Origin: Luteibacter sp. OK325
GTDB lineage: Bacteria; Pseudomonadota; Gammaproteobacteria; Xanthomonadales; Rhodanobacteraceae
Direction of reading: 5' to 3'
DNA length: 64,000 nt
Assembly: GCF_003050935.1 (NCBI RefSeq)
Contig: NZ_QAOX01000011.1
Location: 1-64,000, forward strand
Shown here: piece after piece, positions 1 through 64,000 of the stretch
Numbering within the stretch: position 1 is the first letter of the stretch
How the letters are laid out: each line of letters starts with the position of its first letter
Notes under the pieces: generated by a model
Told to the model about the DNA's origin: nothing
The model's database searches: none
Seen by the model: the letters and a program-made list of their open reading frames with translations, nothing else
Made by a program: the position numbers and the translations under genes

Positions 1-104
1 CGCTTGAGCGCCGGGTCGATCGGTCGATATCCCATGGGTCACCTCGGTAGGGATTTTGCTCCTACATGGGTGTCCAGGAAAATTAGACCACTGCAAATCG
101 GCTC

Positions 105-2375
105 CTACAGGAGGGCTAGCTCTTCCGCCGCAGCCACGATATCGTCATCGCCCGGCAGCACCAGGAACGCGGCGCCGGCAAGCGGCGTAAACGTATCCGC
201 GCCGACCACGCGCTTTAGCGGCAGATGTCCCAGCCCACCTTCGACGATGGCGGTGATCACGCCCTCGCCGACGCCGGCACTCTTGCGGCCTTCGTCGACG
301 ACGAGGATGCGCTTTGCGTTGGCCGCCTGCGCAGCGATGAAGCCGTCGTTGAGCGGTACCAGCCAGCGCAGGTCGACGACGCGGACCTTCCAGCCATGCG
401 CCGCTTCGATGCGCCTGGCCGCGCGCAAGCTCATCGGCACGCCGTTGCCGAAGGTGAAGATGACCAGGTCGTCCGCATCGTCGTTATAGACGCGACCCTC
501 GCCCAGCGGCATGGCCTGGCCCTGCTCGGGATACGCGAACTGCCACTGGCCATCACCGGGCTCGTACAGATCCTTGGTCATGTACAGCGCGATCGGCTCG
601 AAAAAAGCGGTGACACGACCGTCCACCTTAGCCAGTGCCGATAGCGTGCGCAGCATGGTCGCCGCGTCGTCGCCACGGCTGGGACAACCGACGACAAGGC
701 CGGGGATATCGCGCAGCGCGGCGATGGAATTGTCGTTGTGGAAGTGGCCACCAAAGCCCCGCTGGTAGCCGAGCGAGGCCACGCGCATGAGCATCGGGTT
801 GCGATACTGGTCGTTCGAGAAAAACTGCAGTGACGCCGCTTCGCCACGAATCTGGTCGCAGGCGTTGTGGAAGTAAGCGAGGTACTGGATCTCGGGCAAC
901 GGCAGCATGCCCATGTTCGCGTACCCCTGGGCGAGGCCAAGGATCATCGTTTCATCGAGCAGCGTATTGAATACGCGCGCGTTGCGGAATGCCTTGTGCA
1001 GGCCCTTTGTCACCGTGTACACGCCACCCTTCTGCGCAACGTCTTCGCCGAAGAGCAGGCTCTCGGGGTACTTCGCCATGAGGTCGTGAAGCGCCTGACC
1101 GATCTGGATGGCCAGATGACGTGGCGGCTGCTTCTCAGGCAGCCTTTCAACACCACCGAAGACGCGCTCGCGCTCGGTGGCATCGGCAGGACGCTCGGCT
1201 TCGGCGCGAACGGCGGCCGGTGTATACGGCGCCAGCGGTTGCATCACCTCGGCGAGCGTGGTGATACGCGGCCGACGATCTGCCTCCTCGGCGGCCTCGA
1301 AGCAACGCTTGCGCGTGTCGTTATAAAGATTCAGCAGGCTATCGCGGTCGTACAGGCCGGAGGCCAGCGCGATGGCCGCGCTGCGTAGTAGCGGATCGGT
1401 GGCTTCAAGCGCCACCAGTTCCTCGATCGAACGCCATTCGATCTCGAAGTCGGTGCCGGCATGACCCATCACGCGCGTGGTGCCCAGATGCAGGAAGGTG
1501 GGGCGGCGCGTGCGACGGCAATGCTCCACGGCCTTCTGCACGTCGGCGTAGCCGCCGGCGAGATCGAGGCCGTCCGCGTAGAAATAATCCAGATCCGGAC
1601 GGTGGCGGAAGTTGTTCGCCACCCAACCACCCGGTGTCTTCACCGAGATACCGATGCCATTGTCTTCGCAGACGAAGAGCACGGGAGCGGGCAGCTTCTG
1701 GTACGCCGTCCACGCCGCCGCATTGAACGCGGTCTGTGCCGTGGCATGGTTGGACGACGCGTCGCCAAAGGAACAGATGGCGATCGAGTCGGCGGGAATC
1801 GGCAGCGTATGCGCGATACGACGCGCCTGCTCGATGGCGACGGCCGTGCCCAGGGCCTTGGGCAGATGCGAGGCGATCGTCGAGGTCTGCGGCAGTACCC
1901 ACAACGGCTTGCTGCCCCACACCTTGTGGCGACCACCGGAGGCCGGGTCGTCCTTGCTTGCGGCGAACGAGAGCGCGGAATCCATCACCGGATCCATACC
2001 CGGCAGCTTGCGGAAGCGCTCGGCCATGAAACCGCCGCTACGGTAATGCAGGAAGGCGGGATCGGTGTGGCGCGTCAGTCGCGCCACCATCGCATTGCCT
2101 TCGTGACCGGACGAACCAATGGTGTAGAAGACCTTGTTCTGGACGCGCAGCACGCGCGCCATGAGATCCAAATGGCGACTGATCAGCTGTGATTCGAGAA
2201 GTTCGCGAAAGCCCCGCGCATCGAGCGCGCTGCCCGGCAGCACGGGCTCATCGTCGCGCGGAGGCCGGGCGACATCACCCTTCCAGAACTGCACGAACTC
2301 GACGAAATTCTGGTCGACGATCTCGGCGCGATTGAAGCCCTTGTGGCGGGCGGCGATGGGATGCGGAACGGACAT
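105..2375 (-). CDS. 2-oxoacid dehydrogenase E1 component, fused alpha and beta subunits
   Basis: A 756-residue thiamine diphosphate enzyme that would decarboxylate a 2-oxoacid (branched-chain or related) and pass the acyl group to the lipoyl E2. The N-terminal half (about 1-390) is E1-alpha: the ThDP motif runs from GDASSN at 204-209 to CEDNG at 236-240. The C-terminal half (about 418-756) is E1-beta, with FGEDVAQKGGVY and the LDETMILGLAQGYA helix. Usually these are two proteins; the fusion is seen in several Proteobacteria. It is the last gene of a minus-strand operon, 24 bp after the GST gene, itself 13 bp after gcdH. No E2 or E3 gene lies in the window, so substrate is not fixed; proximity to a glutaryl-CoA dehydrogenase-like gene allows 2-oxoadipate as well as branched-chain acids. 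Confidence 0.85.
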   Translation of the reverse strand: MSVPHPIAARHKGFNRAEIVDQNFVEFVQFWKGDVARPPRDDEPVLPGSALDARGFRELLESQLISRHLDLMARVLRVQNKVFYTIGSSGHEGNAMVARLTRHTDPAFLHYRSGGFMAERFRKLPGMDPVMDSALSFAASKDDPASGGRHKVWGSKPLWVLPQTSTIASHLPKALGTAVAIEQARRIAHTLPIPADSIAICSFGDASSNHATAQTAFNAAAWTAYQKLPAPVLFVCEDNGIGISVKTPGGWVANNFRHRPDLDYFYADGLDLAGGYADVQKAVEHCRRTRRPTFLHLGTTRVMGHAGTDFEIEWRSIEELVALEATDPLLRSAAIALASGLYDRDSLLNLYNDTRKRCFEAAEEADRRPRITTLAEVMQPLAPYTPAAVRAEAERPADATERERVFGGVERLPEKQPPRHLAIQIGQALHDLMAKYPESLLFGEDVAQKGGVYTVTKGLHKAFRNARVFNTLLDETMILGLAQGYANMGMLPLPEIQYLAYFHNACDQIRGEAASLQFFSNDQYRNPMLMRVASLGYQRGFGGHFHNDNSIAALRDIPGLVVGCPSRGDDAATMLRTLSALAKVDGRVTAFFEPIALYMTKDLYEPGDGQWQFAYPEQGQAMPLGEGRVYNDDADDLVIFTFGNGVPMSLRAARRIEAAHGWKVRVVDLRWLVPLNDGFIAAQAANAKRILVVDEGRKSAGVGEGVITAIVEGGLGHLPLKRVVGADTFTPLAGAAFLVLPGDDDIVAAAEELALL

Positions 2376-2399
2376 GGCGAAGCACTCGGGGAAAGAGGA

Positions 2400-3002
2400 T
2401 CAGGCGACCATCGCGGAAAAGCGGGGCTGCGCGTGCACGCGCTCCAACCAGGCGGCAATGCGCGGCCAGTGGCTCATCTCGAAACCGCCGTCGGCGGCAC
2501 AATGGGTATAGGCGAACAACGCGATGTCAGCCACACCAAAATGACCGCCACTGAAGAACGGCTCACGACCGAGATGGTCTTCCATCACGTCGAAGGCCTT
2601 GGCGCCACGCTCCAACAGAACCGGAAGTTCGCTGCGGCGCGCGTGGCTTTCGGGCAGCCATTTGCAGACGAAGCGCGCCACGGCGACATAGGGCTCGTGG
2701 CTGTACTGCTCGAAGAACATCCACTGCAGCGTACGCGCCCGGTCCCACGGGTCGGCCGGTAAATAGGCCGTACCGTCGGCGAGATAACACAGGATCGCGT
2801 TCGACTCCATCAGGCGACGGCCGTCCTCGAGCACCAGCAGCGGCACCTTGCCGTTCGGATTCAACGCGAGGAATTCCGGTGTGCGCGTGGCGCCGCTGGC
2901 GCTGTCCGTGTCCACCCAGCGGTACGGCGTGCCCGTCAGTTCCAGCAGCAGCTGCAGCTTGTAACAGTTGCCTGACGAGCGCAGGCCATACACGGTGAGC
3001 AT
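2400..3002 (-). CDS. glutathione S-transferase family protein
   Basis: A cytosolic GST of 200 residues, the normal family length. The N-terminal thioredoxin-like domain (1-80) carries the Ser-type active-site loop GLRSSGNCYK near residues 6-15, the cis-Pro motif NPNGKVPLL and the glutathione gamma-glutamyl contact ESNAI. The all-helical C-terminal domain follows, with a GHFGVADIALFAY N-capping box. It conjugates or reduces electrophiles with glutathione; the specific substrate cannot be read. It sits between gcdH-like and E1 genes with short gaps (13 and 24 bp), so it is probably co-transcribed with them, perhaps to deal with reactive intermediates of acyl-CoA catabolism (inference). Confidence 0.85.
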   Translation of the reverse strand: MLTVYGLRSSGNCYKLQLLLELTGTPYRWVDTDSASGATRTPEFLALNPNGKVPLLVLEDGRRLMESNAILCYLADGTAYLPADPWDRARTLQWMFFEQYSHEPYVAVARFVCKWLPESHARRSELPVLLERGAKAFDVMEDHLGREPFFSGGHFGVADIALFAYTHCAADGGFEMSHWPRIAAWLERVHAQPRFSAMVA

Positions 3003-3015
3003 GAGGAGTTCCGTC

Positions 3016-4185
3016 TCAGAACGCGTTAATGCCAGTGAGTTCGCGGCCGACCACCAGCTGATGCACGGTCTCGGTGCCTTCGTAGGTGATGACCGATTCC
3101 AGGTTCAGCGCATGGCGGATGGCCGAATGCTCGGTGGTAATGCCGGCGCCGCCGAGGATGTCGCGACAATCGCGCGCGATGTCCAGTGCCATGCGCACAT
3201 TGTTCCACTTGGCCAGCGAGACCTGGGTCGGCTGCAGGCGGCCGGCATCCTTCAGACGACCGAGCTGCAGCGAGAGCAGCTGCGCCGTGGTGATGCGGCG
3301 GGCCATGTCGGCCAGACGGATCTGCACGGCCTGGTTGGCCGCCAGCTGGCGACCGAACAGGATGCGCTGCCCGGCATAGTCGAGCACTTCCTTCAGGCAG
3401 GCCTGCGCGGCACCGATCGGCCCCCAGGTGATGCCGTAGCGTGCCTGGTTGAGGCAGCCGAGCGGCCCCTTCAGGCCCTTCACGTTCGGCAGGCGGGCGC
3501 TGTCGGGCACACGCACGTCGTCGAAGAACAGGCCGGAGGTGACCGAGGCGCGCAGGCTCATCTTCTTGTGCACGACTTGCGCGGCGAAACCCTTGGTATC
3601 GGTCGGCACGACGAACCCCTGGATGCCGTCATCGGTCTGTGCCCAGACGATGGCGATATGCGCGAGATTGCCGTTGGTGATCCACATCTTGGCGCCGTTG
3701 ATCACCCAGTCGCCGCCATCCTTGCGCGCCACCGTTTTCATGTTGGCGGGATCGGAACCGCCGTGCGGCTCAGTCAGGCCGAAGCAGCCGATCACTTCGC
3801 CGGCGGCCATGCGCGGCAGGTACTCACGTTTCTGTTCGTCTGAGCCGTAGGCGAAAATCGGGTACATGCACAGCGAGCTTTGCACCGAGGCGAAGCTGCG
3901 CAGGCCGGAATCGCCGCGCTCCAGTTCCTGGCAGATCAAACCGTAGCTGACAGCGTTCATGCCCGCACAGCCGTATTCCTCAGGCAGCGTGGCACCGAGC
4001 AGCCCGAGCGCAGCGATCTCCGGCACCAGTTCGGCCGGAAAGCGGGCCTGGTCGAAAGCGTCGCCGATCATCGGCAGGACCTTTTCGTCGACGAAACGGC
4101 CGACGGTATCCTGGACCATTCGCTCCTCGTCGGTGAGCAGGGAACGGACGTCGTAGAGATCGAGGGGGTCGAGACGCTGAGCCAT
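3016..4185 (-). CDS. gcdH: glutaryl-CoA dehydrogenase-like acyl-CoA dehydrogenase
   Basis: FAD-dependent acyl-CoA dehydrogenase of 389 residues. Its closest recognisable relatives are glutaryl-CoA dehydrogenases, which oxidise and decarboxylate glutaryl-CoA to crotonyl-CoA in lysine and tryptophan breakdown. Seen: the N-terminal helical domain, the flavin-binding stretch GCFGLTEPHGGSDP, the WITNG motif, and near the C-terminus ITYEGTETVHQLVVGREL, whose Glu after Tyr is the expected catalytic base. The start ATG at 4185 gives a standard-length protein. First gene of a three-gene minus-strand operon with a GST and a fused E1. Substrate assignment is by sequence resemblance only; a second, less specific acyl-CoA dehydrogenase lies near 21.6 kb. 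Confidence 0.82.
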   Translation of the reverse strand: MAQRLDPLDLYDVRSLLTDEERMVQDTVGRFVDEKVLPMIGDAFDQARFPAELVPEIAALGLLGATLPEEYGCAGMNAVSYGLICQELERGDSGLRSFASVQSSLCMYPIFAYGSDEQKREYLPRMAAGEVIGCFGLTEPHGGSDPANMKTVARKDGGDWVINGAKMWITNGNLAHIAIVWAQTDDGIQGFVVPTDTKGFAAQVVHKKMSLRASVTSGLFFDDVRVPDSARLPNVKGLKGPLGCLNQARYGITWGPIGAAQACLKEVLDYAGQRILFGRQLAANQAVQIRLADMARRITTAQLLSLQLGRLKDAGRLQPTQVSLAKWNNVRMALDIARDCRDILGGAGITTEHSAIRHALNLESVITYEGTETVHQLVVGRELTGINAF

Positions 4186-4265
4186 GCGGGTACTCGTAAG
4201 TCGGCTACGGGAAAGCCCTCGATTGTAGTCCTGCCCCCCCTCCCGGTCATGCCGGGGCGCAACAT

Positions 4266-5123
4266 TCAGCGCTCAGGCGCCGCCACCGCGCGGAAGCCGT
4301 AAGCCGGGAGGCGCTCCTGCGCCGCAGGGGACATGGCGTAGAGCGCGAACCGGTACGCCGCAGCGCTCCGCGCGGGGTCGCCGTCCCGCAGCACCACGCT
4401 CATGCCGTAGTCCACAGGCAGAGACAGGTTGGCGGGCACCTCGACCTTGCGCAGGTCCGGGTCGGGTGTCGCGTCATGTGAACTGCAGTAGCCAAAAAAC
4501 ACGTCGACGTCGTGGTGCTGGAGGAAGTACTTCGCCGCGCCCACGTTGCCCGGAATCGTGGGCGCGACCGGGCCACCGACCAGTTTCTTCGCTTTGGCTT
4601 CGAGGTTGGTGCGCGCGCCCGGATGGACGGTCTCCGCGCGAGCGAAGAATTGCCATGCGTAATCGCCTCCGGGATCCGCGCCGGGTGTCGACGTGCCGAT
4701 GCGCGTGCCGGGCGCCAGCAGGCGATCGAGCAGATTCGCGCTAGTGATTCCGGCGTCCGGCAGCGTCTGTACGCAAAGCGCGTTACGTGCGAATACCACC
4801 GGCGGCGTTGCCTTGCCCTCGCTGGCGAGTCTCTCCGGGTGTGCCATGTTGGCGGAGATGTAGACATCCGCCGGCTCGCCTTTCTCGATGCGTTCGCGCA
4901 GCAGGCCGGCCGGACCGTTGACGATACGTACCGGTTCTCCGGTCGTTGCCGTGTACTGTTTGGCGATGTCGGCAAGGGCTCCGGTCAGGCTGCCCGCCGC
5001 ATAAACGACGATGCCTGCCGGCGTGCTCGAGGTGGCCGAGGGCGCTGCCGCCGGAGGCGACGTCGCTGCGACGGCTGGGAGAACCACCAGCGCGCCAGCC
5101 ATCATCCATGTCGCCATCTTCAT
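4266..5123 (-). CDS. ModA-like periplasmic substrate-binding protein
   Basis: A 285-residue exported binding protein. Residues 1-20 form a signal peptide, then an Ala/Pro/Ser-rich linker to about 35, then a type II periplasmic binding fold of the ModA (molybdate/tungstate) family. The oxyanion-binding serine motif YAAGSLTGAL is present, followed by NGPAGLLRERIEKGEPADVY and an ISANMAHPERL stretch. No ABC permease or ATPase is adjacent, unlike modABC. Instead its start overlaps the stop of the TonB-dependent receptor gene by ATGA, so the two are translationally coupled. It may hand a ligand from the outer-membrane receptor to an inner-membrane transporter encoded elsewhere (inference). Whether the ligand is molybdate is not settled by the sequence. 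Confidence 0.78.
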   Translation of the reverse strand: MKMATWMMAGALVVLPAVAATSPPAAAPSATSSTPAGIVVYAAGSLTGALADIAKQYTATTGEPVRIVNGPAGLLRERIEKGEPADVYISANMAHPERLASEGKATPPVVFARNALCVQTLPDAGITSANLLDRLLAPGTRIGTSTPGADPGGDYAWQFFARAETVHPGARTNLEAKAKKLVGGPVAPTIPGNVGAAKYFLQHHDVDVFFGYCSSHDATPDPDLRKVEVPANLSLPVDYGMSVVLRDGDPARSAAAYRFALYAMSPAAQERLPAYGFRAVAAPER

Positions 5124-7234
5124 AGCAGGTCCACCTGGACCGACGCGCGTACCGTTCGCGGCGCGCCCAGCGTCGCCGTGGCGCTACCGGCGGCGTTGTA
5201 TCCATTCTGGCCGGCAGGGCTGACGTTAGCCCAGTAATGCCGGTCGGTGGCGTTGTCGAGCGCGAGACGGAAGGTCACGGGGTAGGTATGAATGCGCGTC
5301 TGGAAGCGTCCGCCGATGTCGGCCACGGTATATCCCTTCACGAAATAACTATTGGGGTAGTCGCCGGCACGGCGACCGGCGTGATTCACGTTGAGGGTCA
5401 GCGTGAGACCCGAGACCCACGGCAGCCGATACTCGATGAGGGAGTTGTAGACGACACGGGCCAGGCCGAGGATCTGCTTATCGCTGGTGCTGGCCGAGCC
5501 CGTTCGGTACAGGCGCGGGTCGAGCAATGAGACACCGGTGAAAATGGTCACGTCACGGCCGACATCCCCGTTCGCCGTCAGTTCGATACCGCGGTTCACC
5601 TGGCGCCCCTGCTGCGCAAACACATTGTCGGCACCGACGTAGGCATACGGACGTTCGATGCGATACAACGCAGCGCCAAGATCGATGCCTGCCACGCGAG
5701 CCTTGTAACCGGCCTCCCATTGTTTGCTGCGGTAGGGCGACAGGCTCTGGTTCACGTTCGCCGTGCCGGCGGGTGCGATATCGCCTTGCTGCAGGCTGTC
5801 CGCATAGGTGACATACGCCATCTGTGTCGGCACCAGCTTGAACATCACACTACCAGTGGGGCTGATACCGTGGGCATCGTAGGAGCTCGTCGTCGCCCCC
5901 TGGCGATTGTAATTGCGCACGTACAACCAGCTGTCGCTGGCAACCACCAGCGCCGACCACTGCTCGTCGAAACCGATGGTGTCGCCGAGCGAAATCGATT
6001 GCTGCTTCGTGTTCATCGACTTGTAGCGTTGCGAGAAGTCCGGCAGTCCCGGTTTCGCGAAAGAGACCGGAGCGTCGAGACTGGCGCGGCCGACGGTCAC
6101 CGGGCCGGTCGTGAGCGGTGTATAGCGGCTCCAGTAAAAGCCGTTGTTCGCGATGAGCAGGTCGTGGGTAAGCGGGCCGGTTTCCACGCGACCGTTCAAC
6201 GCCAGCATGTTGCTGACGATCATGTCGTAGCTGTATGTGGTGGTCGCCGCCGTCGTCGTGTAGTCACCGGCGTTGTCCGTCAGCGTATTGGTTGGCACCG
6301 TCGAACGCCGGTCGTTGCTCTCCTTCAGCACTCCGGCGCGGAAGGACCAGCGATCGTTGAACGCCGTGCGCAGGCGTGAGCTGACGATGCGGGTGATGTT
6401 GTCGTCACCACCCCAGGTTTGTCCGTAGCCTTTACGCGTCGGATCCGGCGCGGACGGCAGGACCACGCCGCGCCCCAGCGCGAACGTGCCCGGGAAACCG
6501 GTGGAGGTGTAGTGGTAGTAGCTCGCGTCGTTTTCCAGCACGGTGCTTTCACCGAGCCGCGCGTCGAAGGCAACGCTACCGAGGCGACGGGCGAGCCGGC
6601 TGCCATCCACGTAGCCCGGTCCGTTCTGGTCGAGCACGTTCACCCGGTATCCGAAGCGGTCGTCCACGCCGAAACGACCGCCGAGGTCGGCGTGGCCAAG
6701 CGCCGAGCCGCGCGAGTTGTAACGTACATCGAATTCGCGCAGCGGCGCGTCCGTGGGCCGCTTGAAGATGTAATTGAAGGTGCCAGCGGGACTGGCAGGG
6801 CCGTACAGCGCCCCAGCGAGGCCGTTCAGCACCTCGATCTGTTCGAACTGTTCGATCGGGTAATCGGTCGTGGCGGCAATATTGAGGCCGTCGATACGGG
6901 TGTTCTGGACGACGCCGGCCTGCAGGCCACGGCTCTGTGGCCGGATGTTTTCGCCCTGCACGGTCGGCAGGAAGCGGAACGCCTCGCGAACGCTTTGCAG
7001 CTGCTGATTGCGCGCGAGGTCGTTGTTCACCGCCTGCACCGAATACGGCGTATCCAGCGGTGAGCGATCGCCCAGCGGCCCCATGCCGACCTTTTCGGTC
7101 CGGTAGGAGGCCTGTCCGGCCTCCACCGTATAGCCCTCGAGATCCGTCTTCGGCGTGGCATCCTGGCCAAACACGGGCGATACGGTGAGACACAGCCATG
7201 ACAGCGACAGGAGGCGGCGCGGCCGGAAACGCAT
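5120..7234 (-). CDS. TonB-dependent outer-membrane receptor (siderophore-receptor type)
   Basis: A 704-residue TonB-dependent receptor. It has a signal peptide (1-23, ending VFGQ), a TonB-box-like start (LEGYTVEAGQ), a plug domain with DTPYSVQAVNND, RGLQAGVVQNTRIDG and LNGLAGALYGPASPAGTFNYI, then a 22-strand-type beta-barrel with the closing SVQVDLL strand. It ends in Leu-Leu rather than the terminal aromatic residue usual for BAM substrates. It belongs to the siderophore-receptor subfamily, but its coupling to a ModA-like binding protein suggests another metal or oxyanion complex. The start at 7234 has a CAGGG ribosome site 6-10 bases ahead. A LacI-type palindrome lies about 90 bp upstream. 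Confidence 0.88.
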   Translation of the reverse strand: MRFRPRRLLSLSWLCLTVSPVFGQDATPKTDLEGYTVEAGQASYRTEKVGMGPLGDRSPLDTPYSVQAVNNDLARNQQLQSVREAFRFLPTVQGENIRPQSRGLQAGVVQNTRIDGLNIAATTDYPIEQFEQIEVLNGLAGALYGPASPAGTFNYIFKRPTDAPLREFDVRYNSRGSALGHADLGGRFGVDDRFGYRVNVLDQNGPGYVDGSRLARRLGSVAFDARLGESTVLENDASYYHYTSTGFPGTFALGRGVVLPSAPDPTRKGYGQTWGGDDNITRIVSSRLRTAFNDRWSFRAGVLKESNDRRSTVPTNTLTDNAGDYTTTAATTTYSYDMIVSNMLALNGRVETGPLTHDLLIANNGFYWSRYTPLTTGPVTVGRASLDAPVSFAKPGLPDFSQRYKSMNTKQQSISLGDTIGFDEQWSALVVASDSWLYVRNYNRQGATTSSYDAHGISPTGSVMFKLVPTQMAYVTYADSLQQGDIAPAGTANVNQSLSPYRSKQWEAGYKARVAGIDLGAALYRIERPYAYVGADNVFAQQGRQVNRGIELTANGDVGRDVTIFTGVSLLDPRLYRTGSASTSDKQILGLARVVYNSLIEYRLPWVSGLTLTLNVNHAGRRAGDYPNSYFVKGYTVADIGGRFQTRIHTYPVTFRLALDNATDRHYWANVSPAGQNGYNAAGSATATLGAPRTVRASVQVDLL

Positions 7235-7324
7235 GTTTGAACCCTGAAAAGCGAGATATACCCGACTTTATAGCGCAGTCGCGAAGCATTCTTTACCATT
7301 CGTGACGTACCGATGCGCCAGAAG

Positions 7325-7340
7325 ATGCAAACGTTTGCAT
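7325..7340. promoter_or_regulatory. perfect 16-bp palindrome, LacI/GalR-type operator candidate
   Basis: ATGCAAACGTTTGCAT is its own reverse complement over all 16 bases, with the central CG and the TGCAAACGTTTGCA core that LacI/GalR/PurR-family repressors recognise. It lies in the divergent space between the TonB receptor gene and the DMT permease gene. A CATAAT -10-like hexamer overlaps its right end (7338-7343). No LacI-family regulator gene is in the window, so the cognate protein is unknown. Confidence 0.65.
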
Positions 7341-7371
7341 AATGGCCCTGCCCTCGCCCACTGGATTCCCC

Positions 7372-8247
7372 ATGTTCAAAGGCGTCCTGCTCGGCTTCGC
7401 CTGCTACGCCGCCTACGCGTGGAGCGATGCCTTCGTGAAGTCCCTGGAGGGCTCGCTACCGCCTTACGAGGCGGTTTTCTTCGGCGCCGTGCTGGCCATG
7501 GCCGCCTTTCCGTTCCTGAAGAAGCCCGGCGATCGCTGGAGCGAGATCGTGGTGTCGAAGATGCCCGGCCTGTGGCTGCTTCGCGCCATGGCCGGCGCGA
7601 TCGGCAATATCACCGCCGTGATGGCCTTCACCGCCCTGCCCATGGCCGAGGCGTTCTCGCTGATCTTCCTGCTGCCGATCTTCGTCACCATCCTCTCGGT
7701 GGTGTTCCTGCGTGAACACGTCGGCTGGCGGCGCTGGTCGGCGGTGCTGGTCGGTTTTCTCGGCGTGCTGGTGGTGCTGCGTCCCGGCTTCCGTCATCTG
7801 GGCACGGGCCACGTCGCCGCGATCATCTGCGGCATCACCGGCGCTTTGTCGATCATCGCCCTGCGCATGGCAGGGGCCACGGAGAAGCGCATCACGCTTT
7901 ACGGCGCGGGCGTGGTCGGACCCATGCTCGCCGGGTTCATCATGATGCTGCCGCATTTCGTCTGGCCGGACGCGCACCAGTGGTTGCTCGTGCTCGGTTA
8001 CGGCCTGCTGGCCGCGGCCGGCGCGGTGCTGCTGATGCTGGCGACGCAGAACGCGCCGGCGGCGCGAGTCGCGCCCACGCAGTACAGCCAGATGCTATGG
8101 GCGATCCTGTTCGGCTACCTGATCTTCCACGACCATCTGGACTGGCCGATGCTGGTTGGCATCGTGCTGATTCTGGGCGCGGGCTTGTTCACCTTCGTTC
8201 GCGAGGAGAAGAAGACCGATTGGTGGCGGTGGACGAATATTGTTTGA
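7372..8247 (+). CDS. DMT-family (EamA) inner-membrane transporter
   Basis: A drug/metabolite-transporter protein with about ten hydrophobic helices in two EamA repeats (for example FVTILSVVFLREHVGWRRW ending repeat one, and the matching FGYLIFHDHLDWP stretch in repeat two). Repeats of this type export or import small metabolites; the substrate cannot be told. I chose the ATG at 7372 (MFKGVLLGF), which opens directly into the first helix. An in-frame ATG at 7342 would add ten residues but begins inside a CATAAT -10-like hexamer and two bases after the palindrome at 7325-7340, so it is less likely. Neither start has a strong ribosome-binding site. Confidence 0.85.
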   Translation: MFKGVLLGFACYAAYAWSDAFVKSLEGSLPPYEAVFFGAVLAMAAFPFLKKPGDRWSEIVVSKMPGLWLLRAMAGAIGNITAVMAFTALPMAEAFSLIFLLPIFVTILSVVFLREHVGWRRWSAVLVGFLGVLVVLRPGFRHLGTGHVAAIICGITGALSIIALRMAGATEKRITLYGAGVVGPMLAGFIMMLPHFVWPDAHQWLLVLGYGLLAAAGAVLLMLATQNAPAARVAPTQYSQMLWAILFGYLIFHDHLDWPMLVGIVLILGAGLFTFVREEKKTDWWRWTNIV

Positions 8248-8259
8248 GGCGACCTGGAT

Positions 8260-8357
8260 TCGCCGATGAATCGGCTCCCACAAAAGCGCAAGGGAATCGC
8301 CGATGAATCGGCTCCTACAAAAGCCGTTCTGTGTGTGGGAGCCGCTTCAGCGGCGAT
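8260..8357. repeat. three REP-like hairpin elements
   Basis: Two minus-oriented copies (8260-8281, 8296-8318) and one plus-oriented copy (8335-8357) of the dispersed element. Each has a GTAG or GTGG head, GAGC, a hairpin (CCGAT-TC-ATCGG or CCGCT-TC-AGCGG) and a CGAT tail. They fill the gap between the convergent DMT transporter and 5'-nucleotidase genes. Confidence 0.85.
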
Positions 8358-8372
8358 CCGGCGGCAGCCGGC

Positions 8373-9311
8373 CTAGGTATTCGAAACCCCATGGGGTACG
8401 TGCCCAGTCGCCACGTGGCGCCTCGCCGATTCCACATTCGCCGGTGAATCATCGAAGAAAATATCCGCCCCGAAGGCATCGAGGAACGGACCTTTGTCGC
8501 GGCCGCCCAGGAACAGGGCTTCGTCGATACGGACACCCCAGCGGCGCAGCGTCAGGATGACTCGCTTGTGTGCCGGTGCGGAACGGGCCGTCACCAGGGC
8601 CGTGCGAATGGGTGAGGTTTCTGCCGGGAACGCTGCTTGCAGGCGGTGCAGCGCGGAAAGGAAACCACGGAACGGGCCACCCGAAAGCGGCTCCGCCCAG
8701 AGCTCGGACTCGCTGCGATGGAACGCATCAAGGCCCTGCTCTTTCGACACCCGCTCACCTTCGTCGCCGAATATCACGGCGTCTCCATCGAAGGCGATAC
8801 GCAGCTGTTCGCTGGAGCGCTGCGGCGCCGTGGACGGCAGGATCGTCGCGGCGGCAACGCCGGCGCGGAGTGCGCGACCCACGTCTTCCGCATTGGCGGA
8901 AAGAAACAGGTCGGCCCGGAACGGTGCAATGTAGTCGGAAGTCGGCGCACCGCTGGTAAAAGCGGCGCGCGAGATATTCAGCTTGTAGTGCTGGATGGCA
9001 TTGAAGATGCGTAAACCCGTATCGCCGGAGTTCCGCGACAGCAGGATCACCTCCACGGGCGGCACGTCGCCAGACAAGGCGTTCAGGCCGAGCAACTTCT
9101 GCACCAGCGGGAAAGCCACGCCGGGGGTCAGGAGTTCGTTCTCACGCTCGATCTGGTATGAGCGATAAGCATCAAGGCCATCGCGCTCGAACAGCTCGTG
9201 ACCGTCTTCCATGTTGAACAGCGCACGCGACGAGATGGCCACGACCAGGCGGTTGTCGTGCACGGAGGCATCGGCGTGGGCGGTCTGGGTATCGTTGTCG
9301 GGGGCGTTCAT
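8373..9311 (-). CDS. cytosolic 5'-nucleotidase (NT5C1-like family)
   Basis: A 312-residue protein matching the bacterial branch of the cytosolic 5'-nucleotidase I family, which hydrolyses nucleoside 5'-monophosphates such as AMP/IMP to the nucleoside. Seen: the family signature AISSRALFNMEDGHELFE near residues 30-45, ILLSRNSGDTGLRIFNAI, and the HAD nucleophile region IAFDGDAVIFGDEGE (the first Asp is the expected nucleophile), with FFDDSPANVESARRH as the metal-binding acidic motif near the C-terminus. No signal peptide, so intracellular. The gene stands alone, flanked by REP-like elements on both sides. Confidence 0.85.
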   Translation of the reverse strand: MNAPDNDTQTAHADASVHDNRLVVAISSRALFNMEDGHELFERDGLDAYRSYQIERENELLTPGVAFPLVQKLLGLNALSGDVPPVEVILLSRNSGDTGLRIFNAIQHYKLNISRAAFTSGAPTSDYIAPFRADLFLSANAEDVGRALRAGVAAATILPSTAPQRSSEQLRIAFDGDAVIFGDEGERVSKEQGLDAFHRSESELWAEPLSGGPFRGFLSALHRLQAAFPAETSPIRTALVTARSAPAHKRVILTLRRWGVRIDEALFLGGRDKGPFLDAFGADIFFDDSPANVESARRHVATGHVPHGVSNT

Positions 9312-9387
9312 CGGGGCGGTGTCCGTGTTGCGTCACTGGACACCATCCTAATGCACCGGCCCAACCTTGCGGGGGGGCCATGCTGTT

Positions 9388-9468
9388 GTGGGAGCCGATT
9401 CATCGGCGATGGGGGGCTCGCGAAACACTGGCCCGCTGCCGCGGGATCGCCGATGAATCGGCTCCTAC
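9388..9468. repeat. composite inverted pair of REP-like elements, spacer class A
   Basis: A plus-oriented copy (9388-9410) and a minus-oriented copy (9446-9468) face each other around a 35-base spacer. Its distal part, GGCCCGCTGCCGCGGG, is itself a small hairpin. The same 20-mer GGCCCGCTGCCGCGGGATCG recurs at 49552-49571 in the same place inside another pair, so this is a defined composite unit. Confidence 0.85.
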
Positions 9469-9484
9469 AGGGGTAGTGGCCGCT

Positions 9485-10243
9485 CTACAGGGCGAACTGC
9501 TCGTCGAGGATGCGCTGCTGCAGGTTGTGTTCGGGGTCGAACAGGAGGCGAACGGCATTGCGGCGGGATTGCTTCACCTCCACCTTGCGCACGTCGCGCA
9601 CTTCGTGGAAGTCGGCCGTGGCGCTGATCGGTCGCTTGTTCGGATCCTTGGTTTCAAAACCCACCCGCGTGGCGTGCGGAAGGATGGCTCCTCGCCAGCG
9701 GCGTGGGCGAAAGGGGCTGATCGGCGTCAGCGCCAGGACATTTGCATCCAGCGGCAGGATCGGACCGTGGGCGGAGAGGTTGTAAGCGGTGGAACCGGCC
9801 GGTGTGCTCACCAGGATCCCGTCGCAGACCAGTTCTTCGAGCTTCACCTCGCCGTTAAGGCTCACGCGCATGTGCGCGGCCTGGTTGCTCTGACGGAGCA
9901 TGGCCACTTCATTGAAAGCGAGCGCACGATGCTCGGCGCCATCGCAACAGGTGCTGTGCATCTCCAGTGGATGCAATACGGCCGGATGCGCACGCTCGAT
10001 GCGCTCGGCGAGCGCGTCGAGCTCGTGCTGGTTCATGAGAAAACCGAGGCGGCCGAGCTTCATGCCGTAAAACGGCACGCCAAGGGTTCGGTAGGTATGC
10101 AGCGTGCGCAGCATGAAGCCGTCGCCGCCAAGTGACACGATGATCTCGGCGTCCCCGGGTTCCACGCTGCCGTAACGCTTTATCAGGGCGGCGCGTGCAC
10201 GTTGGGCGACGTCGGTTTCGCTGGCGACAAAGGCTAGGCGCAT
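9485..10243 (-). CDS. nadK: NAD kinase
   Basis: Phosphorylates NAD to NADP with ATP. The 252-residue protein has the diagnostic GGDG motif in IIVSLGGDGFMLRT near 30-45, then YGMKLGRLGFLMN, LAFNEVAML and the nucleotide-binding DGILVSTPAGSTAYNLSAHG stretch. The reading frame is open upstream to 10405, but that part translates REP-like repeats, so the ATG at 10243 (MRLAFVASE) is the start. Cytosolic; standalone between REP clusters. Confidence 0.93.
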   Translation of the reverse strand: MRLAFVASETDVAQRARAALIKRYGSVEPGDAEIIVSLGGDGFMLRTLHTYRTLGVPFYGMKLGRLGFLMNQHELDALAERIERAHPAVLHPLEMHSTCCDGAEHRALAFNEVAMLRQSNQAAHMRVSLNGEVKLEELVCDGILVSTPAGSTAYNLSAHGPILPLDANVLALTPISPFRPRRWRGAILPHATRVGFETKDPNKRPISATADFHEVRDVRKVEVKQSRRNAVRLLFDPEHNLQQRILDEQFAL

Positions 10244-10325
10244 GGATGTCGGCTTGAAAGGACCAGCGGGGAGCTTAGTCCTTCGGGCGGGAGATCGGCT
10301 AGGTGGAGGGTTTCGCCAGCACCCA

Positions 10326-10412
10326 TTCGCCGATGAATCGGCTCCTACCAGGCAGGACATCACCGATAAATCGGCTCCTACATTTTCCTGTAGGAGCCGA
10401 TTCATCGGCGAT
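10326..10412. repeat. three REP-like hairpin elements
   Basis: Minus-oriented copies at 10326-10348 and 10359-10381 (the second with stem changes, ACCGATAAATCGG) and a plus-oriented copy at 10390-10412. They lie between the end of the glutamate dehydrogenase gene and nadK. Confidence 0.85.
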
Positions 10413-10420
10413 GGCCCGGG

Positions 10421-13400
10421 TCAGACCGGGATCTGGGCCAGCTGGGCCAGGCGACGGACGGCGACCGAGGCGATCGGGTAGTCAGCGTTCTGGGTGAGGA
10501 TTTCCGCCAGCATGGTGCGTGTGTACTTGAGCGTGGCGTCGTCACGCTGCAACCAGGCCTGGACCGGGCTGACATCGGTACGATCGCCGGCGACCGAGAT
10601 CACCTGCAGGGCCAGGGCGCGATGCTGGGCGTTGAGCTCGTCCAGCAGCGAACCACGGGCTTGCGCGTGCCATGCGCCTTCCACGTTGAGCGCTTCGATC
10701 TGCCCACGCAGCCACTCGAGGTCGAGGGCTTCGGCCAGCTCGTAGAACACCCTGGCAACAGTGGCGATGTCCTTGCCGCTCTGCTTCGACACTTCGACCA
10801 TGTCCAGTGCCGCGCGCAGTACCGGGACACGGGCAAGGCGAACCGCCAGCGACTCCGGCACGCCCAGGCCTTCCCACTTCTCCTGGCTCGCGGCGAAATC
10901 GCCACGACCGGTATCGGTCAGGCCGTCCGGCAGGGCCTTGCGCAGAACGATCACTTCGCTGGCGTAACGATCGACATTGGCCGCGATGTCCAGCGTGCCG
11001 CCCGGACGGTTGAGCAGCCAGCGGGTCAGGTGGCGCAGCAACGACCAGATCTGCAGGATCGCGTCGATCTGGGTGTTCTCAGCCACCGTGCCGTCGAGTG
11101 CCTCGATCTCCGCCCAAAGCTCACGGGCATCGAGGATCTCGCGCGCCGCGGTGTATGCCTTGGCGATAGACGCCGGGCCATGGCCCGTGTCTTCCTGCAT
11201 GCGCATCATGAAGGTGGCGCCCATGCGGTTGATCGTCGAGTTCGTCACCGCGGTGGCGATGATCTCGCGCTTCAGCCGATGACGCTGCATGTGCTCGGCA
11301 TATTTCTCATGCAGGGGCACGGGGAAGTAACGCACCAGCTCACGCGAGAGGTACGGATCTTCCGGTACGTCGGAATCCAGCAGCTGCTGGAACAGGCGGA
11401 TCTTATCGTACGACAGAAGCACCGACAGTTCCGGACGCGTCAGGCCCTGTCCACGCACTTTGCGTTCGGTGAGTTCGGCTGCCGTCGGCAGCGACTCGAC
11501 CGCGCGGTCGAGCATGCCTTCGGCTTCCAGCGTGCTGATGAAGTGGGCCATCGAGCCCAGGCGACGCACCGACTGGTGCTCCATCACGGTGATGGCCTGA
11601 TTCTGGCGATAGTTGTCCCACAGCACGAGGCGGCCGACTTCGTCGGTCATCTCGGCAAGCTGCTTGTTGCGGCCCTCGAAGGTCAGCTCACCACGCTGCA
11701 CGGCGTCGTTGAGCAGGATCTTGATGTTCACCTCGTGATCGGAGGTGTCCACGCCCGCAGAGTTGTCGATGAAGTCGGTGTTGAGCAGCACCCCGGCCTG
11801 TCCTGCCTCGATACGGCCCTTCTGGGTCATGCCCAGGTTGCCGCCTTCGCCCACCACCTTGCAGCGCAGCTCGTTGCCGTTCACGCGCAACGCGTTGTTG
11901 GCGCGGTCACCGACGTCGGCATGCGTTTCACTGGTGGCCTTGACGTACGTACCGATGCCGCCGTTCCAGAGCAGGTCCACCGGCGCTTTCAGGGTGGCCG
12001 AAAGCAGGTCGGTCGGCGCCATGTGCGTGGCGTCGCTACGAATACCCAGGACAGCCTTGACTTCCGGCGACACCGGAACCGACTTGGCGCTACGCGGATA
12101 CACGCCACCACCGGCCGAAATCAGCGATTTGTCGTAGTCGTCCCACGAGGAACGCGGCAGCGCGAACAGTCGCTGGCGCTCGACGAAGGACTTCGCCGAA
12201 TCCGGGTTCGGGTCGAGGAAGATGTGGCGGTGATCGAACGCGGCGAACAGGCGGATCTTCTCCGACAGCAGCATGCCGTTGCCGAAGACGTCGCCCGACA
12301 TATCGCCCACGCCAACCACGGTGAAGTCTTCGGTCTGGCAATCGCGGCCCAGCGCGCGGAAGTGGCGCCTGACCGACTCCCAGGCGCCCTTGGCGGTAAT
12401 GCCCATGCCCTTGTGGTCGTAGCCGTTGGAACCGCCCGACGCAAACGCGTCGTCGAGCCAGAAGCCATGCTCGGTCGAGATCGCATTGGCGATATCGGAG
12501 AACGTGGCCGTGCCCTTGTCCGCGGCGACCACCAGGTACGGGTCGTCGTTATCGTGACGAATCACGCCTTGTGGCGGCACCACCTTGCCCTCGACGAGGT
12601 TGTCGGTGATGTCGAGCAGGCCGTTGATGAACATGCGGTAGCAGGCGATACCCTCGGCCAGCTGTGCGTCGCGATCGCCGCCCACCGGCGGGCGTTTCAC
12701 GAAGAAGCCACCCTTGGAACCGACCGGCACGATGACCGTGTTCTTGACCATCTGCGCCTTGACCAGGCCGAGCACTTCCGTACGGAAATCCTCGCGGCGA
12801 TCGGACCAGCGCAGGCCACCGCGCGCGACCGAACCGAAGCGCAGGTGGATACCTTCCACGCGCGGTGCATAAACGAAAATCTCGCGGAACGGCACGGGCT
12901 TGGCCAGCTCGGGCACCTGGTGCGAGTCGAACTTGAAGCTCAGGTACGGACGGTACGCGCCATCCCACAGCTGGAAGAAGTTGGTGCGTAGCGTGGCATG
13001 GATCAGCGCGATGAAGCTACGCAGGATGCGGTCTTCGTCGAGGCTGGAGACGTTGTCCAGCAGGGCGTTGAGGGCCTCCTCGACAGCGGTTGCCTGCTCA
13101 TCGCGCGGCCGGCCCAGCGACGAGACCAGGTTGCCGATCAGGCCCGGCTGCGCGGCCAGCGTTTCCGGGCCGATAAGCGCATGCATCTCATGCGAGAGCA
13201 GGCTTTCGGCGCGTTCGCGTTCTGCGCTGTCCAGGCTTTCGCGGCGTGGATCGAAGCGCGCATTGAACAGCTCGACGATCAGGCCGGCGATGGCCGGGTA
13301 GTGGTTGAGAGCGTCTTCCATGTACGCCTGCGAGAAGGCGACGCCGGTTTGCAGGAGGTACTTGGTGTAGCTGCGCAGGATGGCTACCTGGCGCCAGCCG

Positions 13401-15340
13401 AGTTTGGCGCCGAGGACGAGGCGGTTGAAGCCATCGTTCTCGGCGTTGCCGCGCCAGACCTGCTCGAAGGCATCCTCGAAGATCGAACCGACCTGTTCGA
13501 CATCGAAAGCGAGACGGTCGACCGGCTGGACTTCGAAGTCCTGGATGTACAGCGCGCTGTCGGCGAGCTTCAGCTCGTACATGTGCTCGGTGAGCACGCG
13601 CAGGCCGAGGTTCTCCAGTTGCGGCAACACTTCGGAAAGCGCGATGTCGGAGCCGGAACGGTAGACCTTGAAGCGCAGCTCTTCCGGGCGATTCTGCGGA
13701 TGGTAGAACGACATGCTGATGGCGTCGGGGCCATCCAGGCCGGCCAGCGCGCGAACGTCGGCGGCGGCCACGTGCGGCGCTACTTCGTCCACGTAACCGG
13801 CAGGAAGCGCCTTGCCGTAACGGTTGGCCAGAATGATGCCCTGCTGCTCGCCGGCGATTTCGATCAGGCGGTCGCGCAGCTCATCGTTCCAGTTGCGCGC
13901 GATCGAGGCGATCTGCGCCTCCAGGGCGGCAGCGTCGTAGGTCGGATGGTCGCCGATGCGCGGGCGAACCACCACATGCAGGCGAACCAGCGCGGCCTCG
14001 CCCATCAGTACGGCCGAATCCACATGCTCGCCATGGAAGGCTTCGCGCAGCACGCCTTCGACGCGTTCACGCACGGCCGTATTGAAGCGGTCGCGCGGAA
14101 TGAACACCAGGCAGGAGAAGAAGCGACCGTAGCTGTCGCGACGGATGAACAGGCGCGTGCGCGTGCGCTGGGCCAGCTCGAGCAGGCCGATCGCCAAGGC
14201 ATAGAGCTCGTCGGTGCTGCACTGGAAGAGTTCGTCGCGCGGCAGGGTGTCGAGGATATGGCGCAGCGCCTTGCCCGAATGCGAATCACGCTTCAGGCCG
14301 GAGCGGGTCATGACCGCCTCGCACTTGTCGCGAACCAGCGGCACATGCTGCGGATGGGCCATATAGGCGTTGGACGAGAACAGGCCAAGGAAGCGCTGCT
14401 CGGCGACCGGACGACCCTTCTCGTCGAACTTCAGCACGCCGATGTAATCCATGTAGCCGGCGCGGTGGATCGGCGAGCGTGCGTTGGTCTTGGTCAGGAT
14501 GATCGCGTCGGTGGAACCCGAACGCGGTAGTTCGCTGGCGACCAGCGTGCGCAGCGAGCGCGGGGCAAGCGAGCGCTCAGCGGCGCGCAGGATGCCCAGG
14601 CCCGAGCCTTCGACCGTCCTGAGGACATCGTCGCCCTCACCGTGGGCCACTTCGTATTCGCGGTAACCCATGAAGGTGAAGTGGTCATCGGCCACCCAGC
14701 GGAGGAACTCCGTGGCTTCGCGCACTTCGTCCGCCGTGTACGGCAGGGAGCGCTTGCCGAGGTCGTCGGCGACTTCGTTCATCCGGGCGCGCATGGCGCG
14801 CCAGTCGTCCACGGTCTCGCGCACGTCCGAAAGAGCGGTTTCGAGGTTGGCCTTGACCGTGTCCAGTTCGGTGTCGTCGAGACGGTCGACCTCGAAGCGC
14901 ATGATCGACTCGGTGCTTTCACCCGTACCGACCGCTTCAAGAAGGCCGGCGGCGGAACGGACGACCGGCACGACCGGGTGGATGATGACCTGGATGTCGG
15001 CATGGGCGGCGGCGACCATCGAGACGGTGTCGACCAGGAAGGGCATGTCGTCGGTGACGACTTCGATCACGGCCCGGCTGCCCGACACGCCCGGGTTGTA
15101 GACGCGAACCTTCGCCTTGCCCGCCTGGCGCTCGCGCGCGAAGGTGAGCAGATCGGCGATCAGGGCGGCCCAGCGATCCGGCGCGTGCAGCGCGTAATCG
15201 GCAGGCGCGATGCGCTCGAAAAAGGCTTCGATAAAATAGCGGGCCTCGTTGAGGCGCTCCGCGGGGTAGCTGATCTTCTTCAGTTCATCGAAAACAACGG
15301 CGTGGAACTGGCCGTCTGCTGCGGCGCGAATCGCATTCAT
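10421..15340 (-). CDS. gdhB: NAD-specific glutamate dehydrogenase, large (180 kDa) class
   Basis: A 1639-residue enzyme of the large NAD-GDH class, which converts glutamate to 2-oxoglutarate and ammonium with NAD and serves glutamate catabolism. Long N-terminal ACT-like regulatory regions (about 1-500) precede the catalytic core at about 800-1200. The core shows RFGSVARGGLRWSDRREDF, the lysine-containing VPVGSKGGFFVKRPP (about 870), DKGTATFSDIAN and the dinucleotide site VGVGDMSGDVFGNGML (about 1010). A long helical C-terminal domain follows. The frame is open to 15523, but the ATG at 15340 (MNAIRAAADG) gives the family N-terminus. Divergent from the tetR gene; the long antisense frames over it are shadows. 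Confidence 0.93.
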   Translation of the reverse strand: MNAIRAAADGQFHAVVFDELKKISYPAERLNEARYFIEAFFERIAPADYALHAPDRWAALIADLLTFARERQAGKAKVRVYNPGVSGSRAVIEVVTDDMPFLVDTVSMVAAAHADIQVIIHPVVPVVRSAAGLLEAVGTGESTESIMRFEVDRLDDTELDTVKANLETALSDVRETVDDWRAMRARMNEVADDLGKRSLPYTADEVREATEFLRWVADDHFTFMGYREYEVAHGEGDDVLRTVEGSGLGILRAAERSLAPRSLRTLVASELPRSGSTDAIILTKTNARSPIHRAGYMDYIGVLKFDEKGRPVAEQRFLGLFSSNAYMAHPQHVPLVRDKCEAVMTRSGLKRDSHSGKALRHILDTLPRDELFQCSTDELYALAIGLLELAQRTRTRLFIRRDSYGRFFSCLVFIPRDRFNTAVRERVEGVLREAFHGEHVDSAVLMGEAALVRLHVVVRPRIGDHPTYDAAALEAQIASIARNWNDELRDRLIEIAGEQQGIILANRYGKALPAGYVDEVAPHVAAADVRALAGLDGPDAISMSFYHPQNRPEELRFKVYRSGSDIALSEVLPQLENLGLRVLTEHMYELKLADSALYIQDFEVQPVDRLAFDVEQVGSIFEDAFEQVWRGNAENDGFNRLVLGAKLGWRQVAILRSYTKYLLQTGVAFSQAYMEDALNHYPAIAGLIVELFNARFDPRRESLDSAERERAESLLSHEMHALIGPETLAAQPGLIGNLVSSLGRPRDEQATAVEEALNALLDNVSSLDEDRILRSFIALIHATLRTNFFQLWDGAYRPYLSFKFDSHQVPELAKPVPFREIFVYAPRVEGIHLRFGSVARGGLRWSDRREDFRTEVLGLVKAQMVKNTVIVPVGSKGGFFVKRPPVGGDRDAQLAEGIACYRMFINGLLDITDNLVEGKVVPPQGVIRHDNDDPYLVVAADKGTATFSDIANAISTEHGFWLDDAFASGGSNGYDHKGMGITAKGAWESVRRHFRALGRDCQTEDFTVVGVGDMSGDVFGNGMLLSEKIRLFAAFDHRHIFLDPNPDSAKSFVERQRLFALPRSSWDDYDKSLISAGGGVYPRSAKSVPVSPEVKAVLGIRSDATHMAPTDLLSATLKAPVDLLWNGGIGTYVKATSETHADVGDRANNALRVNGNELRCKVVGEGGNLGMTQKGRIEAGQAGVLLNTDFIDNSAGVDTSDHEVNIKILLNDAVQRGELTFEGRNKQLAEMTDEVGRLVLWDNYRQNQAITVMEHQSVRRLGSMAHFISTLEAEGMLDRAVESLPTAAELTERKVRGQGLTRPELSVLLSYDKIRLFQQLLDSDVPEDPYLSRELVRYFPVPLHEKYAEHMQRHRLKREIIATAVTNSTINRMGATFMMRMQEDTGHGPASIAKAYTAAREILDARELWAEIEALDGTVAENTQIDAILQIWSLLRHLTRWLLNRPGGTLDIAANVDRYASEVIVLRKALPDGLTDTGRGDFAASQEKWEGLGVPESLAVRLARVPVLRAALDMVEVSKQSGKDIATVARVFYELAEALDLEWLRGQIEALNVEGAWHAQARGSLLDELNAQHRALALQVISVAGDRTDVSPVQAWLQRDDATLKYTRTMLAEILTQNADYPIASVAVRRLAQLAQIPV

Positions 15341-15550
15341 GGGCGGATATCGATGTGGGGAGAGAGAGGAAAACCGCCAAAGCATAGCTCTCACCCATGG
15401 CATGTAGCCACACCGTCGCACATTGGCAGTTAGCGGTTTTTCAGTGCGCCGCGACATATTGCGCAACCTCTCACGAGGCGAAGCGGGCATGCTCCCCAAC
15501 CGCGTCCGGGTGCAACGCAACAATTCGCACGCGAATGTTGTTCATGACCG

Positions 15551-15578
15551 TTGACGCTGGTCCGAGGGAGATTCTAAA
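15551..15578 (+). promoter_or_regulatory. sigma-70-type promoter of the tetR-RND operon
   Basis: TTGACG at 15551-15556, a 16-base spacer and TCTAAA at 15573-15578, immediately followed by the inverted repeat at 15579-15596. The -35 box is good and the -10 box moderate (4 of 6). Confidence 0.5.
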
Positions 15579-15596
15579 CTGGACGGTATAGTCCAG
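15579..15596. promoter_or_regulatory. TetR-type operator candidate (CTGGAC-N6-GTCCAG)
   Basis: An inverted repeat with two perfect 6-bp arms around GGTATA, 12 bases before the tetR start and directly after the predicted -10 box. This is the usual place for TetR/AcrR autoregulation of a pump operon: bound repressor would cover the transcription start. Confidence 0.6.
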
Positions 15597-15608
15597 CAGG
15601 TATACGAA

Positions 15609-16265
15609 ATGGCGAACCTGGATACCCGGCCGACCTCCGATCGTCAGCAGCGGGTGCTCCAGGCCGCTTGTGCGTTATTCCTGCGTGATGGTTATCGCGT
15701 CAGCATGGGTGCGGTGGCACGCGAGGCGGGCGTGTCCAAGCAAACTGTGTATGCGCACTTCGAAAACAAGGACACCCTGTTCCACGCCGCCGTCGAACAA
15801 CTTGTCTTACCCCTGCATGCCACCCTCACCCCGGAAAGTCGCGGCCTGAGCAACACGCTCATCGCGCTGGCCAGGGCGCACCAGACCTACGTGATGGACC
15901 AGGCAAACGTGGCGCTGGGCCGGATGCTGATCGCGGAAGCCCCGCGATTCCCGGCCGCGGCGCGTACGTTTTTCCGGACCGCGATCGACACCGTCGCGAG
16001 CCGGCTGGCCGATTGCATGGCTGAAGCCATGGACCACGGAACGATGCGCCGCGAGGACCCCGAGGTGGCCGCGGAGCTCTTCCTGTCCATGCTTCACGGG
16101 CTCGAAGGGGATCGCCGCCTCTTCGGTATGCACGCAAGAGGACAAAAGGCACAGGACGACTGGGCGCGACACGCGGTAACTGTATTTATGCATGCGTACG
16201 ACATCCTCCCGGATGGCACGGCGCTTACGACAAAGAAACCTGGAATAGGAACGGAGTTCTCATGA
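15609..16265 (+). CDS. TetR/AcrR-family transcriptional repressor of the RND operon
   Basis: A 218-residue regulator. The N-terminal helix-turn-helix (about 12-58) is typical: QQRVLQAACALFLRDGYRVS, MGAVAREAGVSKQTVYAHFENK. The C-terminal half is the variable ligand-binding domain of the AcrR/AefR type. Its stop overlaps the start of the adaptor gene by ATGA, so it is the first gene of a tetR-mfp-rnd operon. It would repress the operon until a pump substrate binds (inference from arrangement), probably via the inverted repeat at 15579-15596. Confidence 0.9.
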   Translation: MANLDTRPTSDRQQRVLQAACALFLRDGYRVSMGAVAREAGVSKQTVYAHFENKDTLFHAAVEQLVLPLHATLTPESRGLSNTLIALARAHQTYVMDQANVALGRMLIAEAPRFPAAARTFFRTAIDTVASRLADCMAEAMDHGTMRREDPEVAAELFLSMLHGLEGDRRLFGMHARGQKAQDDWARHAVTVFMHAYDILPDGTALTTKKPGIGTEFS

Positions 16266-17476
16266 ATCCCCTGCCCCTGCGCACCCCCCTGCTGGCCCTC
16301 AGCCTCGCTGCGGTGCTTGCCGCCTGCCACAAGCAGGAAGCACCGCCGGCACCGCCGCCGGCACCCGTCGGCACCATCAGCGCCCAGCCGCAGACCGTTC
16401 CCCTGATCCAGGATCAGGTCGGTCGCATCTCGTCGCTGCGCACGGCCGACGTACGCGCTCGCGTGCCCGGCATCCTGCTCAAGCGCCTCTACCCCGAAGG
16501 TACGGACGTCAAGGCCGGCCAGAAGCTGTTCCAGATCGACCCGCAGCCGCTCACGGCCGAGCTGAACTCACAGCTCGCCCTGCTGGCTTCGGCGAAGGCG
16601 ACGGCCGCCAACAACAAGGCGACCGCGGACCGCAACCGTGGCCTGATCGGCAAGAACTACGTGTCCCGGCAGGACCTGGACAACGCCGAGGCCGCCCAGC
16701 GCACCGCCGATGCCGCGGTGAAGCAGGCCGAAGCCAACGTGCAGGCGGCCCGGATCAACCTCGCCTTCACCGACGTGGTCTCGCCGATCGACGGTCGCGC
16801 CGGCCAGCAGCAGGTCACCGAGGGTGCCCTCGTCGGCCAGGGTGACACCACCCTGCTGACCCAGGTCGACCAGATCGACCAGGTCTACGTGAACTTCAGC
16901 ATGTCGGTGTCCGACCTCGACACCATGCGTCGCGCTGCGGCCTCGGGCGACGCCACGCTCTCGCCAACGGACAAGTCCACGGTGAGCATCCAGCTGCCTG
17001 ACGGCTCGGACTACAGCGAGAAGGGCATGCTCGACTTCTCTTCCGCCACGGTGAATCCGCAGACCGGCACGGTGAACCTGCGTGCGCAGCTCGCCAACCC
17101 CGACGTGCGCCTGCTTCCGGGCCAGTTCGTGACGGTCAAGGCCAATCTCGGCAATCTCCACAACGTCTATCTGGTGCCGCAGGCCGCCGTGCTGCGCGAC
17201 CCGGGCAGCGCCTACGTGCTGGTCGTTGGCGACGCCAAGACGAAGGACGCACAGACCGGCGTCGAGAAGACCATTCCGTCGGCCGCCGTCCGTCGCCCGA
17301 TCGTCACCAGCCGCCTCAATGGTGCCGACTGGATCGTCACCGGCGGCCTCAAGCCGGGTGACAAGATCATCGTCGACGGCCTGGCCAAGGCGAAGGAAAA
17401 CGCACCGGTGAATGCATCCCCGGCAAAGGCCACGCAGGACGCCGATGCCCCTGGCGCCCCCGCTGGTAAGCAGTAA
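16262..17476 (+). CDS. RND efflux periplasmic adaptor (membrane fusion lipoprotein)
   Basis: A 404-residue adaptor of the AcrA/MexA type linking the inner-membrane pump to an outer-membrane channel. The lipobox VLAAC puts the lipidated cysteine at 22, followed by a Pro/Ala-rich linker. Lipoyl half-motifs flank a coiled-coil hairpin (about 95-165, with SAKATAANNKATADRNRGL and RTADAAVKQAEANVQAARI), then the TDVVSPIDGRAG strand and the beta-barrel and membrane-proximal domains. Starts inside the tetR stop (ATGA) and is followed 12 bp later by the permease. The C-terminal tail is Ala/Pro rich. No outer-membrane factor gene is adjacent, so the channel is presumably shared. Confidence 0.92.
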   Translation: MNPLPLRTPLLALSLAAVLAACHKQEAPPAPPPAPVGTISAQPQTVPLIQDQVGRISSLRTADVRARVPGILLKRLYPEGTDVKAGQKLFQIDPQPLTAELNSQLALLASAKATAANNKATADRNRGLIGKNYVSRQDLDNAEAAQRTADAAVKQAEANVQAARINLAFTDVVSPIDGRAGQQQVTEGALVGQGDTTLLTQVDQIDQVYVNFSMSVSDLDTMRRAAASGDATLSPTDKSTVSIQLPDGSDYSEKGMLDFSSATVNPQTGTVNLRAQLANPDVRLLPGQFVTVKANLGNLHNVYLVPQAAVLRDPGSAYVLVVGDAKTKDAQTGVEKTIPSAAVRRPIVTSRLNGADWIVTGGLKPGDKIIVDGLAKAKENAPVNASPAKATQDADAPGAPAGKQ

Positions 17477-17488
17477 CGGAGTTTCGTC

Positions 17489-20400
17489 ATGCCGACTTTC
17501 TTCATCGACCGCCCCATCTTCGCGTGGGTCGTGGCGATCCTGATCAGCCTTTGCGGCACGATCTCCCTGCTGAACATGGGTATCGAGTCGTATCCGAACA
17601 TCGCACCCCCACAGGTCGTCGTTACGGCGACCTACCCGGGTGCGAGCGCGGACACGACCGAAAAAACCGTGACCCAGGTGATCGAGCAGCAGCTGACCGG
17701 TATCGATCACCTGCTCTATTTCAGCTCCGCCTCCAGCTCCAGCGGCACGGCTACCGTCACGCTGACGTTCGAGACCGGCACCGATCCGGACATCGCCCAG
17801 GTCCAGGTGCAGAACAAGGTGTCGCTCGCAACGCCTCGCCTGCCTACGGAAGTGACCCAGCAGGGCGTCGTGGTGGCCAAGTCCAACCCCGACTTCCTGA
17901 TGTTCGTGGCGCTGACCTCGTCCAATCCGGCCATCGACGGCAACCGCCTGACCGACATCGTCTCCTCGCAGGTGCTCGACCAGATCGCCCGTATTCCGGG
18001 CGTCGGCAGCACGCGCCAGCTGGGTTCCGAGTACGGCATGCGCGTCTGGCTGAATCCGGACAAGCTCCGTGGCTACGGCCTCTCGGCCACCGCCCTCAGT
18101 AACGCGCTCGCCACGCAGAACGTCCAGTTCGCCGCTGGCTCGATCGGTACCGACCCCGCCGTCAACGGCCAGGGCTTCAGTGCCACCGTGTCCGCGGAAG
18201 GTCGCTTCACCACGCCGGAAGAGTTCTCCGACATCATCGTTCGCGCGAATAACGATGGCACTGTCGTTCGCCTGAAGGACGTCGCCCGCGTCGAACTCGG
18301 CCCGCAAACCTACGGCTTCAACGCCCAGTGGAACGGCACACCCACCGGCTCCTTCGGTGTGCAGCTGCTGCCCGGCGCGAACGCGCTGGATGTGGCTAAT
18401 GCCGTGCGCGCCAAGATGGCCGATCTGGCCAAGAGCTTCCCGGACGGCGTTACCTGGTTCGCCCCGTACGACACGACGCAGTTCGTCACGATCTCGATCA
18501 CCGAAGTCGTGCACACCCTGGTCGAGGCGATCATCCTCGTCTTCCTGGTGATGCTGCTGTTCCTGCAGAACTTCCGCGCCACGATCATCCCGACCCTGGT
18601 TATCCCGGTGGCCCTGCTCGGCACCTTCCTGGGTCTGTCGCCCCTCGGCTTCACCGTCAACCAGCTCACCCTGTTCGGCATGGTGCTGGCGATCGGTATC
18701 GTGGTCGATGACGCGATCGTGGTGATCGAAAACGTCGAACGCATCATGTCGGAGGAAGGGCTATCGCCACCGGCAGCCACGCGTAAGGCCATGGGCCAGA
18801 TCACCGGCGCCATCGTCGCGATCACCGTGGTACTGGCGGCGGTGTTCGTTCCCTCGGCTTTGCAGCCGGGCGCGTCGGGCATCATCTACAAGCAGTTCGC
18901 GCTGACGATCGCGGTGTCGATGGGTTTCTCGGCCTTCCTCGCCCTGTCGTTCACGCCGGCGCTTTGCGCGACGATCCTCAAGCCGACCCATGGCGAGCGG
19001 AAGAACATCGTCTACCGCAAGTTCAACCAGGTGTTCGACAAGGTCCAGCACACCTACTCCGGTCATATCGGCAGCGCGATTCGACATGCGCCGCGCTGGA
19101 TGTTCGTGTTCGTGCTGATCGCCGTGCTGTGTGGTTTCCTGTTCGCTCGCCTGCCGACCAGCTTCGTTCCCGACGAAGACCAGGGTTACGCGCTGGCTAT
19201 CGTGCAGCTGCCTCCCGGTTCGAGCATCGCGCGCACCGAAAAGGTGATGACGGACATGCGTTCGATCATCCTCAAGGACCCGACGGTCGCCGGCGTGTTC
19301 CAGATCTCCGGCTTCAGCTTCGTGGGTTCGGGTGAAAACGTCGGCATGAACTTCATCAAGCTGAAAGACTGGGACACCCGTGACCTCACGGCTACCCAGA
19401 TCATCCAGCAGATGAACGGCAAGATGCAGGCCGTGCACAATGCGACGATCTTCGTCGTCAACCTGCCCACGATCCGCGGCCTGTCGCAGTTCGGCGGTAT
19501 CGACATGTACCTGCAGGCACGTGCCGGCCAGTCGCGTGACGAACTGACCAAGGCCCGCAACGCCCTGCTCGGCGCGGCCGCGCAGAACAAGGCCCTGGTG
19601 GGTGTTCGTCCGAACACGCTGGAAGACGCCCCGCTGCTGCAGCTGAGCGTGGATCGTACCCAGGCCCAGACCATGGGCCTGAATGTCAGCGATATCTATA
19701 CAGCGATCCAGCTCACGCTGGCTCCGGTGTACATCAATGACTTCCAGTACGAGGGCCGCGTGAAGCGCGTGATGGTGCAGGCCGACGCGCCCTACCGCAT
19801 GGGCACGGACTCCTTCGCGCACATCTTCACGCCCAGCACGCTGGCTTCCACCACCGCCACGACGACGGGCACGACGGGGTCCTCCGTTGCCAGCTCGTCC
19901 ACCACCACCGACAGCTCGATGATCCCGCTGTCCACCGTGGTCCACTCGAAGTGGACGATGGCGGCGCCGACGCTCAATCGCTACAACGGTTATTCGGCGG
20001 TGGAAATCGTCGGTAACGAAGCGCCGGGTTACTCCACCGGTCAGGCGATGGGCGTCGTCGAAGGCATCGTCAACGACAAACTGCCGAAGGGCTTCGGTTA
20101 TGACTGGACCGGCCAGTCGTACCAGGAAATCCTCTCCGGCAACTCGTCGACGATGCTGTTGGTCCTGTCCATCGTGATCGTGTTCCTCTGCCTCGCTGCT
20201 CTGTACGAGAGCTGGTCCATCCCGGTCGCCGTGCTGCTGGTGGTGCCGCTGGGCATCCTCGGTACCGTCGTCTTCTCGATGCTCCGCGGCCTGCCGAACG
20301 ACATCTACTTCAAGATCGGCATGATCACGGTCATCGGCCTGGCGGCGAAGAACGCCATCCTGATCGTCGAGTTCGCGGTGGAGAAACAGCAGGAAGGCAA

Positions 20401-20812
20401 GACCCTGCGCGAAGGTGTGGTCGAGGCATCCCGCCTGCGACTGCGCCCCATCCTGATGACCTCGCTGGCCTTCATCCTCGGCGTGTTCCCGCTGGCGATC
20501 AGCACCGGTGCGGGTGCGAACTCCCGCCACGCGATTGGCACAGGTGTCATCGGCGGCATGCTCTTCGCCACCTTCCTCGGCCTGCTGCTGATTCCGGTGT
20601 TCTACGTCAGCGTTCGCCGCATGCTGGGTGACAAGCTCGACGAGGTCTCGCACACGATGCCGCACGTCGGTCATGACGACGACAGCGATCCGCATGGCGG
20701 TGGTGAAGGTCCGCACGACGGTGGCCCGACCAACCTCGAACCGCACGCACCGAACGTCGGCGACGTGAGAGCCTTCGATTCGGACTCGCATCGCGGAACG
20801 GATCGAACGTAA
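17489..20812 (+). CDS. RND multidrug efflux permease, HAE1 family (AcrB/MexB-like)
   Basis: A 1107-residue proton-driven exporter with twelve membrane helices and two large periplasmic loops. The proton-relay pair Asp407-Asp408 sits in GIVVDDAIVVIENVE, at the same numbering as AcrB, and the TM10 lysine is in GLAAKNAILIVEFA. It is about 60 residues longer than AcrB for two reasons. One is a Ser/Thr-rich insertion (about 781-810) in the second periplasmic loop, before MIPLSTVVHSKW. The other is a C-terminal cytoplasmic tail (about 1050-1107) rich in His, Asp and Gly. Last gene of the tetR operon and followed by a strong terminator. Substrates unknown; aromatic or amphiphilic drugs are usual for the family. 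Confidence 0.93.
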   Translation: MPTFFIDRPIFAWVVAILISLCGTISLLNMGIESYPNIAPPQVVVTATYPGASADTTEKTVTQVIEQQLTGIDHLLYFSSASSSSGTATVTLTFETGTDPDIAQVQVQNKVSLATPRLPTEVTQQGVVVAKSNPDFLMFVALTSSNPAIDGNRLTDIVSSQVLDQIARIPGVGSTRQLGSEYGMRVWLNPDKLRGYGLSATALSNALATQNVQFAAGSIGTDPAVNGQGFSATVSAEGRFTTPEEFSDIIVRANNDGTVVRLKDVARVELGPQTYGFNAQWNGTPTGSFGVQLLPGANALDVANAVRAKMADLAKSFPDGVTWFAPYDTTQFVTISITEVVHTLVEAIILVFLVMLLFLQNFRATIIPTLVIPVALLGTFLGLSPLGFTVNQLTLFGMVLAIGIVVDDAIVVIENVERIMSEEGLSPPAATRKAMGQITGAIVAITVVLAAVFVPSALQPGASGIIYKQFALTIAVSMGFSAFLALSFTPALCATILKPTHGERKNIVYRKFNQVFDKVQHTYSGHIGSAIRHAPRWMFVFVLIAVLCGFLFARLPTSFVPDEDQGYALAIVQLPPGSSIARTEKVMTDMRSIILKDPTVAGVFQISGFSFVGSGENVGMNFIKLKDWDTRDLTATQIIQQMNGKMQAVHNATIFVVNLPTIRGLSQFGGIDMYLQARAGQSRDELTKARNALLGAAAQNKALVGVRPNTLEDAPLLQLSVDRTQAQTMGLNVSDIYTAIQLTLAPVYINDFQYEGRVKRVMVQADAPYRMGTDSFAHIFTPSTLASTTATTTGTTGSSVASSSTTTDSSMIPLSTVVHSKWTMAAPTLNRYNGYSAVEIVGNEAPGYSTGQAMGVVEGIVNDKLPKGFGYDWTGQSYQEILSGNSSTMLLVLSIVIVFLCLAALYESWSIPVAVLLVVPLGILGTVVFSMLRGLPNDIYFKIGMITVIGLAAKNAILIVEFAVEKQQEGKTLREGVVEASRLRLRPILMTSLAFILGVFPLAISTGAGANSRHAIGTGVIGGMLFATFLGLLLIPVFYVSVRRMLGDKLDEVSHTMPHVGHDDDSDPHGGGEGPHDGGPTNLEPHAPNVGDVRAFDSDSHRGTDRT

Positions 20813-20830
20813 CCAGCGACATCGATATTG

Positions 20831-20860
20831 AAAAAGCCCGGCGAAAGCCGGGCTTTTTTT
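20831..20860 (+). terminator. rho-independent terminator of the RND operon
   Basis: AAAAAGCCCGGC-GAAA-GCCGGGCTTTTTTT: a strong GC stem with a GAAA tetraloop and a seven-T tail, 18 bases after the permease stop. Confidence 0.93.
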
Positions 20861-20889
20861 GTCTGTGAGAACTGTCTGCGGGGCCGTCT

Positions 20890-20912
20890 GTAGGAGCCGC
20901 TTCAGCGGCGAT
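20890..20912 (+). repeat. single REP-like hairpin element
   Basis: One plus-oriented GTAG-headed copy with the CCGCT-TC-AGCGG stem, directly behind the RND terminator. Confidence 0.8.
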
Positions 20913-21036
20913 GCTCTCCGCCCAGCCACCTCACAAGTCAAAAGAGGCCACCTACCCTCTCCGCCTCTTCCGACCGACATTACGCAGGAACAACTAAATC
21001 GACCCTAGGTGATCCGGACACGCGGACATCACCATG

Positions 21037-21057
21037 GAAGGAAACTCAGATTCCTTC
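21037..21057. other. inverted repeat of unknown role upstream of the brnT-like fragment
   Basis: GAAGGAA-ACTCAGA-TTCCTTC, two perfect 7-bp arms. A second, imperfect inverted repeat (GGTGAT...ATCACC) precedes it at about 21009-21033. Together they occupy the 20913-21107 gap, where I see no gene. They could be an operator or transcript hairpins for the decayed toxin-antitoxin locus. Confidence 0.35.
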
Positions 21058-21107
21058 TATTCCCCCAAAGGGGCTACGCGTAGTTTCATGGCCATGCAGG
21101 GTCTCTC

Positions 21108-21266
21108 ATGACCCTGACCTTCGAAGGGGACGAAGCAAAAGCTCGAAAGAATAAATCCAAACACGGCATCTCGTTCGTTCAGGCGTGCGATGCCTTCTTC
21201 GATCTCGGTCAAGCAAGATCGATTTCAGCGACTGCCCTGCGACCCCTCCGGACGCCCTCTGGATGA
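21108..21266 (+). pseudogene. brnT-like toxin fragment (frameshifted or truncated)
   Basis: The 52-codon frame from ATG 21108 begins like BrnT ribonuclease toxins: FEGDEAKARKNKSKHGISF followed by VQACDAFFD matches the family pattern of W/F-x-D-x-x-K-A, N-x-x-K-H-G-V/I-S-F and an A-x-x-x-F-x-D helix. After about residue 32 resemblance ends and a stop comes at 21264. A complete BrnT is about 90 residues, and no BrnA antitoxin can be recognised downstream. I read this as the remnant of a type II toxin-antitoxin locus. It is too short for certainty. Confidence 0.5.
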
Positions 21267-21523
21267 GGCTGGGACCCGGCAACTTTCTGGGCCCCCTGAT
21301 GGCTGAAGCGCGAGAACGTGAACTCACCGGTAGCGTCCTCAAAGACGTTGAACGCTTGCTTCCGAAATTCATCGCAAGAGTGGCCGCCATGTCAGATAAC
21401 TTCCTCGACTTCAGCGACATGCCGGAAATGGCGCCGTATGCGGTCACGCTAATAACCGGTGACGGCCCCAGTCTCGGAATCCTCCTGCCGGAAGCCCGCA
21501 AACTCGCATTCGCTGCCGCTTGA
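21267..21523 (+). other. open stretch after the brnT fragment, no recognisable gene
   Basis: A frame open from a GTG at 21185 to 21523 overlaps the brnT fragment. From ATG 21299 it would encode about 74 residues (starting MAEARERELTG, ending LPEARKLAFAAA). I recognise no family and see no ribosome site. It may be the decayed remainder of the same locus or a small unknown gene. Confidence 0.3.
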
Positions 21524-21527
21524 TCCA

Positions 21528-21556
21528 TAAAAAACCCCGGCGATGCCGGGGTTTCC
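21528..21556 (-). terminator. terminator of the acyl-CoA dehydrogenase gene
   Basis: Stem AAACCCCGGC-GAT-GCCGGGGTTT. Read on the minus strand it ends in TTTTTT, 40 bases beyond the stop of the minus-strand acyl-CoA dehydrogenase gene. Confidence 0.88.
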
Positions 21557-21596
21557 GTATACGTAGATTCAGCTTTGGAGGCAAGCGAAACGCGCC

Positions 21597-22757
21597 TTAC
21601 CGCAACCCCGTCTCCGCACGCGCAATCACCAGACGCTGGATCTCGCTCGTACCTTCGTAGATCTCGGTGATTTTGGCATCCCTGAAGTAACGCTCCAGCG
21701 GCATTTCCTTCGAATAACCCATGCCACCGTGAATCTGCACAGCCTGGTGGGTAATCCACATGGCGGCTTCCGAGGCGACCAGCTTGGCCATCGACGCTTC
21801 GGTGCCGAAGCGGCCGCCGGTCTTCTCGACCTGGCCCTTCGTCCACGCCGCGCGCAGGGTCAGCAGCAACGCCGAGTCCAGCTTGCACTTCATGTCGGCG
21901 ATCTTGGACTGGGTCATCTGGAAGGTACCGATCGGGTGGCCGAAGGCCTTGCGATCGCGCGACCAGACGAGGGTGGCCTCATACGCCGCGCGAGCGACGC
22001 CGATCGCCTGCGAGGCGATGCCGATGCGGCCGGCGTCGAGCACGCCCATGGCGATACCGAAGCCCTTGCCCTCGGCGCCAAGCATGTCGTCAGCCGGGCA
22101 CACATAGTCGTGGAACTCGATCTCGCAGGTGGCCGAGGCGCGGATGCCGAGCTTCGGCTCGGTCTTGCCGGCCAGGAAGCCCGGACGCTTGGTGTCGATG
22201 ATGAAGGCCGACACCCCGCGAGCACCCATCCCCGGCGTGGTCACGGCGAACAGCACGATGTAGCGAGCCACCGGGCCGGAGGTGATCCAGCTCTTCTTGC
22301 CGTTGATCACCCAGTCACCCTCGGCGTTCTTCACGGCGCGGGTGTGCATGTTCGAGGCATCGGATCCCGATTGCGGCTCGGTGAGGGCGTAGGCACCGAT
22401 GGCTTCGCCCGAGGCGATGGCGCGCACATACTTCTGCTTCTGCTCTTCGGTACCGTTCTTCAGGATGCCGTTGCAGAACAGCGAATTGTTGACCGACATG
22501 ATGGTCGAGGTGGCGGCATCGGCCGCGGCGATCTCGACCATGGCCAGCACGTAGGCCACCGGGTCCATGCCCGCGCCACCGTACTCTTCGGGCACCTCGA
22601 TGCCCATCAGGCCCAGCTGTCCCATCTCCTGGATATTCTCCAGCGGGAACTCACCCTTGGCGTCGTGTTCGGCGGCGACGGGGACGATGCGCTTCTGCGC
22701 AAAGTCGCGGGCGATGGACTGGATCGACAGTTGGTCGTCGGTAAAACGGAAATCCAT
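21597..22757 (-). CDS. acyl-CoA dehydrogenase (short-chain/branched-chain type)
   Basis: A 386-residue FAD enzyme introducing the alpha-beta double bond into acyl-CoA, passing electrons to ETF. Seen: YALTEPQSGSDASNM (flavin and substrate loop), SWITSG, the GIRASATCEIEFHDY signature, and IYEGTSEIQRLVIARAE near the C-terminus. The first Glu of that last motif is the catalytic base in short-chain family members. Start ATG 22757 has GAGGAA seven bases ahead; an ATG six bases upstream lies too close to that site. The gene has its own terminator. It is more like butyryl- or 2-methylbutyryl-CoA dehydrogenases than the gcdH-like protein at 3.0 kb. Divergent from sahR. Confidence 0.88.
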   Translation of the reverse strand: MDFRFTDDQLSIQSIARDFAQKRIVPVAAEHDAKGEFPLENIQEMGQLGLMGIEVPEEYGGAGMDPVAYVLAMVEIAAADAATSTIMSVNNSLFCNGILKNGTEEQKQKYVRAIASGEAIGAYALTEPQSGSDASNMHTRAVKNAEGDWVINGKKSWITSGPVARYIVLFAVTTPGMGARGVSAFIIDTKRPGFLAGKTEPKLGIRASATCEIEFHDYVCPADDMLGAEGKGFGIAMGVLDAGRIGIASQAIGVARAAYEATLVWSRDRKAFGHPIGTFQMTQSKIADMKCKLDSALLLTLRAAWTKGQVEKTGGRFGTEASMAKLVASEAAMWITHQAVQIHGGMGYSKEMPLERYFRDAKITEIYEGTSEIQRLVIARAETGLR

Positions 22758-22903
22758 GAGCATTCCTCGGGCCGGCCGGAAGGTCGGCAAGTCTTGGGGT
22801 AGAGACAAGCCGCCCATTCTAACGGCCGTTCGAGCCGTTGCCTCCATGCACTGCAACATCGGCCTTGACGCTGGGGCGGCGGGGCCGCATCCTTATGTAT
22901 CTC

Positions 22904-22917
22904 TTTATCGCGATAAA
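22904..22917. promoter_or_regulatory. perfect 14-bp palindrome, candidate SahR operator
   Basis: TTTATCGCGATAAA is fully self-complementary and ends 10 bases before the start of the ArsR/methyltransferase regulator that leads the metH operon. That is the expected place for ArsR-type autorepression, since these dimers bind short AT-rimmed palindromes. Whether the sequence matches the published SahR motif was not checked. Confidence 0.6.
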
Positions 22918-22927
22918 AGGATTCGGC

Positions 22928-23854
22928 ATGGACTTGTCGACGGCCTCCACCGTGCTTCGCCTGCTGGCCGATCCCACGCGTGTTCGCCTGCTCGCCCTGC
23001 TGGACCGCGAGGAGTTGACCGTGGCCGAACTGGCCGCCGTGCTGCACCTGGCCCAACCGCGTGTTTCCACCCATCTGGCCAAGCTCAAGGAAGCCGAGCT
23101 GGTGCGTGACCGCCGGGCCGGCGTGTCCGCCTATTATCGCGCCAACGCGGAGGCCGACCCCACCCTCGCCGCTCTCGTGGCCTCGTTGCGCGACACCCTG
23201 AGCGACGCCCTGCTCCGCGAGGATGCGGAGCGGCTACCGGCCGTCCTCGCCCAGCGGGCACGTACCGAAGGCTGGGCGGACACCGTCGCCGGGGATATGG
23301 AGCGCCACTACTCCCCCGGCCGCACGTGGGAAACCCTCGCCCGCTCGCTGCTCCAGCTGCTCGCCACCGGCGATGTCCTGGACATCGCCTCCGGGGACGG
23401 CGTCACAGCGGAACTGCTCGCACCGCATGCCCATTCGATTGTCTGCGTCGACAGTTCCGAGCGTGTCGTGGACGCCGCGCGCCAGCGACTGGCCAGCTTC
23501 ACGAATGTGGACGTGCGCACCGGCGACATGCACGCGCTCGACCTGGAAGACAACCGCTTCGACCTTGTCCTGCTGCTTCACGCCCTTACGTATGCGGAGC
23601 GCCCCGAGGCGGTGTTTACCGAGGTCGCCCGGGTACTGAAACCGGGTGGAAGGCTTCTGGTATCGACTCTGGGCGAACACGAGCACCGCGCCGTGATCGA
23701 GCCCTTCGACCACCGCAACCTGGGCTTCACCTGCGAGGCCCTCGTCGCCCTGGCGAAGGCAGCCGGCCTGGACGTCGTCAGCTGCGAGCGCCTCAGCCGC
23801 GAACGCCGCGCGCCGCATTTCGAAGTAATCAGCCTGCTCGCACGCAAGCCCTGA
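22928..23854 (+). CDS. sahR: ArsR-family regulator with SAM-methyltransferase-like domain (SahR-like)
   Basis: 308 residues in two parts. Residues 1-90 are an ArsR winged helix ([40 protein letters not shown]). Residues about 120-305 are a class I methyltransferase fold with the SAM/SAH pocket [25 protein letters not shown] and the post-motif [17 protein letters not shown]. SahR regulators have this architecture and repress SAM-cycle genes until S-adenosylhomocysteine binds. Here the gene lies 13 bp before metH, which supports the call. The frame is open from 22838, but ATG 22928 begins at the family N-terminus. Known alternative: an ArsR-fused methyltransferase of other function. Confidence 0.85.
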
Positions 23855-23867
23855 CCGGAGACCGCCG

Positions 23868-24946
23868 ATGAGCACCCTACCCTGGCTCCACCCCGACCGC
23901 GTCGCCCTCATCGAGAAGGCCCTGTCCGAGCGGATCATGATTCTCGACGGCGGCATGGGCACCATGCTGCAAGGCCACCAGCTGGATGAATCCGGCTACC
24001 GCGGCGAACGCTTTTCCGGCGGCCTCGACAGTCGCCACGAACACAGCCACGACCACCCCGGCGAGTGCGACCTCAAGGGCAATAACGACCTTCTCCTGCT
24101 GACCCAGCCGGAGATCATCCGCGGCGTGCACATGGCGTATCTCGAAGCGGGTGCGGATTTCGTCGAAACCAATACCTTCAACGCCACGCGCGTGAGCCAG
24201 GCGGATTACCACCTCGAACACCTGGTGCCCGAGCTCAACCGCGAAGGCGCGCGCATTGCCCGCGAAGCCTGCGACGCCATGACCGCGCTTACGCCGGACC
24301 GGCCGCGCTTCGTCATCGGCGTGCTCGGTCCCACCAGTCGCACGGCCTCCATCTCGCCGGACGTGAACGACCCGGGTTTTCGCAACATCAGCTTCGAAGC
24401 GCTCACCGCCAATTACGTCGAATCGGCGCGTGCGCTGATCGAAGGTGGCGCCGACACGATCATGGTCGAGACCATCTTCGACACACTCAACGCCAAGGCC
24501 GCGTTGTTCGCACTGACCGAGCTGTTCGACGAACTCGGCGCCCGCGTGCCGGTGATGATCTCCGGCACGATCACCGACCGTTCGGGACGCACGCTGTCGG
24601 GCCAGACCGCCGAAGCGTTCTTCTACTCGGTGGAACACATCCGGCCGTTGTCGGTAGGCCTCAACTGCGCGCTCGGCGCGGAAGACCTGCGCCCACATGT
24701 GCAGATGCTCTCGCGCATCGCCGGCAGCGCGGTCAGCACGCACCCCAATGCCGGCCTGCCCAACGCCTTCGGCGAGTACGACGAAACCCCCGAGGCCATG
24801 GCCTCGACCATCGCCAGCTTCGCGGCCGAAGGTCTGCTCAATATCGTCGGTGGCTGTTGTGGCACGACGCCCGCTCATATCGCGGCGATTGCCGCCGCCG
24901 TGGCGCCCTACCCGCCGCGCGTACGCCTGGACGCCACGCAAGCCGC

Positions 24947-24950
<4 letters not shown>
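23868..24950 (+). CDS. metH: methionine synthase, homocysteine-binding half (split MetH, part 1)
   Basis: 360 residues equal to the first domain of cobalamin-dependent MetH, which binds and activates homocysteine through zinc. The three zinc cysteines are present: one in VGLNCALG (about 267) and two in VGGCCGTTP (about 329-330). The opening [12 protein letters not shown] and [16 protein letters not shown] are typical. Between residues 52 and 67 there is an insertion rich in histidine ([12 protein letters not shown]) that E. coli MetH lacks. The stop overlaps the start of part 2 by ATGA. Other Xanthomonadales also carry metH as two genes, so this is a lineage trait, not a sequencing break. Confidence 0.93.
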
Positions 24951-27649
<2,699 letters not shown>

Positions 27650-27665
27650 CGATGGCCCGGCCCGG

Positions 27666-27998
27666 TCAGGTCTCTTCCGGGCCGCCGGGCTTGATCTCTT
27701 CGCTGGCGTTGCGATGCTTCAGGTGGGCGAAGACGTTGTAGAACGACACGATCATCGGAAAGGCGGTCTGGATGATGCCGACCGAGTCGTTCTTGCCCCA
27801 GATGAAGTACGCCAGCGTGAGCACGCTACCGAAGACCGACAGGTACCAGAATGACATCGGCACGGTGACCTTCTTGTTCTTCTTCGTGGCGTAGAACTGG
27901 ACGAACCAGCGCGCCGTGAAGAGCAAGGTGCCGAGCAGGCCGATGACCTTCCACGGGGTCAGGATGAACAGGTGAAGGTTTGCGAGGACTTCGTGCAT
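27666..27998 (-). CDS. small membrane protein, lipid-A-disaccharide synthase N-terminal-like domain
   Basis: 110 residues with three hydrophobic helices (WKVIGLLGTLLFTARWFVQF, SFWYLSVFGSVLTLAYF, QTAFPMIVSFYNVF). It matches the LAB-N domain, a small membrane domain named for its occurrence at the N-terminus of some LpxB proteins and often found alone. The RWFVQF and VPMSFWYLS motifs are typical. Family members are often encoded near lipid A or glycosyltransferase genes, but here there are none. Function unknown. ATG 27998 was chosen over an upstream in-frame start because it begins the domain. Convergent with metH. Confidence 0.8.
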   Translation of the reverse strand: MHEVLANLHLFILTPWKVIGLLGTLLFTARWFVQFYATKKNKKVTVPMSFWYLSVFGSVLTLAYFIWGKNDSVGIIQTAFPMIVSFYNVFAHLKHRNASEEIKPGGPEET

Positions 27999-28054
27999 GG
28001 CGGTATCCGGTGAGTCAGCCGGCGCATTGTACCGGTGGGACCTTTCGGTAGCCT

Positions 28055-28087
28055 GAAAAACGAAAACCCGGCGCAAGGCCGGGTTTT
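28055..28087 (-). terminator. terminator downstream of tRNA-Val
   Basis: Stem AAAACCCGGC...GCCGGGTTTT at 28063-28087. On the minus strand it is followed by GTTTTTC (28057-28062), suiting termination of the tRNA-Val transcript. Confidence 0.8.
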
Positions 28088-28098
28088 CAGTTTTTTCA

Positions 28099-28173
28099 TG
28101 GTGGGCGGTACAAGGATCGAACTTGTGACACCTGCCGTGTGAAGGCAGTGCTCTACCGCTGAGCTAACCGCCC
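28099..28173 (-). tRNA. tRNA-Val (anticodon CAC)
   Basis: Minus-strand cloverleaf of 75 bases including an encoded CCA. The acceptor arm GGGCGGT pairs with ACCGCCC, the D-arm is GCTC...GAGC, the anticodon stem CTGCC/GGCAG holds loop TTCACAC with anticodon CAC, and the T-loop is TTCGATC. It reads GUG codons. Confidence 0.95.
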
Positions 28174-28223
28174 ATCGAGCGCGGCATTTTAAGGCGGTAT
28201 GCCCGGACAGTCAATCCCGAGGA

Positions 28224-28820
28224 TCAGGTTGCCGTGCAATAGCCCTGCCCGGTCGTCTTCGACGAGGATGTCTGCAGGGGCGTGGCACCCGCCCGCCCGC
28301 CGCTCTGTAGATCGATGCGGCGACCACTGTAGCGAAGCGCGCTCTGGCCGACCGTGTCGTCGGCGGCCTTGGAGCAGATGAAGAAAGACAGCGTGCCGTA
28401 AGTCGACGAACCGCGTGCGTCGAAGGTCACGACCGGTACCGTCGTCGCGCCCTGGATCGATGCCCCGGGAACGTTCTGCGCCACGCGCAGGAGCTCGTCT
28501 GTCGGCTTGTAGGCCTCACCCGCCTTGGTCGACGTATAGATGAGCCAACCGGTGTTAAAGGTATTGGTGGCCGCGCACAGCGGTGTCGTCGTCGACGAGG
28601 TCGTGCTGGGACATATCGAGACTATCGTGCTGCGGGTGACTGCCGTGGACCGTGCGAAGCGGATTGCCCCCAGGAAGTCGTTGGTCTGGTTGCTTACCAT
28701 GTTGCGCTTCATGAAATCCGACAGCGACGGAACCGCCAGCGCCGTGAGGATAGCGAACACGCCGATCGCCACCATCAGTTCGATGAGCGAGAAACCCGCA
28801 GTCCGTCGTGATGCGTTCAT
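28224..28820 (-). CDS. fimT: type IV minor pilin FimT/GspH-like pseudopilin
   Basis: A 198-residue prepilin. The PilD cleavage site falls in TAGFSLIELMVAIGVF, giving a mature N-terminus at Phe with Glu5, followed by a long hydrophobic helix. The C-terminal globular domain is of the GspH/FimT type, with a Ser/Thr-rich loop and two cysteine pairs. It joins the minor-pilin complex that initiates pilus assembly, and FimT of related bacteria binds DNA during uptake. Last gene of the operon; its ATG overlaps the preceding stop (ATGA). In many relatives fimT is at the front of the cluster, so its place here is shifted. Confidence 0.85.
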   Translation of the reverse strand: MNASRRTAGFSLIELMVAIGVFAILTALAVPSLSDFMKRNMVSNQTNDFLGAIRFARSTAVTRSTIVSICPSTTSSTTTPLCAATNTFNTGWLIYTSTKAGEAYKPTDELLRVAQNVPGASIQGATTVPVVTFDARGSSTYGTLSFFICSKAADDTVGQSALRYSGRRIDLQSGGRAGATPLQTSSSKTTGQGYCTAT

Positions 28821-29290
28821 GGTGCACCCTTAGGGCAGTTCTCGGTCACATCGATATTGGCCACCCGCTGCGCAGTCTCGAGCTGCTCCGGCGTCATGCG
28901 CTTGGCCGAGCTCGGATCCGAACTGTCCACCAGCAGTGCGTTGCCCGAGAGCGTCTTCAGGTTGGCCTTCGCGTTGTCGCAGTTACGGGAACGCGCCGCC
29001 TGCTCCGCTGCGGCCATGCCCGAGGGCGCTGCCGCGGCGGCCTGAGCCGCCATGCTTGCCGACGATACCGGAGCCGCCGGCTGCACGGGCGCACCAGCCG
29101 ATGACGTCACCGAACCCTTCACCTTGACCGGAGTGGACCTGCCGCCCGCAGGCGGTGCGTCGCCGTAATGGGTGACACCACTGGCGTCCTTCCAGCGGTA
29201 ATACGTGCCATTGCTCTGGGCATACGCCGGTGCAAGCACCGCCAGGGCAAGCACCGCGACGACAGCTAGGGAAGGCATCCGCATCGTCAT
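28817..29290 (-). CDS. DUF4124 domain secreted protein in the pilus operon
   Basis: 157 residues with a signal peptide (cleavage after APAYAQ, about residue 27). A short DUF4124 domain follows (YYRWKDASGVTHYGDAPP, a pattern of W-D-x-x-G-x-x-H-Y/F-x-D-x-P), then an Ala/Pro-rich linker and a C-terminal part with two cysteines. Periplasmic; the role of DUF4124 proteins is not established, but they recur in pilus and secretion clusters. The start at 29290 overlaps the pilE stop (ATGA). ATGs at 29284 and 29278 are also possible, and a GGAG ahead suits 29284 in spacing. Confidence 0.75.
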   Translation of the reverse strand: MTMRMPSLAVVAVLALAVLAPAYAQSNGTYYRWKDASGVTHYGDAPPAGGRSTPVKVKGSVTSSAGAPVQPAAPVSSASMAAQAAAAAPSGMAAAEQAARSRNCDNAKANLKTLSGNALLVDSSDPSSAKRMTPEQLETAQRVANIDVTENCPKGAP

Positions 29291-29715
29291 TTGCTCCAGC
29301 AGACCGGGTCGTTGGCGGTCGCGCCGGTGGATGCCTGCACGCCCGTGTTCGTGATCGTCAGCGTCTGGCACTGTTTGTCCGAGGTCTGCTGCGTCCCCAC
29401 GGCCGACGCCGTGATGCTGAACGCGGTCGACGATGCGGAAGGCGGCGCAATGGTGTAGTTGGCACCGGCCACGCTGCTGTTGGCACCAAGCGCAGTGAGG
29501 TTCGGCGTGTAGGCGTTGTTCGAATAGAAGAACCGCTCCTGTCGCGCCGCAAGGTCCATGAGGCCGCGCCGCGCGTCGACGCGGTTGGCCCGCACCACGT
29601 ACTGGCGGTACGAGGGAATGGCGATGGCCGCGAGGATCGCGATGATGAGCAGGACGATCACCAGCTCGATCAGCGAGAAGCCGCGCACGTTAGTCGAAGA
29701 CTTGGTCATCGTCAT
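29287..29715 (-). CDS. pilE: type IV pilin PilE-like minor pilin
   Basis: 142 residues. The prepilin site VRGFSLIELVIVLLII is followed by the canonical hydrophobic helix and AAIAIPSYRQYVVRANRVDARRG, then a small globular head with two C-terminal cysteines (QCQT, PVCW) forming the D-region loop. Of the PilE group that works with PilV, W, X and Y1 as the priming complex of type IV pili. Overlaps both neighbours by ATGA. Confidence 0.88.
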   Translation of the reverse strand: MTMTKSSTNVRGFSLIELVIVLLIIAILAAIAIPSYRQYVVRANRVDARRGLMDLAARQERFFYSNNAYTPNLTALGANSSVAGANYTIAPPSASSTAFSITASAVGTQQTSDKQCQTLTITNTGVQASTGATANDPVCWSK

Positions 29716-32700
29716 TTCCCCAGGGGTTCACGCCAGGACGACTCGCCGCTGGTCACGGGATTGAGTGTAGCGACATCCTTGCAAACGATCGCGCCGGTCG
29801 AGGTCTGCGTGCAGGCTGTTACCGTCTTGCCGCCGTTCGTTGCACCAGCGTCACCGGTGTGCAGGCTCGGTGGTGCAGGCAGGCCGGCTCCGATGGGGCT
29901 GCTGACAAGGACATTGCCGGACTTCGAGTCGGTGCCAAAGAAGCCGCTAGGGTCGCCCGTGCCCGTCTCGTAATTCTGTCCGTACAGCACCGAGGTGCCG
30001 AGGCCAGTGCAAATCGACGTACCTGGCGTATAGGCTGCTGTAAGCAGCAACCCACCCAGGAGGGCCTGTGCACTGACCACCCGCTCCGACGGATTACTGG
30101 TGCCGTTCGTTGTCAGGTTCCGGTACCAACCGGCAATGCCCGGCGCATTAAAGGCGCTGGCAAGATCCAGGAAGTTCGATACGCCGCTCAAGGCGTCGTT
30201 ACCTGTGGGCAATCCGCTGACAGCCTGCGTCGAACCATTCACATTGACATTGGTGACGTTAATAAGGGTGCCGAGACCGATCTTGGTGCTCGCCTGCGGA
30301 TCGGTCGATGGCAGCAGCTCGGTGTCAATAAGGCCGAAGATGCGCTGCGTATCGGACGTGGCCTTGTCCGCACTGTTGAACAAGCGACCCGTTCCAAAGT
30401 AGACCATCGGCGCGCCGCGCGCGTTACGGCCCAGGGTCGGGCGGACCGTCACCGGCATGCCATTGGTCGCGCCCACGCTCGCATCCGTCAGGTGGAGCAT
30501 CTCTTGCGCTTTCCAGTTCTTCGCGAGCGAATCACCGTTGGTGAATAGTCTCCAGAAGTGGCCACCAAACTTCGTCGACGTACCGTCGCCGAGCATGCTA
30601 CCGAAGTACACCGCCTCGGCCATGCCGTCGAGATTGAAGTCCGACGCAATGAGGTCGCCCGCCGAACTGCTGAGGGCGTCCGCCGCCGCCGTGCCGCCGT
30701 CCGACGCGGCGTTGGTCATGTCGAATGCTGCCGGAGTGGGCGGGACGGATGCATTGATGAAATCCGCCACGTTGTACACGTTCACCCGCAGGTGCTGGCT
30801 TGACGCCACCTTTCGTGCGTCGGTCGGACCCGAGCCAATGGCCAGATAGAACTTGTTCGGTGTACCGGACGTCGCGTCACGCATCATTACCACGGCGGGT
30901 GCCGAAGTAGTCCACGTGCCGGGCAGCGTGATCTCACCGAGCACGTTGGGCGGCAGCTCGGGATTCGTGATGTCCATCAACACATAGGCCGACTCGGAGG
31001 TCACGTTCGCGTTCGCTGCATTACCGTCCTTGTCCGTGACCTGGGCGTTGACCGTGATCGCACCGCCACCCAAGCGGAAGGGGACCACGAGGATCGTGCC
31101 CCAGCCATCGACGTGCGTCGTGTCCGCACTGAATACCTTTGCATCGAAAGCAATCGGCGAGCCGTCCACGTAGTACGTGTGCTTGTAGGCGGGGTCCGTC
31201 AACCAGCGCAGATGTGCCAACAGGTTCTTCGGGATATAACCCCATATCTCTGCCCCTAGCGGGTGCGCGGTCGGGGTTGAGGTGGTGTTGCCACTGGCAG
31301 TCGGCGTCGACGGCGTGCACACGGCATCAGTGGGCTGCATCTCGAACCGCTGGCAGCTGGCGTTGTAGAAGCCCGCATTGAAGGCATGGACCATGCCATC
31401 GTTCGCACCGACGTAGAGGACCTGGCGGCGGTCTCGATAGGTGGTGCGGAAGTTGGCATAGGTCGTGTCGTTGTAGAGGAGGTCGTACGATTCCGCAGGT
31501 GCGCTGACGGCGAGCGGCGTCGAGTTCACGATGTCACCAAGACGTGTGATACGCCCCTGCTCCGTGATGTCCGTCCCATAGTCCACGGTTCGACTGCGCA
31601 GCCCAGCGATTTCCTTGCCACGAATCCAGTTGACGATATTCGTGGCCTCCGTGGTCGAATCGGTATTCAGGTATCGGTAGTTCGTATCGTTGATACCGGT
31701 GGTGTCATATACGAACGGAACGAGCTCCTTGGCCGCGACGACGCCGTCATTGTTGGCGTCGACCCATGTGAAGATGTATCGACCGTTGGTGTCGTTGAAG
31801 ACAGAGCCATAGATGCGCTGTGTGTTCACCAGTTCCGGATCCCACAGCAGCGTACGTGCGTTCCAGATCGTAGCGAGCTCCGTAAGCTCCACCTGAGTGC
31901 CAATGGCCGGAGGCACGTACTTTGCCGGGTCGGTACTTACGTACACCGTGGCGATCGTCCGCTGCAAGCCTGCGTCAAAGGAGAACGTGACCACGGGATC
32001 GGTCACATAGTCGTCGAGCTGATGATTGTGATTCCCGTCAACTCGCAGCAAGCCGAAACTGTCGGTCCACAGCGCACCCAGCGAACCGATCCAGGTCGCA
32101 CGACCACCGTTGTTATCGGTTCGCTCGGCCTCATACAGCGCCTGGTACGTCACACCTGTGCCGTTCGCGCTGGCCGCTACCGTTGCTGCCGCAGTACCGG
32201 ACGAAACCTTCGCCAGGATCTTGCGGAACAGCGTGTCCAGCGATTTCTGCAAATCGGTCGGATTGGTGACGAGGAAGTAATTGTCCGGCGTGTCTTTATT
32301 GGCCGGGTCGTTGTTCCACTTGGAACTGTCGAGAGGATTGGCGTCGTTGACCGGCGTATCAGTGCCATCCGGCTTCGTCGTGTCCGCGCGGAATCCGCCC
32401 CACTTGGCCGCATAGAGAAGTGGGTCGCTGAGCGTGCCGGCGCTGGTCGAACCAACCGCGTAGACAGCCGTCGTCGCGGGATCGCTCACCTGGCAGTTCG
32501 TGCAACCGCCGCTCGAATTTACGCTACCCGAACCATTCACCTTCACGCCCGCGGCGTTATAGATATCTGGAAGGGTGGGATCGGTATAGCTGAAGTTGTA
32601 GATGCCCGAATGAAAGTGTGGGCCGTCCTTGGTCGTGCCGCCGATGATGTAACCAAAGCCCTGACCATTGTTGGTCGACGCGGATACGGGCTTGGTCGTG

Positions 32701-35195
32701 ATCTTCACCTGCGTGGCGGTGATCGCATAGGTGATGATGCCCCACATGTCCTGATCGTAGTCACCGCCGGCGAAGCTGTCCTCCCAGTCGGCGTAGAACG
32801 ATCCCCTGGCCGTACCCGTCCCGTCGTCTGCGATCTGCGAGAGGATCTTGAAGTCCACCAGCGCACCACCGCCCACACCGCTTGGCAGGACCAGGCGGTA
32901 AGCCGGAATGATGGTGACGAACTGGGCGGAGGCCCCGGACGTGCCGGGTACCTGGACGCGGATCTGCGGCGTATTGGTGGCCAGCTGCACGCCGAAGGTG
33001 TTGACCTTGAGCGAAGTGCGGTCAGTGCTCGGCACAATGGGGCTGCCGTTGGCGTCTACACCAAGATCGCTGATTCGGTTGATATGGGCGCCATAAGCCG
33101 CGCCAGCCATCAGGTAGCCGCCCTTCAGCGCCGGGGACTCCGGGCAAATGCCCTGCAGGCCCGAGAAATTGGCGACTGCTTTCGCCGAGCACAGATCCTT
33201 GTCGGCGTCCGCGTAGGTGCTGGTCGGATTGCCGACGAACCAGTTCTTGCCGTTAATGCCTTCGCCCACGCCGACAAGGTCGGTCCACGCAGCAACGGAC
33301 TTGCCGGTACTAAGATCGTCGAAGCCGGCTACCGCATCGGTATCGTAGCTGAGTGAGCTGGCGTTGAAATTGATAACGTTCAGCGCGGCACAGAAGTTCG
33401 CTGCCGTGATCGGTTTGTTCCATGTGGCGACTACGCTCAGGCCCAGGGTGCTGTCTTCCGACCCCGAGGCGAACGACGTATTGGCCGTCTTGCCTGCGAG
33501 GTACCGCAGGGTTTCGATATAGCTTTCGGCCATGGGGTTACCCCAGGACGAACAGTTGCCTTCCGCAACGAGTGTGCCCGAGCCTGAGCCCGTTGTGATA
33601 CCGGTCTGCTGATAGGTACAGCCGTTACCCGTGCCGTAGTTATCGCCTGAATTATAGGCGTAGCCGTAAATGCGCAGTGCGTTGATGTTACTGATGATGC
33701 CCTTCGCGGTGGTGAACATGCCCGTCGCGGGGTCGATCTCGTTGCTGATGAAATTCCCGTCGTTGACACCCGCCTCCGGCAGCGCCGCTCGCAGCACGCC
33801 ACCCGACGCATTGTGATCGAAGGTCGGCGTCACCAGGCCGAACTTGATGTCACCCGACTCGCCGTACTTCTGAAGCAGACCAGTCGGCTTGTACTTGCGA
33901 TCCGTAGCGACGCTACTGAGCGGATACTGCTCACAACTCTCAGTGCCGATCAGTCCAGTGACGCAGACCTGTACCCGCGCATTGAGTTCGATGCCCGTAC
34001 TCTTGGCCGGGTTCTCCGCCGCCGAGGCCAGGCCGGAGAACGCGGAACGGTTGCCGTTACTTAGGAATCCATCACCGAAACCGCTCTGCAGATTGCTGTT
34101 CTCGTCGGACCACTTGCACTGAAGGCTCTCGTTCGATGCCCATAGCGCATAGTTACCGCGCACTCCGCGGATCAGAGGCGGTGCCTTGTTCGTCTGCGAG
34201 CGGTCGGTCGACCCACCCTGCACGGTCGTATTGCAGAACGTCACCCCGGAACGCGTCAGGTTGGTGATCGTCCACGTCTGGTAAGACCGGAACGCCGTCA
34301 AGCAGCTCGCGAAGTCCGTGCACGTCATGTTCAAAAACATGCCGTTCTGCACACGCAGTTCAACGCGATTCACCGGTGCAGCCGAATAGCCGCCCGTATT
34401 CAGGAACCGCACCGGTGCTTCGAGCGTGGGCGGATTGACCGCATTTACGTCCCCCGCCACGATCCTGATCTGATCGCCAACCTGAAAGCTGAGGTCGGCG
34501 ACGCCCTGCAGGCGCAGCAGGTTGTAGTTATTGCCGTTCTCACCCAAGCCCTGATTGTCGAAGTAGTAGCTCGACGACTGACCTGATGTGCTCGGGGCGA
34601 CGGCGCTAGCCGAGTACGGCATGAGCTGGCTGATATCGGTGCCGTTGTAGAACTTGGCGAAGGAATGCGCGTCCGTCGGCAGATAGGCACGTTCGAGAAT
34701 CGTCGTGTCCGCCGTATCGGTGGAACGAAATCCACCGTAAAGGATGCTGCGCACCTCATCCATGCGCGTCATCGTTGCCCAGTTCAGGAAATTACCGGAC
34801 CATGCGTTCGAGCAATAGTTGTCCTTGTCCACCAGAGACGACGGCTTGAAGTAACCGTCACTCGTCGTATAGGTGTAGCACTTGCCTGAATCGAAGTACC
34901 CCGCGTAGGTATTCCCGTTGCTGTACGTCGTATCGATGGTGCTGTTGTTCTTCAGGGAAGAGAAGTCGTTGTACGCCTTGTAAAACAGTTGGTGGTCACG
35001 CGAAAGATTGATCATCACCAGGGGCGCGGCGCCGGCGATACCCAACGGTGGGTCGATCGCGTACGCGGCCGCTCGCTGCGTGCTGGAGGAGATCGCGTCG
35101 GCCTGGGCCACCGGCGTGCTTGCGAAGGCCGTGACCGCGAGGGCCACGAGGTAGCCGAACAGAAGCCCGGGTCGCTGGATGCGGGAAGTACTCAT
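29712..35195 (-). CDS. pilY1: PilY1-like type IV pilus tip/adhesin protein
   Basis: 1827 residues, long for the family (P. aeruginosa PilY1 is about 1160). The signal peptide ends near residue 33. A large N-terminal region carries LSRDHQLFYKAYNDFSS and many Cys and Gly/Asn/Ser-rich segments. The C-terminal PilC/PilY beta-propeller begins around 1230, with YVGANDGMVHAFNAG near 1265. Two acidic loops are visible: NHNHQLDD near 1055, and near 1147 a canonical 12-residue EF-hand loop DANNDGVVAAKE. PilY1 sits at the pilus tip, promotes extension and surface contact, and in known cases needs calcium. Starts 17 bp after pilX and overlaps pilE. Confidence 0.9.
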   Translation of the reverse strand: MSTSRIQRPGLLFGYLVALAVTAFASTPVAQADAISSSTQRAAAYAIDPPLGIAGAAPLVMINLSRDHQLFYKAYNDFSSLKNNSTIDTTYSNGNTYAGYFDSGKCYTYTTSDGYFKPSSLVDKDNYCSNAWSGNFLNWATMTRMDEVRSILYGGFRSTDTADTTILERAYLPTDAHSFAKFYNGTDISQLMPYSASAVAPSTSGQSSSYYFDNQGLGENGNNYNLLRLQGVADLSFQVGDQIRIVAGDVNAVNPPTLEAPVRFLNTGGYSAAPVNRVELRVQNGMFLNMTCTDFASCLTAFRSYQTWTITNLTRSGVTFCNTTVQGGSTDRSQTNKAPPLIRGVRGNYALWASNESLQCKWSDENSNLQSGFGDGFLSNGNRSAFSGLASAAENPAKSTGIELNARVQVCVTGLIGTESCEQYPLSSVATDRKYKPTGLLQKYGESGDIKFGLVTPTFDHNASGGVLRAALPEAGVNDGNFISNEIDPATGMFTTAKGIISNINALRIYGYAYNSGDNYGTGNGCTYQQTGITTGSGSGTLVAEGNCSSWGNPMAESYIETLRYLAGKTANTSFASGSEDSTLGLSVVATWNKPITAANFCAALNVINFNASSLSYDTDAVAGFDDLSTGKSVAAWTDLVGVGEGINGKNWFVGNPTSTYADADKDLCSAKAVANFSGLQGICPESPALKGGYLMAGAAYGAHINRISDLGVDANGSPIVPSTDRTSLKVNTFGVQLATNTPQIRVQVPGTSGASAQFVTIIPAYRLVLPSGVGGGALVDFKILSQIADDGTGTARGSFYADWEDSFAGGDYDQDMWGIITYAITATQVKITTKPVSASTNNGQGFGYIIGGTTKDGPHFHSGIYNFSYTDPTLPDIYNAAGVKVNGSGSVNSSGGCTNCQVSDPATTAVYAVGSTSAGTLSDPLLYAAKWGGFRADTTKPDGTDTPVNDANPLDSSKWNNDPANKDTPDNYFLVTNPTDLQKSLDTLFRKILAKVSSGTAAATVAASANGTGVTYQALYEAERTDNNGGRATWIGSLGALWTDSFGLLRVDGNHNHQLDDYVTDPVVTFSFDAGLQRTIATVYVSTDPAKYVPPAIGTQVELTELATIWNARTLLWDPELVNTQRIYGSVFNDTNGRYIFTWVDANNDGVVAAKELVPFVYDTTGINDTNYRYLNTDSTTEATNIVNWIRGKEIAGLRSRTVDYGTDITEQGRITRLGDIVNSTPLAVSAPAESYDLLYNDTTYANFRTTYRDRRQVLYVGANDGMVHAFNAGFYNASCQRFEMQPTDAVCTPSTPTASGNTTSTPTAHPLGAEIWGYIPKNLLAHLRWLTDPAYKHTYYVDGSPIAFDAKVFSADTTHVDGWGTILVVPFRLGGGAITVNAQVTDKDGNAANANVTSESAYVLMDITNPELPPNVLGEITLPGTWTTSAPAVVMMRDATSGTPNKFYLAIGSGPTDARKVASSQHLRVNVYNVADFINASVPPTPAAFDMTNAASDGGTAAADALSSSAGDLIASDFNLDGMAEAVYFGSMLGDGTSTKFGGHFWRLFTNGDSLAKNWKAQEMLHLTDASVGATNGMPVTVRPTLGRNARGAPMVYFGTGRLFNSADKATSDTQRIFGLIDTELLPSTDPQASTKIGLGTLINVTNVNVNGSTQAVSGLPTGNDALSGVSNFLDLASAFNAPGIAGWYRNLTTNGTSNPSERVVSAQALLGGLLLTAAYTPGTSICTGLGTSVLYGQNYETGTGDPSGFFGTDSKSGNVLVSSPIGAGLPAPPSLHTGDAGATNGGKTVTACTQTSTGAIVCKDVATLNPVTSGESSWREPLGK

Positions 35196-35212
35196 CGACA
35201 GATTCCTTGGCC

Positions 35213-35908
35213 TTAGTTACGTATGTTCTGGTGGTATTGGGTCAGCGTCGTCGACACACCGTTACCGGGTGCCACAGCGACACTGCGAATCTCGAAGAGC
35301 ATGTCGGCACCACCACCCGCCGCGCCGATACCCAGGCCGCGGTAACCTGCCGCCTGTGCGCCGCCGGAGCCGGCATTCAACACCGTGCCGTCGGGAACGA
35401 TGGCGAGCGTGGCACTCACATCGGCCGAACAGGTCGCACTGGATGTGTCGCAGATGGCGATCTTCATGTCCGGATGCCAGGTGCTCGGGTCGTACAGCGT
35501 TTCCGCCAGCAGGTCGCCACACGCTGGCTGCAGCGTGCCGTAGAACAGCGATATCGCACCGCTGCAATCGTTCTGAACCGCGGTCTTCACCTTGGTCAGC
35601 ATGTCGGCCGAAAAGGTGCTCGAATAGGTGAAGTCCGAATCCGGCACGGTGCCGCCGGGAAACGACGTTGGCCAACCGCGTTCAAACACGTGCTGGTCGA
35701 ACAAAGTCACGGGTACGGCGCGCAGGGCTTCGGATGCTTCGAACGCGGCTTCGTGCCGGGCGACGTTGGTGACCATCTTCATTTCGGTGAGCGTGCCGCG
35801 CATTGCCATCACCGCAATGATGGAAAGCACGAGCAGGAAGATCATTCCGACGAAGAGGGCGACGCCGCGCTGCGCGCGCATCGGTTTCATCATGGTGACC
35901 ATGGTCAT
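35213..35908 (-). CDS. pilX: type IV pilus assembly protein PilX
   Basis: 231 residues. PilX-type N-terminus: QRGVALFVGMIFLLVLSIIAVM replaces the classical prepilin motif, followed by GTLTEMKMVTNVARHEAAFEASEALR, the usual PilX_N helix. The globular part has several cysteines (NDCSG, QPACGD, AICDTSSATC). Minor pilin of the priming complex. The start at 35908 overlaps the pilW stop (ATGA); several further Met codons follow within ten residues, so the exact start is open. Confidence 0.88.
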   Translation of the reverse strand: MTMVTMMKPMRAQRGVALFVGMIFLLVLSIIAVMAMRGTLTEMKMVTNVARHEAAFEASEALRAVPVTLFDQHVFERGWPTSFPGGTVPDSDFTYSSTFSADMLTKVKTAVQNDCSGAISLFYGTLQPACGDLLAETLYDPSTWHPDMKIAICDTSSATCSADVSATLAIVPDGTVLNAGSGGAQAAGYRGLGIGAAGGGADMLFEIRSVAVAPGNGVSTTLTQYHQNIRN

Positions 35909-37053
35909 CCCCTCACCCGGTTGCGCAGAACCACAACCTGGGTATTGATGGTGCGGGCGTACTGCTGCGGTTTGTCGCCGTAATTGGACGCAGGCGAAGT
36001 GGCGCAATTATTGGTGGCCGTCGTCGTGTCGTAGCTCACGGCGCCTGCAGTGCTGACCGAATACGCGCAGTGCCCGGACAATGCGAACGAGCCTGCGTGA
36101 GGCACGGCTGTATCACGCGTGGTGGAACGGGCGACGATCGACACGCGCACCTGGGTCACCGTGGGGAAGTTCGCCAGCGACGCCTGCGCGAAAGGCGTAG
36201 AAGCCGGCACGTCTCCCGGAATCGGCGAAGCGTATTCGAACTGAAGCTGTTCGATACCGTCGACGACTGCTTCGGAGATGAGCGCGCCCGTCGTATCCAT
36301 GCGCATCCGCATGAGTGTCGGTGATCTCGCATCGGCGTCGCCGTCGTCGGCCGTGCCGCAGACCTTATCCGCACCCGGGTCGGAACAAGGCTGCAGGTAG
36401 TACATTTCGAGCTGATAAGGAAAGACATAGCGGCCACTGGTCGAGCCCAGCGGGTTCGAGGGGACTGCCTCGCCAAGACGGAATATCGTGGCCGACTGGT
36501 TGACCGCCGAAACGACGAAGATACTCGTCTGGTTCGGCACGTCGCCCGGCGTCGTCGAATCGAAGTTCGTCGTACTTGAGGCCTTCGCCGGATCGTAGCC
36601 ATGCGTGTCGGCGTAGCGCACGACGACGACGTCGGAGTACTTGACGTAATTGGCGTCGTTGACACAGTTGGCGAGGGGGAACGTCGCTCCGCCATCGTAT
36701 CCGGCGATGCCGTTGCCGGGTGCGGCGGTACCGACATTCAGTACCCAGGTGCCGCTGCAGGCGCCAACACCACCGACGCCGGTGGTATTAGTGGTCGTTG
36801 TGAGAGCCGTCCCTTTCACACCACCCCAGAAATCGGCCATGCGCAACGACCAGGCAAGCCGCGTCGCCGCGAAGCGCAAGCTTTCCTGGTTGAAGTTGCT
36901 GCCCTGCTGGATGGTGTACGCCGCGCGGTTGGCCATGAGCACGCTCACCAGACCGGCGACGACGATAAGGCCGAGAACGATCGAGATCATCATCTCGACC
37001 AGCGAGAAGCCTTTGCTGGAGCGCGGGCGGGAGGCCATAGGCGACGTTCTCAT
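35905..37053 (-). CDS. pilW: type IV pilus assembly protein PilW
   Basis: 382 residues. The prepilin motif SKGFSLVEMMISIVLGLIVV is followed by a helix leading to NRAAYTIQQGSNFNQESLRF, diagnostic of PilW. The head domain carries Cys-rich loops (PCSDPGADKVCGT). It is a minor pilin that couples PilV and PilX in the priming complex. Start ATG 37053 overlaps the pilV stop by ATGA. Confidence 0.9.
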   Translation of the reverse strand: MRTSPMASRPRSSKGFSLVEMMISIVLGLIVVAGLVSVLMANRAAYTIQQGSNFNQESLRFAATRLAWSLRMADFWGGVKGTALTTTTNTTGVGGVGACSGTWVLNVGTAAPGNGIAGYDGGATFPLANCVNDANYVKYSDVVVVRYADTHGYDPAKASSTTNFDSTTPGDVPNQTSIFVVSAVNQSATIFRLGEAVPSNPLGSTSGRYVFPYQLEMYYLQPCSDPGADKVCGTADDGDADARSPTLMRMRMDTTGALISEAVVDGIEQLQFEYASPIPGDVPASTPFAQASLANFPTVTQVRVSIVARSTTRDTAVPHAGSFALSGHCAYSVSTAGAVSYDTTTATNNCATSPASNYGDKPQQYARTINTQVVVLRNRVRG

Positions 37054-37556
37054 TGCAGGTAGCTGAAGCTGTAGGACTGGGTCGCGTCGGCGGTGGCGTC
37101 ATCCGCGACGCCAGCCCAGGAGACCGTGATGGTCAGCGTGCCCAGGGTCGCGTCCTTGGTCACCGTGGCCAGCTTGGACCCCGAACCGGTCGGCAAGGGA
37201 ATGGTCCGTTTCAGGGCGATCTGCCAGCACGCCAGGTCGCGGGTCGCGATGGCCTGGGGCGAAGCGAGCGATGCGCTGTCGCACTGCGCCTGGGTGTAGG
37301 TCGTGTCGCCGTCGTAGAGGTAGGCACTGTCGCCGGTCTTGGGCAGGGCGCCGTCCGGGTTGGCGCGCATCGACTCCGCAAGGCTGCGCGCCAGGATGAT
37401 GGCCGAGGTGCGCGACGCGGACTCGCGCGTGAACTTGGCACCCTTCATCTGCAGCAGCGCAAGGCCGAGCATCCCGATGCTGAACACCAGGATGGCCACC
37501 ATGACTTCGATAAGCGAAACGCCGCGCACGGCGCCGCGTGTAGATAGACGGACCAC
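37050..37556 (-). CDS. pilV: type IV pilus modification/minor pilin PilV
   Basis: 168 residues. The prepilin motif VRGVSLIEVMVAILVFSIGMLG and the LGLALLQMKGAKFTRESASR and AIILARSLAESMRANPDGA helices are the PilV signature. It starts at GTG 37556, with AGGGGG five bases ahead. First gene of the pilV-W-X-Y1-E-DUF4124-fimT operon. The promoter should lie in 37557-37750, but I could not recognise convincing boxes there. Confidence 0.88.
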   Translation of the reverse strand: MVRLSTRGAVRGVSLIEVMVAILVFSIGMLGLALLQMKGAKFTRESASRTSAIILARSLAESMRANPDGALPKTGDSAYLYDGDTTYTQAQCDSASLASPQAIATRDLACWQIALKRTIPLPTGSGSKLATVTKDATLGTLTITVSWAGVADDATADATQSYSFSYLQ

Positions 37557-37623
37557 CCTAACCCCCTGCTGGACCCAATCCGGCAGGCTCAGATTAGCCT
37601 TCGTTCATAAAGCCGCAAGGGAA

Positions 37624-37638
37624 CACCGACCGTCGGTG
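37624..37638. other. inverted repeat between pilV and a divergent small gene
   Basis: CACCGAC-C-GTCGGTG, two perfect 7-bp arms around one base, 68 bases upstream of the pilV start. Could be an operator or a transcript hairpin. No known motif recognised. Confidence 0.35.
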
Positions 37639-37750
37639 GGATTTCGCCGACAAGCGGGCCCCGCTCCTCCCGACGCAATAGCGTAGTCTCGGGATAACAA
37701 AGCGGTCACGAGCGCCCGGTCAAACTACTCCGGTCACGAAGGAGTGGTCC

Positions 37751-38011
37751 GTGCTCGCGCAATATGTCTTTACCTCGGTGGAAGGTCCGTTCCGCATCGT
37801 CCGTCATGGCCATCGCTGGCGCGCCCTGCGCGGCGACAGTGAAGTGGGCCGTTTCGACTCCCCTGAAGTGGCTGTGTCCAGCCTGCGCGAGATGTTCGCC
37901 AGCTGCCGGCTACCGCGCCACCTGTCCGACTGGCGCTTCTTGCCGGCCGCCGCCCTCGGTCACCTGGCGCCGCCCAGTGCCGCAGCGCTCGCCCGTCTTG
38001 CCGCTGCCTGA
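37751..38011 (+). CDS. hypothetical protein, 86 residues
   Basis: Starts at GTG 37751 with AAGGAG six bases ahead, a good ribosome site that supports a real gene. The product is basic and soluble (VRHGHRWRALRGDSEVGRF, SLREMFASCRLPRHLSDWRF), with an Ala/Leu-rich end. I recognise no family. Divergent from the pilus operon and convergent with the next small gene. Confidence 0.6.
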   Translation: MLAQYVFTSVEGPFRIVRHGHRWRALRGDSEVGRFDSPEVAVSSLREMFASCRLPRHLSDWRFLPAAALGHLAPPSAAALARLAAA

Positions 38012-38042
38012 CACCGTTCGCCGGATTCCGGCGAGGAGTCGG

Positions 38043-38261
38043 TCAAAGCGCCATGGACCGCCAGTGGCCATGGTCGTCCTCGACCCTTAGTTCCACGGAC
38101 ACCCCCTGTCCGGAGCGTGCCCGCGCCTGCCGGAGTGCGTAGCTCAAGGCGTCTTTCTCGTGCCGGAAACGCGCAGGCTTGTCCGAGTCCACGCGCACCG
38201 CCCATTCCGCCCCGACCTCAGGAGGCTGAACAACGTAGATGCGCACGTACCGCTCGCTCAT
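38043..38261 (-). CDS. hypothetical protein, DUF2188-like, 72 residues
   Basis: A small soluble protein beginning MSERYVRIYVVQPP. The pattern (WAVRVDSD, then FRHEKDALSYALRQARARSG, ending WRSMAL) loosely follows DUF2188 proteins: a Trp-Val strand, an Ala-rich helix and a closing strand. The start at 38261 has GGGGA seven bases ahead; the longer frame from 38315 is less likely. Confidence 0.55.
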   Translation of the reverse strand: MSERYVRIYVVQPPEVGAEWAVRVDSDKPARFRHEKDALSYALRQARARSGQGVSVELRVEDDHGHWRSMAL

Positions 38262-38348
38262 TGGGGTCCCCGCGCCAGTCTCCGCCCTGTGTCGCACCCA
38301 GGCCATGAAGACCATGTATGCGCCGGCGCCACACCGGCCGCGGGATAG

Positions 38349-38909
38349 TCAGCGGTGACGCACCCATTCGCGCGCCAACAAAGCGAAAATCACGTCGTCC
38401 ACCCATTCGCCGCGAAAGAAATAGCTCTCCACGTGATGAGCTTCCTGGCGAAAACCCAACGAACGCAGCAAGGCCATGCTGGACACGTTGCGTGGGTCCA
38501 CCGAACCTACCGCGCGCCGGTAGGCCCAGTCGCCGAAGGCGAGGTCCAGCACGGCCGCCATGGCTTCACGGGCGAAGCCCTGGCCCTGTCGCTCTGGCCG
38601 CAGGGAAAGCCCGAATTCGATCGGGTCATCGGTGCTGGCCGGAAAGTGCACGCCGAAGTCGCCGAACAGTTCGCCGGTGACCTTGTCGCGGATGGCCAGT
38701 TGGCACCAGCTGTCCGCCGTGCCGAAGGCCAGCAGGGACTGGTCGGCAATGAAGGCTTCCGCCGCTGCGACATCCGCAGGCTTCCAGCCCTGGTAGCGCG
38801 CGACGGCATCGTCGCCGCGGTAGGCGAAAAGTACCGGTGCATCGGCCTCGCTTAGGCGATCCAGCCGCAGGCGCGCCGTCGCGATGGCGATGTCCTGTGT
38901 TCCGTCCAT
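38349..38909 (-). CDS. GNAT-family N-acetyltransferase (RimJ/RimL type)
   Basis: 186 residues. It begins IATARLRLDRLSEADAPVLF, as in RimJ/RimL-type acetyltransferases. It has the acetyl-CoA loop LRPERQGQGFAREAMAAVL (R/Q-x-x-G-x-G/A) near 108-125, and the late strand SVDPRNVSSMALLRSLGFR that such enzymes share. It transfers acetyl from acetyl-CoA to an amine, either a protein N-terminus or a small molecule. Start ATG 38909 has AAGGAG six bases ahead; the open frame continues to 39182 without other support. Confidence 0.85.
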   Translation of the reverse strand: MDGTQDIAIATARLRLDRLSEADAPVLFAYRGDDAVARYQGWKPADVAAAEAFIADQSLLAFGTADSWCQLAIRDKVTGELFGDFGVHFPASTDDPIEFGLSLRPERQGQGFAREAMAAVLDLAFGDWAYRRAVGSVDPRNVSSMALLRSLGFRQEAHHVESYFFRGEWVDDVIFALLAREWVRHR

Positions 38910-39045
38910 AAGGAACTCCTTGATGGTTTTCAGGCGACGGTAGCATTTCTTTACGCAGCCGTTACCCGGAAAGCGCCCGAATGGCGCAGCCTTTTTACGC
39001 ATCGCGGTCGGATACTGCCTTACCGAATTACTGGAGCAGCGAACG

Positions 39046-39483
39046 ATGTCGATCGTCGTGATCACGGGCCCGCGTCGTGACGCGGTACACGCCACCCTGG
39101 CGGATGACGCGATGTGGCGACTGTGGGAACGCGCGCAAGCCGCCGGCGTCGACCTGCTCTGGCGGCCCTGCAACGACTTCATCGAGTTGACCGGCTACCT
39201 CGATCGCTCGATCGGCGACCACGCCGAACTCGTCCTGCTCGATGTGGACGCCAACGATGTCCCCGCGGAGGACATCGCCCCTCTGCGTGACGCGCTCGCG
39301 CATCTGGGCGTGCCGTACATCGAAATCCATGACGGCAGCGACGAAGCGGACGCCTCGGCGCTCGTGCCGGGTCATCCTTCATTGGTTAGCGTGGTGGTGC
39401 CTGGCAACGCTGGCGCGGGTTACAACATGGCGTTGTCGATCGGCTTGCGCTATCTCGCCGAGGATGCCCGTCTCGCCGCCTGA
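39046..39483 (+). CDS. divergent type II 3-dehydroquinase-like protein, probably non-catalytic
   Basis: 145 residues, the length of AroQ (type II dehydroquinate dehydratase), with matching fold landmarks. These are an N-terminal VVITGP strand, LLWRPCNDFIELTGYLDR (AroQ: S/CN-x-E-x-E-L-x-D), LRDALAHLGVPYIEIH (95 is the retained His) and the closing GAGYNMALSIGLRYL helix. Missing are the mobile-loop Arg and Tyr (R-E-P-x-x-Y-G), the Asn-Pro-x-x-x-T-H-T segment (here DVDANDVPAED) and the distal Arg residues. So it should not catalyse dehydration. GGAG nine bases ahead supports ATG 39046. Function unknown; a binding or regulatory role is possible. Confidence 0.65.
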   Translation: MSIVVITGPRRDAVHATLADDAMWRLWERAQAAGVDLLWRPCNDFIELTGYLDRSIGDHAELVLLDVDANDVPAEDIAPLRDALAHLGVPYIEIHDGSDEADASALVPGHPSLVSVVVPGNAGAGYNMALSIGLRYLAEDARLAA

Positions 39484-39502
39484 TCCACACCGGATCGCAG
39501 AT

Positions 39503-39534
39503 ACAAAAAAACCCGCATCGGCGGGTTTTTTTGT
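39503..39534. terminator. bidirectional rho-independent terminator
   Basis: ACAAAAAAACCCGC-ATCG-GCGGGTTTTTTTGT, symmetrical with A and T runs on both sides. It serves the plus-strand gene ending at 39483 and the tRNA-Thr transcript on the minus strand. Confidence 0.92.
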
Positions 39535-39572
39535 GCTTCCGGGACCGCTCGACGGCAGTTCGGGAAGAATAG

Positions 39573-39648
39573 TGGTGCCGAAAATAGGAATCGAACCTAC
39601 GACCTCATCATTACGAATGACGCGCTCTACCAACTGAGCTATTTCGGC
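39573..39648 (-). tRNA. tRNA-Thr (anticodon CGT)
   Basis: Minus-strand tRNA of 76 bases with encoded CCA. Acceptor GCCGAAA pairs with TTTCGGC, the D-arm is GCTC...GAGC, the anticodon loop TTCGTAA gives CGT, and the T-arm contains GTTCGATTC. It reads ACG codons. Lies between ispH and the terminator at 39.5 kb. Confidence 0.94.
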
Positions 39649-39690
39649 GAGAACGGGGATTTTAGGGAAGCTTGGTGCGCGGCGCAAGCC

Positions 39691-40632
39691 TTAACCGGCC
39701 AGACGAAGCTCTTTGGGCAGGGCGAAGGTGATGTTCTCGGCTTCGCCGTCGAGTTCGCGGACGCTGCCGGCGCCCCAGGACTGCAAACGGGCGATCACTT
39801 CCTGCACCAGCTTCTCCGGCGCCGAGGCGCCCGCGGTCACGCCGATGCGAGTCTTGCCTTCGAGCCAGCTGCGCTCGATGTGCTCCGCGCCGTCGATCAG
39901 GAAGGAGGTAACGCCCTGCTTCTCGGCAAGTTCCTTGAGGCGGTTGGAGTTCGAGCTGTTCACCGAACCCACCACGAGGACGAGATCCACGGCATCGGCG
40001 AGGCGACGCACGGCGTCCTGGCGATTCTGCGTGGCGTAGCAGATGTCGTCCTTGCGCGGCCCTTCGATGGCACTGAACTTCGCGCGGAGTGCGCCGATAA
40101 TGGCGATGGTGTCGTCGACCGAGAGCGTGGTCTGGGTGACGAAGGCCAGCTTCTGCGGCTGTGACGGCGCCAGCTCGGCGACGTCGTCCACCGACTCGAC
40201 CAGATAGATGTTGCCGCTATTGGCGGGATTCCACTGACCCATCGTGCCTTCGACTTCCGGATGGCCGGCATGGCCGATCAGGATGACGTCATGGCCGGCA
40301 CGACCGAGGCGCGCGACTTCCATGTGCACCTTGGTGACCAGCGGGCACGTGGCATCGAACACGTTGAGGCGGCGACGATCGGCCTCCTCGCGCACGGCCT
40401 TGGGCACGCCGTGGGCGCTGAAGATCACCGTGGAGCCGTCCGGCACCTCGTCCAGCTCGTCGACGAACACAGCGCCATCGGCACGCAGGCGCTCGACGAC
40501 GAAACGATTGTGCACCACTTCATGGCGAACGTAGATCGGCGCACCGTAGGACTCGAGCGCGCGCTCCACGATGGCGATCGCACGATCGACACCGGCGCAG
40601 AAACCGCGGGGATTGGCGAGCAGGATGTCCAA
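39691..40632 (-). CDS. ispH: 4-hydroxy-3-methylbut-2-enyl diphosphate reductase
   Basis: Last enzyme of the MEP isoprenoid pathway, reducing HMBPP to IPP and DMAPP with a [4Fe-4S] cluster. The 313 residues show all three cluster cysteines: Cys12 (NPRGFCAGV), Cys96 (FDATCPLV) and Cys198 ([11 protein letters not shown]). The [10 protein letters not shown] motif (His41), SAHGVP and [11 protein letters not shown] are also present. Follows lspA on the minus strand with one REP-like element in between; the ileS-lspA-ispH order is conserved in gammaproteobacteria. Confidence 0.97.
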
Positions 40633-40722
40633 GGGGGACCTCGAATGAGCGGTGGCGCCTGGTGGGCGCCGGGACGTTCGAATTATCGCATGGCTGCCGG
40701 GTGGGCGCTGTCGCCAGGCCCA

Positions 40723-40745
40723 ATCGCCGCTGAAGCGGCTCCCAC
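40723..40745 (-). repeat. single REP-like hairpin element
   Basis: Minus-oriented GTGG-headed copy with the CCGCT-TC-AGCGG stem, in the gap between lspA and ispH, inside what should be one operon. Confidence 0.8.
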
Positions 40746-40752
40746 AAGGGGC

Positions 40753-41259
40753 TTACGGCGATGCGGGCTTCTCATGCCCCGTAAACAAACTGAACACGAT
40801 CATCGAAACCGCCCCGACGCTGATCGCCGAATCGGCCACATTGAACACCGGAAACGGATAGCTACCCAGGAAAACCTGGATGAAATCGGTCACCTTGGCT
40901 GCGTGCAGCCGGTCGATGACATTCCCCAGCGCCCCGCCCACGATCAGGGCAAGCGGCGCGGCGGTGCGCCAATCGGCCCGCGGCGTCCGCGACAGCCACA
41001 CGCTCAGCGTGGCGCTGATCACCGCAGCCAGCAGCACGAAGAACCAGCGCTGCCAGCCCGCGCTATCGGCGAGAAAGCTGAACGCGGCGCCGGTGTTGAA
41101 AGTGAGCGTCCAGTTGAGGATGCCCGGGATCACCGGATGCGGCGTTTCCGCCGGCTGCAGGGTGGTCAGCGCCCACCACTTGGTGAGCTGGTCGAGACCG
41201 ATCATGGCGGCAGCGAGCCAGAGCCAGGAAAGCGCATTGGGTTTGGGGCGTACGGTCAT
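40753..41259 (-). CDS. lspA: lipoprotein signal peptidase (signal peptidase II)
   Basis: 168-residue inner-membrane aspartyl protease with four membrane helices that removes signal peptides from diacylglyceryl prolipoproteins. The catalytic pair is Asp125 (AKVTDFIQV) and Asp143 (FNVADSAIS). DQLTKWW and NTGAAFSFLAD are conserved family motifs. Part of the ribF-ileS-lspA-ispH series; 75 bp after ileS, with a strong hairpin in that gap. Confidence 0.96.
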   Translation of the reverse strand: MTVRPKPNALSWLWLAAAMIGLDQLTKWWALTTLQPAETPHPVIPGILNWTLTFNTGAAFSFLADSAGWQRWFFVLLAAVISATLSVWLSRTPRADWRTAAPLALIVGGALGNVIDRLHAAKVTDFIQVFLGSYPFPVFNVADSAISVGAVSMIVFSLFTGHEKPASP

Positions 41260-41286
41260 TCGGGCGGGCCATTCGAAGCGGAGCGG

Positions 41287-41310
41287 CCGCGCCGCCGTGT
41301 GGCGGCGCGG
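41287..41310. other. perfect 10-bp GC hairpin between ileS and lspA
   Basis: CCGCGCCGCC-GTGT-GGCGGCGCGG has a 10-bp stem without mismatch and no T-run on either side. It is therefore not a standard terminator; an mRNA-stabilising or attenuating hairpin within the operon is possible. Confidence 0.6.
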
Positions 41311-41334
41311 ATGGTTCGGGTCGGGACCGGTTCC

Positions 41335-44193
41335 TCAGAACCAGCGGCGATCTTCGCCCTGCCCTGTCAGGTTCTCGACGCAGCGGCCGCAGATCTCAGG
41401 ATGAGCCGGATTCACACCGACATCCACGCGATGCTGCCAGCAGCGAATGCACTTCACGGCCTCGCTCACCGCCGCTGAGACATAAATCTCGGCGCCATCG
41501 AGTTCCACGCGTTCGGCCGAGGTCGGGCGACCTTCGAGCGTCGCCAGCGTGACTTCGGAGGTGATGAAGAAGAAGCGCAGTTCGCTGGCGGACTCGGCCA
41601 GCGCCGCCTGGGTGGCGGTGTCGGCGTGAATCGTCAGCGTGGCGTCGAGCGAGGCGCCGATCTGGCCATCCTTGCGCATGCGCTCCAGCACCTGCGAGGC
41701 CGATGCGCGAACACCGAGCAGGGTCGACCACCAACCGCGCGCATCGCCGTCTTCGCGCACGTCGAGACCCTCATACCAGGTCTCGAACAACACGGACTCG
41801 CTGCGCGAACCGGGCATGCTCACCCAGATTTCCTCGGCGGTGAACGTGACGATCGGCGCAAGCCAGCGCACCATCGCTTCGAGGATGCGGTACATCGCAC
41901 TCTGCGCGCTGCGACGGCCACGGCTGTCGGTCGGCATCGTGTACAGGCGGTCTTTAGTGATGTCCAGGTACAACGCGCCCAGCTCGTTCGTGCAGAAGTT
42001 CTGCACGCGCTGCACGATTTCCGGGAAATCGTAACGCTCGTACGCGGCGATGATGGCCGCCTGCGTGTCGGCGGCCTGCTGCACGGCCCAGCGGTCCAGG
42101 TCGAGGCAACCCGCCGTCGGCAGCAGGTGCTTGTCCGGATCGAAACCGTCGAGGTTGCCGAGCAGAAAACGCGCGGTATTGCGCACGCGGCGATACGTAT
42201 CCGCCACGCGCTTGAGGATCTCGTCCGACAGCGACATTTCGTTGCGGTAATCGGTCGAGCAGATCCACAAACGCAGGATGTCCGCGCCCAGGGTCTTCAT
42301 GATGTCCTGCGGTTCGATGCCGTTACCCATCGATTTGGACATCTTGCGGCCCTGTGCGTCCACGGTGAAACCGTGGGTGAGCACGTGGTCGTAAGGGGCG
42401 CGGCCGTTGATCGCCGCCGAGGTGAGCAGCGAGGACTGGAACCAGCCGCGATGCTGGTCGGAGCCTTCCAGGTACATCACCTTGTATTCGCTGGCGTCGC
42501 CGGCCTGCAGTTCCGGACGCGCGCCGATCACGGCATAGTGGCTCACGCCGGAATCGAACCACACGTCGAGAACGTCAGTGACCTTTTCGTACTTGTCCGC
42601 GTCGTCGCCGAGCAGCTCGCGCGCATCCAGCGAGAACCAGACATCGATGCCCTCGCGGGCGACGCGCTGGGCCACCTTTTCCAGCAGTTCGACGCTGTCC
42701 GGATGCGGCTCATGCGTGTTCTTGTCGACGAACAACGCGATGGGCACGCCCCACGTGCGCTGCCGCGAGATGCACCAGTCGGGACGACCGTCGACCATGC
42801 CGGCAATGCGCTCTTCGCCCCAGCCCGGAATCCAGCGCACCGACTTGATCGAGGTGAGCGCGGTGCGGCGCAGGTCGGCCTGTTCCATGCCGATGAACCA
42901 CTGCGGCGTGGCACGGAAAATCACCGGCGTCTTGTGGCGCCAGCAATGCGGATAGCTGTGCGTCAGCTTGGCGAACGCAAGCAGCACGCCACGATCGCGC
43001 AGCAGGTCGACGATGGCATCGTTGGCCTTCCAGATATGTATGCCGGCGAACGACACGTCGCCGGCGAGCGGCAGGTCGCTGCGATACACGCCACGGCCGT
43101 CCACGTAATTGAGCGTACCGATGCCGTAGTGCTGGCTGATCACGAAGTCTTCCGCGCCGTGGTCGGGCGAGGTGTGCACGGCACCCGTGCCATCTTCGTC
43201 GGACACGTGCTCGCCGAGGATCACCGGCACCTGCTTGTCGTAGAACGGGTGACGCAGCGGCTGGTTTTCGAGTACCGCCCCCTGCACGCGCCCGAGCACG
43301 TTCACCGTCTCGACGCCGTAGCGCGCCAGCGCCTTCTCCACCAGCGCCGAGGCGATGACGAGCAGCAGCGGCTTGCCGTTGCGCGAGGGACCTTCGACGA
43401 GCGCGTATTCGATCTCGCCACCGAGCGACACAGCCTGGCTGGACGGCAGCGTCCACGGCGTGGTCGTCCAGATCGGCACGGCGATCACAGCGTCACCCGT
43501 GGCGATGCCGAACAAGGCACCGAAGGACACCGGATCCACCGCGTCGTAAGCGACATCCACGGCCGGCGAGGTCTTGTCGGCATACTCGATCTCGGCTTCG
43601 GCCAGAGCCGAGCCGCAGTCGAAGCACCAGTAGACCGGCTTTGCGCCACGCACCACGTGACCGTTCTCAACGATGCGTGCGAGCGCACGGATCATGTCGG
43701 CTTCGTAGGTAAAATCCAGCGTGCGATACGGCTTTTCCCAGTCGCCCAGGACACCGAGGCGCTTGAAGTCCACGCGCTGCAGGTCGATCTGCGCCATCGC
43801 GTATTCGCGGCACTTCTGGCGGAAGGCGGCAGCGTCGAGCTTGTCGCCGGCCTTGCCGAACTTCTTCTCGATCGCGATTTCGATGGGCAGGCCATGGCAA
43901 TCCCAGCCCGGCACGTAAGGTGCACGGTAGCCGGCCATCAGTTTCGACTTGACCACGACGTCCTTGAGCACCTTGTTCACGGCATGCCCGAGGTGAATGG
44001 CGCCGTTCGCATAGGGCGGGCCGTCGTGCAGCACGAACACCTTGTCGCGGTCGGCGGCCTTTTCCTGGATTTGCGCGTAACGGTTCACGCGCTCCCAGTT
44101 GGCCAGCCAGCCCGGCTCCCGCTTCGGCAGGTCGCCGCGCATCGGGAAGGCCGTCTGCGGCAGGTTGATGGTGTTCTTGTAGTCCTGGGTCAT
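41335..44193 (-). CDS. ileS: isoleucyl-tRNA synthetase
   Basis: 952-residue class I synthetase charging tRNA-Ile, with editing of valine. The HIGH-type motif HLGH is in [15 protein letters not shown] near 60-75, the editing domain (CP1) contains [12 protein letters not shown], and the KMSKS loop is in [15 protein letters not shown] near 605-615. The C-terminal zinc site has CIRCWQHR and CGRCVENL. The ATG at 44193 is used; a TTG at 44202 just inside the ribF stop would add three residues. Confidence 0.97.
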
Positions 44194-44198
44194 TGCTG

Positions 44199-45164
44199 TC
44201 AACCGTGGGTTTCTGAGGCAAGTATGGGGTTCATGCCAAGGGCTTGCCGGGCGGCGATCTCGTCCTGGCGCATCTGCGCGGTCAGGGCGTCGAGGCCGTC
44301 GAATTTTTCTTCGTCACGTAGCTTCCGCACGAACTCCACGCCGATGCGCTGGCCGTAGAGATCGCCGGAGAAATCGAACAAGTGCGCCTCGAGCAGGGGC
44401 TCGCGCACTTCGTTCACCGTCGGCCGAAAGCCGAGGCTGGCCACGCCCGGCCAACTGCACGGGCCTTCACCGACGCCGATGCGCACGGCGAAAATCCCGT
44501 GCACGGGGCTGACCCTTTCACTGAGATGGACATTGGCGGTGGGATATCCAAGGGTGCGGCCCAATTGCTGGCCGTGCTCGACATGACCGTCGATCACGAA
44601 GGGGCGCCCAAGCAACCGGGCGGCCTCGGCGAAACGGCTTTCGCCAAGCAGCATGCGCACCTTGGACGAGGAAACGCGCTCGCCATCGATTACCACCGGC
44701 GGCACGGCGTGGGCCGTGAAACCGAGTTCCGCGCCCATGGTCTGCAGCAGCGCGAAGTCGCCGCCACGGCGGTGGCCGAAGCGGAAGTCCTCGCCGACCC
44801 AGACCTCCCGCGCCGCCAGCCGGCCGACGATCACCCGGCGAACGAAGTCCTCCGCGGACATGGCGGTCAGCGCCTGGTCGAAACGCAGCGAAAGCAGCTC
44901 ACGGATGCCTGCGGCAGCCATGCCTTCCGCCTTCTCGCGCACGCCGGACAGGCGCGGCACGGGTTCTTTCGAGAAGAACGCACGTGGCAGCGGTTCGAAG
45001 GTGATGACGGCGGGCACGAGGCCACGCGCCTCGGCGCGGCTACGCACCTCGTCGAGGATAGTCTGGTGGCCAAGATGCAGGCCATCGAAAGCGCCGATGG
45101 CGACGATGCTGCCCTCGGGTGCCAGGCAGGGGCCGTCGACGTCGCGATGAAGTCGCAGCGTCAT
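44199..45164 (-). CDS. ribF: bifunctional riboflavin kinase/FAD synthetase
   Basis: 321 residues. The N-terminal FAD synthetase domain has the nucleotidyltransferase [14 protein letters not shown] motif near 24-38 and the [13 protein letters not shown] loop. The C-terminal riboflavin kinase domain has GYPTANVH and [10 protein letters not shown], and ends with [20 protein letters not shown]. It makes FMN and then FAD from riboflavin and ATP. The start ATG at 45164 precedes the first strand; the open frame to 45236 adds non-homologous residues. Head of the ribF-ileS-lspA-ispH series. Confidence 0.95.
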
Positions 45165-45263
45165 GCGTGGGCGTCCAGGAAGCGATGCGGAATAAAAGCC
45201 ATCGGGCCAGTATAGCCGCCCCGTTGCGCCGCACAACGCTAGCCGGCACGCCCCGGCGTCGAC

Positions 45264-46871
45264 TCAGCGGGCGCGCAGGTCACGCAGGCGGAAACCCATC
45301 GCGAACAGGGCCACGAGGTAGGCGCCGCCACCGGCAATTACCAACACGGCCAGGCGCCAGACGCGCACCCATTTCTCGACATCCGTCCATTCCGGCCAGA
45401 TGGCGAGACCGACCAGGAGGACGGCGACCATCGCCGCACAGGCCACGCCCAGGCGGAGCAGATGCCGGGCCCAGCCGGGCTGACGCTCGTACACGCCGGC
45501 CTTGCCCAGCCAGCGCCACAGCAACAGAAGGTTGAGATAACTGGCAAGCGCGCTGGCCATGCCCAGGGCCATGTGCAGGCCGGGGATGGTCGAGATCGCC
45601 GCGAACCAGGAACCGGCCTTCTGCTCAGGACTCGCCCAGAGGAAGAACAGCAGGGCCAGGAAGGCCACGTTGAACACCATATTGGCGACCAGCGAAGCCA
45701 CACCGGCGCGCACCGGGGTACGCGTGTCCTTGCGGGCGTAGAACGCCGGCAGCACCACCTTGACCAGGGCGAAGGCAGGCAAGCCGAAGCTCAGCGCCGA
45801 AATCGACAGCGAGGCCATCCGCGTGTCGAACGCGGTGAAGCGACCATGCTGGAAGATCGTCGCCACCAGGGGCACCGAAAGGAACATCAGGGCGAACATG
45901 GCCGGCACCGCGATCAACAGGGTCGTGCGCAGCCCCCAGTCGAGCGCCCGCGAGAAGGCCTCCTTATCGGAGCCCACGTGGTGACGCGACAGGGACGGGA
46001 GAATCACCGTACCCAGGGCTACACCGAACACGCCCAGCGGCAGCTCGAGGAAGCGATCGGCCTGCGACAGCCAGCTCTGCGAACCCGCTACCAGCAGCGA
46101 CGCGATCACCGTATCCAGCAGCAGGTTGATCTGTGCCACGGACGAACCGAACAGGGTCGGCACCATGAGCCGCATGATCCGGCGCACGTCCGGCGAGCTC
46201 CAGCCCCAGCGCGGCAGCGCAAGCAGGTCGAGGCGGCGCAGCGTCGGCAACTGGAAGGCCAGCTGGAGGATGCCCGCAAGGAGGATCGCCCAGCCCATGG
46301 CCATGATCGGCGTGTGCAGCCTCGGCGCCAGCCAGAGCGCGCCACCGATCATGCACAGGTTGAGGATTACCGGCGTCAGCGCCGGGAGGCCGAACTTATG
46401 GAAACTGTTGAGTGCGCCGCCACATAACGCTGTCAGCGAGACGAACAGCAGGAACGGAAAGGTCAGCCGCAGCAGGTTGACGGTGAGCTCGAATTTCTCG
46501 GGTGTCTCGACCGCACCAGGCGAGAACAACGCCGTCACCTGCGGCGCGAAGATCACGCCCAGGGCCACCACCACCAGCAGCACGCCGCCGAGCGTGCCCG
46601 CCGTGCGCGACATGAGCTGCTTCAGCTCATCGTGCGGGCGGGTTTCCTTGACCTCGGTGAACACGGGGACGAAGGCGGTCGAGAACGAGCCCTCGGCGAA
46701 CAGGCGCCGCATGAAGTTCGGAATGCGGAACGCCACCCAGAACGCGTCCGTGGCCGCATTGGCGCCGAACGAAGCATTGATCGCCATGTCACGGACCAGG
46801 CCGAGCACGCGGGAGACCATGGTCATGCCACTGAAAGACAGCACGCCGCGAAGAAGGCTGGGGGTTTTCAT
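45264..46871 (-). CDS. murJ: lipid II flippase MurJ (MviN family)
   Basis: 535 residues with about fourteen membrane helices. The N-terminus SGMTMVSRVLGLVRDMAINASFGANAATDAFWVAFRIPN is cut here to its features: the conserved R-x-L-G-x-x-R-D and D-A-F-x-x-A-F-R-x-P motifs. FRRLFAEG-type (here MRRLFAEGSFSTAFVPVF) follows. It flips lipid-linked peptidoglycan precursor across the inner membrane. Divergent from rpsT, as in many gammaproteobacteria, and 100 bp upstream of ribF. Confidence 0.95.
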   Translation of the reverse strand: MKTPSLLRGVLSFSGMTMVSRVLGLVRDMAINASFGANAATDAFWVAFRIPNFMRRLFAEGSFSTAFVPVFTEVKETRPHDELKQLMSRTAGTLGGVLLVVVALGVIFAPQVTALFSPGAVETPEKFELTVNLLRLTFPFLLFVSLTALCGGALNSFHKFGLPALTPVILNLCMIGGALWLAPRLHTPIMAMGWAILLAGILQLAFQLPTLRRLDLLALPRWGWSSPDVRRIMRLMVPTLFGSSVAQINLLLDTVIASLLVAGSQSWLSQADRFLELPLGVFGVALGTVILPSLSRHHVGSDKEAFSRALDWGLRTTLLIAVPAMFALMFLSVPLVATIFQHGRFTAFDTRMASLSISALSFGLPAFALVKVVLPAFYARKDTRTPVRAGVASLVANMVFNVAFLALLFFLWASPEQKAGSWFAAISTIPGLHMALGMASALASYLNLLLLWRWLGKAGVYERQPGWARHLLRLGVACAAMVAVLLVGLAIWPEWTDVEKWVRVWRLAVLVIAGGGAYLVALFAMGFRLRDLRAR

Positions 46872-47000
46872 CCGTGTCCGGGTGACCGCAAACCCCTAGT
46901 TTGACAGCGGCGGGCGGGCGGAGGACAGTCTGCGCTCTGGAATTTTCCGGGCACCGTGCCCGACCCGCCCTCCAGGCCCGCCCGTGCGGGCTCTAAGCTA

Positions 47001-47029
47001 TTGACGCGACCCGTCTTTGGCCTCAAAAT
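47001..47029 (+). promoter_or_regulatory. sigma-70 promoter of rpsT
   Basis: TTGACG (47001-47006), a 17-base spacer and CAAAAT (47024-47029), about 42 bases before the rpsT start codon. Confidence 0.6.
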
Positions 47030-47070
47030 GGGCGTCTTTCTTAAAACCAACAGAACTCTGGAGCTTCACC

Positions 47071-47334
47071 TTGGCCAACATCAAGTCCGCGAAGAAGCGT
47101 GCGCGTCAGTCGGAGCAGCGCCGTCTGCGCAACGTCAGCGCGCGTTCCATGGTGCGTTCCGCACTGAAGAAGGTCGTCAAGGCGATCGACGCCAAGGATA
47201 AGGCTGGCGCAGTCACGGCTTATGCCGTCGCCGTGCCGGTGATGGACCGCTACGCTGCACGCGGCCTCATCCACAAGAACAAGGCTGCCCGTCACAAGAG
47301 CCGCCTGAACGCGAAGATCCGCGACCTGGCGTAA
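47071..47334 (+). CDS. rpsT: 30S ribosomal protein S20, TTG start
   Basis: 87 residues, the standard S20 length: [20 protein letters not shown], then [13 protein letters not shown] and the C-terminal [19 protein letters not shown]. It binds 16S rRNA early in 30S assembly. The protein must begin at TTG 47071: GGAG lies seven bases ahead and no ATG or GTG fits the family start. E. coli rpsT also uses UUG, a weak start tied to autogenous control of S20, so a similar control is likely here (inference). Confidence 0.96.
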
Positions 47335-47359
47335 TTGCCTGCGCGACATCGCTGTTCGC

Positions 47360-47388
47360 AAAAAAGCCGGCGCAAGCCGGCTTTTTTG
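47360..47388 (+). terminator. rho-independent terminator of rpsT
   Basis: AAAAAAGCCGG-CGCAAG-CCGGCTTTTTT, 25 bases after the rpsT stop. Confidence 0.93.
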
Positions 47389-47417
47389 TTGCCCTGGTCT
47401 TACTGGAGCGGATTAAT

Positions 47418-47545
47418 GTGGGAGCCGATTTTTAATGTGGGAGCCGATTCATCGGCGATAGGCCTCACGGCATCACCGCTCCGTCGGCTTTTCGCCGCTG
47501 AAGCGGCTCCCACATTGCCCGATTCGCCAATGAATCGGCTCCTAC
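47418..47545. repeat. REP-like cluster with composite pair, spacer class B
   Basis: A truncated plus copy (47418-47430), a full plus copy (47437-47459), a minus copy (47492-47513) and a further minus copy with a stem change (47523-47545). The truncated and full plus copies look like a local tandem duplication sharing the flank AATGTGGGAGCCGATT. The plus/minus pair brackets a 32-base spacer that resembles the one at 53831-53862. Confidence 0.85.
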
Positions 47546-47572
47546 ATAGAGCCTGCCCATCCAGACCCGGCG

Positions 47573-48730
<1,158 letters not shown>

Positions 48731-48988
48731 TTACGCCGTGACGACGTCGACAAACTTGCGACCCTTTTCGCCACGGACCTTGAAGGCAACCGTGCCGTCG
48801 ATCAGGGCGAACAGGGTGTGGTCGCGGCCGAGGCCGACGCCCACGCCAGCATGGAACTTGGTGCCACGCTGACGAACGATGATGTTGCCGGCTTCAACAG
48901 CCTGGCCGCCATAGATCTTCACACCGAGATACTTCGGGTTCGAATCGCGACCGTTGCGGCTGGAACCTACGCCTTTTTTATGTGCCAT
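48731..48988 (-). CDS. rpmA: 50S ribosomal protein L27
   Basis: 85 residues, typical L27: [20 protein letters not shown]-like N-terminus with the flexible basic tail reaching the peptidyl-transferase centre, then [15 protein letters not shown] and [12 protein letters not shown]. Its N-terminus starts directly with AHKKG, so no protease-cleaved extension of the Firmicutes kind. Follows rplU by 19 bases. Confidence 0.97.
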
Positions 48989-49007
48989 GACTCATATCCT
49001 CCGCAGA

Positions 49008-49322
49008 TCAGGCGTTGATGCCAGTGATCTCGATTTCGGTGTAATGCTGACGATGTCCCTGCGTACGCTTGTAGTGCTTACGACGACGGAACTTGACGAT
49101 GCGGATCTTATCCGCGCGACCGTGGGCACGAATCTTCGCGCTGACGGTTGCACCGGCGACCAAGGGGGCGCCAACGGTGACCGACTCGCCTTCGCCCACC
49201 AGGAGGACCTGGTCGAACTGGACGGTGGAATCGACTTCGGCGGTGAGCAGTTCGACGCGCAGGATTTCGCCTGCCATCACACGATACTGCTTGCCACCGG
49301 TCTTGATGACTGCGTAGCTCAT
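49008..49322 (-). CDS. rplU: 50S ribosomal protein L21
   Basis: 104 residues: [13 protein letters not shown] start, [10 protein letters not shown], and the basic end [20 protein letters not shown] that binds 23S rRNA. First gene of rplU-rpmA, behind a strong promoter at 49386-49415. Confidence 0.97.
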
Positions 49323-49385
49323 GGTTGTTTCCTGTTGCTGATTATGTAGTTCTTTTTAGGGTCTTACGGGTGTTGCGAACTGCGA

Positions 49386-49415
49386 ATTATAGCCAAGGGG
49401 AAAAGGCAAGGTCAA
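49386..49415 (-). promoter_or_regulatory. sigma-70 promoter of rplU-rpmA
   Basis: On the minus strand: TTGACC (49415-49410), 18 bases, and the consensus TATAAT (49391-49386). Transcription would begin about 50-60 bases before the rplU start codon. Confidence 0.85.
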
Positions 49416-49510
49416 TCAGATGGTTAAGGGAAAGCGGAGCCAGCCCATCGGCCGGGCATCGATGCATCGCGATTCCATACAGATCAACAGGTTATCCGAA
49501 CCCGCTTTCT

Positions 49511-49613
49511 GTGGGAGCCGCTTCAGCGGCGATGCCGGGCTACCTCAATCCGGCCCGCTGCCGCGGGATCGCCGCTGAAGCGGCTCCCACATCGCCGCTG
49601 AAGCGGCTCCCAC
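49511..49613. repeat. REP-like composite pair (spacer class A) plus one extra copy
   Basis: Plus copy 49511-49533, minus copies 49568-49590 and 49591-49613 set back-to-back. The pair's spacer contains GGCCCGCTGCCGCGGGATCG exactly as at 9430-9449. The 49323-49624 gap holds only this and the rplU promoter. Confidence 0.87.
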
Positions 49614-49624
49614 ACGGTGCGTGG

Positions 49625-50161
49625 CTATTTCTTTTTGGAGGGGGTGGGTGCGGGGGACGGCACGGGTGTCGCAGCGGCGGGTTTGGCTGCGGCACCTGTG
49701 GCCGGACACTGGCCCTGCGGGTTCAGGGTGCCCTGGCTTTGCAGCTGGGAAATCATCTGCTGGCCGCGCTCCTGGCCCCACTGCTTGCCGATCTGCATGC
49801 CCTCGGCCATGGTCGCCGGCATCTGGGTGATCACCTTCTGGCCCAGCGGCGAGCGGTAGAACTTGAGCAGGCCGTCGATGTCTTCGGCGGTGAAATGCTT
49901 CTGGTAGACCGGCACCATGCGGCCGATCAGCTGGTTGGTGGCATTGGCGTCCACGAAGCCCTGCCAGTAGCTGGCGGGTACGCAGGGCAGCGCGTTCTGC
50001 ATGACGCCCGCCATCTGGCTGTTCATCTGGCTGAGCATGCGGCCCATGCCTACGGCGTCCATCAGCTGGCGCACCTGCTGCTCGCTGGGCTGCGCCGCTA
50101 GCGCCTGGCCCGTACAACCCGCCAGCACCAGGCCGACGGCAATCCCTGTCCACTTACGCAT
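49625..50161 (-). CDS. DUF2059 domain exported protein
   Basis: 178 residues. The signal sequence ends either at AQALAA or, since VLAGC is a fair lipobox (Cys16), by lipid attachment. The DUF2059 domain follows: EQQVRQLMDAVGMGRMLSQM and HFTAEDIDGLLKFYRSPLGQK, the family's diagnostic F-Y-x-S-P-x-G-x-K. The C-terminal tail is Ala/Pro/Lys-rich. Members are periplasmic or outer-membrane proteins of unknown role. Divergent from uvrA. Confidence 0.82.
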   Translation of the reverse strand: MRKWTGIAVGLVLAGCTGQALAAQPSEQQVRQLMDAVGMGRMLSQMNSQMAGVMQNALPCVPASYWQGFVDANATNQLIGRMVPVYQKHFTAEDIDGLLKFYRSPLGQKVITQMPATMAEGMQIGKQWGQERGQQMISQLQSQGTLNPQGQCPATGAAAKPAAATPVPSPAPTPSKKK

Positions 50162-50336
50162 GCGTCACGCTCCTCTTTGGGATGGATGGCACACCCCTCC
50201 CCGGGGTGACGGCCATGGTAGCCGCGTCGGCGCCCCACGGGTACGCCCGCCCGGCCGGGTACCGATCCCGCAAATCACCTGTGCTGAATCGTCACAAGTC
50301 GAGGCGGAATGAAGGCGGAAAACCCTTGGTATAGTC

Positions 50337-50349
50337 GGGGGCTTCCCCC
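50337..50349. other. small GC hairpin in the uvrA leader
   Basis: GGGGG-CTT-CCCCC, just after a TATAGT hexamer at 50330-50335 that may be the uvrA -10 box. No LexA-type box of the family was recognised here. Confidence 0.4.
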
Positions 50350-50363
50350 ATTTATGTCGGCAC

Positions 50364-53339
50364 ATGGACAGCATTCGCATCCGCGGCGCCCGCACGCACA
50401 ATCTCAAGAATATCGACCTCGACCTGCCCCGCGATCGCCTGATCGTGATCACGGGGCTATCCGGGTCCGGTAAATCCTCGCTGGCTTTCGACACCATTTA
50501 TGCCGAAGGCCAACGTCGCTATGTCGAGTCGTTGTCCGCTTATGCGCGGCAATTCCTCTCGATCATGGAAAAACCGGACGTGGACACGATCGAAGGCCTT
50601 TCGCCGGCCATCTCGATCGAGCAGAAGTCGACTTCCCATAATCCCCGGTCCACCGTCGGTACGATCACCGAGGTGTACGACTACCTGCGCCTGCTCTACG
50701 CGCGAGTCGGCACGCCCCGCTGCCCGACCCACGGCATCGCGCTCGAGGCGCAGACCGTCAGCCAGATGGTCGACACCGCCATGGCGCTGGACGCCGACAA
50801 ACGCTGGATGCTCCTGGCGCCGGTCATCCGCGAGCGCAAGGGTGAGCACGTACAGGTGTTCGAGCAGCTGCGCGCGCAGGGCTTCGTCCGTGCCCGCGTG
50901 GACGGCGAGGTATATGACCTGGACGCCGTGCCGCCGCTGACCCTGCGCCAGAAGCACACCATCGAGGCGGTGATCGACCGCTTCCGTCCGCGTGAGGACA
51001 TCAAGCAGCGCCTGGCTGAGTCCTTTGAGACCGCCCTGCGCCTCGGCGAAGGCATCGTCATCCTGGTCGACATGGACGATGCAAAGGCCGCAGAGCAGCT
51101 GTTCTCCTCACGGTTTTCCTGCCCGATGTGCGATTACTCGCTGCCGGAGCTCGAGCCGCGTCTGTTCTCGTTCAATTCCCCGGTCGGCGCCTGCCCGACC
51201 TGCGACGGTCTGGGCGTCACCCAGGTGTTCGATCCATCGCGCGTGGTCGGCCATCCCGAGCTCAGCCTTGCCGGCGGCGCCATCCGCGGCTGGGACCGTC
51301 GTAACGCGCACTATTTCCAGCTGATCATCTCGCTGGCGAAGTACTACGGGTTCGATCCGGAGACCCCGTGGCGCGAGCTGACGAAGACGATGCAGAACGC
51401 CGTGCTCAACGGCTCGGGCAAGGACGTGATTCCGTTCCGCTACATCACCGACCGTGGCGGCAAGGTCACCCGTGAGCACAAGTTCGAAGGCATCCTGCCC
51501 AACCTCGAACGTCGCTACCGCGAAACCGAGTCGGCTGCCGTCCGCGAAGAACTCTCGCGTTACATCGCGGACCACCCCTGCCCGGACTGCGGCGGCCAGC
51601 GCCTGAATCCGTCGGCGCGGAACGTGTTCGTCGCTGACCGCGCGATTCCCGAACTCACCTCCCTGGCGATCGACAACGCCCTGGGCTTTTTCGAAAGCCT
51701 GAAGCTGCCGGGCTGGCGTGGCGAGATTGCGGTGAAGATCGTCAAGGAAATCCGCGAGCGCCTGACCTTCCTCAACGATGTGGGCCTGAACTACCTCACG
51801 CTCGATCGCCAGGCGGACTCCCTGTCTGGCGGCGAGGCCCAGCGCATCCGTCTGGCCAGCCAGATCGGTGCGGGCCTTGTCGGCGTGATGTACGTGCTCG
51901 ACGAACCGTCCATCGGCCTGCATCAGCGCGACAATGAACGCCTGCTCGGCACCCTCACCCGCCTGCGCGACCTGGGCAACACCGTGATCGTGGTCGAGCA
52001 CGACGAGGACGCGATCCGCGCGGCCGACCATATCCTCGACATCGGCCCCGGCGCGGGCGTGCATGGCGGCGAGATCGTCGGTGAAGGTTCGCTGGAAGAC
52101 ATCCTCGCCTCGCCGCGCTCGGTGACGGCGAAGTACCTGACCGGCGAGCGCGGCATCCGCGTGCCGACAAAGCGCCGCCAGCCGCGCGACGACCAGTGGA
52201 TCGAGCTCAAGGGTGCCACGGGCAACAACCTCAAGGACGTCGACGTCCGCATTCCGGTCGGCACCTTCACCTGTGTCACGGGCGTGTCCGGCTCGGGCAA
52301 GTCCACGCTGATCAACGACACCTTCTATCGCCTTGCCGCGATGGAGCTCAACGGTGCGGGCGAACAACCGGCACCGTATGAGTCGATCGAAGGCCTCGAG
52401 CTTTTCGACAAGGTGGTCGACATCGACCAGTCGCCGATCGGCCGCACGCCGCGTTCCAACCCGGCCACATACACTGGCCTGTTCACGCCCTTGCGCGAGT
52501 TGTACGCGCAGGTGCCGGAGTCGCGCCAGCGTGGGTACTCGGCCGGCCGCTTCAGCTTCAATGTGCGCGGCGGCCGCTGCGAAGCCTGCGAAGGCGACGG
52601 CATGATCAAGGTGGAAATGCACTTCCTGCCGGACGTGTACGTGCCCTGCGATGTCTGCCACGGCAAGCGCTACAACCGCGAAACGCTCGAAGTGCTCTAC
52701 AAGGGCCACACCATCGCCGACGTGCTCGATATGACGGTGGAAGACGCGTTCAAGCTGTTCGAACCGGTGCCGGTCATCGCCCGCAAGCTGGAAACCCTGC
52801 GCGCCGTGGGCCTGGATTACATCAAGCTCGGGCAGAGCGCGACCACCCTTTCCGGTGGCGAGGCGCAGCGCGTGAAGCTGTCGAAGGAGCTGTCCAAGCG
52901 CGACACGGGCAGCACGCTCTACATCCTCGACGAGCCGACGACAGGCCTGCACTTCCACGATATCGAGCAGCTGCTCGAGGTGCTGCACAAGCTGGTCGAG
53001 CACGGCAACACGGTCGTCGTCATCGAGCACAACCTCGATGTGATCAAGACAGCCGACTGGCTGATCGATCTCGGCCCGGAGGGCGGTTCCGGCGGCGGGC
53101 GTATCCTGGTCAGTGGCACGCCGGAAACGGTGGCGGCGACGAAGGCGTCGCATACCGGTCGCTTCCTGAAGTCGCACCTGGTGCCGATTGCCACGCCGGC
53201 GGCGAAAAGCGGCGCGAAGGCGGCTGCGAAGCCTTCGGCCAAGGCACCAGCGAAAGCCCCGGCGCCGGCAAAGAAAACGGCAACCACTAAATCCATCGCG
53301 AAGACGGCTCCGGCCGCGAAGAAGAAAAGAACCGCATGA
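50364..53339 (+). CDS. uvrA: excinuclease ABC subunit A
   Basis: Damage-recognition ATPase of nucleotide excision repair, 991 residues. Two ABC halves: Walker [13 protein letters not shown] near 31-42 and [13 protein letters not shown] near 640. The ABC signatures are in [16 protein letters not shown] and [16 protein letters not shown]. Two zinc modules carry [15 protein letters not shown] and [14 protein letters not shown]. Beyond the normal end (about 940), a tail of some 45 residues is almost only Ala, Lys, Pro, Ser and Thr, like histone H1-type tails and unlike E. coli UvrA. The stop overlaps the thioesterase gene (ATGA). Confidence 0.97.
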
Positions 53340-53770
53340 GCACCGACGCTTCGAACACGCCGTTCCCCCTGTTCATTACGCCGATGGACGTCCGTTGGCA
53401 GGACATGGACGCCTACAACCACGTCAACAACGCCAATTACCTGGTTTATCTGCAGGAAGCACGCCTGAAATGGCTGCAAACGCTGCCTGGCAAGTGGTAC
53501 AGCGAGGAAGGCGCGCCGGTGATGGCGCATAGCGAGATCAACTACCGCCTGCCGATCGAATGGCCGGCGGACATCCAGATCGAGCTGTTCGTCAATCGCC
53601 TTGGCACCAGCTCGATGACCGTCGGCCACCGCATCGTCGACTCCGACGACGCGACGAAGATCCACGCGGACGGCAGCGTCACCATGGTCTGGATCAACAC
53701 GAAGACCGGCCGGCCGGTCGCCCTGCCGCAGGCGATCCGTGACGCCGTGGCGGAAGCCCAGGACGCCTGA
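53336..53770 (+). CDS. acyl-CoA thioesterase, 4-hydroxybenzoyl-CoA thioesterase family
   Basis: 144 residues with a single hot-dog fold. The catalytic helix is [26 protein letters not shown], cut to its key residues here: Asp (WQDMDAYNH) followed by HVNNANY and QEAR. It hydrolyses acyl-CoA thioesters; chain length is not readable. The ATG lies inside the uvrA stop, so it is translated from the uvrA message, an unusual but not rare pairing in this lineage. Confidence 0.86.
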
Positions 53771-53806
53771 GGCTTTTCTGAACCTTCCAGGCATGCCTGG
53801 CTCCTT

Positions 53807-53884
53807 GTGGGAGCCGGCTATGCCGGCGATGGACCCTCAGGCCAAACCGTTCCATTGGCTTTTCGCCACTGAAGCGGCTCCCAC
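53807..53884. repeat. composite REP-like pair, spacer class B, with stem-variant copy
   Basis: The plus copy (53807-53830) has the stem GCCGGC-TAT-GCCGGC, and the minus copy (53863-53884) the CCGCT/AGTGG variant. The 32-base spacer resembles that at 47460-47491 (about 21 of 32 identical). The hairpin is retained although its sequence changed. Confidence 0.85.
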
Positions 53885-53917
53885 ATGACCTGATTCCACT
53901 CCATTCATTTCTCCCCG

Positions 53918-53939
53918 GTATGATCTCGCAGGATCATAC
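53918..53939. promoter_or_regulatory. inverted repeat just ahead of the DUF4139 gene's ribosome site
   Basis: GTATGATC-TCGCAG-GATCATAC, perfect 8-bp arms. The left flank CTCCCC can also pair with the GGAGAG ribosome site right after the repeat, so the structure could be a transcription-factor operator or an RNA hairpin masking translation. Confidence 0.5.
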
Positions 53940-53953
53940 GGAGAGAGATACCT

Positions 53954-55423
53954 ATGTCGCGTCGTCTGCTTGTTCTCGCGATCGCCGGCGCCATCGCGCT
54001 GCCGGCCTTTGCCGCCACCGACGAGCGCACCGCGCTCACCCTCTACCGTGCCGAGGGCGACCAGCTCTTCGCCACCAATGGCGAGGCCGTGTCGGGTGAT
54101 GGTTATGCCGTGGTCCATGAACGCCGCAGCTTCGACCTGAAGGGCGGCGCACAGGATCTCTCCATCGATGGCCTCCCTTCTGCCCTGGACAGCGAAGCGC
54201 TTTCCCTGCGCTTTCCCGGCAAGGGCACGCGGGTGGTTTCCCAGCGCCTCCTGCTCGGCCAGGGTTTTGACGGTGCCGTGGCCGGACTGGTCGGTCACAA
54301 CGTGACCGCCATCGGTACAACGGGCCAACCCATTGCCAGCGGCATGCTGGTGCGCGGCGGCGACACCCTGGTGATTCGTGAAGCCAGCGGCCAGGCCAGC
54401 CTGATCAAGAGCTACGCGGCATTGCGCGCGGCAGACGCCACCGACTTCGCCCGGGGCTCCACCCTGCAGGTGCGGGTGACTGGCGGCAGCGCAGGCAACA
54501 CCACCGCACAGCTCGACTACCCCACCTCCGGCCTTGGCTGGCGCGGTGCCTATGTGGCGACAATCGCCCCTGGCACCACCTGCAAGATGAACTTCGACGC
54601 CTCCGCCAGCATCGCCAACCGCAGCGGTCGCGACTGGAAGGAGGTCTCGCTGAAGCTCGTCGCCGGCGACGCGCAGCGTGCCAAGGCGCCGCCGACGCGG
54701 GACAAGATGTTCATGTACCGGGCCGCGCCCGCACCGATGGCCATGGACGTCGCTTCGACGGGACCGCGCCAGGCCACTCTCGGCGACCTGCGTACCTACA
54801 GCCTGCCAGCGGCGGTCGACCTGCCCGATGGAAGCGTGACGCAAACGCCGCTTTACGACAGCCGCACGCTGGATTGCGAGCGCGAGGCCGTCTACGACAC
54901 CAACACGCGCTACTACGGTAACCAGCCGCGCCTGGAGCGCGACATCGGCATGCCGCCGACCACGCAGATCGTCTCGAACCTGCGCTTCAAGGCCTTCGAC
55001 GCCTTGCCAGCGGGCTACCTGCGCGTGCTGACCACCGATCGCGACGGCAATGCCGAGCTGCTCGGCGAAGGCCGCCTCGATGACACACCGAAGGGCAAGG
55101 ACGCGACGGTGTCCCTCGGCAACGCGTTCGACCTCACGGCGACACGCGAGCAGACCGCTTTCAGTGCAGACGCGGCCTCGCATCGCATGGACGAAGGCAC
55201 GCGCCTGACCCTGACCAACGCCGGTGACACGAAGCGCACGATCACGGTGCGCGAGCATCCGAGTCGTTGGCGTGCCTGGACCGTGACGTCCTCGTCGATC
55301 AAGCCGACGAAGTCGACGCCGGAGCTGCTGGAGTTCCAGGTGGAGGTTCCGGCCAACGGTTCGGTGATCCTCGATTACGCGCTGCGTTACACCTGGGCGG
55401 ACGCGGACCTGCCGCATCCGTAA
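53954..55423 (+). CDS. DUF4139 domain exported protein
   Basis: 489 residues with a clear signal peptide (cleavage after LPAFAA, about residue 21). The C-terminal half carries the DUF4139 pattern also seen in mucoidy-inhibitor MuiA-like proteins: YPTSGLGWRGAYVATI, NRSGRDWKEVSLKLVAGD, and late ITVREHPSRWRAWTV and LEFQVEVPANGSVILDYALRYTW, a beta-sandwich. Periplasmic or surface location; no enzyme function is established. Preceded by a hairpin/operator and GGAGAG eight bases before ATG 53954. Single gene. Confidence 0.8.
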   Translation: MSRRLLVLAIAGAIALPAFAATDERTALTLYRAEGDQLFATNGEAVSGDGYAVVHERRSFDLKGGAQDLSIDGLPSALDSEALSLRFPGKGTRVVSQRLLLGQGFDGAVAGLVGHNVTAIGTTGQPIASGMLVRGGDTLVIREASGQASLIKSYAALRAADATDFARGSTLQVRVTGGSAGNTTAQLDYPTSGLGWRGAYVATIAPGTTCKMNFDASASIANRSGRDWKEVSLKLVAGDAQRAKAPPTRDKMFMYRAAPAPMAMDVASTGPRQATLGDLRTYSLPAAVDLPDGSVTQTPLYDSRTLDCEREAVYDTNTRYYGNQPRLERDIGMPPTTQIVSNLRFKAFDALPAGYLRVLTTDRDGNAELLGEGRLDDTPKGKDATVSLGNAFDLTATREQTAFSADAASHRMDEGTRLTLTNAGDTKRTITVREHPSRWRAWTVTSSSIKPTKSTPELLEFQVEVPANGSVILDYALRYTWADADLPHP

Positions 55424-55505
55424 GACGTTCCGTGACCGCAGTGCGGCATGCCCTTGCCGCGCTGCACGGTCATAATTGCCCAACATCACCGACGGACACG
55501 CGCCC

Positions 55506-56261
55506 ATGCTCGACATCCTTCCACACGACGGCGGCATCCATGAGATCCGCATGGCGCGCGCGCCAGTCAACGCGTTCGATATCAACCTGGTGCGCGCCCT
55601 TCGCGAAGCCATCGTCGAGGCACCTTCCAACGGCGCGCGTGGCATCGTCCTTTCCGGTGCGCAGGGCATGTTCTCCGCGGGCGTGGACGTACCGGCACTG
55701 ATCCAGCGCGATCGCGCGGGCGTGCAGGAATTCTGGAACGAATTCTTCGCCTTGTGCGGCGCGCTCGCCGCGTCGAGCATCCCTACCGTCGCCGCGATCA
55801 CCGGGCACAGCCCGGCGGGCGGCGCCGTGGTCGCGTTGTTCTGCGACTACCGGATCATGGCGCACGGCCCGTACAAGATCGGCCTCAACGAAGTGCAGGT
55901 GGGCCTGTCGGTGCCCGAGCCCATCCAGTTCGCCATGCGTCGTATCGTCGGCAATTACCGTGCGGAGCGCCTGGTCGTGGCCGGCGCCATGGTCGATGCC
56001 GAGCAGGCTCATGCCATCGGCCTGGTCGACGAACTCGCCACGGTCGAGCAGGTGGTACAGCGCGCCGTGATGTGGATGACCGACATGCTCAAGTTACCGC
56101 CGAAGGCGATGCTGCGCACGCGCGCCATCGCACGTGCCGACCTGGTTGCGGTGTGGGGCGATACGACCGACCTGTTGGACCCGGGGTTTATCGACGATTT
56201 CTTTGCGGATGAAACGCAGGGGGTGTTGAGGGCGTTGGTGGCTCGGCTGAAGTCGAAATAA
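55506..56261 (+). CDS. enoyl-CoA hydratase/isomerase family protein
   Basis: 251-residue crotonase-fold protein. The oxyanion-hole strands are visible: VLSGAQGMFSAGVDVPAL and AITGHSPAGGAVVALFCDYRIM. The usual first glutamate of hydratases is not in place (SPAGGA), while VQVGLSVPEPIQ has a Glu near the second position. That suggests an isomerase-like or non-hydratase reaction on acyl-CoA. ATG 55506 is chosen; a TTG at 55476 would add ten residues. Standalone gene near no other fatty-acid genes except the two dehydrogenases far away. Confidence 0.8.
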   Translation: MLDILPHDGGIHEIRMARAPVNAFDINLVRALREAIVEAPSNGARGIVLSGAQGMFSAGVDVPALIQRDRAGVQEFWNEFFALCGALAASSIPTVAAITGHSPAGGAVVALFCDYRIMAHGPYKIGLNEVQVGLSVPEPIQFAMRRIVGNYRAERLVVAGAMVDAEQAHAIGLVDELATVEQVVQRAVMWMTDMLKLPPKAMLRTRAIARADLVAVWGDTTDLLDPGFIDDFFADETQGVLRALVARLKSK

Positions 56262-56278
56262 GGATCGCTTCGCGATCC

Positions 56279-56301
56279 ATCGCCGATGAATCGGCTCCCA
56301 C
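56279..56301 (-). repeat. single REP-like hairpin element
   Basis: Minus-oriented GTGG-headed copy with the CCGAT-TC-ATCGG stem, 17 bases after the enoyl-CoA hydratase stop. Confidence 0.82.
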
Positions 56302-56325
56302 AGAAAGCCCGCTTAGGCACCTAGG

Positions 56326-56416
56326 TGGGAGCCACAGGTGGGATCCACATCTGGGATCCATATGTGGGATCCACATCTGGGAGCCACATGTGGGAGCCAC
56401 ATCTGGGAGCCACATG
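56326..56416. repeat. 13-bp tandem array, seven copies, derived from a REP head
   Basis: Seven units of TGGGAGCCACATG or its variants (AGCC/TCC, final TG/TC/GG). Units alternate between ATG and ATC ends, so a 26-bp higher-order period is visible. The array leads directly into a complete plus-oriented REP-like copy beginning GTGGGAGCC, whose first bases equal the unit. It looks like slippage expansion of that head. Confidence 0.9.
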
Positions 56417-56438
56417 TGGGAGCCGCTTCAGCGGCGAT
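56416..56438 (+). repeat. REP-like element ending the tandem array
   Basis: Plus-oriented GTGG-headed copy with CCGCT-TC-AGCGG and CGAT, immediately after the seven 13-bp units. Confidence 0.82.
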
Positions 56439-56448
56439 GCTCCTGGAC

Positions 56449-57381
56449 CTACAGAAACCCGCGAATCCCCGCGACGCCCTGCGCCGCATGCAACCGCGCA
56501 TCCATCGCATCGTCCGGGCCCAACCCACCCAACGCATACACCGGCAAAGAAGCCGCCTCGGCCAGTTGCGCGAAGCGCGGCCAGCCGAGGGGTTCGGCGC
56601 CCGGGTGGCTCGCTGTGGCGTGCACCGGCGACAGCGTGGCGAAATCGCAGCCCAGTGCCGAAGCAAGCGCCAGTTCGGCCGCATCGTGACACGACGCGGC
56701 AACCATTTGTGACAGCGGTAGCGGCCTGCCCTCCAGCACATGAAGTTGCGACGCGGCCAGATGGACGCCTACGCCTTCGCCAAACGCACGTGCTGACTCG
56801 ATATCCCGGTTGAGCATCAAGGTCGCGCCGAGCGCACGCAGCTCCGGCAGTACACGCGTTACCACGGCGTGCACGTCATCTACCGGCACTCCGGGCAGAC
56901 GTAACTGCAGCAACCGCTCCCCACGCGCCAGCGCGCTCGTCAGCAAAGCCACGGCGTCATCAGGCGACACATCGGCCGGGGTGATCGGGTAGTGCCCTGG
57001 CAGCCGTGTCGCGGCGAGGATCGGGCGGTCCGCGGGCGCAAGCAAGGCGGGGTCGATATCGCACGGATCGAGCCAGCGGATCTCGGCGGCATCGAGCGCC
57101 TTGGGCTCGCCCGTCCATGCGCGCACGAGGATCGCCTCCAGCAACATCTTGCGCTCGCCGTAGTTCCACGGGATGCGCACGAGCGCTTCGAACGAGAGCG
57201 GATCGACAGCAATGCCGAGCTCCTCGTCGAGCTCACGCTCCAGCGCCATCAGCGGCGTCTCTCCCTGCTCCAGCTTGCCACCAGGGAACTCCCACATGCC
57301 CGCCAGGTGCTTACCTGGCGGTCGCTGCGCGATGAGGATTCGTCCGGCGCCGTCGACGAGGACGCCGGCAACGACATGCAT
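56449..57381 (-). CDS. Nudix hydrolase fused to thiamine-phosphate synthase-like domain
   Basis: 310 residues. The N-terminal domain (1-130) is MutT-like, cleaning 8-oxo-dGTP or similar, with the Nudix box near 36-58: GGKLEQGETPLMALERELDEELGI reduces to G-x5-E-x7-R-E-x-x-E-E-L-G. The C-terminal domain (about 135-310) is ThiE-like: LLQLRLPGV, NRDIESARAFGEGVGVHL, GCDFATLSPVHAT. It lacks the Thr-Lys end of the active ThiE loop, so it may be catalytically degraded. Such fusions are common in gammaproteobacteria. It begins in the folA stop (TGATG overlap). The long open frame to 59214 is spurious. Confidence 0.88.
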   Translation of the reverse strand: MHVVAGVLVDGAGRILIAQRPPGKHLAGMWEFPGGKLEQGETPLMALERELDEELGIAVDPLSFEALVRIPWNYGERKMLLEAILVRAWTGEPKALDAAEIRWLDPCDIDPALLAPADRPILAATRLPGHYPITPADVSPDDAVALLTSALARGERLLQLRLPGVPVDDVHAVVTRVLPELRALGATLMLNRDIESARAFGEGVGVHLAASQLHVLEGRPLPLSQMVAASCHDAAELALASALGCDFATLSPVHATASHPGAEPLGWPRFAQLAEAASLPVYALGGLGPDDAMDARLHAAQGVAGIRGFL

Positions 57382-57869
57382 CAGACGTTCCGGACGTATT
57401 CGACCATGTCGAAGGCGTGGGCGTGTTCCTTGTCTTTCGCGTGACGAACGCGCGACACCTCGGCCCATTCCTTGAAATCGATACCCGGGAAGAACACGTC
57501 GGCCCCGTCGACCGCGGCGTAGACCCAGGTCAGGTACAGCGTGCGCGCCATCGGCAGCGCCTCGCGGAATACTTCGCCGCCGCCGATGACCATGAGGCCC
57601 GCGTAGTTGCAGCTTGCCAGCGCCTCGGCCACCGAGCGCACGGTGATCTGGCCCGGATACGGCGCCTCGCCCTTGCGCGAAAGCACGTAGTTCACGCGGT
57701 CCGGGAGGGGCTTGCCGATCGACTCGGCGGTCTTGCGCCCCATCAGCACGGACTTGTCCGTGGTCAGTCGCTTGAAGTGGCGCAGGTCTTCGGGGAGGTG
57801 CCAGGGCAGGCCTCCCTGCTTGCCGATGGCAAAGTTTTCGTCGAGCGCGGCAACCAGGTGAACGGACAT
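57381..57869 (-). CDS. folA: dihydrofolate reductase
   Basis: 162 residues, normal type I DHFR. It has the N-terminal VAALDENFAIGKQGGLPWHLPEDL with the substrate-binding Asp28, GRKTAESIGKPLPDR (NADPH motif), VIGGGEVFREALP and the closing FDMVEYVRNV. Reduces dihydrofolate to tetrahydrofolate; target of trimethoprim. Starts at ATG 57869 with GAAGGA nearby. Overlaps the Nudix-ThiE gene downstream. Confidence 0.96.
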   Translation of the reverse strand: MSVHLVAALDENFAIGKQGGLPWHLPEDLRHFKRLTTDKSVLMGRKTAESIGKPLPDRVNYVLSRKGEAPYPGQITVRSVAEALASCNYAGLMVIGGGEVFREALPMARTLYLTWVYAAVDGADVFFPGIDFKEWAEVSRVRHAKDKEHAHAFDMVEYVRNV

Positions 57870-58035
57870 GTAGCTTCCTTCGAATGGGAGGTGGAACGGG
57901 CGCACACGGCGGCCCTTGCGGACCGGATAGTAGTCCTCCGCGTGTGATGAAGAAACTAACGCCTGTTTGATTCCCACGGTTGGAACGGCCGCAAGGAGGC
58001 TCCATGGTTACAGGGCCTTCCCTCCCGAGCTCCCC

Positions 58036-59097
58036 ATGAACGACAAAGCCCTTATCGTCGGAGCCAGCGGCATCATCGGCAGTGCACTCTCCGAAAGGCT
58101 TGTCGAAGACGGCTGGCCGGTGGCCGCCCTTGCCCGCCGGCCTGGCACGCAGACCGCCGTCCGGCCCGTCGCCGCCGACCTCACCGACGCCGAGGCCACT
58201 CGCGTGGCGCTTGCCGACCTCGCGCCGACCCACGTCTTCATCTCCACGTGGTCGCGGCAGGCGAACGAACGCGAGAACATCCGCGTCAACGCCGCCATGG
58301 TCCGTAACCTCCTCGACGGCGTGCGCCCGGCCGGCAGCGTTCGCCACGTCGCCCTGGTCACCGGCCTGAAGCACTACCTCGGGCCTTTCGAAGCGTATGG
58401 CAAGGGCGTGCTGCCCGAGACACCGTTCCGCGAGGAGCAGGGCCGCCTCGATGTCGACAACTTCTACTACGCGCAGGAAGACGAGGTGTTCGCCGCCGCC
58501 GCGCGCGATGGCTTCAACTGGAGCGTGCATCGCCCGCATACCGTCATCGGCGTGGCGGTGGGCAACGCCATGAACATGGCGACGACGCTCGCCGTCTATG
58601 CCTCCATCTGCAAAGCCACCGGCCGGCCATTCCGCTTTCCCGGCTCGGCTGCGCAGTGGCAGAGCCTTACCGACATGACTGACGCGCGCCAGCTGGCTCG
58701 TCACCTGGTCTGGGCGTCCACGACGCCGGCAGCCGCCAACGAAGCCTTCAACGTCGTGGATGGTGACGTCTTCCGCTGGAGCTGGATGTGGTCGCGCATC
58801 GCGTCGTGGTTTGGCCTGGAAGCCGCACCCTTTGATGGCGAGGTCTTCCCCCTCGAACAGCAGATGGCCGACGATGCCGACGTATGGCGGCATTTGGCAA
58901 CACGCCATGGCCTGGTTGAAGCGGACATGCATCGCCTTGTTTCGGCGTGGCACAGCGACGCCGACCTGGGCCGTCCCATCGAAGTCGTCACCGACATGTC
59001 GAAGAGCCGCCGCCTCGGCTTCCTTGACTACCAGCCCACCGACCACGCCTTCTTCGACGCCTTCGAGCGCCTGCGCGCGGAGCGCCTGATTCCCTGA
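58036..59097 (+). CDS. PRISE-family NAD(P)-dependent reductase (progesterone 5beta-reductase/iridoid synthase-like)
   Basis: 353 residues. The Rossmann motif is GASGIIGSALSERL (8-21). Diagnostic features of the plant progesterone 5beta-reductase/iridoid synthase (PRISE) branch are TGLKHYLGPFEAYGKG (catalytic Lys112), NFYYAQED (Tyr144/145), WSVHRPHTVIGVAVGNAMN, LAVYASICKATGRPFRFPG and AWQSLTDMTDARQL-type strands. Members reduce activated enones (1,4-reduction), some broadly. Bacterial homologues exist, mostly uncharacterised. Divergent from folA; probably a single gene with no obvious partner. Confidence 0.85.
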   Translation: MNDKALIVGASGIIGSALSERLVEDGWPVAALARRPGTQTAVRPVAADLTDAEATRVALADLAPTHVFISTWSRQANERENIRVNAAMVRNLLDGVRPAGSVRHVALVTGLKHYLGPFEAYGKGVLPETPFREEQGRLDVDNFYYAQEDEVFAAAARDGFNWSVHRPHTVIGVAVGNAMNMATTLAVYASICKATGRPFRFPGSAAQWQSLTDMTDARQLARHLVWASTTPAAANEAFNVVDGDVFRWSWMWSRIASWFGLEAAPFDGEVFPLEQQMADDADVWRHLATRHGLVEADMHRLVSAWHSDADLGRPIEVVTDMSKSRRLGFLDYQPTDHAFFDAFERLRAERLIP

Positions 59098-59127
59098 CCC
59101 GACCCGCCGGCAGGGCCCACGTCCGCC

Positions 59128-59154
59128 TGTCCGCCGGACGTTTGTCCGCGGACA
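59128..59154. promoter_or_regulatory. two palindromic sites upstream of the sigma-54 promoter (candidate enhancer sites)
   Basis: TGTCCGCGGACA (59143-59154) is a perfect 12-bp palindrome. TGTCCGCCGGACG (59128-59140) is the same half-sites with one extra base and one mismatch. They lie 44-70 bases upstream of the -24 box. Paired dyads of this kind fit an activator of sigma-54. Confidence 0.6.
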
Positions 59155-59197
59155 GGCCGCCGGCGGGGGCGAGGACCGCGCGGCGCCGCGAAGCCTA

Positions 59198-59213
59198 TGG
59201 CATGCACCTTGCA
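59198..59213 (+). promoter_or_regulatory. sigma-54 (-24/-12) promoter of the permease pair
   Basis: TGGCATGCACCTTGCA agrees with the RpoN consensus TGGCACGNNNNTTGCW at every defined position except one (C to T at the sixth). GG at -24 and GC at -12 have the exact spacing. Transcription would start near 59224, 28 bases before the permease ATG at 59252. Confidence 0.85.
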
Positions 59214-59251
59214 AAGCTACCCTGAGGAAGACACCACAGGGATCGCCAACG

Positions 59252-60559
59252 ATGTTCGGTTACTACGTGCAACTCGGGCTCCGCAGCCTCAGGCGCAATC
59301 CGGTCCTCACGCTGTTGATGGTGCTGGTGATCGCCGTGGGCGTCGCGGCGTCGATGACGAGCTATGCCGTGTTCCGCGTGACCTCGGGTGATCCCATCCC
59401 GGAAAAGTCGTCGCAGCTGTTCATCGCGCAGATCGACAACTATGGCCCGGAGGGCAGCGACGGCGATCCGTTGCCGTGGCTGACCTGGCGCGATGCGACG
59501 GCGCTGGTCAATGCACACAAGGCGAAGCGGCAGACGCCGCTCTATCCGATCGCTGTGTCGATCGTTCCGGACGATCCCAACACGATGGCCTCGCCCGCAC
59601 GTGGTTATGCCGTGCAGGCCGACATGTTCCCCATGTTCGACGTACCGTTCCTTTTCGGCGCTCCCTGGTCGGCGGCCGACGATGCGGGTAGCGCGAGAGT
59701 AGTGGTCATCGGCAAGAACCTTAACGACCGCATGTTTGGTGGTGCGAACAGCGTAGGACGCGAGATCGACCTCGAGGGCACACGCTTTCGTATCGTCGGC
59801 GTCACCGATCGCTGGGATAGCCGTCCACGTTTCTTCGATCTCGACACGCGGCAGAAAGGCTTCGGCGATCTCGGCGAGATCTACATGCCATTCGCTCGTG
59901 CCATCGCCGACGGTCGCGAGCCCTCCGGCGGCAACGTATGCAACCGTCCTTCGAAGCCAGGCTGGGACAATTTCGTCCATTCCGAATGCATCTTCGTCAG
60001 TTTCTGGGCAGAGCTTCCCGATGCCGCGAGCGCGACGGCGTACCGGCAGTTCCTGCACGACTACTCGGCCGAACAGACCCGAAGCGGTCGCTTTTCGTGG
60101 GCACCGAACGTACGGCTGCGCAACGTGATGGAATGGCTGGACTTTCGCAAGGTCGTACCGGCGGAAGCCCGCATGAGCGTATTGGTCTCCGCCGCCTTCC
60201 TCGTCATCTGCCTGGTCAACGTCATCGGCTTGCTGCTGGCCAAGTTCATGCGCCGTGCGCCGGAGATCGCCATACGGCGGGCGCTCGGTGCATCGCGTGG
60301 CGCCATCTATGCGCAGTTCCTGCTCGAGGCGGCCTCCGTCGGACTCGCTGGTGGCCTGCTCGGGGTCATTCTTACGGCGCTGGGGACCTTGTGCATCGGT
60401 GCCGTGTTCGATCCGGCGATTGCCAACCTCGTCCACATGAGCCTGCCCCTGCTTAGCCTTACTGTCCTCGTCGCCCTGGCCAGCACGTTGGTCGCGGCCT
60501 TCTATCCCACCTGGCGCGCCTCACGGGTGCAGCCGGCATGGCAGCTCAAAGCCAGCTGA
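59252..60559 (+). CDS. MacB-like ABC transporter permease, first of a pair
   Basis: 435 residues. One N-terminal membrane helix (about 18-38, TLLMVLVIAVGVAASM) is followed by a large periplasmic MacB-PCD-type domain (about 40-300) and three C-terminal helices with the FtsX-like core (IAIRRALGASRGAIYAQFLLEAA). MacB/FtsX-type permeases work as mechanotransmission machines with an ATPase and usually an adaptor, to export peptides or lipids. No ATP-binding gene is adjacent in the window. It lies behind a strong sigma-54 promoter and 13 bp before the second permease. Confidence 0.88.
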   Translation: MFGYYVQLGLRSLRRNPVLTLLMVLVIAVGVAASMTSYAVFRVTSGDPIPEKSSQLFIAQIDNYGPEGSDGDPLPWLTWRDATALVNAHKAKRQTPLYPIAVSIVPDDPNTMASPARGYAVQADMFPMFDVPFLFGAPWSAADDAGSARVVVIGKNLNDRMFGGANSVGREIDLEGTRFRIVGVTDRWDSRPRFFDLDTRQKGFGDLGEIYMPFARAIADGREPSGGNVCNRPSKPGWDNFVHSECIFVSFWAELPDAASATAYRQFLHDYSAEQTRSGRFSWAPNVRLRNVMEWLDFRKVVPAEARMSVLVSAAFLVICLVNVIGLLLAKFMRRAPEIAIRRALGASRGAIYAQFLLEAASVGLAGGLLGVILTALGTLCIGAVFDPAIANLVHMSLPLLSLTVLVALASTLVAAFYPTWRASRVQPAWQLKAS

Positions 60560-60572
60560 CCCGGAGCTCCCT

Positions 60573-61808
60573 ATGCCACCTTTCCGTCCCATTCTTGCCG
60601 CCCTCCGCTATCACAAGTCGGGCGCCCTTCTCATCGCACTGCAGGTGGCGCTCACGCTCGCCGTGGTCTGCAATGCATTGTTCGTCATCGAGCATCGGCT
60701 GCAACGCCTGTCGCGCGACACCGGTGTCGCCGAGAGCGAGCTGATGGTGGTGAACAACAAGTGGGTCGCTCCCGCCGCCGAACTGCCGGCGCGCCAGGCC
60801 GCCGATGTCGCCATGCTGCGCGCGCTGCCCGGCGTTGCGGATGCCTACGCGACAAACGCGTTTCCGTTGATGGGAGGAGCCTGGCAGAGCGGCGTGCGGC
60901 TCGACCCGACCAGCCAGCACTACGTCAGCGAAGGCGCGTCGATCTACTTCGTCGACGACCACGCGCTGAATACCCTCGGGGTCAAGGTCACCGAAGGCCG
61001 CAACTTTCGTTCCGACGAGATCGGCGCCCTCGTGCCGAACGGCAGTCCCGACACCCCGTCGATCATCATTACGCGCGCCCTGGCCCGGCGTGCCTTCCCC
61101 GACGGCCATGCACTCGGCAAGGCGTTTTATATCGGCAACCGTGATGCACGCCCGAGCACGATCGTCGGTATCGTCGAACACGTGCAGACACCGCAAACCG
61201 ATAGCTCAGATGACATCTACTGGAATGATTCGATCTTCGTACCGATGCGTCTCACCGGCAGTGGCGCGTTCTTCGTCATACGTGCGCAACCGGGCCGGCT
61301 GCCTGCACTCTTGCATAACGTTCCCGATGCGCTGAAGGCGCTGAGCACGCGCCGCGTGATTCCGGCACCGCATGGCGTGCTCGCTTTCAGCGAGGTGCGC
61401 GACATGGCCTATCGTAGCGACCGCGGTCTGGCCTGGATGCTCGCCGGCATCTGCGTGACCCTGCTCGTCGTTACCGCCGCCGGCATCGTGGGACTGACCA
61501 GTTTCTGGGTGGGCCAGAGGCGCCGACAGATCGGCATTCGCCGTGCCTTGGGCGCGACCCGGCGCGATATCCTCGTGTATTTCCTCACCGAGAACGGGCT
61601 CATCAGCCTCGCGGGAGGTCTTGCCGGCGTCGTGCTGGCGTTCGCGCTCAACGCCTGGATGATGAAGGCCTTCGAGACCTCGCGGCTCTCGCTGCTCTAC
61701 GTCGGCGGCGGCATGTTGATCCTGTTGTTGCTCGGGCAACTCGCTGTGCTGTCGCCTGCCCGGCGCGCGTCACGCGTACCGCCCGTGGAAGCAACGCGGA
61801 CGATCTGA
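60573..61808 (+). CDS. MacB-like ABC transporter permease, second of a pair
   Basis: 411 residues with the same architecture: an N-terminal helix (about 18-38, LLIALQVALTLAVVCNALFV), a periplasmic domain with the family's VGIVEHVQT strand, and three C-terminal helices with FtsX motif QIGIRRALGATRRDILVYFLTENG. Together with the preceding protein it would make a heterodimeric permease. Ends six bases before the convergent SMP-30 gene. Ligand unknown; ATPase not in the window. Confidence 0.88.
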   Translation: MPPFRPILAALRYHKSGALLIALQVALTLAVVCNALFVIEHRLQRLSRDTGVAESELMVVNNKWVAPAAELPARQAADVAMLRALPGVADAYATNAFPLMGGAWQSGVRLDPTSQHYVSEGASIYFVDDHALNTLGVKVTEGRNFRSDEIGALVPNGSPDTPSIIITRALARRAFPDGHALGKAFYIGNRDARPSTIVGIVEHVQTPQTDSSDDIYWNDSIFVPMRLTGSGAFFVIRAQPGRLPALLHNVPDALKALSTRRVIPAPHGVLAFSEVRDMAYRSDRGLAWMLAGICVTLLVVTAAGIVGLTSFWVGQRRRQIGIRRALGATRRDILVYFLTENGLISLAGGLAGVVLAFALNAWMMKAFETSRLSLLYVGGGMLILLLLGQLAVLSPARRASRVPPVEATRTI

Positions 61809-61814
61809 GTCACT

Positions 61815-62645
61815 TCAGCGGCGAACGCAGAACAGCCCACCGGCACCCGGACTGGCCTGCAACACCGCGTCGGACAGTCGCGCTCGCGAGGTTGAAACGT
61901 ACGCCCCGCCCTGCCGGTTGAAGCACAGGCTGCCGACATGCGGGGCGGGAATCGACACAAGCTCGTCCACGGCACCGTTCGCGGCAAGTCGCACGATGCA
62001 TCCGCCGCCCCACATGGCGACCCACACCGAGCCGTCAGGATCGATCGCCATGCCATCGGGCTTGCCGGGTGCGCCAAGGAAGTCGGTGACTACCCGTGGT
62101 TCGTCCAGCGCCAGGTCTTTGCCGGGGCGAGGATAAGAAAGCAAAGTGCGGCCAAGCGTGTCGATCACCAGGAGTGACGCGCCGCCATCGGCGAACGCCA
62201 TGCCATTGGCCACGCCGAGACCATCGGCAACCTGCACCACCGGGGCGTCGACATCGGCCGCGTAATAGAGCGCACCCTTTCCGGTCAGCAAACCGCGATG
62301 CATCGAGCCTGCCCACAGGCCGCCTTCGGCATCGACGACCATATCGTTGAGTCGACAACCTGCCGCCAATGGCGCACGCGTCATGGCCGAGAGGGCACCG
62401 GTACGCACGTCGATGAGGCAGAACCCATCCTCACCCGCACCGACCCAGGATCCATCGGGCCGCTGCGCCAGCGACCAGATCGGCATGGACAAGACGATGT
62501 CCCGAACGATTCCCTCTGACGCGTACCAGCGCAGCAGACGACGGTTCGGCGGGTCGACCCAGAGCACGTCGTCTCCGTCCATGCGCACCGCTTCACCTAC
62601 CAGTGCATGCGGCTGGGCGATCAGGGTCACTTCACGCCTGCTCAT
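61815..62645 (-). CDS. SMP-30/gluconolactonase family sugar lactonase
   Basis: 276 residues of a six-bladed propeller: GEAVRMDGDDVLWVDPPNRRLLRW (E-x...W-x-D), the metal-ligand RLNDMVVDAEGGLWAGSM (Asn), NGMAFADGGASLLVIDT (Asn), and KPDGMAIDPDGSVWVAMWGGG (Asp). Hydrolyses a sugar-acid lactone to the acid; next to a 2-dehydro-3-deoxygalactonokinase it may open galactono- or related lactone (inference). Its ATG overlaps the stop of dgoK by ATGA. Confidence 0.88.
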   Translation of the reverse strand: MSRREVTLIAQPHALVGEAVRMDGDDVLWVDPPNRRLLRWYASEGIVRDIVLSMPIWSLAQRPDGSWVGAGEDGFCLIDVRTGALSAMTRAPLAAGCRLNDMVVDAEGGLWAGSMHRGLLTGKGALYYAADVDAPVVQVADGLGVANGMAFADGGASLLVIDTLGRTLLSYPRPGKDLALDEPRVVTDFLGAPGKPDGMAIDPDGSVWVAMWGGGCIVRLAANGAVDELVSIPAPHVGSLCFNRQGGAYVSTSRARLSDAVLQASPGAGGLFCVRR

Positions 62646-63562
62646 GCCGAAGCACCCCCGTTCTCCGAGTGGATGGCGGCAAAACCCTGCGCCGATGCGT
62701 CGCCCGCATCCACGACCACCGCACGTAGGTTCAGTCCGGCTAACGCCTCCGCATACAAGGCACAGACCGGTGCTGCACCGACCAGCGTGACGACCTGCCC
62801 ATCATCCATCGGGTAGAGCATCCGGGCGTCTGCGATCTCCGCACCGATCAGCAGGCCACGCAGGTAGGAAGCGGCGTCCTCCCGTGTCAGGTCTTTGCGA
62901 ATCACCTTCGCCCTGACACCAAACAACTGCGTTCCCAGTCCCAGCGCGCGATCGGCACCTGCCCTCGTGCCGGATGTGAACGCCGCGCCAGCCACCGCCG
63001 GCGCAGCGACGATCGACGCGAGCATGCCGGCCGCCGTCAGCCGGTCGAATATCTCACCGGACATCGCGGTCATGAACTCCATGACGCGACCACCGGCCAT
63101 GCGCACCCATTTGCTGTGCGTGCCAGGGAGCGCGACGATGCCATCGCGCGGTAACCTCCCCGCTCGCATGAGGCCGAAGAGTTCGGTCTCCTCGCCGCGC
63201 ATGATGTCGGGCGCGCCGTCGCGCTCACGGCGACACGCCAGCCCGGGCACGATGTACATAAGGCGCCCCGCGATGTGTGTCGCGTGCAGGTTCGCCGTCA
63301 GTCCGTCGAGTCCGATCGGGCATTCCGCATAAGCCACCTCCTCCCAGCCGACGTTCGAGCCAACCATGCCGCAGGCATAGATCGGCTGCGCATCCGGCCA
63401 GCGCTGTACCATCCGCTCGATCTGCGCGGCCATGCCGTCGCGGTCGAGCGAGCCGATGCCCGCGGGTTCGGCGAAGGCATCCCGCAGAACACCCGTGTGG
63501 TCGATAAGATAAGCGCGAAAGTTGGAACTGCCCCAGTTGATCGCTATGAAATCGCGTCCCAT
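62642..63562 (-). CDS. dgoK: 2-dehydro-3-deoxygalactonokinase
   Basis: 306 residues. Phosphorylates 2-dehydro-3-deoxy-D-galactonate in the De Ley-Doudoroff route. The family start FIAINWGSSNFRAYLID, CGMVGSNVGWEEVAY, RGEETELFGL and VALPGTHSKWVR are characteristic DgoK motifs. Lies 9 bp after the SDR gene and overlaps the lactonase gene, forming one sugar-acid catabolic operon that continues beyond the window. The aldolase (DgoA) was not seen here. Confidence 0.9.
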   Translation of the reverse strand: MGRDFIAINWGSSNFRAYLIDHTGVLRDAFAEPAGIGSLDRDGMAAQIERMVQRWPDAQPIYACGMVGSNVGWEEVAYAECPIGLDGLTANLHATHIAGRLMYIVPGLACRRERDGAPDIMRGEETELFGLMRAGRLPRDGIVALPGTHSKWVRMAGGRVMEFMTAMSGEIFDRLTAAGMLASIVAAPAVAGAAFTSGTRAGADRALGLGTQLFGVRAKVIRKDLTREDAASYLRGLLIGAEIADARMLYPMDDGQVVTLVGAAPVCALYAEALAGLNLRAVVVDAGDASAQGFAAIHSENGGASA

Positions 63563-63571
63563 CGTGTCCCC

Positions 63572-64000
63572 TCAGCGGCGCGTCACCGACGCGCCGCCGT
63601 CAATCGGAAAAATGCCGCCGGTAAGCCAGGCACTGCCGTCGCCGGCAAGGAAAAGGGCGAGTTCAGCGACATCGTCGGCGGTGCCGAGTCGTCCCAGCGG
63701 ATGGCGGCCTATGTTGCGTTGGCGCGCGGCATCCGGATCACGGTCCAGAGCGAAGGAGGCCTGCATCATGGGTGTGTCGACCGAAGCGGGCGCCATGCCA
63801 TTGACGCGCACCTGCCAAGGTGCGAACTCGAGCGCTGCCGTGCGAACCAGCGACTCGATTGCCGCCTTGCTCGCCGCGTAGGCTGCCAGGGTCGGTGTGG
63901 CGAAGCTCGCGTTGATCGACGAGGTCAGCACGACCGAACCGCCGCCTGCGTCGCGCATGGCTGGCACGCAGTGACGAAGCAGCCGCACGGCAGATAGCAC
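63572..64000 (-). CDS. SDR-family oxidoreductase, C-terminal part (cut by window end)
   Basis: 142 residues of a classical short-chain dehydrogenase, open at the window end so the N-terminal Rossmann motif is missing. The active site is visible: SSINASF (Ser) and YAASKAA (Tyr-x-x-x-Lys), then VNGMAPASVDTPM and the usual LGRLGTADDVAELALFLAGDGSAWLTGGIFPIDGG end. In this cluster it is a fair candidate for a sugar or aldose dehydrogenase making the lactone (inference). First visible gene of the operon. Confidence 0.85.
   Translation of the reverse strand: MLSAVRLLRHCVPAMRDAGGGSVVLTSSINASFATPTLAAYAASKAAIESLVRTAALEFAPWQVRVNGMAPASVDTPMMQASFALDRDPDAARQRNIGRHPLGRLGTADDVAELALFLAGDGSAWLTGGIFPIDGGASVTRR

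Follow-up and report, generated by a model that had tools for sequence, protein, structure and literature searches.

A MacB-type permease pair of Luteibacter as a probable module of a dispersed sigma-54 exporter regulon

The window, which is the whole 64-kb stretch of Luteibacter sp. OK325 DNA that was analysed, carries two adjacent permease genes behind a control region with two palindromic dyads and a sigma-54 promoter (Table 1). Both permeases match MacB_PCD and FtsX above the Pfam gathering thresholds, in agreement with the MacB-like pair of the original prediction, and the hydropathy of both is consistent with four membrane helices, the first two separated by a large periplasmic domain. 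Each aligns to one half of the ADOP duplicated permease model (TIGR03434); identity with that fused protein was rejected at 160.7 and 185.8 bits against a cut-off of 622.3. The 5' neighbour of the pair is an epimerase/PRISE-type gene (Pfam), and SMP-30-like, sugar-kinase-like and SDR-like ORFs (names assigned by eye) lie 3' on the opposite strand. As had been noticed earlier, none of the adjoining ORFs looks like a gene for an ATPase, an adaptor or a regulator.

Table 1. Features of the locus, of the distant operon (C11, same contig) and of the regulon promoters in the Luteibacter genome
Feature	Position	Strand	Remarks
Imperfect dyad TGTCCGCCGGACG	59128-59140	.	Upstream half of the putative twin activator site; one mismatch to TGTCCGNCGGACA; read directly
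Perfect dyad TGTCCGCGGACA	59143-59154	.	One of three perfect copies in the genome; candidate site for the regulator encoded at C11:108578-109972
Sigma-54 (-24/-12) promoter TGGCATGCACCTTGCA	59198-59213	+	One mismatch in the fixed positions; read directly
Permease A, 435 aa	59252-60559	+	MacB_PCD and FtsX; 55.5% identity to A1, the first permease in the C11 operon
Permease B, 411 aa	60573-61808	+	MacB_PCD and FtsX; 50% identity to B1, the second permease in the C11 operon
Adaptor-ATPase-permease A1-B1-A2-B2-response regulator-kinase operon	C11:107165-117268		Headed by a perfect dyad and a consensus sigma-54 site
Sigma-54 (NtrC-family) response regulator gene	C11:108578-109972		Part of the C11 operon
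Promoter 1, window permease pair			Dyad (<=1 mismatch) and sigma-54 site
Promoter 2, the C11 operon			Dyad (<=1 mismatch) and sigma-54 site
Promoter 3, two small-protein genes (27 and 64 aa)			Dyad (<=1 mismatch) and sigma-54 site
Promoter 4, secreted-looking 475-aa protein			Dyad (<=1 mismatch) and sigma-54 site
Promoters 5 and 6, small-protein genes (45 and 44 aa)			Dyad (<=1 mismatch) and sigma-54 site

The sigma-54 site had been described as near-perfect, and on direct reading it has the GG/GC elements of TGGCACG-N4-TTGC at fixed spacing. A pattern scan with TGGC, then A or C, plus TTGC as obligatory elements returned it as the sole sigma-54 site with up to two mismatches in the whole window, and a scan of 58900-62000 for sigma-70-like sites gave none (shuffles predict 0.4). 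The twin dyads, one of them perfect, are likewise present as described. The RpoN gene is single-copy in the Luteibacter genome. Derived from the promoter geometry alone, position 59224 is the predicted transcription start.

The Luteibacter genome was searched by pattern and by protein. Three perfect dyads were found, where about 0.57 perfect 12-mers are expected, and all three are followed 43-65 bp further on by a sigma-54 site, an arrangement expected about 0.0006-0.0012 times per dyad by chance. The reversed control pattern has no match in this genome or in 197 genomes of the family. A relaxed pattern occurs at seven places (control, 0), six of which precede regulon genes; the seventh (C11:127936) lies within a coding frame with no regulon-like gene behind it and was taken as chance. 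Dyads alone, with one mismatch tolerated, number 27 vs 12 for the control, about a twofold excess. All 24 one-mismatch dyads were scanned for sigma-54 sites, and the regulon promoters on contigs C10 and C15 were recovered with a longer scan range. A fourth dyad, TGTCCGCCGGACA (C1:564994), which overlaps an ABC ATPase match, was discarded, there being no good sigma-54 site near it. The expectation that the dyad would reveal the rest of a regulon was thereby borne out, with six promoters in the genome. The 475-aa protein behind one of them has no Pfam or NCBIfam match, and its reading by eye as an M61 peptidase was dropped on that account.

Candidates for the ATPase and the activator, which had been supposed to be encoded elsewhere, were found in sequence in the C11 operon. 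Its dyad lies 58 kb from that of the window, and the ATPase about 53-56 kb from the permease pair. The operon adaptor is HlyD/MacA-like, passing TIGR01730 at 121.5 bits vs a cut-off of 94.9. The NCBIfam model that the ATPase matches best is DarD of the darobactin exporter, at 256.7 bits against a cut-off of 375, and the adaptor matches DarC weakly (59.7 bits, below 450); with both equivalog cut-offs missed, identity as a darobactin exporter was rejected. Similarly, the top NCBIfam match of the response regulator is the PEP-CTERM regulator PrsR (TIGR02915), rejected at 332.1 bits vs an equivalog cut-off of 502.6. The kinase has HAMP and ATPase domains only, with no sensor domain by Pfam, and its hydropathy indicates two membrane helices and a short periplasmic loop. 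A regulator ortholog is present in 177 of the 197 family genomes. Among 40 named adaptor loci from two families, 27 carry a perfect dyad in the 300 bp preceding the adaptor match and two more have a dyad with one mismatch; the other 11 operons have no dyad at up to one mismatch. This placement suggests that the operon may be autoregulated, and the regulator encoded in it is the predicted binder of the perfect window dyad. The name SmaCDEF, from S. maltophilia (PMC11356428, PMC12189255), was rejected for the operon on the published smaCDEF primers: no Stenotrophomonas locus among L116-L148, which do not include K279a, has both within four mismatches, and single-primer matches at four mismatches occur in L120, L125 and L131. 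A paper on a Lysobacter BtuD importer (PMC6538783) concerns, in its available text, a different gene cluster.

With 50-56% identity, the window pair is paralogous to the first permease pair of this operon. It probably borrows the operon ATPase, because the predicted ATPase (NBD)-facing segments are 67-94% identical between the paralogs, and the periplasmic domains 49% and 40%. Coupling-helix conservation is usual among MacB-family permeases, so these segments are no proof of a shared ATPase. Heading the genome's list are five further ATPases with 43-50% identity to that of the operon. Three further permease pairs (on C2, C5 and C1) have no dyad or sigma-54 site and were excluded as members; therefore, not all orphan pairs belong to the regulon.

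The original prediction had been staked on dyads near RpoN sites elsewhere in the genome or in relatives, and these were found: the dyad and sigma-54 pattern occurs in 82 of the 197 family genomes and in 73 of 250 genomes of the order (control 0 in both), with no match outside three families in the order sample. Regulon parts recur in a second bacterial family, and the operon part is common to Stenotrophomonas. Orthologs of the window pair found by protein provided an independent promoter check, positive for 3/3 named. In relatives, TolC and hydrolase genes stand behind the same promoter type, including a serine-carboxypeptidase-like gene in one of them. Behind 30 supplied family loci are operon, permease or small-protein genes (20 loci), a DUF4097-type gene (2) or nothing recognised (8). 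A further 40 sites have a regulon-type gene at 38 and none at two (L272, and L290, which is C11:127936). In another family the operon is found behind 16/16 sites, and the 2.5 kb taken there yielded no recognisable small protein. The pattern persists in seven of the 20 genomes without a regulator match, six of them in 110-680 contigs and one a single contig.

Across 134 family places, the distance between dyad and promoter is only 62-63, 69-71, 80-85 or 89-92 bp, with none at 64-68, 72-79 or 86-88 bp. These clusters resemble helical-turn intervals. The window promoter, at 70 bp from dyad start to TTGC end, falls inside one cluster, which would place its activator site on the same helical face as the promoter. 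Periods of 8, 9 and 12 bp give a high phase concentration too, since orthologs at 91-92 bp make up many of the places. In the 89-92 class, an IHF-like box stands at fixed offsets in 31 of 50 distinct sites, vs 4.2% of shuffles.

The Luteibacter regulon includes four small membrane proteins of 27-64 aa, and the two that were scanned have no Pfam family or meaningful NCBIfam match. Their family is present in 115 of the 197 genomes, with several copies per genome. The conserved part is largely a membrane helix, and the 27-aa protein is almost helix alone. The 64-aa protein varies in its linker, and its C-terminus, with two cysteines, is conserved; this type, unlike the other small proteins, combines a single helix with two periplasmic cysteines, in the same regulon as the kinase. 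Among the best 30 profile matches, the small-protein loci outside the genus have a dyad at 14/14 (13 perfect, one with a mismatch). Such proteins, TolC and hydrolases behind one promoter type and the stepwise spacing go beyond what had been expected.

The best explanation of the whole, with a probability of about 80%, is that the window pair is a module of a dispersed two-component, sigma-54 exporter regulon, which probably serves envelope defence by export aimed at peptides, a substrate suggested by analogy. The kinase would receive its signal via the membrane, whether from the transporter, from the small proteins or from a compound that acts on membranes, and would phosphorylate the NtrC-family regulator. 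The latter would then bind the dyads and contact RNA polymerase-sigma-54, assisted at many longer-spaced promoters by IHF looping, and the whole set would be induced. The window genes would supply a heterodimeric MacB/LolCE-type permease unit that recruits the operon ATPase, the HlyD-like adaptor and a TolC into a tripartite pump that has a substrate domain of its own. Such a pump may clear membrane-active or peptide-like compounds from the periplasm, the induced hydrolases of relatives may degrade them, and the small proteins may tune kinase or pump. A bolder form is tentative and rather doubtful, namely that one ATPase-adaptor-TolC core powers interchangeable, scattered permease pairs united by one dyad, with the small proteins as MgrB-like kinase subunits. 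The pairs would here be swappable substrate domains and the small proteins feedback or sensing subunits of the sensor-domain-less kinase.

The same regulon could also be read with the pair as a signalling or mechanical module, BceAB- or FtsX-like, instead of a pump, using ATP or none; it would sense flux for the kinase or activate a periplasmic enzyme. Short-loop kinases without a sensor domain are of the type that senses via a transporter. The domain content and short loop of the operon kinase suit this role, as do the many permease pairs per single ATPase. However, the NBD-facing segments are kept in the orphan pair, and adaptor and TolC genes stand behind the same promoter type; export is therefore indicated, and the signalling role is unlikely. 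A little less likely again is a peptide secretion system whose cargo is the small proteins or peptides derived from them; export and maturation would fall to the transporter, TolC and proteases, and the kinase would respond to the product. The small proteins speak against it, since their conserved part, mostly membrane helix, offers no releasable core, as do the 16/16 operon sites of the other family without a recognised small protein; by unsystematic inspection, the surroundings of the small genes showed no modification-enzyme gene. The DarD and DarC resemblances, the two-cysteine C-terminus and the serine-carboxypeptidase-like gene are in its favour.

It is improbable that the dyad is bound by another, unlinked activator while the linked response regulator controls something else, as the dyad stands directly upstream of the regulator-encoding operon at 27 of the 40 named loci. 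Related activators are plentiful, as the first regulator search gave candidates by the dozen in most genomes, and the seven pattern-bearing genomes without a regulator match would also agree with such an activator.

The original observation is thus confirmed and its interpretation is supported in sequence, with inducibility by stress or antimicrobials and antimicrobial export staying conjectural. An apparently incomplete transporter becomes a testable module of a conserved regulon, which suggests that ATPase-less MacB-type permeases could work via a shared motor switched on simultaneously. An NtrC-family regulator gains a candidate consensus site and target list, and a small-protein family whose two scanned members lack a meaningful match is tied to a defined operon, promoter and candidate partners for a function search.

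Word searches of the open-licence literature for motif, system and parts found no description of this regulon. An enrichment of sigma-54 promoters for ABC 'antimicrobial peptide' permeases (COG0577) in gamma-Proteobacteria and Bacteroidia is reported as the first such evidence (PMC12316311). That survey gives COG-level statistics; for COG0577 permeases its available text names neither a dyad nor a cognate regulator nor small proteins, and the strings xanthomonad-, rhodanobacter- and lysobacter- are absent from its main text as available. Like the type VII ABC systems MacAB-TolC and LolCDE, the present system has MacB_PCD and FtsX permeases, an HlyD/MacA-like adaptor and a LolD/MacB-like ATPase, and in relatives a TolC gene shares its promoter type. 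Unlike both, ATPase and permease are on separate genes, the permeases form two-gene pairs, and one ATPase gene goes with several pairs, some of which lie far off. It resembles DarBCD in its ATPase and weakly in its adaptor, both under the curated cut-offs, but the window permeases match no darobactin permease model (E 0.001), and no precursor or maturase was recognised. MgrB is described as a small membrane protein of one helix that carries two conserved cysteines on its periplasmic side; it is induced by the two-component system to which the kinase PhoQ belongs, and it inhibits PhoQ (PMC10576120). The likeness of the 64-aa protein to MgrB as described there is one of form, homology not being claimed, and here there are several copies per genome. 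MsmK/MsmX provide the precedent, in the text available, of one remote ATPase serving several ATPase-less sugar permease sets (PMC8579813); those are importers of another ABC type, whereas here the ATPase would be shared by exporter-type permeases.

The control region of the window's permease pair carries two dyads and a sigma-54 site, as the original prediction had read it, and no gene for an ATPase, adaptor or regulator can be recognised among the adjoining ORFs, which likewise agrees with that prediction. It had placed the ATPase and the activator elsewhere, and in the 4.94-Mb genome (21 contigs; the window is C11:1-64000) candidates for both are found on the same contig, in a minus-strand operon headed by the same perfect dyad. 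The response regulator of the operon is of the NtrC type, with a receiver, a sigma-54 AAA+ domain and a Fis-type HTH, and the kinase carries HAMP. Among the operon permeases, A1 and B1 are closest to the window pair (55.5% and 50% identity). In NCBIfam the window permeases match one half each of the ADOP duplicated permease, N-terminal and C-terminal, at scores far under the cut-off. Extra TGTCC/GGACA half-sites flank the operon's main dyad in Luteibacter locus L006 (~10273-10298) and Stenotrophomonas locus L141 (~3827-3860), and L006 additionally has a shorter flanking dyad, TGTCCGGACA; these half-sites suggest that binding may be multi-site.

Location of the features in the window, the remaining genome (C numbers, contigs) and fetched loci (L numbers)
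Feature	Location	Remarks
Imperfect dyad	59128-59140	direct reading
Perfect dyad TGTCCGCGGACA	59143-59154	direct reading
Sigma-54 site TGGCATGCACCTTGCA	59198-59213	direct reading
Permease gene 1 of window pair	59252-60559	MacB_PCD + FtsX, above Pfam gathering scores
Permease gene 2 of window pair	60573-61808	MacB_PCD + FtsX, above Pfam gathering scores
13-bp tandem repeat GTGGGAGCCACAT	56325-56424	7.7 copies, 26-bp higher unit; just past the end of an enoyl-CoA-hydratase-like frame (ORF named by reading)
Perfect dyad of the operon	C11:117257-117268	heads minus-strand operon: HlyD-like adaptor, ABC ATPase, permeases A1, B1, A2, B2, response regulator, kinase
Perfect dyad	C1:623085	upstream of two tiny genes, 27 and 64 codons
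One-mismatch dyad + sigma-54 site	C3:388437	upstream of 475-aa protein gene
MacB-type permease gene	C2:305177-306496 (L095/L162)	sigma-54-activator-like ORF (by eye) ~3 kb from the pair
MacB-type permease gene	C5:43578-44894 (L096/L163)	
MacB-type permease gene	C1:638125-639438 (L098/L164)	
M16 peptidase gene	L005 8049-10970	divergent from small-protein promoter
Operon (2 or 3 permease pairs)	L051-L053	relatives
Permease pairs	L042-L045, L056, L058, L059, L075-L080, L283, L292	stretch lacks adaptor and close ATPase relative
TolC-type channels	L054, L284	family scan
TolC-type channels	L041, L046, L057	55-57% identical to L054
Homologs of 475-aa secreted-looking protein	L047-L050	32-34% identical
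Serine-carboxypeptidase-like protein	L055	
Alpha/beta hydrolase	L280	
DUF885 proteins	L293, L294	L293 by scan, L294 by eye
DUF4097-type proteins	L022, L015	

The original prediction had suggested scanning the genome for dyads followed by a sigma-54 site, and all three perfect dyads of the genome have such a site downstream; RpoN is encoded by one gene. The 475-aa protein has a start that looks secreted by eye and no match in Pfam or NCBIfam. A small-protein profile located two further copies, on C10 and C15, both preceded by CGTCCGCGGACA with a near-consensus sigma-54 site at 94 bp. A single relaxed pattern finds seven places in the genome (control 0), which are the six promoters named so far and one promoter-like match within an unrelated coding frame (C11:127936-128027). 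That match is read as chance, and so is a gapped dyad (C1:564994-565006) that coincides in part with an ABC ATPase match. Each of the three other MacB-type permease genes is followed by a second permease-like ORF, and neither dyad nor sigma-54 site was found at these pairs.

The combination of dyad and sigma-54 site is more than chance. The strict pattern occurs in 82 of 197 Rhodanobacteraceae genomes with 0 control matches, and a second pattern in 73 of 250 genomes of the order, with 0 control matches shown; outside the own family the latter lie in 27 genomes of family f2 and 3 of family f4, and in no further family of the 250 genomes. From dyad start to TTGC end, the 134 strict-pattern family places, many of them orthologous and hence not independent, are spaced only at 62-63, 69-71, 80-85 and 89-92 bp within the permitted 62-93 bp. 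At a 10.5-bp period the phase concentration reaches 0.81, where 20,000 uniform simulations gave no more than 0.27. It is also 0.63-0.71 at periods of 8, 9 and 12 bp, owing to the 78 places (of 134) that stand at 91-92, and therefore the empty gaps between the clusters are the better evidence. The IHF-like box has the consensus WATCARNNNNTTR. Among distinct sites it stands between dyad and promoter, at fixed offsets, in 31 of the 50 of the 89-92 class (4.2% of shuffles) and in 6 of the 13 of the 80-85 class (6.2% of shuffles); short-spaced sites mostly lack it (present in 1 of 14), and none was found between the window dyad and its promoter.

Behind the promoters of 30 loci from the strict family search (L011-L040) stand the adaptor gene of the operon (12), a permease gene (6), a small protein (2), a DUF4097-type protein (2) or no recognised gene (8). 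A regulon-type gene follows 38 of 40 sites fetched later. Behind the sites fetched from relatives stand the genes tabulated from L051-L053 down to L022 and L015, and small-protein genes as well. These lists were drawn by the pattern and are therefore no test of it. Independently of the pattern, dyad and sigma-54 site are present at 3 of 3 named orthologs of the window pair found by protein (L104, L105, L107), and at all 14 non-genus small-protein loci among the 30 best profile matches (13 perfect dyads, one with a mismatch).

An ortholog of the response regulator is present in 177 of the 197 family genomes. Searching with the window permease gave 45 named loci, 40 of them with the adaptor gene; of these 40, 27 have a perfect dyad no more than 300 bp upstream of the adaptor match, 2 more a dyad with one mismatch, and 11 no dyad with up to one mismatch, 10 of these being titled Luteimonas, Arenimonas or Pseudoxanthomonas. 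Stenotrophomonas-titled loci have the perfect dyad in 14 of 14, with the sigma-54 site TGGCACG-N4-NTGC. The same operon lies downstream of all 16 matches fetched from the 27 of f2 (L255-L270), and of the two fetched from f4 it stands behind L271, with nothing recognised behind L272. These arrangements support autoregulation by the linked regulator, which is predicted to bind the dyad; a much less probable rival explanation is another activator at the dyad.

For MacB, a review locates one major coupling helix, between TM2 and TM3, and a minor C-terminal one (PMC5985334). Orphan and operon permeases were pooled and compared in 15-residue windows. The least variable are TM2 with the coupling helix, then the N-terminal segment and C-terminus, in the A-type (n=84), and the coupling helix with TM2, then TM1 and C-terminus, in the B-type (n=66). 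Window and operon copies share 81% identity at TM2-coupling in both subunits; for the A and B subunits respectively, identity is 94% and 67% in the N-terminal segment and 79% and 68% C-terminally, but the periplasmic domains reach only 49% and 40%. Such a profile would be expected if the subunits retained a common motor while their substrate domain changed. It does not prove a shared motor, because coupling helices are conserved in general and the genome encodes further ATPases with 43-50% identity to that of the operon.

By profile, 115 of 197 genomes and 20 of 26 genera contain the small-protein family; for 4 of the 115 genomes the best E-value is weaker than 1e-4. The 27- and 64-aa proteins have no Pfam family and no meaningful NCBIfam match. 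In the 64-aa type (11 sequences) E4, L6, L8, R9 and L11 are invariant; a hydrophobic stretch and a variable linker come next, and C-x-x-P-x-D-G-x-x-C stands close to the end. By hydropathy the 27-, 64- and 44-aa proteins have one helix each, and the 45-aa protein has a longer hydrophobic stretch that may hold more than one. Differences at codon positions 1/2/3 number 167/13/746 in the first 27 codons of 14 same-genus copies and 304/113/374 in 13 copies of the 27-aa gene, a bias that fits translation and purifying selection of both genes, weaker for the 27-aa gene. In one relative (L275), an NlpC/P60-domain protein gene and a serine beta-lactamase-family gene (443-1831, 4505-5653) come after regulon small-protein genes.

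Peptide defence is favoured as the putative role because of the MacB/ADOP/DarD-like parts and the hydrolases; with much lower probability, the same genes could be read as a signalling permease or as peptide secretion. For peptide defence, a membrane-active, probably peptide-like stress would be sensed by the kinase, with its two predicted helices and little periplasmic mass, and the regulator would then activate the dispersed sigma-54 promoters. Alternative permease pairs may combine with one ATPase, adaptor and TolC to empty the periplasm, the hydrolases may break down the compound, and the small proteins may tune kinase or pump.

No published description of the dyad, the cognate regulator, the scattered plug-in permeases or the small-protein family was found in the literature searched. 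COG0577 permeases are reported to be enriched for sigma-54 control in a survey of 2025 (PMC12316311), so the link between sigma-54 and such permeases is already known at the level of gene category. MgrB, as described in the accessible text of another report, inhibits PhoQ and mediates peptide sensing (PMC10576120). The 64-aa type resembles it in being small and membrane-bound, in having two cysteines and in its putative control by the same two-component system as the rest of the regulon, a likeness of form only.
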